This document shows, piece after piece, positions 1-24,788 of a stretch of 24,788 nucleotides of DNA (position 1 is its first letter; the number at the start of each line of letters is the position of its first letter). The translations under genes and the position numbers were made by a program. The notes beneath the pieces are model-generated. The model did no database searches, was not told where the DNA came from, and was given only the letters and a program-made list of their open reading frames with translations. The DNA is from a virus. The stretch is taken from IMG/VR virus record IMGVR_UViG_3300021579_000038, positions 1-24,788 of that record; one strand, given 5' to 3'.

Positions 1-250
1 CGAGCGCTCGCCTGCCTACTTTGATTTGCTTCGGTCGAACCTTCTGGCTGAACACGGCAGTCGCCGCGAGGACAAGGGGATGCGACGCCGCAAACCCGTC
101 CGTCTTCATGGCCTTTACAGACTTGTACGTTCTGACTCGGTCATTGAACACAGTGTGGTACCCGACAAGAAGCGGGGTTCCGAACCCAGGCTTCGTCGGA
201 GTCGTCGTTTCCGCGGTAATCGTGACGGATACAAGATCGTCCAGTGCCAT
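1..250 (-). CDS. Phage tail sheath-like protein (DUF3383 type), N-terminal part only
   Basis: Reading leftward from ATG at 250, the frame stays open for 83 codons and runs off the window edge. The protein begins MALDDLVSVTITAETTTPTK and continues with a segment rich in aromatic and basic residues (GYHTVFNDRVRTY near residue 30) and ends in KPKQIKVGRRAL-like sequence. This matches my memory of the N-terminus of DUF3383-family proteins, which form the contractile sheath in Bcep/AP22-like myophages. The sheath contracts to drive the tail tube through the envelope. It is divergent from the integrase, with 84 bases between the starts. No clear Shine-Dalgarno is visible. In related phages this gene directly follows the LIC_12616-type neck gene, but here that gene lies about 8 kb away at 8300-8851. 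The identification rests on the N-terminus alone. Confidence 0.72.
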   Translation of the reverse strand, partial: MALDDLVSVTITAETTTPTKPGFGTPLLVGYHTVFNDRVRTYKSVKAMKTDGFAASHPLVLAATAVFSQKVRPKQIKVGRRAL

Positions 251-262
251 ACCGCGAGTTTA

Positions 263-297
263 GGAATCAGACTATTCGACACATGTTAGTCGATTCC
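263..297. repeat. Imperfect inverted repeat between sheath and integrase
   Basis: GGAATCAGACTA (263-274) faces TAGTCGATTCC (287-297). The arms pair over 11 bases with one bulged A and a 12-base loop. The repeat sits in the short gap between two divergent genes, so it could be an integrase arm/core site, an operator, or a promoter-proximal hairpin. No second copy that would define an att core is visible in the window. Confidence 0.4.
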
Positions 298-334
298 GGC
301 TTGACTCAATCCGACCTAATGTCAGATTCAACGC

Positions 335-1282
335 ATGCTCTTCAACGAATTCGGACTCAAGGTTCTGGACGGTAGGGAACTCGACGGCATTCGTTCGGTC
401 GCGAGCGAACGGTCAAAGTTTGCTTGCCACTTGGCAGACTGGTCAGAGCCCCTCGAGGCCATCCGACCTATGCACGTGTTTCATAAGTTCCGCTACATCG
501 CGGCGAAAGACTCGGCCAAGGGTGGGAAGCTCTCCCGCGCGACCGCGCTTCGTTGTTTCTCCCTCATCTCGGCGATTATGAATCAGGCCGTGCTCGAGGG
601 AATCATCGCGACGAACCCGTGTATCGGGCTGAAGCTCCCGAAGCTCCAGGCGCAGCAAACGGAGGACACGTGGGCCTACCTAACGCTCGAGGAGCAAAAG
701 GCCGTCCAATCCTGCGAAGCAATCCCCGAGTACGCTCGGCTCCTCCTTCAAGTCGCGTGGGGTACGGGGCTCCGTGCGGGGGAGATGTGGGCGCTAGAGC
801 TTCGGGACGTCCACCTCGAGGGGGAGAACCCTTACGTCTTCGTCCGCTTTGGCTCCCACGGCAAACTCCCCAAGAGCGGAAAGACCCGTCGCGTGGAACT
901 CTTTGGCCACGGGCTTGCAGCCATGAAGCGGTGGCTCGAAATCCTCCCCTCGTACGCGAGCGAGAACCCCCACGGCTTGTGCTTCCCGGGGTCCCGAGGA
1001 CAGCGCCGGCAGACGGGAGGCCCAGAGACCACCGAGGGAGGGAAGAAGGTCGAACTCCTGTCTCGCTGGTTGGGTATAGCCGGAGTGACGAAACACCTCC
1101 GCTGGCACGACTTACGGCACACGTTCTGTACCTCCCTCATTTCCGGATATTGGGGGAGGACATGGAGTCTTGACGAAGTGCGAGACATCGCGGGACACTC
1201 GTCTGTTACGACGACCCAGCGGTACGCGCACATGTCCGATTGTGCCAGGAAGAAAGCTGCTCGGGAAACGCTCGCCGCATAA
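335..1282 (+). CDS. int: Tyrosine recombinase (phage integrase)
   Basis: 315 residues. This is a site-specific recombinase that joins phage and host attachment sites. The full catalytic set can be read: Arg147 in TGLRAGE, Lys183 in the KSGKTRR beta-hairpin, His258-x-x-Arg261 in HDLRHTF, His288 in AGHSS and nucleophile Tyr297 in RYAHM. Residues about 1-100 form a helical core-binding (SAM-like) domain ending in NPCIGLKLPK, the usual link to the catalytic domain. The protein is shorter than lambda-type integrases (about 350-400). An in-frame TAA at 317-319 excludes an upstream extension, so an arm-binding N-terminal domain appears to be missing. The ATG has no strong Shine-Dalgarno. It is one of few rightward genes in the left part and lies between the lysis block and the tail sheath. 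Confidence 0.93.
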   Translation: MLFNEFGLKVLDGRELDGIRSVASERSKFACHLADWSEPLEAIRPMHVFHKFRYIAAKDSAKGGKLSRATALRCFSLISAIMNQAVLEGIIATNPCIGLKLPKLQAQQTEDTWAYLTLEEQKAVQSCEAIPEYARLLLQVAWGTGLRAGEMWALELRDVHLEGENPYVFVRFGSHGKLPKSGKTRRVELFGHGLAAMKRWLEILPSYASENPHGLCFPGSRGQRRQTGGPETTEGGKKVELLSRWLGIAGVTKHLRWHDLRHTFCTSLISGYWGRTWSLDEVRDIAGHSSVTTTQRYAHMSDCARKKAARETLAA

Positions 1283-1300
1283 CAACCAAAGGGGAAAACC

Positions 1301-1432
1301 ATGAATCAGCCGCCGTCACCCGTCGTCTACGTTATCCAAGCTCCGTTCAAACACGGACCGCACATCGTGTTAGACATCTTGTCGTGCGGGCTTTGGGTAC
1401 CGCTGCACCTCATCTTGTGGGCTTGCCACTAA
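1301..1432 (+). CDS. Small membrane protein, 43 residues
   Basis: ATG at 1301 follows a good Shine-Dalgarno (AGGGG, 6-7 bases upstream), 18 bases after the integrase stop, so it is probably cotranscribed with the integrase. The product starts MNQPPSPVVYVIQAP and has one hydrophobic segment, LDILSCGLWVPLHLILWACH, at its C-terminus. The CGLW-P-hydrophobic-W pattern recalls short membrane segments found in many small bacterial proteins of unknown role. A gene beside int could act in lysogeny or superinfection exclusion, but that is inference. It ends 4 bases before the converging endolysin gene. Confidence 0.62.
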   Translation: MNQPPSPVVYVIQAPFKHGPHIVLDILSCGLWVPLHLILWACH

Positions 1433-1436
1433 GGTG

Positions 1437-2237
1437 TCAGGTGCCGAAGAGCGCGAGGTCCGTCGCCACGTCGAAGACCCCCGTCACGGGAAGTCCCTTG
1501 GCTTGCTGGTACCCAGTAATCGCAGCCTTCGTCAACGTGCCGACGAGTCCATCCTCGACGAGCCCAGCGTTTAGAGCTCCCTGGCGTACCGCGTTCAAGG
1601 AGCGAACCGCCGTCGAATGCACGCCGCTCCCAATTTGGGAACCGGCCGCGACGGCCATGTCTCGCACGGTAATATAGCCCTTGCGCCCGGGGGGCCCGTA
1701 TCCGTTGGGCGCTCCCGTGTTCGGATTGTCGAGCCCCATGTTTACCTTGTAAATCAGAGGGCTCTTGTGGCAATCCACGAGAACGTAATTCGGGTCGTCT
1801 TTATGCCCGAGGTACGCGGGGAGGAAGTTGCACACGTACATGTCCCCCACCGAATTCCATTGGGGGAACTTGAATTGCTTCCGCCACCCGTCTAGGTACT
1901 TCCCGGAGTACTCGATTTGCTTAGCGATCGGCACTTCGCAGAAGTTCCCACCAGAGGCAACGTAATCTGGCGAGCCAGGAACGTAACCGAGGTTCTTCTG
2001 GACAAACGGCAAAGCTTGAAAAAGTCCACTCGCCGGGCCGTTTGGGTTGAATGCGAAAGGCCCACTCCCCCGGATGCCCCTTGCAGGATCGGGACGCACA
2101 GAACGCAACCCACTTTCCGCTGTCGACATAGCGAGCCAGTGTTCGGGTCGAAAGTGACACCGGTTGGCCGTCTGCAACAGTGAAACGTAGTCGGTCTTCT
2201 CCCAGTTGTTTGGGTCGGGCCATGCGATGTTAGGCAA
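1437..2237 (-). CDS. Endolysin: lytic transglycosylase-like domain plus peptidoglycan-binding domain
   Basis: 266 residues from a TTG start at 2237, which overlaps the stop of the upstream 53-residue gene. The N-terminal domain resembles SLT/goose-type lysozyme folds: probable catalytic Glu41 in MSTAESGLRS, followed by PASGLFQALPF (about 68-78), matching the ESGL...GLxQ signature of family 1 transglycosylases. Residues about 205-266 (LVEDGLVGTLTKAAI, then QAKGLPVTGVFD) match a PG_binding_1 repeat. The expected role is degradation of peptidoglycan at lysis, working with the holin encoded upstream. There is no signal peptide, consistent with holin-dependent release. The SD is weak (GAAG). A tail-associated role is possible, but the position next to the holin favours lysis. 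Confidence 0.85.
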   Translation of the reverse strand: MPNIAWPDPNNWEKTDYVSLLQTANRCHFRPEHWLAMSTAESGLRSVRPDPARGIRGSGPFAFNPNGPASGLFQALPFVQKNLGYVPGSPDYVASGGNFCEVPIAKQIEYSGKYLDGWRKQFKFPQWNSVGDMYVCNFLPAYLGHKDDPNYVLVDCHKSPLIYKVNMGLDNPNTGAPNGYGPPGRKGYITVRDMAVAAGSQIGSGVHSTAVRSLNAVRQGALNAGLVEDGLVGTLTKAAITGYQQAKGLPVTGVFDVATDLALFGT

Positions 2238-2391
2238 GTGACTTCTGCATTTCTTCGTCGGCGGCCTGGACCATTTCCTTTTGGATGGCTGCCTTCAAGG
2301 CTTCTCGTTCCACTCCCCCGTCGAGGGCTTCGCGGAGGAGTTCGATAATGTCGAGGTGCTTCAGCAAGAACGTAAGGACTTCACCGAGCAT
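2230..2391 (-). CDS. Small acidic helical protein of the lysis block (53 residues)
   Basis: ATG at 2391 overlaps the end of the holin gene by 11 bases, and its TAA overlaps the endolysin start. The product, MLGEVLTFLLKHLDIIELLR followed by an E/K/A-rich stretch, looks like one or two amphipathic helices with no membrane segment. I recognise no family. Tight overlap on both sides supports translation and a role in lysis, for example as a holin partner. Confidence 0.6.
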   Translation of the reverse strand: MLGEVLTFLLKHLDIIELLREALDGGVEREALKAAIQKEMVQAADEEMQKSLA

Positions 2392-2578
2392 GGAGCCCTG
2401 CATCTTTCATGCAAGCGTCGTACGCGGCGTACGTACCCGCGTCCCTGCCGGCCGCTTTACACTCTTCAATCTGCACTTGTACCTTGGCCAGCTCCGCATA
2501 GTCGACGGGGCCAAGGGTGGAAGCACATCCGACCGCGAGCATGAAGAATGCCGCGGCGATTCCGGAAACGATTTTCAA
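2381..2578 (-). CDS. Nested in-frame lipoprotein, candidate o-spanin (Rz1-like), internal start
   Basis: A TTG at 2578, inside the holin gene and in its frame, is preceded by AGGA eight bases upstream. Starting there gives a 65-residue protein with a textbook lipoprotein signal: short basic start (MK), hydrophobic core (IVSGIAAAFFM), lipobox LAVGC at residue 18 followed by AS. The mature tail of 47 residues is polar. Rz1-type outer-membrane spanins are lipoproteins of this size encoded in lysis cassettes. The tail is not notably proline-rich, unlike classical Rz1. Whether it is made separately or only as part of the longer fusion cannot be told from sequence. Confidence 0.4.
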   Translation of the reverse strand: MKIVSGIAAAFFMLAVGCASTLGPVDYAELAKVQVQIEECKAAGRDAGTYAAYDACMKDAGLHAR

Positions 2579-2764
2579 ATCCGGGGGTCCTGCCGGAGGT
2601 GGAGGAGGGTCGGGAGGGTCTTTGCTCCCTTGAATGAGCAGCGTCACAATCGCGCCCGCTACCGAGACAACCGCGGAGACGGCCCCGGGCGCCCAAATGT
2701 GAGCCGCGAGAATCGCCGCCATCGTCCCCAAAAACAAAGCTACTTGCTGCCAAGAAAGTGTCAT
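2381..2764 (-). CDS. Holin-like membrane protein with fused C-terminal lipoprotein-like segment
   Basis: 127 residues from ATG 2764, which forms an ATGA overlap with the upstream gene and follows a strong SD (GGGGAAG). Residues about 7-45 contain two closely spaced hydrophobic segments (VALFLGTMAAILAAHIW and AVSAVVSVAGAIVTLLI), typical of a small class II-like holin. A proline-rich linker (PPDPPPPPAGPPD, 50-62) follows, then a third hydrophobic segment ending in LAVGC-AS, a perfect lipobox, and a 45-residue hydrophilic tail with further cysteines. A lipobox in mid-protein is odd. The same codons can be read from an internal TTG as an independent lipoprotein (entry at 2381-2578). The role would be a timed membrane lesion for endolysin release. 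Confidence 0.72.
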   Translation of the reverse strand: MTLSWQQVALFLGTMAAILAAHIWAPGAVSAVVSVAGAIVTLLIQGSKDPPDPPPPPAGPPDLKIVSGIAAAFFMLAVGCASTLGPVDYAELAKVQVQIEECKAAGRDAGTYAAYDACMKDAGLHAR

Positions 2765-2955
2765 CGCTTCCCCACCAATTTTCTTTCCAACCGAATGATT
2801 CGCGCGTCTTGCTTCTGCCGAGCTTCTCGCATGTGTTCCATGCCTGTACTGAGAGCCCCTATGGAATCTTTCACGCCGCGTATTTCTGACGCCAGATACC
2901 AAACCGCCGTACCGACGGCCCCCAATACAGAAACAAGGCCGGCAATGTCATTCAT
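2761..2955 (-). CDS. Small membrane protein with coiled-coil tail (64 residues)
   Basis: The N-terminus (MNDIAGLVSVLGAVGTAVWY) is one transmembrane segment. The remainder, from EIRGVKDSIG to IRLERKLVGKR, is a charged helix likely to form a coiled coil. This architecture fits haemolysin XhlA-like holin partners or an inner-membrane i-spanin (Rz-like), although it is shorter than most i-spanins. Its stop overlaps the holin ATG (ATGA), so the two are translationally coupled. No obvious SD precedes the ATG. It starts 19 bases after the M23 fibre gene ends. Confidence 0.6.
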   Translation of the reverse strand: MNDIAGLVSVLGAVGTAVWYLASEIRGVKDSIGALSTGMEHMREARQKQDARIIRLERKLVGKR

Positions 2956-2974
2956 ACTAGTAGTTTAGTTAGAG

Positions 2975-4417
2975 CTACCCGGACGCGAGGGTCGCGCCGT
3001 CCGAATCGAGTACGCTGTAGGACGTAAACGTACTTCCAACGACACTCTTGTTGAAGTACACGGTCCATACCAATGTGGCTGAATTCTCGTTGAAAGAGCT
3101 AGGAACGATGTAGACGCCCGACTGTTTGGGGATATCAACGTTCGCGTTTAGCCCCGCTCGAGTATCCAGGTTAATCGTGCGACTAGTGGTATTTGCCGTT
3201 AGTGTAACAGAATTAACGTCAAAATCCTGGTCTGCGCGGGTAATCGTGATTGTCAATTTGTGGGAGTCAACGCCATCCGGGTCGTTACCAGTAGCCCGCG
3301 CGACGCTTACATTGTTTGAAACGTTCGTGCGGGGGAGGTACGTCGAGCGAAGCGGGTTTACCGCCTGGGCTCGGGAGTACTCGTACGTATTATTCGCCGC
3401 TACTTCGCAGTGTAGATGCTCCGTGTTAATCCGTCCCGACGTGGCATCGAATCCCGTTTCACCCGCGTACCCGATGAGCTGTTTGATTCCGACGAACGTG
3501 CCCAGCGCGATAGGGATAGATTGGAAGTGCGCGAAGGTCCACTTCTCCGTAGCGTTGGCTATTTCAACCCAATTGCCAAATCGAGCGACGGACATGTATT
3601 CGTCGGCGAGATTGAATTGGGCAATCACGGGGGTGAATGCACTGGCGTTCGTGTCTCCGCTACGCCAGTAGAGCGTGGGAATCATGTGGGGCGTCGCCAA
3701 TGTGAACGCTCTAGAGGCTTCCGTGGTAATCGTCGTCCACGTCGTCCCGTCCGTGGAGTGCTTCCACGCAAATGTGTTCGTGCTTTGCGTGTACTCGATA
3801 CGCATCCACGTTTTACTGGAGGCGCTCGACGTCGTCCCGTTCGCAGTAAACGTCGTCGTTCCGACGCCGCGCATGGTAAACGTGGTGCCGTCGTATTCGA
3901 GACACACGTATTCCGAGTTGGCAGCGTTGAAGAACCCGAACCCGAGCGCCCCCGAGGTAATGCTTAGCGTCGCGTTGAGCTTGACCTCTATAACGTAATC
4001 CCCTCCCGTGGGGTGGATACGTTCCTTCATCTGGTACTTATCCACGTTCGCAGGGAACGAAACGGCCCCTACCCTCGAGCACGTGAGATTGAGAACGTTC
4101 GTTCCCCTGGCTACCGTGAGACTCGACGACGGCGCAGTCAGCGTCCACTCGTCCAATTGCATAGCGTCTTGCCATCCGAAGTGCGTCATATGCCTTCGGA
4201 TGACTGCGCCGGCAATGGTCGAATAGACCGGGTCAGCAGCGGAGGAGGCTACATCGATGCCGGGGTGTAGGTCGTAATCATAGCCAATCGTAGCAACGTG
4301 CGCCGAGTAGAGGCGGGGCCCGTAGGCATCCTGTATCGTTCCGGTATTCCCCGCGCATGGCCACGCGTGGCCCGTAGAATCACCTCGGTATTTTACCGTG
4401 CGCTTGACCCCTAGCAT
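2975..4417 (-). CDS. Tail-associated M23 peptidase domain interrupted by a lectin-like insert
   Basis: 480 residues, start ATG 4417 overlapping the previous stop (TAATG). M23 (lysostaphin-like) zinc peptidase signatures are present but split. His51/Asp55 in HPGIDV is the first metal-ligand motif. His297 in FAHF and His334-x-His336 in TEHLHCEV are the catalytic and final metal ligands. Between them, residues about 85-275 form a beta-rich, Thr/Ser-rich region resembling concanavalin A/LamG-like domains (YVIEVKLNAT, WMRIEYTQSTNTFAWKHSTD). The framework resumes at VARFGNWVEIAN, the strand normally close to the first motif. C-terminal residues about 365-480 are another beta-rich Thr/Ser region. 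It probably cleaves peptidoglycan cross-links during DNA entry while binding surface glycan. It belongs to a run of overlapping tail-surface genes. Confidence 0.78.
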   Translation of the reverse strand: MLGVKRTVKYRGDSTGHAWPCAGNTGTIQDAYGPRLYSAHVATIGYDYDLHPGIDVASSAADPVYSTIAGAVIRRHMTHFGWQDAMQLDEWTLTAPSSSLTVARGTNVLNLTCSRVGAVSFPANVDKYQMKERIHPTGGDYVIEVKLNATLSITSGALGFGFFNAANSEYVCLEYDGTTFTMRGVGTTTFTANGTTSSASSKTWMRIEYTQSTNTFAWKHSTDGTTWTTITTEASRAFTLATPHMIPTLYWRSGDTNASAFTPVIAQFNLADEYMSVARFGNWVEIANATEKWTFAHFQSIPIALGTFVGIKQLIGYAGETGFDATSGRINTEHLHCEVAANNTYEYSRAQAVNPLRSTYLPRTNVSNNVSVARATGNDPDGVDSHKLTITITRADQDFDVNSVTLTANTTSRTINLDTRAGLNANVDIPKQSGVYIVPSSFNENSATLVWTVYFNKSVVGSTFTSYSVLDSDGATLASG

Positions 4418-4992
4418 TAGAGCTGCTCACACGTAATCGAGGAGCAATACCCAGCAGTCGACAAGGTACGGAAACCCATGAGCCCCCCGGTCGGGATAGC
4501 AGTGTCGGTCGCCGAAAGGCTTACCGTGCTAAGACCGCTCGCGGAGAAAGAAGCGGAAATCGCTGAACCGACGCAGGCCAGAACGATCGTCACGTCCACG
4601 TCTTGGCCAAGAACGAAAGCGTTTGTGGAGAGATTCGTGAAGCTCCCTCCTACGACCTTCGTCAGTTTCGCGACTCCTGCGTTGACACGTGCGAGGTAGT
4701 ACGTTTGGTACGTTGCGTTGTCGAAGGTCTGAAACCTCGCCATGACTCCGACCGTTTCGGAGCCCTGATTTGTGGGGGAGCGATACCTCATGACCCCCGT
4801 TACACGTTGGTCGTTGAACCCTCCTGCGTGCATTGCTACGACAATTGTCGAGGAGGTGGCTATGCCGTAGCCATAGCTCGCGTGGAATGTCGCGGAACCA
4901 GAGAGCTTGCTTGTACTTGTCTCGGTTTGGTCGGTGACAAGGTTCTTCGTCAAACTGACGAGGGTGGAAGCTACGTCACGTTTGGTGAACAT
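4417..4992 (-). CDS. Tail-surface protein with ConA/LamG-like lectin fold
   Basis: 191 residues. The ATG at 4992 shares one base with the upstream stop (ATGA), and its TAA overlaps the next ATG. After an N-terminal segment (MFTKRDVASTLVSLTKNLVT) the sequence is typical of phage beta-sandwich domains: VTGVMRYRSPTNQGSETVGV, then ARFQTFDNATYQTYYLARVN, then VDVTIVLACVGSAISASFSA. This pattern of measured, per-object parameters resembles ConA-like glucanase/lectin superfamily domains in tail fibres. There is no enzymatic motif that I can recognise. A likely role is host-surface glycan binding. Confidence 0.6.
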   Translation of the reverse strand: MFTKRDVASTLVSLTKNLVTDQTETSTSKLSGSATFHASYGYGIATSSTIVVAMHAGGFNDQRVTGVMRYRSPTNQGSETVGVMARFQTFDNATYQTYYLARVNAGVAKLTKVVGGSFTNLSTNAFVLGQDVDVTIVLACVGSAISASFSASGLSTVSLSATDTAIPTGGLMGFRTLSTAGYCSSITCEQL

Positions 4993-5452
4993 CAGATTAC
5001 CCTCACACCGTAGATTTTCATGTCGGAGGTGTGGGTATCCCCGCCCGCGCTACCGTTCCGGATGAACTTGCAATAGACGATATCCCCCTCCGTCACGGCG
5101 AAGGAGAAGTCTGTGCTATCCGCCGAAGTGACTTTCGTCGTCGTCGTCGCGTTACCAGGAGTGACGTTGAACGCCGTACCCGCCGTCGCAGCCGTCGCGG
5201 GGTTGCCACCGTTCGAGACGACCAAGCGGTTTAGCTGAATGTTGCAAGCGTTCCCCGAAGCTCCGCCCATCGCGTAAATAACTTCTACGAAAACGTTCCC
5301 TGTAGACCCTGCGATAAATTCAAATTCAATGTAGTCGCTTTGGCTATGCCGGAGAGCGGTATACGAAAGCCCGCTAGACTCGGCGCTACTCGTTTGAGCG
5401 GAGCCGCATACCCAGACATTCTGAGCGACTTTACCTTTAGGGAAGTACGCCA

Positions 5453-5453
<1 letters not shown>
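4992..5453 (-). CDS. Putative tail-fibre beta-sandwich protein
   Basis: 153 residues from ATG 5453, which overlaps the upstream TAA (TAATG). A longer reading to 5534 is possible but would overlap the previous gene by 81 bases. The protein begins MAYFPKGKVAQNVWVCG, similar to the start of the preceding gene product (MSYFPLNRP), which may be a shared attachment peptide. The body is Thr/Ser/Ala/Gly-rich and beta-predicted (SDYIEFEFIAGSTGNVFVEV, later FAVTEGDIVYCKFIRNGSAG), consistent with a jelly-roll carbohydrate-binding or fibre-tip domain. No family is recognised with confidence. Confidence 0.55.
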
Positions 5454-8250
<2,797 letters not shown>

Positions 8251-8299
8251 TTATTCACCATGCGAATACTCGATTACGGCGTCTTCCGAGGGTCTGCTG

Positions 8300-8851
8300 T
8301 TACTCCGGAGTAACGGTCCCCGGTACCACATTATCCGTATTGACCGTGTCAATCCAATCGCCTTCGGAGCGGTCGAGAAGCGGGTCAGCGTCGGCTTCGA
8401 CAGCCCAGCATTGAATCTCGAAGTACGCGCACGAAATTACCTGTGTGTCGTACGTCGTCGGAAGGTTCGTCACCGAACCGTAGTCGGCAAAGTAGATATT
8501 CGCCGCGAGGAGTTCCTTGTGTAGGTCGTCTCGGTAGCACTTTCGCCGGATGAAGTTGGCAAGTTCCCAAGCCTTATTCCCCGGGGAATTCGCGAATTGC
8601 TCCACCCGAACGTTCAACACGTAGGTATTCGTAATGCCAAGGTTGAAGTCATTGTGACCTGGGGTCTGCCCCTGCGCCGGAATGTAGTGTCGCTCGTACT
8701 CCCACCCCTTCTCGTCCCCCATGTGGATAGAGAGCGTAATCAACGCCTTCGAGGTCGGCGAAACCATTGGACGAGGGTCTTCCGCCCAAACGGTTTGAAG
8801 ATTCCCGCTTGCCTTTTGGATAACGTCTAGGAGGGTGGTTCGAACGCTCAT
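8300..8851 (-). CDS. Neck / tail-terminator protein (LIC_12616-like)
   Basis: 183 residues, ATG 8851 in an ATGA overlap with the gp10-like gene. Sequence features such as VWAEDPRPMVSPTSKALITL, NTYVLNVRVEQF and ISCAYFEIQCWAVEAD fit the LIC_12616/neck-terminator group that sits between the gp10-like gene and the sheath gene in DUF2184-capsid myophages. It is expected to act at the head-tail interface or tail terminator ring. The acidic C-terminus ends GTVTPE. In related phages the sheath gene follows directly, but here the fibre block does. Confidence 0.62.
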   Translation of the reverse strand: MSVRTTLLDVIQKASGNLQTVWAEDPRPMVSPTSKALITLSIHMGDEKGWEYERHYIPAQGQTPGHNDFNLGITNTYVLNVRVEQFANSPGNKAWELANFIRRKCYRDDLHKELLAANIYFADYGSVTNLPTTYDTQVISCAYFEIQCWAVEADADPLLDRSEGDWIDTVNTDNVVPGTVTPE

Positions 8852-9357
8852 TCCGTAATCTTCTGCCCGTTGAGACTCGCTTTGAGGGATTTTAGCAATT
8901 GCCCCGTGTCGATGAGGGGAATCGCGCTGCCTTTCTTCTCGATGGTGAAGGATGCGTTAGGGACGAATGCGGTGCCCGACTCAATGTTCTGAATCATGCT
9001 CTGAAGGATTTCGCGAGCGGCTTGTTTCAAGACGACTTGAGCCCCGTCTCGGTCCCCGTGCGCCACTTGCTTCAGCTTCGCGTGAATTATCCCTACGCAC
9101 TTCGTCTTGTTGGCCTCGAACCATGCGCGACACCAAGAACGCTCCGGTACGCCAAGTCCGAATTCGTTGAATTGTGCAATCTGCCCAATCGTGTACTCAG
9201 TCTGCCTGGCCCCCCCTAAGTGTCGAGGGTCTTCGTATATCTTGGCGCCGTCCTCTGCGTGCAACCCCACGGCAATACGCTGCACTCCATCAAAGAGAGA
9301 AGCCAGGAGTCGGTTGTATCCGAAGTCCCTCTCAGTGACCTTGACCCTGACTTTCAC
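8848..9357 (-). CDS. HK97 gp10-like head closure / tail completion protein
   Basis: 169 residues from GTG 9357, chosen because it forms a GTGA overlap with the upstream stop and has a GAGGA SD four bases upstream. An ATG at 9393 would add 12 residues. Diagnostic stretches are QFNEFGLGVPERSWCRAWFE and SAIPLIDTGQLLKSLKA. The pattern of PERSWxRxWF followed by a C-terminal PLIDTGQLxxS is characteristic of gp10-like neck proteins. It would join capsid connector and tail. It lies between a coiled-coil gene and the LIC_12616-like gene, all in one transcription unit. Confidence 0.78.
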   Translation of the reverse strand: MKVRVKVTERDFGYNRLLASLFDGVQRIAVGLHAEDGAKIYEDPRHLGGARQTEYTIGQIAQFNEFGLGVPERSWCRAWFEANKTKCVGIIHAKLKQVAHGDRDGAQVVLKQAAREILQSMIQNIESGTAFVPNASFTIEKKGSAIPLIDTGQLLKSLKASLNGQKITE

Positions 9358-9641
9358 GCTTCCTCTTTCGGAGTAGCTTCCGTATCCACGCAAACGGTTT
9401 TCGCCAGTAGCGCTCGTAGCGAGCGGGTCTCTTCGAGGAGTTCATTACACCTCTCCTGAACTGAATGAAGGTTCGCTAGAAGCCCGGCGTTATCTTTGGC
9501 CAGACGATAGAGAACGTCATTGTACTTCGCGTGAAGACGTTGTTCGTCAACAAGACGGCCGTGCAGCTCCAGAGACGCAACCTTCCAGTCCGTGTGCTCG
9601 GTGTCCTGCGAACGGTGCCGGGGGTCATCCGAAGACTGCAT
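9354..9641 (-). CDS. Coiled-coil protein of unknown function (95 residues)
   Basis: ATG 9641. The first 20 residues are polar (MQSSDDPRHRSQDTEHTDWK), then a long heptad-rich helix (LELHGRLVDEQRLHAKYNDV, then RLAKDNAGLLANLHSVQE) predicts a coiled coil over about residues 22-85. No domain is recognised. It overlaps the upstream membrane peptide gene by 17 bases and couples to the gp10-like gene through GTGA. It could be a neck accessory or a spanin-like partner of the membrane peptide encoded just before. Confidence 0.62.
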   Translation of the reverse strand: MQSSDDPRHRSQDTEHTDWKVASLELHGRLVDEQRLHAKYNDVLYRLAKDNAGLLANLHSVQERCNELLEETRSLRALLAKTVCVDTEATPKEEA

Positions 9642-9735
9642 TGAAGCACCAAAACCCTAGTGCGAAGAGCGCCGTCACGAGCACAATGCCCACGGCCATC
9701 TCGACGGTTTCGTCTCGTTCTTCTTGTTCGGTCAT
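9625..9735 (-). CDS. Single-pass membrane peptide (36 residues)
   Basis: ATG 9735 begins a frame encoding MTEQEERDETVEMAVGIVLV followed by more hydrophobic residues (TALFALGFWCFNAVFG). An acidic head of 12 residues precedes one transmembrane helix. It starts 4 bases after the DUF4054 stop and ends inside the coiled-coil gene. It is unusual among neck genes and is too small to assign. Its packing and clear amphipathic layout support it being real. Confidence 0.55.
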   Translation of the reverse strand: MTEQEERDETVEMAVGIVLVTALFALGFWCFNAVFG

Positions 9736-9739
9736 CGCA

Positions 9740-10012
9740 TCACGTCACAATCGCCGCAACCGTCACTTGTCGCTTTAGCTTCTCGAAATGCTTGTGGTAC
9801 GTCGTCTCAAAATTGACGGCGAGCCTGGCTTGCTGCCCATACGGGGAGAGGGCGAGCTTGTGTGCTGCCAAGTAGGATTGCCCCTGGTCCAGGAGGTCTC
9901 CCCAGTCGTTGGAATCGAGCTCGAGCAACGCGTCGTCGAGACGGGCTTGCACCAGGGCGTCTGCTACCGCGTCGAACTCCGGGAAACGCACTCTGAATGC
10001 CGCAAGGTTCAC
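9740..10012 (-). CDS. DUF4054 head-tail connector protein (short)
   Basis: 90 residues from GTG 10012, with a GTGA overlap and SD GAGG seven bases upstream. The sequence FRVRFPEFDAVADALVQARL, LELDSNDWGDL and LAAHKLALSPYGQQ matches the DUF4054 pattern (FPEF..., DxxxWG..., AAHxLAxSP.G), a head-completion/connector protein in DUF2184-capsid phages. Most members are about 120-140 residues, so this one is somewhat short. In relatives it follows the major capsid gene closely, but here that gene is more than 6 kb upstream. Confidence 0.8.
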   Translation of the reverse strand: MNLAAFRVRFPEFDAVADALVQARLDDALLELDSNDWGDLLDQGQSYLAAHKLALSPYGQQARLAVNFETTYHKHFEKLKRQVTVAAIVT

Positions 10013-10215
10013 GAGACCACCTCACTCTTGAATAGCTGAGGGCACGCGACCTTGGCCTCGGCGAGGAGTTCCTTCGCGTCCGCTTCGTCGCACACGTCAA
10101 GAAACGACGCGAGGTAGGTAACGGCCTTCTCGATGAGTTCCGCTTGCACCCTCGCCTCCGCGGCGTCTCGCGTTCCCCGGAGGACTAGTTCTTCAAGTTC
10201 TTTTCTCGCACTCAC
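10009..10215 (-). CDS. Small helical protein (68 residues)
   Basis: GTG 10215 with a strong SD (GGAGG, seven bases spacing). The product is helical and acidic: VSARKELEELVLRGTRDAAE, then IEKAVTYLASFLDVCDEADA, ending LFKSEVVS. No family is recognised. It overlaps the upstream 41-residue gene by 23 bases and the DUF4054 gene by 4, so it belongs to the neck operon. Confidence 0.68.
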   Translation of the reverse strand: MSARKELEELVLRGTRDAAEARVQAELIEKAVTYLASFLDVCDEADAKELLAEAKVACPQLFKSEVVS

Positions 10216-10318
10216 GTCGTAGCCTCCAGTAAAGTTCTTCCCACGTATCCGCTTCTATGACCGCGCTCTTTCCTATCGTTCCGATCCACTTACCGTTTTC
10301 CGTTCTTTCGACCGCCAT
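10193..10318 (-). CDS. Small basic protein (41 residues)
   Basis: ATG 10318; protein MAVERTENGKWIGTIGKSAV then IEADTWEELYWRLRRECEKR. The NGKW.G.IG...I.A.TWEEL pattern looks like a mini beta-hairpin plus helix domain seen in short phage ORFs. No SD is evident. A short inverted repeat, TTACCTCGGTAA, lies about 25-40 bases upstream and could be an operator. It may be the first gene of the neck operon. Confidence 0.5.
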   Translation of the reverse strand: MAVERTENGKWIGTIGKSAVIEADTWEELYWRLRRECEKRT

Positions 10319-10386
10319 CAAGAGGCTATGCACTCAGTGATTTTACCTCGGTAATACTAAAAGAAATTACATTTGCGTCGTTAGAG

Positions 10387-11025
10387 TCACAGAGGCCAAG
10401 TACAGTAGTTCGTGTGATGCCAATCAATCCGCGAGCGCAGCGACGACAAGGTCTGCATCGTGAGTCGGTCGACGCAAGGGGAGTTCTGCGGGTATTGGAA
10501 GTACATGAGAGTGTTCTTCACGGGCGAATGATCCAGCCCTAGGGTGTGGCCAATCTCGTGCAACACAATCTGGCGAAGGTCCCGCTCTCCAATTCGGTCG
10601 CGTACAATGTGAATCTCGGGCGACGGATACCACTTCCCCTCCTGTATCGCCCCTGGCACGTAGGCCAAGGCGGACGGAGACTCGAATGCGCTCGCGTCCG
10701 TTTCCGGGATAATCTCGAGGCCCTGCCCCGTGCGGTCGATTACGGAGTCGACGACTTCCTTCAAGTGCTCGAAATCCACATCGCGCGCGACAATCTTGAA
10801 TTCCATGTATCCGTTGAGGGAATAGGTCCATTGGTCGAACGCGGATTCGATTTGCGCAAGCTCCTGCGCGTTGAAAGATTTGTCGATGTAGACCGGGACG
10901 ATTGTCATCACTGCGTTCGGCGAGGGATTCTGTATGAAGACCGGCTCCGGGATTGCCACTCGGGGGGAGGCGGAACTACAGGCAATTAGCAGGGCGAGGA
11001 GGAGCAAGGCGAATACTCGGGACAT
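10387..11025 (-). CDS. Secreted metzincin-like zinc protease, lipoprotein
   Basis: 212 residues. A lipoprotein signal is clear: basic start, core LALLLALLI-type, lipobox LIAC with Cys16 followed by SS, predicting outer-membrane retention. The catalytic motif HEIGHTLGLDH (156-166) is the full HExxHxxGxxH zinc site of metzincins, and NTLMY with Met174 is a plausible Met-turn eight residues later. The N-terminal half (VPVYIDKSFNAQELAQIESA, then FDQWTYSLNG) resembles the start of matrixin-like catalytic domains. It should be exported and lipidated in a lysogen or infected cell and cleave proteins at the cell surface. It stands alone, between a terminator-like palindrome and the neck operon, as expected for a cargo gene expressed on its own. 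There is no SD before ATG 11025. Confidence 0.85.
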   Translation of the reverse strand: MSRVFALLLLALLIACSSASPRVAIPEPVFIQNPSPNAVMTIVPVYIDKSFNAQELAQIESAFDQWTYSLNGYMEFKIVARDVDFEHLKEVVDSVIDRTGQGLEIIPETDASAFESPSALAYVPGAIQEGKWYPSPEIHIVRDRIGERDLRQIVLHEIGHTLGLDHSPVKNTLMYFQYPQNSPCVDRLTMQTLSSLRSRIDWHHTNYCTWPL

Positions 11026-11035
11026 AGTACTAGTC

Positions 11036-11057
11036 TAAAATCGGCGGAATTCCGCCG
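11036..11057 (-). terminator. Palindrome with short T-tract, likely terminator
   Basis: CGGCGGAATTCCGCCG (11042-11057) is a perfect 16-base palindrome. On the minus strand it is followed by ATTTTAG. It lies after the stop of the 83-residue gene and before the metzincin gene, so it could end one unit and isolate the next. Confidence 0.5.
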
Positions 11058-11090
11058 TTCTAGTGGCTAGTACACTGGCTAGTTCGACGA

Positions 11091-11342
11091 CTAGTTCAGT
11101 GCCCGGTCCTCCCAGGCTACTTTCAATTGTCCATTCCCGATGGACCTGACGCCCAAACGCTTTTTGAAAGGCTTCAGCAGGTACTTTTCTTCGGTTTCAC
11201 GAAGTATGCAGTCGAGGTCTCGGCGAATGTTCTGCCGGGTTTCAGCGCAATCGACCGCGTCCCCGTTGCAGTACCAGTCAACGAGGGAATTGATTTTCGC
11301 GAGGATAAAGTCTTCGATTTCTTTGCGTCGCTCGGGACTCAT
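11091..11342 (-). CDS. Small protein of unknown function (83 residues)
   Basis: ATG 11342 with a modest GGA upstream. The product starts MSPERRKEIEDFILAKINSL, has two cysteines near CNGDAVDCAE, a charged helix (ETRQNIRRDLDCILRETEEK) and a basic C-terminus (LLKPFKKRLGVRS). The layout is mostly helical, and I recognise no family. It lies downstream of the repeat-filled region 11343-11672, with a palindrome overlapping its leader (11345-11363). Confidence 0.62.
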   Translation of the reverse strand: MSPERRKEIEDFILAKINSLVDWYCNGDAVDCAETRQNIRRDLDCILRETEEKYLLKPFKKRLGVRSIGNGQLKVAWEDRALN

Positions 11343-11344
11343 AG

Positions 11345-11363
11345 ATTCCAGTGTGACTGGAAT
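11345..11363. promoter_or_regulatory. Perfect dyad in the leader of the 83-residue gene
   Basis: ATTCCAGT-GTG-ACTGGAAT is a perfect inverted repeat with eight-base arms, two bases upstream of the ATG (minus strand), covering the ribosome-binding site. It could be a repressor operator or an RNA hairpin that hides the start. Confidence 0.45.
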
Positions 11364-11413
11364 TCTTATTCTGTCCAGGACGGAGTTACGTTGTGGGTGG
11401 ATTTCGTTTCGGC

Positions 11414-11505
11414 TTGGGGCCCCTTTTCGATCAGGTCACTTCGTTTTTGGAATTTCCCCTTGGGGCCCCTTTTCGATCAGGTCACCTCGTTTTTGGAATT
11501 TCCTG
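11414..11505. repeat. 46-bp tandem direct repeat, two copies
   Basis: 11414-11459 and 11460-11505 are adjacent copies beginning TTGGGGCCCCTTTTCGATCA, identical at 43 of 46 positions. Each contains the palindrome GGGGCCCC, the segment CGATCAGGTCAC, and a run TTTTTGGAATTTCC. Since 46 is not a multiple of three, the repeat is unlikely to be coding. It could carry duplicated promoter or operator elements for the leftward gene. Confidence 0.8.
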
Positions 11506-11525
11506 AAAAACGCCCCTCCCACCAT

Positions 11526-11651
11526 GTGTGCGCCCCTGCGCACTCCACCTACGTGTGCGCCCCTGCGCACTCCACCTACGTGTGCGCACATGTAGGCGCC
11601 TACACGCACTCCACCTACGTGTGCGCACATGTAGGCGCCTACACGCACTCC
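11526..11651. repeat. Tandem stem-loop repeat array (27- and 39-bp units)
   Basis: Two 27-base units (11526-11552, 11553-11579) are followed by a 39-base unit (11580-11618) and most of a second one (11619-11651). All start GTGTGCGC and end with GCGCACTCCACCTAC or CGCACTCCACCTAC. Short units fold as GTGCGC-CCCT-GCGCAC. In long units the loop is replaced by the palindrome TGTAGGCGCCTACA. The short copies are identical to each other and the long copies are identical to each other over their overlap, so the array is recent or homogenised. Confidence 0.82.
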
Positions 11652-11672
11652 TGCGCGCCTCACCCACCTATC

Positions 11673-11906
11673 CTACTCGTGCCCAGGTTCGCGACCACTA
11701 TCGCACGTTCCGCACATCTCACCATTCGCGACGTACTCTTCGCACACTTCCGCAAGTCGCGCGTCCGTAACGTAGTACGTATCAGGCTTCCCTTCGCAAT
11801 CCCACATTGCACTCCAAAGAAACTGGCCTAGCCTCATGTGTGGCTCTTTCTGCCATGCCGCTAAGATGCGCGATAGCGTGGTTTGCTTGTCTTCTATCGT
11901 TGACAC
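11673..11906 (-). CDS. Small phage protein with RLGQ motif (77 residues)
   Basis: GTG 11906, 9 bases after the upstream micro-gene. The product contains ILAAWQKEPHMRLGQFLWSA then a Tyr/Asp segment (DTYYVTDARLAEVCEEYV) and ends with CGTCDSGREPGHE. The arrangement of a helix, 'P.hRLGQ.L', an acidic aromatic loop and a further helix matches a common class of short phage proteins of unknown function. CxxC near the end may bind metal. Confidence 0.68.
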   Translation of the reverse strand: MSTIEDKQTTLSRILAAWQKEPHMRLGQFLWSAMWDCEGKPDTYYVTDARLAEVCEEYVANGEMCGTCDSGREPGHE

Positions 11907-11915
11907 CCTACTAGC

Positions 11916-11996
11916 CTAGCTCACAACGGAGCCGCGCGCTACCGTGCTACTGTAATAAACGACAATCGAGAGAAAAAAGACTAGTGCGTCCCACAT
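11916..11996 (-). CDS. Membrane micropeptide (26 residues)
   Basis: ATG 11996 begins MWDALVFFLSIVVYYSSTVA followed by RGSVVS, a single transmembrane helix. Upstream on the minus strand is AAAGGACGGG, a usable SD at somewhat long spacing. It lies 9 bases before the next gene and just downstream of a terminator-like hairpin. Function unknown. Confidence 0.45.
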   Translation of the reverse strand: MWDALVFFLSIVVYYSSTVARGSVVS

Positions 11997-12013
11997 GCCG
12001 ATACCCGTCCTTT

Positions 12014-12036
12014 CTTTGAAAGCCCCGTGAAGGGGC
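12014..12036 (-). terminator. Rho-independent terminator candidate
   Basis: On the minus strand GCCCC-TTCAC-GGGGC (12022-12036) is followed by TTTCAAAG. It lies after the stop of the 25-residue gene at 12065-12142 and before the next micro-gene, so it could end the leftward small-gene operon. Confidence 0.5.
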
Positions 12037-12064
12037 GTTTACGCGTTAGGGGTTTCGTTAGGTG

Positions 12065-12142
12065 TTAGTGCGTGAACCGTTCAAGCCACGAAAGAACGAG
12101 AACTCCGAACGCGAGACCCGAGAACATGAATTCCAGCGTCAT
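12065..12142 (-). CDS. Membrane micropeptide with perfect SD (25 residues)
   Basis: ATG 12142 is preceded by AGGAGG at eight bases, the best ribosome-binding site in this block. The product is MTLEFMFSGLAFGVLVLSWL then ERFTH: one transmembrane helix with a charged end. Its size would exclude it from most annotations, but the SD and its place between two hairpins make translation likely. Confidence 0.66.
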   Translation of the reverse strand: MTLEFMFSGLAFGVLVLSWLERFTH

Positions 12143-12159
12143 TGAAATAGCCTCCTACA

Positions 12160-12199
12160 AAACAGGAAAGCCCACTACCCCGGAATAGGGTGTGGGCTT
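12160..12199 (-). terminator. Strong hairpin with T-rich tail, terminator or attenuator
   Basis: AAGCCCAC (12168-12175) pairs perfectly with GTGGGCTT (12192-12199), and ACCC (12177-12180) pairs with GGGT (12188-12191) inside it. On the minus strand it is followed by TCCTGTTTTG. It separates the 71-residue gene from the 25-residue micropeptide and leaves the latter's SD just downstream. Confidence 0.58.
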
Positions 12200-12240
12200 A
12201 CTCTGTTATGTGTGCGCGTGCGTGCGCTGGCGTACGTAAT

Positions 12241-12456
12241 CTACATACGCTCTATCGCATGCACCACCTCCACCCAATAGTGGGATGGCGGCGCATGTTT
12301 CGAACGCTGAACATACTCGCCCCGATATGGTGGTGCGAGCTTTTCCAGGATGTACGCGCTAGGGCCAAAAAGGGACGTACGAGACGCCGCTACAAAGAGC
12401 GCCTTTTCCCTACCGTACGTACCGTGTAGGAGCTTGGCGTCGTTGTGGGGGTTCAT
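12241..12456 (-). CDS. Small protein of unknown function (71 residues)
   Basis: ATG 12456 with AGGAGG eight bases upstream and an ATGA overlap with the upstream gene. The product runs MNPHNDAKLLHGTYGREKAL, then a segment with SLFGPSAYILEKLAPPYRGE, and ends HYWVEVVHAIERM. It is basic and His/Tyr-rich. No family is recognised. The excellent SD and coupling make it real. Confidence 0.72.
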   Translation of the reverse strand: MNPHNDAKLLHGTYGREKALFVAASRTSLFGPSAYILEKLAPPYRGEYVQRSKHAPPSHYWVEVVHAIERM

Positions 12457-12632
12457 TGTGTAATCCTCCTACATTCGTCCACCACATCCCATGGCACTTG
12501 GTCTAGTGCCCAAGGGTAGGATTGAAGCGTCCTAAGTATGATACGCGCGGTAGCCTTTGCCGTTTCACCGTGGGATCTACGGAACGCGCCCACATGCTCG
12601 TTCAATGCCTCACGTATCTCTACAGGATTCAT
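12453..12632 (-). CDS. Small helical protein (59 residues)
   Basis: ATG 12632 is chosen over an earlier in-frame start because AGGGGGGAAGA sits directly upstream. The product, MNPVEIREALNEHVGAFRRS then TAKATARIILRTLQSYPWAL, is helical, ending VPWDVVDECRRITQ. No family is recognised. It overlaps the next gene by four bases (ATGA) and begins 3 bases before the upstream gene ends. Confidence 0.7.
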   Translation of the reverse strand: MNPVEIREALNEHVGAFRRSHGETAKATARIILRTLQSYPWALDQVPWDVVDECRRITQ

Positions 12633-13087
12633 TCTTCCCCCCTTTCTGCCTTTTCCTCGTTCAAGTCGACGGCGCGAAACATTGTCCACATAATGTGTTC
12701 AATCGCGCCGAATTGTACGACACGAAGCGTTTTCTCGCACCCACCCACGCCTAACGATTGGCCGGCCCCCAATTCCCCTAACGTCTCTTCGCCAATTGCG
12801 AAAAGCTCCGAATTGCAGAACGCAGCGGACCACGCGTAAAGGTCCGACGTATAGACGTCGACTTGGTTATCGCACCATTCATGACAGATATCTTCGTCCC
12901 AATTGAGACGCGCATAATCGTATAGAAACGAATGTGCGATATTATAAACCCAATCGTTCGGAAGACTCCCGGCATGCGCGTCTCGTATGGCGCTGTAAAG
13001 CCACTCAGGAGCACTCTCGTGCAGAGAGTAGAAGCATTCCCCGTTGTCTCGTTTCTTGCGGTCGAAAAACGTAGTGAAGTCTTTCAT
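12629..13087 (-). CDS. Conserved-type phage protein of unknown function (152 residues)
   Basis: ATG 13087 follows the upstream TAA by one base and has a GGGG SD; a GTG at 13102 would add five residues. The sequence MKDFTTFFDRKKRDNGECFY, SAPEWLYSAIRDAHAGSLPN, DWVYNIAHSFLYDY and CDNQVDVYTSDLYAWSAAF resembles a family of short phage proteins with the pattern 'DWL..AIR.AH...LPNDWVY' and 'QVDVYT..L..W'. Acidic residues and His/Trp are frequent. No catalytic motif is evident. It is probably an early-region modulator. Confidence 0.75.
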   Translation of the reverse strand: MKDFTTFFDRKKRDNGECFYSLHESAPEWLYSAIRDAHAGSLPNDWVYNIAHSFLYDYARLNWDEDICHEWCDNQVDVYTSDLYAWSAAFCNSELFAIGEETLGELGAGQSLGVGGCEKTLRVVQFGAIEHIMWTMFRAVDLNEEKAERGEE

Positions 13088-13088
13088 C

Positions 13089-13493
13089 TTAATACCCCGC
13101 ACTTTCCGCGTAGTAGTCGCGCTGGCGTGAATTGACTTTCTCCCATTCGGGGAGAAGCGCTAACGGTCCGGGGGAATAGTCCTCCGAAGCCTCCCGTGGA
13201 TCGCGCGGCACGTAGGGGGCCCGCGTGTTTAGTGCGGTAATGTGACATACGGACTCATTCCACGTAGAATGTGGACCGTCACAATCGCGCCCCCCGGTAG
13301 CAGTGCAACGCGTCACGAATTCCCCGTCGAATTCGTAGGAGCATGTGCGCCAAGAGTAGCCTTCCTCATGCGCGGAACTCTCGTGGAATTCTGTGCATTC
13401 CCCCTTGCGAAGGGAGAGCTTGACCCACCCACCGTTTTCCCACACCCAAAAACGTGCCGTTCTCGCTGCTAGTTGGATTACGTAATTACACAT
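13089..13493 (-). CDS. Conserved-type phage protein with cysteine motifs (134 residues)
   Basis: ATG 13493 follows GGGAGGCGATA and overlaps the upstream stop (TAATG). The protein has an N-terminal beta region (RTARFWVWENGGWVKLSLRK), a central Cys-rich part (VTRCTATGGRDCDGPHSTWN) and a C-terminal signature PEWEKVNSRQRDYYAESAGY. I recall similar short phage proteins with 'GGRDCDG' and 'SRQRDY.AEAAGY' endings, function unknown. The C-terminal motif resembles an adaptor or binding surface. It is coupled to the 49-residue and 152-residue genes. Confidence 0.77.
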   Translation of the reverse strand: MCNYVIQLAARTARFWVWENGGWVKLSLRKGECTEFHESSAHEEGYSWRTCSYEFDGEFVTRCTATGGRDCDGPHSTWNESVCHITALNTRAPYVPRDPREASEDYSPGPLALLPEWEKVNSRQRDYYAESAGY

Positions 13494-13642
13494 TATCGCC
13501 TCCCTTCTGCGATGCACTTGCGCAATTCATTACAATGTGCTTCCAATTGCGCTCGATTCTCTTGTGATAATTCAAAGCAGCCGAAACGCCCCCGCGCGAG
13601 TATTGATTGAACCATTGCTAGTTCGATAGCGTGCTTATTCAT
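13493..13642 (-). CDS. Small helical protein (49 residues)
   Basis: ATG 13642 is chosen because GGGAGGCGATA lies directly upstream, an SD leader identical over 14 bases (to the ATG) to the one before the next gene. The product is MNKHAIELAMVQSILARGRF then GCFELSQENRAQLEAHCNEL, two helices. It overlaps the next start by one base. No family is recognised. Confidence 0.68.
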   Translation of the reverse strand: MNKHAIELAMVQSILARGRFGCFELSQENRAQLEAHCNELRKCIAEGRR

Positions 13643-13655
13643 TATCGCCTCCCTG

Positions 13656-13754
13656 TTAGCGTGCCCGCATCGTGTCAAGCTTGACCAAAACGCGAAACGC
13701 TGTAATCGCCGAAAAACCCATGATTGCTAGCGTTGCGAATTGTTCGAAGCTCAT
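13656..13754 (-). CDS. Membrane micropeptide (32 residues)
   Basis: ATG 13754 gives MSFEQFATLAIMGFSAITAF then RVLVKLDTMRAR: an acidic head, one hydrophobic helix and a basic end, so an N-out or N-in small membrane protein. GAGG lies just upstream but close. A longer frame from 13883 overlaps the DnaN end and a hairpin and is less likely. Confidence 0.52.
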   Translation of the reverse strand: MSFEQFATLAIMGFSAITAFRVLVKLDTMRAR

Positions 13755-13783
13755 ATCCTCATAATGACATGAGGTAAGATTGA

Positions 13784-13801
13784 CGCTACTTGAAAGTAGC
13801 G
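13784..13801. terminator. Hairpin downstream of the clamp gene
   Basis: CGCTACT-TGAA-AGTAGCG is a seven-base-pair stem with a four-base loop, between the clamp stop and the next small gene. Only a weak T-tract (TCAATCTT) follows on the minus strand, so it may be an attenuator or RNA stabiliser rather than a full terminator. Confidence 0.4.
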
Positions 13802-13845
13802 CCATTCTTCTTTTCGGTACTACCTTTACGCACGACCGACGCACC

Positions 13846-14556
13846 TTAGATACGCATCGGCATAACGACAGCGAGCCACTCAAAGCCTAGCGTGGGGCAA
13901 TTCCTTGTCACGACAATCGGTGATAACCCGCTAACCTCTGAATCCTCATTAACCGCGCCATATTCCAGCGTCACGCCTAGATTCTTCTCACCCATATCTT
14001 TGATGCACCCGGCAATCTCCCCGAGGTACTCGGTTGAAACCCCTATCTTGGGAATTGGCCCGCGTTCACGCGGGATTACTTGCTCGTACGGGGGGAACTT
14101 TGCGTCTACTGGGGTAAAGAGAACGCGTGAGACCTCTTTTTCTTGCCAACGGATAGAAACGTAACCAGCGTTCGACAATTCAACGTTTATTAAAGACGAG
14201 TAGGCTTTATGCGTTTTTAATTCCTCTTTTACCGCGCGAACGACTTTTTCAACGTTCACACGACTAATCTGGACGTCGAAAGCATGCAAAACCGTTGCAC
14301 CGGTAAGCCCCTCCGCTTTCGCGAGCCAATGACCGTTTGTCGCGCAGCACACTACGCGTTCCCCTGACACGCGCACGAGAAGGCTATTCAAGTGTGCGCG
14401 CGTTTCGTCTTTGCTAATCGCACGCTTCACTGAATTCACCATGCCAAGGAAACGATCTGCCGCGATTGTGACGCTACGCACTTTCGGCTCCGTGTCGGCC
14501 GCATCACCCTCTTTGGCTTCTGTCGTTTCGACTTGCACCGCGTTAGATGTATTCAT
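13846..14556 (-). CDS. dnaN: DnaN-like sliding clamp, shortened
   Basis: 236 residues from ATG 14556, with SD GGAGG ten bases upstream and an ATGA overlap with the previous gene. Features of the bacterial beta clamp are clear: FLGMVNSVKRAISKDETRAH with LNSLLVRVSG, the ATNGHWLAKAEG strand, DAKFPPYEQVIP (the beta-clamp FPxYxxVIP motif), and the end VVMPMRI, which matches the canonical clamp C-terminus MPMRL. Bacterial DnaN is about 366 residues with three domains, whereas this one has room for only two. Residues 1-35 are a polar acidic extension. It would tether a DNA polymerase or other clamp-binding factor to DNA. No polymerase gene is in the window, apart from the primase-polymerase. Confidence 0.85.
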   Translation of the reverse strand: MNTSNAVQVETTEAKEGDAADTEPKVRSVTIAADRFLGMVNSVKRAISKDETRAHLNSLLVRVSGERVVCCATNGHWLAKAEGLTGATVLHAFDVQISRVNVEKVVRAVKEELKTHKAYSSLINVELSNAGYVSIRWQEKEVSRVLFTPVDAKFPPYEQVIPRERGPIPKIGVSTEYLGEIAGCIKDMGEKNLGVTLEYGAVNEDSEVSGLSPIVVTRNCPTLGFEWLAVVMPMRI

Positions 14557-14747
14557 AGTTCGATAACCTCCTTTTCGACGTCCAACCAAAGACCACTATC
14601 GCGCCACGCGCTACCCTCTGAACTCTTAGTCCACAATCGCGCGGTTTTGACGCCAGCAATTCGACACTCGGGGATAACGTAGTCAAAAAACGTTACCGCA
14701 TCGCAAAACACCAATGTAGAGCCCTTAACCCTTACTCCGTAATACAT
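14553..14747 (-). CDS. Small protein upstream of the clamp (64 residues)
   Basis: ATG 14747 with GAGG five bases upstream; the stop forms ATGA with the clamp start. The product is MYYGVRVKGSTLVFCDAVTF followed by FDYVIPECRIAGVKTARLWT and an acidic tail VEKEVIEL. It looks like a small beta-rich domain. It is not recognised, and its position suggests cotranslation with the clamp. Confidence 0.65.
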   Translation of the reverse strand: MYYGVRVKGSTLVFCDAVTFFDYVIPECRIAGVKTARLWTKSSEGSAWRDSGLWLDVEKEVIEL

Positions 14748-14911
14748 ATTCGCCTCAATCCAGGGGACGATTCCCCGCTAGGCGCCCTTTCATCGGACGA
14801 CTAGCGCGGCACCTTCCCCCGTGTTGGTCCTAATCCCGCGCGGCGTGTTCACGCGCTTATAGAGTTAGTGTCCGACGACGTTCTTTCGTTCCCCAATTCC
14901 CTGAAAAACTC
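14748..14911. other. 164-base gap, possible promoter for the clamp operon
   Basis: No convincing frame is present. On the minus strand a TATAAG hexamer (14857-14862 region) and the stem GCGTG-TT-CACGC nearby are the only signals seen. This is a plausible but weak promoter region for the leftward clamp and small-gene operon. Confidence 0.3.
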
Positions 14912-15148
14912 TCACGCCGCCAAAAAAAGGGCGCATACCGTAGGACTCATGCGCGACACATCGCAGATAGACGCCATTGCAAGGGCTTCCGTCAACGCGC
15001 GCTTTTCCTCGTTCGTGCCATCCCATGCCAAGCGAGCGAGAAAGTCACGATGCGAGACACCCGAGGGGGGCGCAATGTCGAGCGCAGTTACAAGCGCAAT
15101 CGCGATGTTCCGAACTTCCGACTGAGAGAGTGTGTAGATTGTTTTCAT
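14912..15148 (-). CDS. Small helical protein (78 residues)
   Basis: ATG 15148 lies one base after the stop of the previous frame. The product MKTIYTLSQSEVRNIAIALV, then DIAPPSGVSHRDFLARLAWD and TNEEKRALTEALAMASICDV, is helical with no signal peptide. No family is recognised, and no SD is seen. If the upstream 70-residue frame is not real, this gene would be the first after the palindrome array and probably controlled by it. Confidence 0.6.
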   Translation of the reverse strand: MKTIYTLSQSEVRNIAIALVTALDIAPPSGVSHRDFLARLAWDGTNEEKRALTEALAMASICDVSRMSPTVCALFLAA

Positions 15149-15149
15149 G

Positions 15150-15362
15150 TTAGAGATACATTGCGAGAATGGTGCCACGCGTGGCGATAACTCGTACGTC
15201 ATGGCGTGCGAATAGTTCCGCGTAGTTAGCGCCACGTGTGACACTAACGCGATCACGCAAGTGACGAGAATTGTCGTCACGAGTGACGAGAATTGTCACT
15301 CCCCAGAAAGGAGCCAAAAACCGCGTGCTTTTCAGTGCGTCGACGGTGACAATTATTGTCAC
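15150..15362 (-). CDS. Doubtful 70-residue frame across the operator array
   Basis: GTG 15362 overlaps the HTH gene stop (GTGA) and the frame ends one base before the next ATG, the layout of a coupled gene. The product starts MTIIVTVDALKSTRFLAPFW and repeats VTILVTRDDNSRH, but these peptides are simply the translation of the palindromic repeats. The stretch may be a regulatory region that happens to be open. I keep it as a low-confidence gene. Confidence 0.33.
   Translation of the reverse strand: MTIIVTVDALKSTRFLAPFWGVTILVTRDDNSRHLRDRVSVTRGANYAELFARHDVRVIATRGTILAMYL
15261..15362. promoter_or_regulatory. Array of GTGAC-N7-GTCAC operators beside the HTH gene
   Basis: 15346-15362 reads GTGACAATTATTGTCAC, a perfect dyad with eight-base arms. 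15283-15299 reads GTGACGAGAATTGTCAC, and 15261-15275 repeats GTGACGAGAATTGTC followed by GTCAC after one inserted base pair shift. A further palindrome, GCCACGCGTGGC, is at 15174-15185. Repeated dyads of the same type directly after an HTH gene suggest binding sites for that regulator, giving feedback control of the genes to the left. Confidence 0.65.
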
Positions 15363-15628
15363 TCGTGGCGATGCCTTTTGACGTTTTTTGTCATGTGCGC
15401 GTGGGTGCGTGGCTTCGGTCCTGGCGCATCTTTCGGGACGTCTAGAAAACGCTCGTCCGTCAGGATTCTATATAGAGTCCGTCGCGACACGCCTAGAATG
15501 AGCGCAGCCGCTTTCGTATCGCCACCTACCGTCAAAGCGTCTCGTATTCGCCGCTCCCACATTGCGGGGTCTAGTATGCGCAAGGCGTCTAGGGGTGTCC
15601 TTTTGCGGTTAGTGTCGCGCGTTGCCAT
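15359..15628 (-). CDS. Helix-turn-helix DNA-binding regulator (Fis-type)
   Basis: 89 residues. Residues about 28-60 (DALTVGGDTKAAALILGVSR followed by RTLYRILTDERF) form a helix-turn-helix like the Fis/NtrC C-terminal domain, with 'AAxxLGVSRRTLYRIL' as the recognition unit. The rest is basic at both ends, ending in a His/Lys/Arg-rich tail (MTKNVKRHRHE). A perfect TTGACA and a GCTAAT lie upstream at a distance that puts the transcript start within about two bases of the ATG, and there is no SD, so the mRNA may be leaderless. It is the first gene of the leftward early block and sits over a set of palindromic sites. A role as early-region repressor or activator is inferred. Confidence 0.78.
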   Translation of the reverse strand: MATRDTNRKRTPLDALRILDPAMWERRIRDALTVGGDTKAAALILGVSRRTLYRILTDERFLDVPKDAPGPKPRTHAHMTKNVKRHRHE

Positions 15629-15636
15629 ATCTGCGA

Positions 15637-15663
15637 ATTAGCGCGTGGGCGGAATTCTGTCAA
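15637..15663 (-). promoter_or_regulatory. Sigma70-like promoter of the HTH gene
   Basis: On the minus strand TTGACA (15663-15658), a 15-base spacer and GCTAAT (15642-15637) precede ATG 15628 by eight bases. Reading the -10 as CTAATT gives a 16-base spacer. The close start predicts a leaderless or nearly leaderless message. Confidence 0.5.
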
Positions 15664-15693
15664 ACGCTCACTTTGGCGCATTGTGGCGCATGT

Positions 15694-15708
15694 TGGCACA
15701 CTTATTGC
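15694..15708 (+). promoter_or_regulatory. Sigma54-type promoter candidate
   Basis: TGGCACACTTATTGC matches the -24/-12 consensus TGGCAC-N5-TTGC with exact GG to GC spacing. It points right, into a stretch of about 400 bases with no gene but strong secondary structure. Chance matches occur in GC-rich DNA, so this is a candidate only. Confidence 0.42.
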
Positions 15709-15737
15709 GCGGGGTGTGGGGGCTGTTCCCCCCAATA

Positions 15738-15755
15738 TGTGTCTTTTTTGACACA
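15738..15755. repeat. Inverted repeat TGTGTC-T6-GACACA
   Basis: Six-base arms TGTGTC and GACACA flank six Ts. The half-sites resemble the GTGAC/GTCAC operators 400 bases to the left. It could be another regulator site or, in RNA, a small hairpin near the predicted rightward start. Confidence 0.4.
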
Positions 15756-15833
15756 CTAACCCCGCGAAACGGTGTGCGACGTCACCTGCTTTTTATTTAC
15801 ATCTATTACTAGTACCTACCTAGTAGAAGGGTA

Positions 15834-15970
15834 CTATATGTAGGGGGTCTCTATACAGGCACCCCTACCTACAGAAGGGGCCTATGTACGGTATATACAT
15901 ACTACCCCCTACATATAGACGTGTAGTGGTGCTCCCATCCCCCATGCTAGGCGCACCCACTAGAGCACGT
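15834..15970. ncRNA. Structured non-coding element: three-way junction plus adjacent hairpin
   Basis: CTATATGTAGGGGGT (15834-15848) is a perfect 15-base inverted match to 15904-15918. Inside it two hairpins follow with no gap: 15858-15882 (GG..CCCCT with AGGGG-CC) and 15883-15901 (TATGTA with TACATA). A further hairpin, 15919-15970, starts on the next base (ACGTG TAGTGG TGC pairing with GCA CCACTA CACGT around small bulges). The closed, stacked layout is more than low-complexity DNA usually gives. It could be a structured RNA or a cruciform replication or recombination site. Strand is unknown. Confidence 0.42.
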
Positions 15971-16045
15971 ATATACCCGATACCCCTAACAATACCGTAG
16001 GATACTATATCCCTAGGTACTATGGATACATATACGCAGTGGTAT

Positions 16046-16119
16046 GTATAGGTGTGTATGTGTATACACATGTATACAATGTGTGACATGTAGCATACAT
16101 GCCTACACAAACCTCTTTT
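16046..16119 (+). terminator. Long AT-rich hairpin followed by T-run
   Basis: GTATAGGTGTGTATG (16046-16060) pairs with CATACATGCCTACAC (16094-16108) with one mismatch and two G-U pairs. The loop contains the palindromic TGTATACA. Rightward, CTCTTTTT ends at 16119. It would be a possible end for a rightward transcript from 15720, giving an RNA of about 400 bases. Confidence 0.35.
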
Positions 16120-16244
16120 TGACTACAGAGATTTACGTGTAGGCGCGTACCCAATTTTCTACCCAGGAAAATTTTTGAGCGACCCCTAAATCGGTCGTAC
16201 CTTCGGCTACAAAAATTCCCAGAAAAATTTTCTAGACGCCAAAC

Positions 16245-16278
16245 GGACGAAACCCCCGGAACCTTTCGGCGCCAGGGG
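16245..16278 (-). terminator. Terminator candidate after the major capsid gene
   Basis: On the minus strand CCCCTGG (16278-16272) pairs with CCGGGGG (16259-16253) with one G-T pair around a 12-base loop, then TTTCG follows. It lies about 25 bases past the capsid stop. The T-tract is short. Confidence 0.45.
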
Positions 16279-16302
16279 CTCCAGATTGACTTATACGGGG
16301 CT

Positions 16303-17286
16303 TTAGACGCCGTCGACGTAGCAGATAGCCTTCGGGTACCGAACCTTCACGCCGCCTACCCGCATGTGGCAGGGAACGACGAAGGCCATGCCCTCGACCT
16401 GGGGAGCGAACTGCTCGAAGTCCTGCGAGATGACGAGCTGCGCCACTCGGGGGTCCTTCTTGTAGACCATCATGCGGTCCGTGGAGCTTGCGCCCGCGCC
16501 GTCAAGACGGTTCCAGAAGTCGACGTTCTTGATCCAGGGGCTGAACTTCAGGAGGTACGTGAGAATCGAATCCGCCGTGTAGGTCGGCGAAAATGGGGTA
16601 TTCGTGATGTACGAGTACGCCGCCGTGGGAAGCAGGAGCGTATCCGGCATATGAATGCCCTTGGTCGTATCGAAGATTTTCTTCGCCGCGCCGTTCACGT
16701 CCGCGAGAATCTCGGCCGGGGTCTTGTTCGGCCAAGTGTCGTCGCCCGAACCTGCCGACACACCGAGCGTCCCCGCGAGGATGCCCGAAGCGTTGACGAA
16801 TCCGCCCATGTTCGTGTTCGTGTCGCCCGTGGCGGCGATATCCTCGAGGAGGTTTTCCATGACCTCGCGGACAACCGTCGCTTTTTCCGAGTCGAGGCTG
16901 AGACCAGCCATCGCAGCCGCGCGAAGGTCCTGTAGGTTGTACTGGTACGAAGCGCCGAGGCCCTTCACCTTGCCAGTGAACTCCGAACCGAAGATTTCCA
17001 CGTTCGGGAAGTCTTTCGCGTAGTTGTGGATAATCTTCGCCTCGCCGAGTTTATCGAACTGACGGTAGGTGAAGGTTTCCGCGCCGGTCGGGACGCGGGT
17101 ATCCACGGGGATGAGCTTCCGGGCTTTGAGTTCCGGGTACTCAACATTGTACATCTCGGTGTAGATGTGCTCGAGCTGCTTGGCGAAAATCGCCGACTCA
17201 TTCGAGTCAAAGCGCTGGCCAAGGGGGCCCTGCATGCGCTTCAGGCCCTCGGTGACGAAAAGTTCCAGGTCTTGTCGGTAACTCAT
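16303..17286 (-). CDS. Major capsid protein (DUF2184 type)
   Basis: 327 residues from ATG 17286, chosen over a start at 17349 because TAAGGA lies ten bases upstream and the extra 21 residues only translate the end of the cement-protein gene in another frame. Characteristic stretches are RKLIPVDTRVPTGAETFTYR, VKGLGASYQYNLQDLRAAAM and the C-terminal MRVGGVKVRYPKAICYVDGV. The order of N-arm helix, 'P.DT..P.GA.TFTY' and 'A.SY.YN..DLRAA' matches DUF2184/HK97-fold capsid proteins of myophages. It builds the icosahedral shell. It is preceded by cement protein and protease, the standard order, but followed by non-coding DNA rather than the connector. Confidence 0.9.
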   Translation of the reverse strand: MSYRQDLELFVTEGLKRMQGPLGQRFDSNESAIFAKQLEHIYTEMYNVEYPELKARKLIPVDTRVPTGAETFTYRQFDKLGEAKIIHNYAKDFPNVEIFGSEFTGKVKGLGASYQYNLQDLRAAAMAGLSLDSEKATVVREVMENLLEDIAATGDTNTNMGGFVNASGILAGTLGVSAGSGDDTWPNKTPAEILADVNGAAKKIFDTTKGIHMPDTLLLPTAAYSYITNTPFSPTYTADSILTYLLKFSPWIKNVDFWNRLDGAGASSTDRMMVYKKDPRVAQLVISQDFEQFAPQVEGMAFVVPCHMRVGGVKVRYPKAICYVDGV

Positions 17287-17299
17287 GTTCGTTATTTCC

Positions 17300-17860
17300 T
17301 TACGGTCCCGTGGGTCCAGTCGGCCCCGTGGGTCCGGTCGGGCCGGCAACCGCGGGAATATTCACTTCAACGAGGCAGAGCGACGAATCGCTCGCGGAGA
17401 AGTCCTTCACGAAGACGCAGCCAAGAAGGTTGCTAATCTCCACGCCGGAGCTCGAACTCGTGTTCGAACCCGTGATGAACCCCTGGTACGTCGTAGTCGT
17501 GGAGCTGTGCTTCACGTTGCAACCACCGAGTTCCGTCTGGCTTCCACCGTTGAAAGAGCAGTAAATCCGCCCCTTACGGAGAACCGGAACCATGTCGTAC
17601 TGCGCGTAGACGGCGCTTCCGCCACCGACCGCTTGTTCTTTTTGGAACGGCGTCCAGACAGCAACTCCACCGACCTTGCCGATCGTGGTCGTCGACTGTG
17701 CCCGGCGAACCTTGCCCGAAACGACTTCCACCACGCAGCCAGCGGGGATGGATTCGCTCGCCGGGTAGGAGACGATTTCCGCCTCGCTCCCCGTGTAGAG
17801 GTCCGCGAGCATTCCCGCTTTCGCGATGCCCGGTTTCGTTGAATAACTCGTCTGAGACAT
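17300..17860 (-). CDS. Capsid cement/decoration protein with collagen-like tail
   Basis: 186 residues from ATG 17860, with SD GGAG seven bases upstream and a TAATG overlap with the protease stop. The body (MLADLYTGSEAEIVSYPASE, IPAGCVVEVVSGKVRRA, KVGGVAVWTPFQKEQ) resembles DUF2190/gp24-type structural cement proteins that stabilise the shell after expansion. The end is unusual: [18 protein letters not shown], four to five Gly-Pro-Thr triplets like those of the fibre protein at 6316-8241. Such a tail could trimerise or display on the capsid surface. Confidence 0.78.
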   Translation of the reverse strand: MSQTSYSTKPGIAKAGMLADLYTGSEAEIVSYPASESIPAGCVVEVVSGKVRRAQSTTTIGKVGGVAVWTPFQKEQAVGGGSAVYAQYDMVPVLRKGRIYCSFNGGSQTELGGCNVKHSSTTTTYQGFITGSNTSSSSGVEISNLLGCVFVKDFSASDSSLCLVEVNIPAVAGPTGPTGPTGPTGP

Positions 17861-18927
17861 TACTTACTCCCGCCTTTCCAGGCATTCGCGTTGCGTTCGG
17901 CCATCTTCTTGCGCGCTTCGGCAATCGGGTCTTCCCCAGAGTCCTCGCGGGCTCCCGAAGCGGTCTTGTTCAGGTCGGCGAGCTTCTTCTGGCTCGCAGC
18001 AAACCCCGAAACGGCAGCCTCGAATCGGCCACGGAGGTAGTCATCCGAGCGTCCGTCAAAGCGGCACTCCGGGTCCGCCGTCTTTACGACGCTCTCCATG
18101 ACCGCACGGTCAGAAAGGCCGTCGAGCTTGGCCTCGGGTCCGAGGACCTTTCGGGCCGATTCATGAAGCGCCAGACGAGCATTGACCAGAGAGTCGAGGT
18201 GCTCGGGAGCAGCGACGGTTGAAAGATCCGCCACTTTCTTCTTGAGACCGTCATTTTCGCCCTCGAGGGAGTCCGCTCGCGACGTGACCCCTTTGAGGTC
18301 GGCCTCGAGCTTCGCGACCTGCGCGAGAAGCTTCTTGAAATCTTCGTCCATACCGGAAGTGTAGGAATCGAGTACTTCCTTAGACTCCAGGACTTCCCCC
18401 ATACCGTCGAGCCGAAGCGCCACGTCAGGACCCGCGCGCCCCCAGCCTTTGGGGCCCAGGCCAACATGGTTGTACCGGATGTTCTTTTGGACGAAGTCGT
18501 ACTTCTCCCCCTGGTAGGTCCCGGACTCGGGTTCAACGTCGCACTCGTACCCGCAGGACAGTTCGACAAGCTCCCGTGCGTCCACCTTCGCGACGGCTGC
18601 GGCATCCTGGACGACGACTGAAGCCGAGACGAACTTGGAATCCTTCCGGACCTCGTCCCCGACATGCCCGACAGAGACGGACTTCCAATTCGAGGAGTCG
18701 ACCATCCCCGGATGCCCGATGGTGACGGGAGCCCCGGGGAGTGTTGCCAGGGAGGCGGGGGAGAAGACTTCGTCCGGGTGTCGGAGTTCGCGGCGCTCGC
18801 CTCCGTCCGCGCGGCGGTAGATGAAGACCCCCGTCCGGGTCAGGTTGGCGGGAATGCGGAGGCCCCCCTGGGGGGTCCGGGCAGCGCCAGAGACTACGCC
18901 AGAGAAGTCGAAATGTTGGACGGGCAT
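17860..18927 (-). CDS. Head maturation protease/scaffold fusion (DUF2213)
   Basis: 355 residues. Residues about 1-175 match DUF2213: GVFIYRRADGGERRELRHPD, LPGAPVTIGHPGMVDSSNWK, ELVELSCGYECDVEPESG, then RYNHVGLGPKGWGRAGPDVA. His67 in TIGHP and the Ser-Cys-Gly-Tyr segment are candidate active-site residues of this prohead-protease-like family. Residues about 190-245 form a coiled coil (LLAQVAKLEADLKGVTSRAD, LEGENDGLKKKVADL), and the rest is helical and charged, typical of a fused scaffold that is removed on maturation. No SD is visible before ATG 18927. Portal and terminase, usually just upstream, are absent and replaced by non-coding DNA and the primase gene. Confidence 0.85.
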   Translation of the reverse strand: MPVQHFDFSGVVSGAARTPQGGLRIPANLTRTGVFIYRRADGGERRELRHPDEVFSPASLATLPGAPVTIGHPGMVDSSNWKSVSVGHVGDEVRKDSKFVSASVVVQDAAAVAKVDARELVELSCGYECDVEPESGTYQGEKYDFVQKNIRYNHVGLGPKGWGRAGPDVALRLDGMGEVLESKEVLDSYTSGMDEDFKKLLAQVAKLEADLKGVTSRADSLEGENDGLKKKVADLSTVAAPEHLDSLVNARLALHESARKVLGPEAKLDGLSDRAVMESVVKTADPECRFDGRSDDYLRGRFEAAVSGFAASQKKLADLNKTASGAREDSGEDPIAEARKKMAERNANAWKGGSK

Positions 18928-19269
18928 GAGGGGATTTTAGAAATTCCCGAGGTGCCCTGTCCGCCCTACTCCCGATAAAAATCGTAAGCCGGGTATTCCC
19001 TAGTACTTACCTATAGATATACCTATGTCTTATATGCCTTATATATTTTTATATAGTATTTATAGATACCTAGGTAGGGGTATACCAGAGGGTATACAGC
19101 CCCCTGTAGCCCTCCTACACCCCCCCTGTAGCCCTATATGGTCCAAATTTTCGTAAGATTTCGAGACGGACCGTATCTTCTCGGAATCATTAAACAAAAG
19201 TGCGCCTCATGTCACTTTAGGTCGTAAGACACACAAGGTAAATTGTAGGTATATGTAGGTATTACAGGT
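18928..19269. other. AT-rich non-coding region, candidate replication origin
   Basis: No gene is seen. 19010-19070 is almost pure A/T with TATAGATA and TATAT words. TCGTAAG occurs three times in the same direction (18982, 19151, 19222). CCCCCTGTAGCCCT is repeated at 19100-19113 and 19122-19135. GGGGTATAC (19077-19085) pairs with GTATA-CAG-CCCC to form a hairpin. Short repeats, an AT-rich stretch and a neighbouring primase/helicase gene together suggest an origin, or a promoter region for the capsid block. Confidence 0.45.
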
Positions 19270-19306
19270 CAAAAAGAAGGGCGGCGCCGATTCGGCTGTC
19301 CGCCCT
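19270..19306 (-). terminator. Strong rho-independent terminator of the primase gene
   Basis: AGGGCGG (19278-19284) pairs with CCGCCCT (19300-19306). Inside, GCCG-ATT-CGGC forms a second stem. On the minus strand TTCTTTTTGACC follows. It lies 17 bases past the primase-helicase stop, the expected place. Confidence 0.85.
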
Positions 19307-19322
19307 GGCTACTTGGCAAACT

Positions 19323-21524
19323 CTAACTGAGGTTTGCTTTTCGCTGGAAGTCTTCCGCGTGCGAGCGAGCCTTTTCGGTAGGGGACATTTCGGATTCTGC
19401 TAGGTGCTCGGGGACAACCCAGACCCAGAGTTTCGAATCCGACCCTTTGACAGGACGGATTTGCCGGTACTCACACCCGATGTCCGTAAGGGTCTGTTTG
19501 ACCTGTTTGCGTAGAGCCGCGGAACTTAGTTTCACGATTCCGCCCGTTTTATCGATAGCGTTCGTGTAAACGTCCTCCATTCGCACCCATTTCTTCCCCT
19601 TCACATATTCCGTAACTACGTTTTCCCATGGGTTCTGTTGCTGGAATTGGACTCGTACTAGGTTGGCAGCGTCTTCCGTGATTTCCCAGTGGGGCTCTTC
19701 TGCTTCGGGGCGGTTCGCGAGGTAGTACGCTTCCCCCCAAATAAGGTCACGGTTCGCTTTCACGAACTCGATATCGACCTTTTTGCAAGGGATAGGCCAG
19801 TACCGACGCTCGCCCGTGGGGTCTCGCAGGAATTCTGTCTCGTTGGTCGTCCCGATAAAGATGCATTGCCGCGGGAATCTCCTTTGGCAGGCTTCGTACG
19901 CGGGTCTGTAGTCGTCATATTTCCGCGCCAAGAAGTCTTTCGCCGTCGTACTGTCGACGCGGAGGAGCTTGTCCAGCTCGGCGATTTCAATCGCCCAATA
20001 CCCTCGGAGAGCGTCGGAGGCATCCTTAGAGGAGAGTTCCGGCATTTGGCTTCGGGTGAACTCTTCCCCGAAGAGTGTCTCGATGAACGTGGACTTTCGG
20101 ATTCCTTGCTTCCCGTGGAGCACCAACATTGTGTCCACTTTTTCGGATTCGTAATTTTTGCCTGGACGGAGAACCCTGCGCACGGCGGCGATGAGGGTTT
20201 TCCGTAAGAACCTATTGAAGGTAGGGTCTTCCACACCGAAAACCACGGCAGCTAGCTCGTCGAGAATCCCCGGAGCACGTGGGCAGCCTCGGAGGTATTC
20301 CACGATGGGATGAAACTTGTGGTTCTTGCAGATGAGTGGGAGCAGGTCCTGGCAATCTTGTTTGGATACCTGATACCCGTAGTGTGCGAACCAAGAACGT
20401 AGGTTCATCGCGTCGTCTTTGGTGATTCCGGTCCCGGGGCGTTCGCAATCCATCGGGAAGGGGGGATTCACGGCGGCGTGTTTATCCCGGAACTCGTCGT
20501 ATTGCATCACCCCTTCCCATTCTTCGTGGGTGGATAGGACAATCCGAAGGTCGTTGAACTCCAATTCCCGCATGGAGTTGCTCGCTGAAAGCATGTTCGG
20601 GTTCGGGTAAAGGTACTCGCGCTTTGCCGTCGGGGTCTGCCTCGAGGTCTTCGGGGGGTCGGCAGCAATTTTTTGCGTCGGAGTCTTCGGTGCGAAGTTC
20701 TGAAACCACTCCGGTACTTCCACCTTTGGCTTCGCGGTCGCTTTAGCCCCGGCTTCGTTTAGCTTGTGGATGAGTTCTCGCTCGCTCCATTCGGGGGAGC
20801 ACCTCGGATTGAAGTGTTCTTGTAGGAGGGCGAGGGAGACTTCCGCGGGAAGGCGAAACGCGAGAACGAGTTTTCGAGCGGCCGTCCAAAGAGCCTTGTG
20901 CCCGTTCTCTCCTTCTATAGAGGGCTTCGCGTTTTTCAAGTACGCGATGGCAGCATCGAGCGCAGCGGCGCCTTCGTCGGAATCCAGGTCTACCCTGTCT
21001 TCGAGTTCTACAGGCTTCTCGGACTTGGAGTTCCGAAGTCCGGGCCAATTGAGAAGCCATTCGGGCGCGTCGGCGATAGGGAGGTCCTCGACGACTTCGT
21101 AAACGCCCCCGTTGGCGTGCGGGCTTCCAGCCTCGACCACCATTCCGCCGTCCCCTCGGATATCCACCCCTGGTGCGAGTTCCTTCGCAGAGTTGCGAAC
21201 CTTGAACCCAGGCCATTTGAAGTAGAAGTGAAACCCACCTGTGGGAGTTGCGACCACAAGAGTGTCGGGCATAGGCCCGAGTTTCAAGATGTCTTCGAAT
21301 CCGTCGACTCCCTTTTCAGGGCGTACGTCGACGTCGACGACGAAAATACCTGAGCGCTCCCCCGTGCAGACTCCGTGGCCGTGCTCCCCCCGCACGGACT
21401 CTGTAATTTGCCCCCATCGAATTTTCGCGTGCTTCCCACCCTTGTCACACGAGGGGTTAGAGCACTGACACTTACCGTTGATTACATTGTAGAGAGGAAA
21501 AGTAACGAAATTCGTCTCGCCCAT
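19323..21524 (-). CDS. Bifunctional primase-polymerase / VapE-type superfamily 3-like helicase
   Basis: 733 residues. The N-terminus has a small Cys set (CQCSNPSCDKGGKH, 19-32). Residues about 35-170 are a prim-pol domain: FVVDVDVRP with Asp64/Asp66 as metal ligands, TPTGGFHFYF (94-101), and GVDIRGDGGMVVEAGSPH (119-136). A middle helical part (PriCT-like) leads to the ATPase domain: Walker A GKQGIRKST (471-479), a Walker B-like strand YWAIEIAELD (509-518), IGTTNE (557-562) and TGERRYWPIP (570-579), typical of virulence-associated E/D5-like phage helicases. It makes primers and unwinds DNA at replication start. No SD precedes ATG 21524. It is divergent from the nuclease operon across a 38-base gap and ends at a strong terminator. 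Confidence 0.93.
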   Translation of the reverse strand: MGETNFVTFPLYNVINGKCQCSNPSCDKGGKHAKIRWGQITESVRGEHGHGVCTGERSGIFVVDVDVRPEKGVDGFEDILKLGPMPDTLVVATPTGGFHFYFKWPGFKVRNSAKELAPGVDIRGDGGMVVEAGSPHANGGVYEVVEDLPIADAPEWLLNWPGLRNSKSEKPVELEDRVDLDSDEGAAALDAAIAYLKNAKPSIEGENGHKALWTAARKLVLAFRLPAEVSLALLQEHFNPRCSPEWSERELIHKLNEAGAKATAKPKVEVPEWFQNFAPKTPTQKIAADPPKTSRQTPTAKREYLYPNPNMLSASNSMRELEFNDLRIVLSTHEEWEGVMQYDEFRDKHAAVNPPFPMDCERPGTGITKDDAMNLRSWFAHYGYQVSKQDCQDLLPLICKNHKFHPIVEYLRGCPRAPGILDELAAVVFGVEDPTFNRFLRKTLIAAVRRVLRPGKNYESEKVDTMLVLHGKQGIRKSTFIETLFGEEFTRSQMPELSSKDASDALRGYWAIEIAELDKLLRVDSTTAKDFLARKYDDYRPAYEACQRRFPRQCIFIGTTNETEFLRDPTGERRYWPIPCKKVDIEFVKANRDLIWGEAYYLANRPEAEEPHWEITEDAANLVRVQFQQQNPWENVVTEYVKGKKWVRMEDVYTNAIDKTGGIVKLSSAALRKQVKQTLTDIGCEYRQIRPVKGSDSKLWVWVVPEHLAESEMSPTEKARSHAEDFQRKANLS

Positions 21525-21563
21525 AGTTGCAGTGTAGCTGTAAAAGTTGCATTGTCACTGTAA
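21525..21563. promoter_or_regulatory. 20-bp tandem repeat between divergent replication genes
   Basis: GTTGCAGTGTAGCTGTAA (21526-21543) and GTTGCATTGTCACTGTAA (21546-21563) match at 15 of 18 positions, spaced exactly 20 bases, two helical turns. They fill the whole gap between the two start codons. Neither gene has an SD, so both messages may be leaderless and both promoters must lie inside the opposite coding region. A repressor bound here would control both. Confidence 0.55.
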
Positions 21564-22846
21564 TGCCTCCGCCGTATGTTTTTTCTGCCTCACAAGTGTC
21601 TACATACCTTTTGTGCCCTCGAAAGTGGGGGTGGCAGAAGATTGCGAAGCTTCCTTCCCCGCAAGCGGCGAGCGCAGCATTCGGCGAGCGGACGCACACA
21701 CAATTAGAAGGCTACCTCAACGGAGGACATCTTGACCTGACGACCGACGAAGGCAAGGTCGCGATGTCCGGGATACATCACCTTCCCGCGCCCGGGACTC
21801 CAGGACTAAAGACGGAGGTCGAATGGTACCTCGAGCCGAACCACGGGAAGTGGAAGTACATGGGGTACAAGGACTTCGTCCACCATATCCCCGGTAGCAC
21901 TCCGCTCGTCGGCGACCACAAGACGACGTCCGATTTGAAGTGGGCAAAGACGGAAGACGATCTCCTACACGACCCGCAAGCGATTCTGTATGCGGCGGAT
22001 GAAGTCGTAAAGACGGGTTCGGACGAGGTTGAACTTCATTGGGTTTATTACCAAACACGTGGCGCGAAGAAATCTAAGAAGGTCGCATTACGTGTGATGC
22101 AGGAACACGTATTTACAGTACTAGAAGAAATTGAGCTTGTCGCTGAAGAGATGGCGAGCTATTTAGATAATCAGCCCGCGGTACTCGATATGCCGTTCAA
22201 CCCAAGTGGTTGCGAAGCATTCGGCGGATGCCCTTTCAGAGCTAATTGCAACCTAAACCCGTTTCAGAGGAGTAAGGCAATGTCGGAGACAAGTCTCATG
22301 GATCGATTGAAGCAACGCAAGGCCGCGGCGCCGCAAGCCGTGAACCCGCCCGAGTATCAGCCTCCGCCGAAACAGGAAATGCGCGCGGCGGAACCCGTGG
22401 AAGCAGCGGTGCCCGCTGTTCCCGAAGAGACCTCGGAGGCGGTAGCAGAGGCCGCGGCCGAAGCGGTGCCCGAAGCGGTAGTAACGAAAGTGTTACGAAA
22501 GCCTCGCGCTAAGAAAGAAACCGTCGCAGAAGTCGTTGCGGAACTTCCCGCGGAAGTCATCCGTCCAATTCAGACGCTTTACATCGATTGTTTCCCGGTC
22601 GGGAAGCCCGCTCGGTTTGCGGAGAACGTATTCGCCGCGGCGAGGGACGCTATCCGAGCCTCCCATGGCGTCGAGGATTGGCGTCTTATCAATTACACGG
22701 GAGGCGGGGTATTCGCGGAGACGGTCGGGCGTCTTTTAGATACCGGGGAATTCGGAGACATCGTTATTTCGACGAAGACACACGAGGCGCAGACAGCGCT
22801 TAGCGTCTTTACGGCTCGCGCTCGCGAGATTGTGAGGGGGCTATGA
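21563..22846 (+). CDS. Fe-S PD-(D/E)XK nuclease (Cas4/RecB-like) with extra C-terminal domain
   Basis: 427 residues from ATG 21563; a TTG at 21527 would add 12 residues read from the promoter repeat. FSASQVSTYLLCPRKWGWQK carries Cys18. Motifs are GERTH (41-45), Asp104 in GYKDFV, Asp118-x-Lys120 in GDHKTTSD, and Gln139 in HDPQAILYA. Cys217, Cys223 and Cys229 complete a four-Cys iron-sulfur site as in Cas4/AddB nucleases. Residues about 245-330 are an Ala/Glu/Pro-rich linker, and about 333-427 form a distinct domain (RPIQTLYIDCFPVGKPARFA, then INYTGGGVFAETVGRLLDTG) of unknown role. It is likely an exonuclease for phage DNA recombination or replication. The first gene of the rightward operon, it overlaps the next gene by ATGA. 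Confidence 0.88.
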   Translation: MPPPYVFSASQVSTYLLCPRKWGWQKIAKLPSPQAASAAFGERTHTQLEGYLNGGHLDLTTDEGKVAMSGIHHLPAPGTPGLKTEVEWYLEPNHGKWKYMGYKDFVHHIPGSTPLVGDHKTTSDLKWAKTEDDLLHDPQAILYAADEVVKTGSDEVELHWVYYQTRGAKKSKKVALRVMQEHVFTVLEEIELVAEEMASYLDNQPAVLDMPFNPSGCEAFGGCPFRANCNLNPFQRSKAMSETSLMDRLKQRKAAAPQAVNPPEYQPPPKQEMRAAEPVEAAVPAVPEETSEAVAEAAAEAVPEAVVTKVLRKPRAKKETVAEVVAELPAEVIRPIQTLYIDCFPVGKPARFAENVFAAARDAIRASHGVEDWRLINYTGGGVFAETVGRLLDTGEFGDIVISTKTHEAQTALSVFTARAREIVRGL

Positions 22847-23100
22847 AATCCGCATATGTCATTGGCGTGAGTGTCGGGGAAGGCGCCGCTCCATTGTACT
22901 TGAACGACAAGTTCGACAAAGGGGAACTCGTGTTTACGACGCTGATTACAAAGGCCGCAATCTTCCAAGAGAAGAGTATCGCGTGCAAAGTCGCAGACGC
23001 GTTCGAAGGTGCTCGGTTCAAAGGCGCGTTCGTCCAGTGTGTGGCCGTCGAGAGTGACTTCGTCGGGAAGGACAAGGACGCTGAAAAATGTATGTCGTGA
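22843..23100 (+). CDS. Small protein, member 1 of a tandem family (85 residues)
   Basis: ATG overlaps the nuclease stop (ATGA). The product MKSAYVIGVSVGEGAAPLYL, then FTTLITKAAIFQEKSIACKV and a C-terminal FVQCVAVESDF, has the pattern beta strand, aromatic-Leu loop, 'T...A..F' helix, beta strand. The two following genes share it. I know no function for such domains; they are common as short ORFs in phage replication operons. Confidence 0.72.
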   Translation: MKSAYVIGVSVGEGAAPLYLNDKFDKGELVFTTLITKAAIFQEKSIACKVADAFEGARFKGAFVQCVAVESDFVGKDKDAEKCMS

Positions 23101-23264
23101 AGGTAGGCGCCAAGGAATACCTGAAAGGATTCGTTTGGTGGATACCTGTCATCGGGACTCGGAAGAAGGAAGCGAAGAAGTTCAAATTGAAACGCGACGC
23201 GAGGATTTCAGAAGCGTGCGTTAGCGTCACTGGGCGAGAGACCAAGATTGTGAGGTTGGCATGA
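23088..23264 (+). CDS. Small basic protein, member 2 of a tandem family (58 residues)
   Basis: ATG 23088 lies inside the end of the previous gene (13-base overlap) and the stop overlaps the next ATG (ATGA). The product is MYVVKVGAKEYLKGFVWWIP followed by TRKKEAKKFKLKRDARISEA and ends TKIVRLA. The pattern YVVKVG.-YLKGF, then 'EAKKF' helix and a final strand matches its neighbours. It is shorter and more basic than they are. Confidence 0.72.
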   Translation: MYVVKVGAKEYLKGFVWWIPVIGTRKKEAKKFKLKRDARISEACVSVTGRETKIVRLA

Positions 23265-23524
23265 AACGGAAGATTGGCGGAGCACGGAAGAAGCACATTG
23301 TTGGGTACAAGCTCCGAAGCGGGAACGGGCAGTATCTTTCAGGGTTCAGTTCAGACGAACTGAGTATGACTTTCAAAATACAGACTTGGTGGGAGGATGA
23401 GGCTAAGTACGCGATGAAGTTCGTGTATTATTGCGAATTAGCTGCTGTGACCCAGCTAATCGTGGATAGGAACCTGCGTGCCATCACCGTCGTAAAATAT
23501 TATGACGAGGACAGGGAAGATTGA
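23261..23524 (+). CDS. Small protein, member 3 of a tandem family (87 residues)
   Basis: ATG 23261 overlaps the previous stop (ATGA). The protein starts MKRKIGGARKKHIVGYKLRS, continues GNGQYLSGFSSDELSMTFKI, then WWEDEAKYAMKFVYYCELAA and ends with strand AITVVKYYDEDRED. 'HIVGY...QYLSGF', the 'WWEDEAKYAMKF' helix and last strand align by eye with members 1 and 2. The next gene starts at the overlapping TTGA. Confidence 0.72.
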   Translation: MKRKIGGARKKHIVGYKLRSGNGQYLSGFSSDELSMTFKIQTWWEDEAKYAMKFVYYCELAAVTQLIVDRNLRAITVVKYYDEDRED

Positions 23525-23715
23525 AAAACGTGTCATACGTTTGCACGGTGTGTCGCATTACTTCGAAAGCTTTGTCTTGTATCTGCCACCCTGAAAAGTC
23601 GGTGCTCGTAGAAGACAGCTCCATAAAACGTGGTCCGGACGGAAGGGTCATCGATTGTCAATTCAGTACTTCAGCAAACGACGTATCACGGAGACGCCAG
23701 AACTCCGCCGGATAA
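23521..23715 (+). CDS. Small cysteine-rich protein, possible zinc ribbon (64 residues)
   Basis: TTG 23521 overlaps the previous stop and is preceded by AGGGAAG. The N-terminus VSYVCTVCRITSKALSCICH carries CxxC and CxC, which could bind one zinc. The tail (SIKRGPDGRVIDCQFSTS) is polar. It overlaps the helicase start by 61 bases, so its last third is read in another frame of the helicase gene. Moderate confidence because of the TTG start and long overlap. Confidence 0.5.
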   Translation: MKNVSYVCTVCRITSKALSCICHPEKSVLVEDSSIKRGPDGRVIDCQFSTSANDVSRRRQNSAG

Positions 23716-24788
23716 AGAACCTACCCACGCGTACGTGGTCCGACGCGGACGCGAACAAGCTAGCCTCCGACCTTACGGAGCTTCTGAAGACCCCCCAAGG
23801 TAAGTGGAAGCTCCGTACGGTTCAGGCAATCGCGCTTTACGAAATGGGGACGTACGGAGGTCTCTTTGGTCCCATTCGAGTAGGCGGAGGTAAGACCCTA
23901 ACGACCCTCCTGGCCCCGTACGTTCTCGAGGCGAAGCGCCCTATCCTTCTTCTTCCCGCTGCACTCATTGAGAAGACCGAGAGGGAGCGCCGAGAACTCG
24001 CGAAGCATTGGCGTATCCCGGTGAACCTTCGAATCATGTCCTACGAAATGCTGGGTCGCGTGCAAGCGGCGGAGACGCTGACGTTCTACAAGCCAGACCT
24101 GATTATTTCGGACGAAAGTCATAAATTGAAGAACAAGCGGGCCGGCGTCACTCGACGCGTAGCTCGGTACATGCGGGAGCACCCGGATACGAAGTTCGTT
24201 GCGCTTTCCGGTACCGTGATGAAGGGCTCCATTCGGGACTTCGCGCACATCCTTCGGTGGTGTCTGAAAGACGGAGCGCCTATTCCGAAGACTGAGGGGG
24301 AACTAGAGGAGTGGGCGGATTCACTCGACGAGAAGGTGAACCCTCTCAACCGAATCAATCCAGGACCTCTCACGACGTTGGCCCCTGCTATGGGAGCCGA
24401 CGAACTCCAAGTCGCGCGGCGAGCGTTCCAGGCGAGGCTATGCAGCACTCCCGGAGTCGTCGCGACGAAGGCTGGGGAGGACGTGGATTGCTCGCTCTAC
24501 ATACGTGCGCTGAAGTACGACGTCTCCCCGATTACCGATAAGCACTTCCACACACTTCGGTCGAAGTGGGAGACGCCTGACGGGTGGGCCCTTTCCGAAG
24601 CCGTAGGGGTGTGGAGACATTCAAGGGAACTGGCGATCGGCCTGCATTATGCCTGGAGCCCTCGCCCACCGGAGGAATGGGTCAATCGTCGGAGAGAGTG
24701 GGCTGCGTTTGTGCGAGAGACACTCTCACATTCTCGGACCCTCGACACGGAGCTTCAAGTCGCGATGGCGTGTGACGCGGGGCAGCTC
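23655..24788 (+). CDS. SNF2/DEAD-type helicase, N-terminal part, cut by window edge
   Basis: The frame is open from 23595 to the right edge. TTG 23655 is the only good start, with SD GGAAGG eight bases upstream, giving 378 residues so far. Motifs in order are: Q-like LRTVQAIAL (53-61), Walker A VGGGKTLTT (76-84), ILLLPAALIEK (97-107), motif II ISDESHKLKNK (151-161) and motif III ALSGTVMKGS (183-192). The DESH box and 'HKLKN' are typical of SNF2-like phage helicases. Later residues (GWALSEAVGVWRHSRELAIG) match the accessory part before the second RecA domain, which lies beyond the window. It probably works with the nuclease and primase in replication or recombination. Confidence 0.9.
   Translation, partial: MSIQYFSKRRITETPELRRIKNLPTRTWSDADANKLASDLTELLKTPQGKWKLRTVQAIALYEMGTYGGLFGPIRVGGGKTLTTLLAPYVLEAKRPILLLPAALIEKTERERRELAKHWRIPVNLRIMSYEMLGRVQAAETLTFYKPDLIISDESHKLKNKRAGVTRRVARYMREHPDTKFVALSGTVMKGSIRDFAHILRWCLKDGAPIPKTEGELEEWADSLDEKVNPLNRINPGPLTTLAPAMGADELQVARRAFQARLCSTPGVVATKAGEDVDCSLYIRALKYDVSPITDKHFHTLRSKWETPDGWALSEAVGVWRHSRELAIGLHYAWSPRPPEEWVNRRREWAAFVRETLSHSRTLDTELQVAMACDAGQL

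Follow-up and report, generated by a model that had tools for sequence, protein, structure and literature searches.

The window, that is, the whole stretch of DNA that was analysed, is the complete virus record IMGVR_UViG_3300021579_000038 (24,788 bases). Its genes include an integrase, tail, neck, head protease, cement, capsid, primase/helicase and exonuclease genes and a partial helicase gene. Here we consider the spacer between the gene of a small helix-turn-helix (HTH) protein and the major capsid protein gene. The genes that flank this spacer are all on the minus strand. The features of the region are as follows.

15359-15628, minus strand: gene of an 89-aa protein with a Fis-type HTH_8 helix-turn-helix (22.3 bits, cut-off 22), divergent from the spacer
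15673-15703, plus strand: 10-base direct repeats TTTGGCGCAT / TGTGGCGCAT / GTTGGCACAC, the third copy being degenerate
15694-15708, plus strand: sigma54-like promoter core TGGCAC-N5-TTGC, TGGCACACTTATTGC, an exact match with an expected start at about 15720
15696-15777: element A, a predicted three-way junction in which an imperfect inverted repeat encloses two 6-bp hairpins; it overlaps the promoter core
15790-16120: non-coding core of extreme composition (TpA 2.1x, AA/TT 0.3x, GA/TC 0.4x and CG 0.5x expected)
15834-15918: element B, a perfect 15-bp inverted repeat with two weaker inner hairpins (p about 0.002)
15919-15970: hairpin ACGTG...CACGT of the predicted fold, abutting element B
16036-16119: element C, a long imperfect hairpin of the predicted fold, followed by T5 on the plus strand
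16303-17286, minus strand: major capsid protein gene (phrog_264, E 3e-85), whose 3' end faces the spacer

Every motif given in the preliminary description of this DNA was found at the position stated there, but the 10-base repeats, element A and the extreme dinucleotide composition had gone unnoticed. That description regarded the spacer as free of genes, and this is borne out: the longest open reading frame (81 aa, minus strand) is not longer than expected by chance (p 0.10-0.20) and matches no PHROGs family, and for these reasons we reject it as a coding sequence. In addition, no tRNA was found in the window.

The position of the spacer in the genome is informative. In the relatives L097 and L098, adaptor and neck genes follow about 0.4-0.7 kb after the capsid gene, whereas their homologues in the window (9740-10012 and 8848-9393) lie 6-7 kb from it, behind an HTH/clamp module. 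This places the spacer at the border between modules, and it is located at the exact point where the gene order of the window departs from that of these relatives; capsid mRNA arrives there from the right, and the HTH gene starts to the left. The protein encoded at 13846-14589 has one PHROG label as RusA-like, but over much of its length it also matches models of the sliding clamp (DNA polymerase III beta subunit), and for this reason we do not argue for a resolvase from the RusA label. Another gene of this phage (10387-11025) encodes a protein that starts like a lipoprotein (LLIACSS) and has a metalloprotease domain of the matrixin type (M10); its nearest NCBIfam family is myxobacterial, a weak resemblance that is insufficient to name the host, and a genome scan found no host.

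The sigma54-like site is exact, as previously described, and is the only perfect match in the window. Its GG and GC are ten bases apart (GG-N10-GC), and it scores 14.9 with an approximate matrix whose weights follow the consensus and were not fitted, so that all site counts given here are approximate. Two sites in the window score at least 14, compared with 0.15 expected, and both are intergenic; the second (15163-15177, minus strand) is located ahead of an ATG at 15148. Near this second site, 15173-15371 contains operator-like palindromes (GTGACGAGAATTGTCAC and GTGACAATTATTGTCAC) and the repeated AGTGACGAGAATTGTC; the palindromes at 15283 and 15346 are also near the spacer. No plus-strand gene is present downstream of the 15694 site, and no sigma54 activator domain or gene is encoded in the three phage records checked (the window and two relatives).

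A problem arises from the 10-base repeats, the unit of which is TGGCGCAT: the third, degenerate copy supplies the TGGCAC of the promoter motif, and thus half of this motif has a second, simpler source. The 25-base pattern that spans the repeats occurs once, and in none of 100 shuffles. On the minus strand, the HTH gene is preceded by a TTGACA (15664-15659), and the repeats are immediately upstream of this hexamer.

Searches with the capsid protein identified two syntenic relatives, L012 (G001) and L013 (G002), with capsid identities of about 46-49%. At the protein level, both share with the window a syntenic set of protease, cement, primase, exonuclease and helicase genes, and both lack this spacer. 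G002 contains three perfect TGGCAC-N5-TTGC sites, all just ahead of genes.

L013 3318-3332 (G002 35206-35220), minus strand of L013: 28 bases before the first ATG of the primase frame
L013 3565-3579 (G002 35453-35467), plus strand of L013: ahead of a small gene that precedes the head genes
L013 7095-7109 (G002 38983-38997), plus strand of L013: after the capsid gene and ahead of the next gene

Two of these perfect sites flank the replication and head genes. With the same approximate matrix, six sites in G002 score at least 15, compared with 0.2 expected. In L012, TGGCACGGAACGCGC (3780-3815) keeps GG-N10-GC ahead of the small gene before the head genes, in the same place as a perfect site of L013. 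The perfect sites of G002 suggest that host sigma54 may control phage operons, and because they are just ahead of genes, the sigma54 reading of the 15694 site gains support. We consider the predicted promoter at 15694 plausible: the motif is perfect and recurs without mismatch ahead of genes in a relative, although the -24 half doubles as a repeat copy. The site resembles known sigma54 (RpoN) -24/-12 promoters, as do the L013/G002 sites ahead of primase, head and post-capsid genes, but it differs from them in that no gene is read from it, that its core is in one arm of an inverted repeat and that its -24 half may be a degenerate repeat. If the G002 sites act as sigma54 promoters, the late programme of that phage would be coupled to a host sigma factor that is linked to nutrients and stress, and the sites ahead of primase and head genes may then matter more than the spacer itself. 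In a limited search of the open-access literature, no paper describing phage late operons driven by sigma54 came up.

Element A is the strongest structure of the spacer. Its stems are GCACAC/GTGTGC, CGCGGGGT/ACCCCGCG, TGGGGG/CCCCCA and TGTGTC/GACACA. Folded as DNA, a 93-base stretch containing the element gives z -5.2 and -5.6 on the two strands; folded as RNA, 15690-15780 gives z -4.0 and -4.6 on the two strands against trinucleotide shuffles. Almost the entire sigma54-like core is in the left arm of the element, and transcription would be expected to start (at about 15720) within its first hairpin. Consequently, the left part of element A would be missing from a transcript of this promoter, and such an RNA cannot contain the element.

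The perfect 15-base inverted repeat (15834-15848 with 15904-15918), which the preliminary description reported, is present and exceeds chance. It is the longest in the window at gaps of up to 150, and among Markov sequences of order 1, 2 and 3, modelled on the element's own composition, it was equalled or exceeded in 3, 5 and 4 per 2000, respectively (0.15-0.25%). The 85-base hairpin of element B gives z -3.7 on the plus strand and -3.8 on the minus strand, and the hairpin that had been described as starting on the next base (15919-15970) is recovered in the predicted fold. The three-way junction that had been proposed here holds only in part: the perfect stem is real, but 110-base sliding windows over the junction give only z 0.1 to -1.7. 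Similarly, the predicted fold contains the final hairpin before T5 at 16119, but this is not a convincing terminator, since the stem (16046-16119) is imperfect and a scan of 15000-19400 called no intrinsic terminator. Element C gives z -1.95 (plus) and -2.25 (minus) against trinucleotide shuffles, and when folded as DNA it forms two hairpins on a short stem. In elements A and B, nearly every pair is of the Watson-Crick type, and the fold is as strong on one strand as on the other.

These folds must be read together with the composition. Relative to expectation, 15790-16120 has TpA 2.14, AA 0.26, TT 0.37, GA 0.45, TC 0.31 and CG 0.47, compared with TpA 0.82 and AA 1.18 in the whole window, and its vocabulary (GTA/TAC, CTA/TAG, GTAC and TATA) pairs with itself. 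The fold of 15720-16120 (401 bases) gives z -2.84 on the plus strand and -3.64 on the minus strand against dinucleotide shuffles, and z -1.94 and -2.6, respectively, against trinucleotide shuffles. Both strands thus beat the dinucleotide controls, but the excess weakens with trinucleotide controls, and the strand on which an RNA had been claimed is the poorer one. The earlier concern that low complexity might produce spurious pairing is right for the fold as a whole but not for the 15-bp stem; the spacer illustrates how folding scores are inflated by a composition of low complexity.

A second TpA-rich spacer (18960-19300), between the primase gene and the head operon, resembles the first in composition and gives z -3.2. 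The words common to the two spacers exceed the dinucleotide but not the trinucleotide expectation, and therefore we reject homology between them. This second spacer also holds the window's least stable DNA (19038-19067); 15789-15818 ranks third among all 30-base stretches. Elsewhere, the strongest local fold of the window (23721-23830, z -6.5, plus strand) is at the start of the helicase reading frame, and 11413-11651 contains tandem repeats of 46, 27 and 39 bases with a palindrome, TGTAGGCGCCTACA.

No homologue of the element was found by DNA similarity in phages, plasmids and E. coli genomes or by pattern scans of IMG/VR, and Rfam gave no match at the gathering score and, at E 10, only chance matches far below the cut-offs. 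The pattern scan for the 15-bp stem returned two unrelated matches, one of which is an actinophage-like long hairpin beside tRNAs, and that for hairpin 1 of element A returned four unrelated places that lack the outer stem; we rejected all of these. An unrelated phage record (L007, 1985-2095) contains a long imperfect inverted repeat, TGTAGGTATGTAGGGG...CCCCCCTACATATCTACA, beside a tRNA cluster, with the same word use as element B. In G001, the top-scoring inverted repeat is long, of similar size, located between the primase and head genes, and encloses two hairpins (z -3.1 on both strands); it has no sequence similarity to that of the window, and its score is 27, compared with a maximum of 26 in six shuffles. 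This repeat and the second TpA-rich spacer suggest that the genome of the window tends to carry DNA-level dyads in its spacers, rather than one special RNA.

Our preferred reading, in which we place roughly even confidence, is that the non-coding stretch 15640-16300 serves a temperate tailed phage for control and as a boundary, with inverted repeats that act at the DNA level. On one side of it the leftward head operon (protease, cement and capsid) would end, and on the other the leftward HTH gene would open a separate module. Elements A, B and C would most likely act as double-stranded DNA dyads, serving as protein-binding sites, as cruciform-prone sites, or as hairpins that halt or insulate transcription from either side. 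The 15694 site and the 10-base repeats probably belong to the promoter/operator of the divergent HTH gene, to a weak sigma54 promoter, or to both, and binding or extrusion at element A would then cover the promoter.

Several observations favour DNA dyads. First, the main inverted repeat exceeds chance, and A and B are equal on both strands with nearly all Watson-Crick pairs, which fits DNA dyads better than one RNA, because a constraint acting only on RNA would allow G-U pairs on one strand. Second, element A spans the sigma54 start and so cannot lie in an RNA from that promoter. The boundary position, the G001 repeat, the second TpA-rich spacer and the operator-like palindromes at 15283 and 15346 also count in favour of the preferred reading. 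The cruciform or DNA-site alternative offered in the preliminary description likewise fits the strand symmetry better than an RNA does, although extrusion is putative. The motifs, their statistics, the lack of a recognisable gene, the strand symmetry and the boundary position are observations, whereas we infer that the spacer may bind protein, insulate and regulate. On the other hand, dyads do not by themselves explain the extreme TpA-rich composition; the element has no homologue by which conservation could be judged, and the binding protein is putative.

The claim that the spacer encodes a phage non-coding RNA of about 400 bases, running rightward from the sigma54 promoter (about 15720) to the hairpin and T5 at 16119 and folding around the 15-bp stem, fares worse, and we consider it unlikely. 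Such an RNA would suit the perfect -24/-12 motif, the gene-free stretch with a divergent gene on the left and a convergent gene on the right, the excess of sigma54 sites in G002 and the stem itself. However, the claimed strand folds no better than the other, the best structure straddles the start site, the terminator is not called, neither an Rfam match nor a relative was found, and the -24 half coincides with copy three of the 10-base repeat. GOLLD and ROOL, which the spacer resembles in comprising several hundred gene-free phage bases with predicted complex folding, are defined by covariation across many sequences and are often near tRNA islands (PMC12286853). Unlike them, the spacer has no Rfam match, no tRNA in the window and no family support.

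Alternatively, the direct repeats (15673-15703), the three-way junction of element A, the easily melted 15789-15818 and the position between primase and sliding-clamp-like genes might indicate a replication or recombination site, that is, an origin or a resolvase target with a cruciform-forming repeat. This seems quite improbable to us: the region contains no DnaA box, the other spacer holds the least stable stretch, GC skew in the window follows gene direction, and neither an initiator gene nor a homologous origin was identified. We are more doubtful still of a minus-strand RNA feature, namely, a structured spacer in a capsid-to-HTH transcript that would protect or terminate the head mRNA. 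The orientation of the flanking genes and the more significant fold on that strand agree with it, but no T-run follows a hairpin there, A and B have similar z on both strands, and a possible weak terminator, seen by eye and not called by the scan, directly follows the capsid stop. Least probable of all is a new class of phage RNA, some 400 bases long, that is expressed from a promoter for host sigma54 and switched by a DNA three-way junction embedded in this promoter; in at least one member of the phage group, G002, sigma54 promoters would drive the replication and head genes.

In temperate phages, intergenic regions that hold operators and terminators or form a boundary carry palindromes, promoter-like motifs and short direct repeats where two modules meet, and the genes on either side are divergent or convergent. 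The spacer shares these features, and as a control region only, it would be one more example of a palindromic phage spacer. It differs from such regions in its extreme TpA-rich composition and in its unusually long perfect repeat enclosing hairpins.
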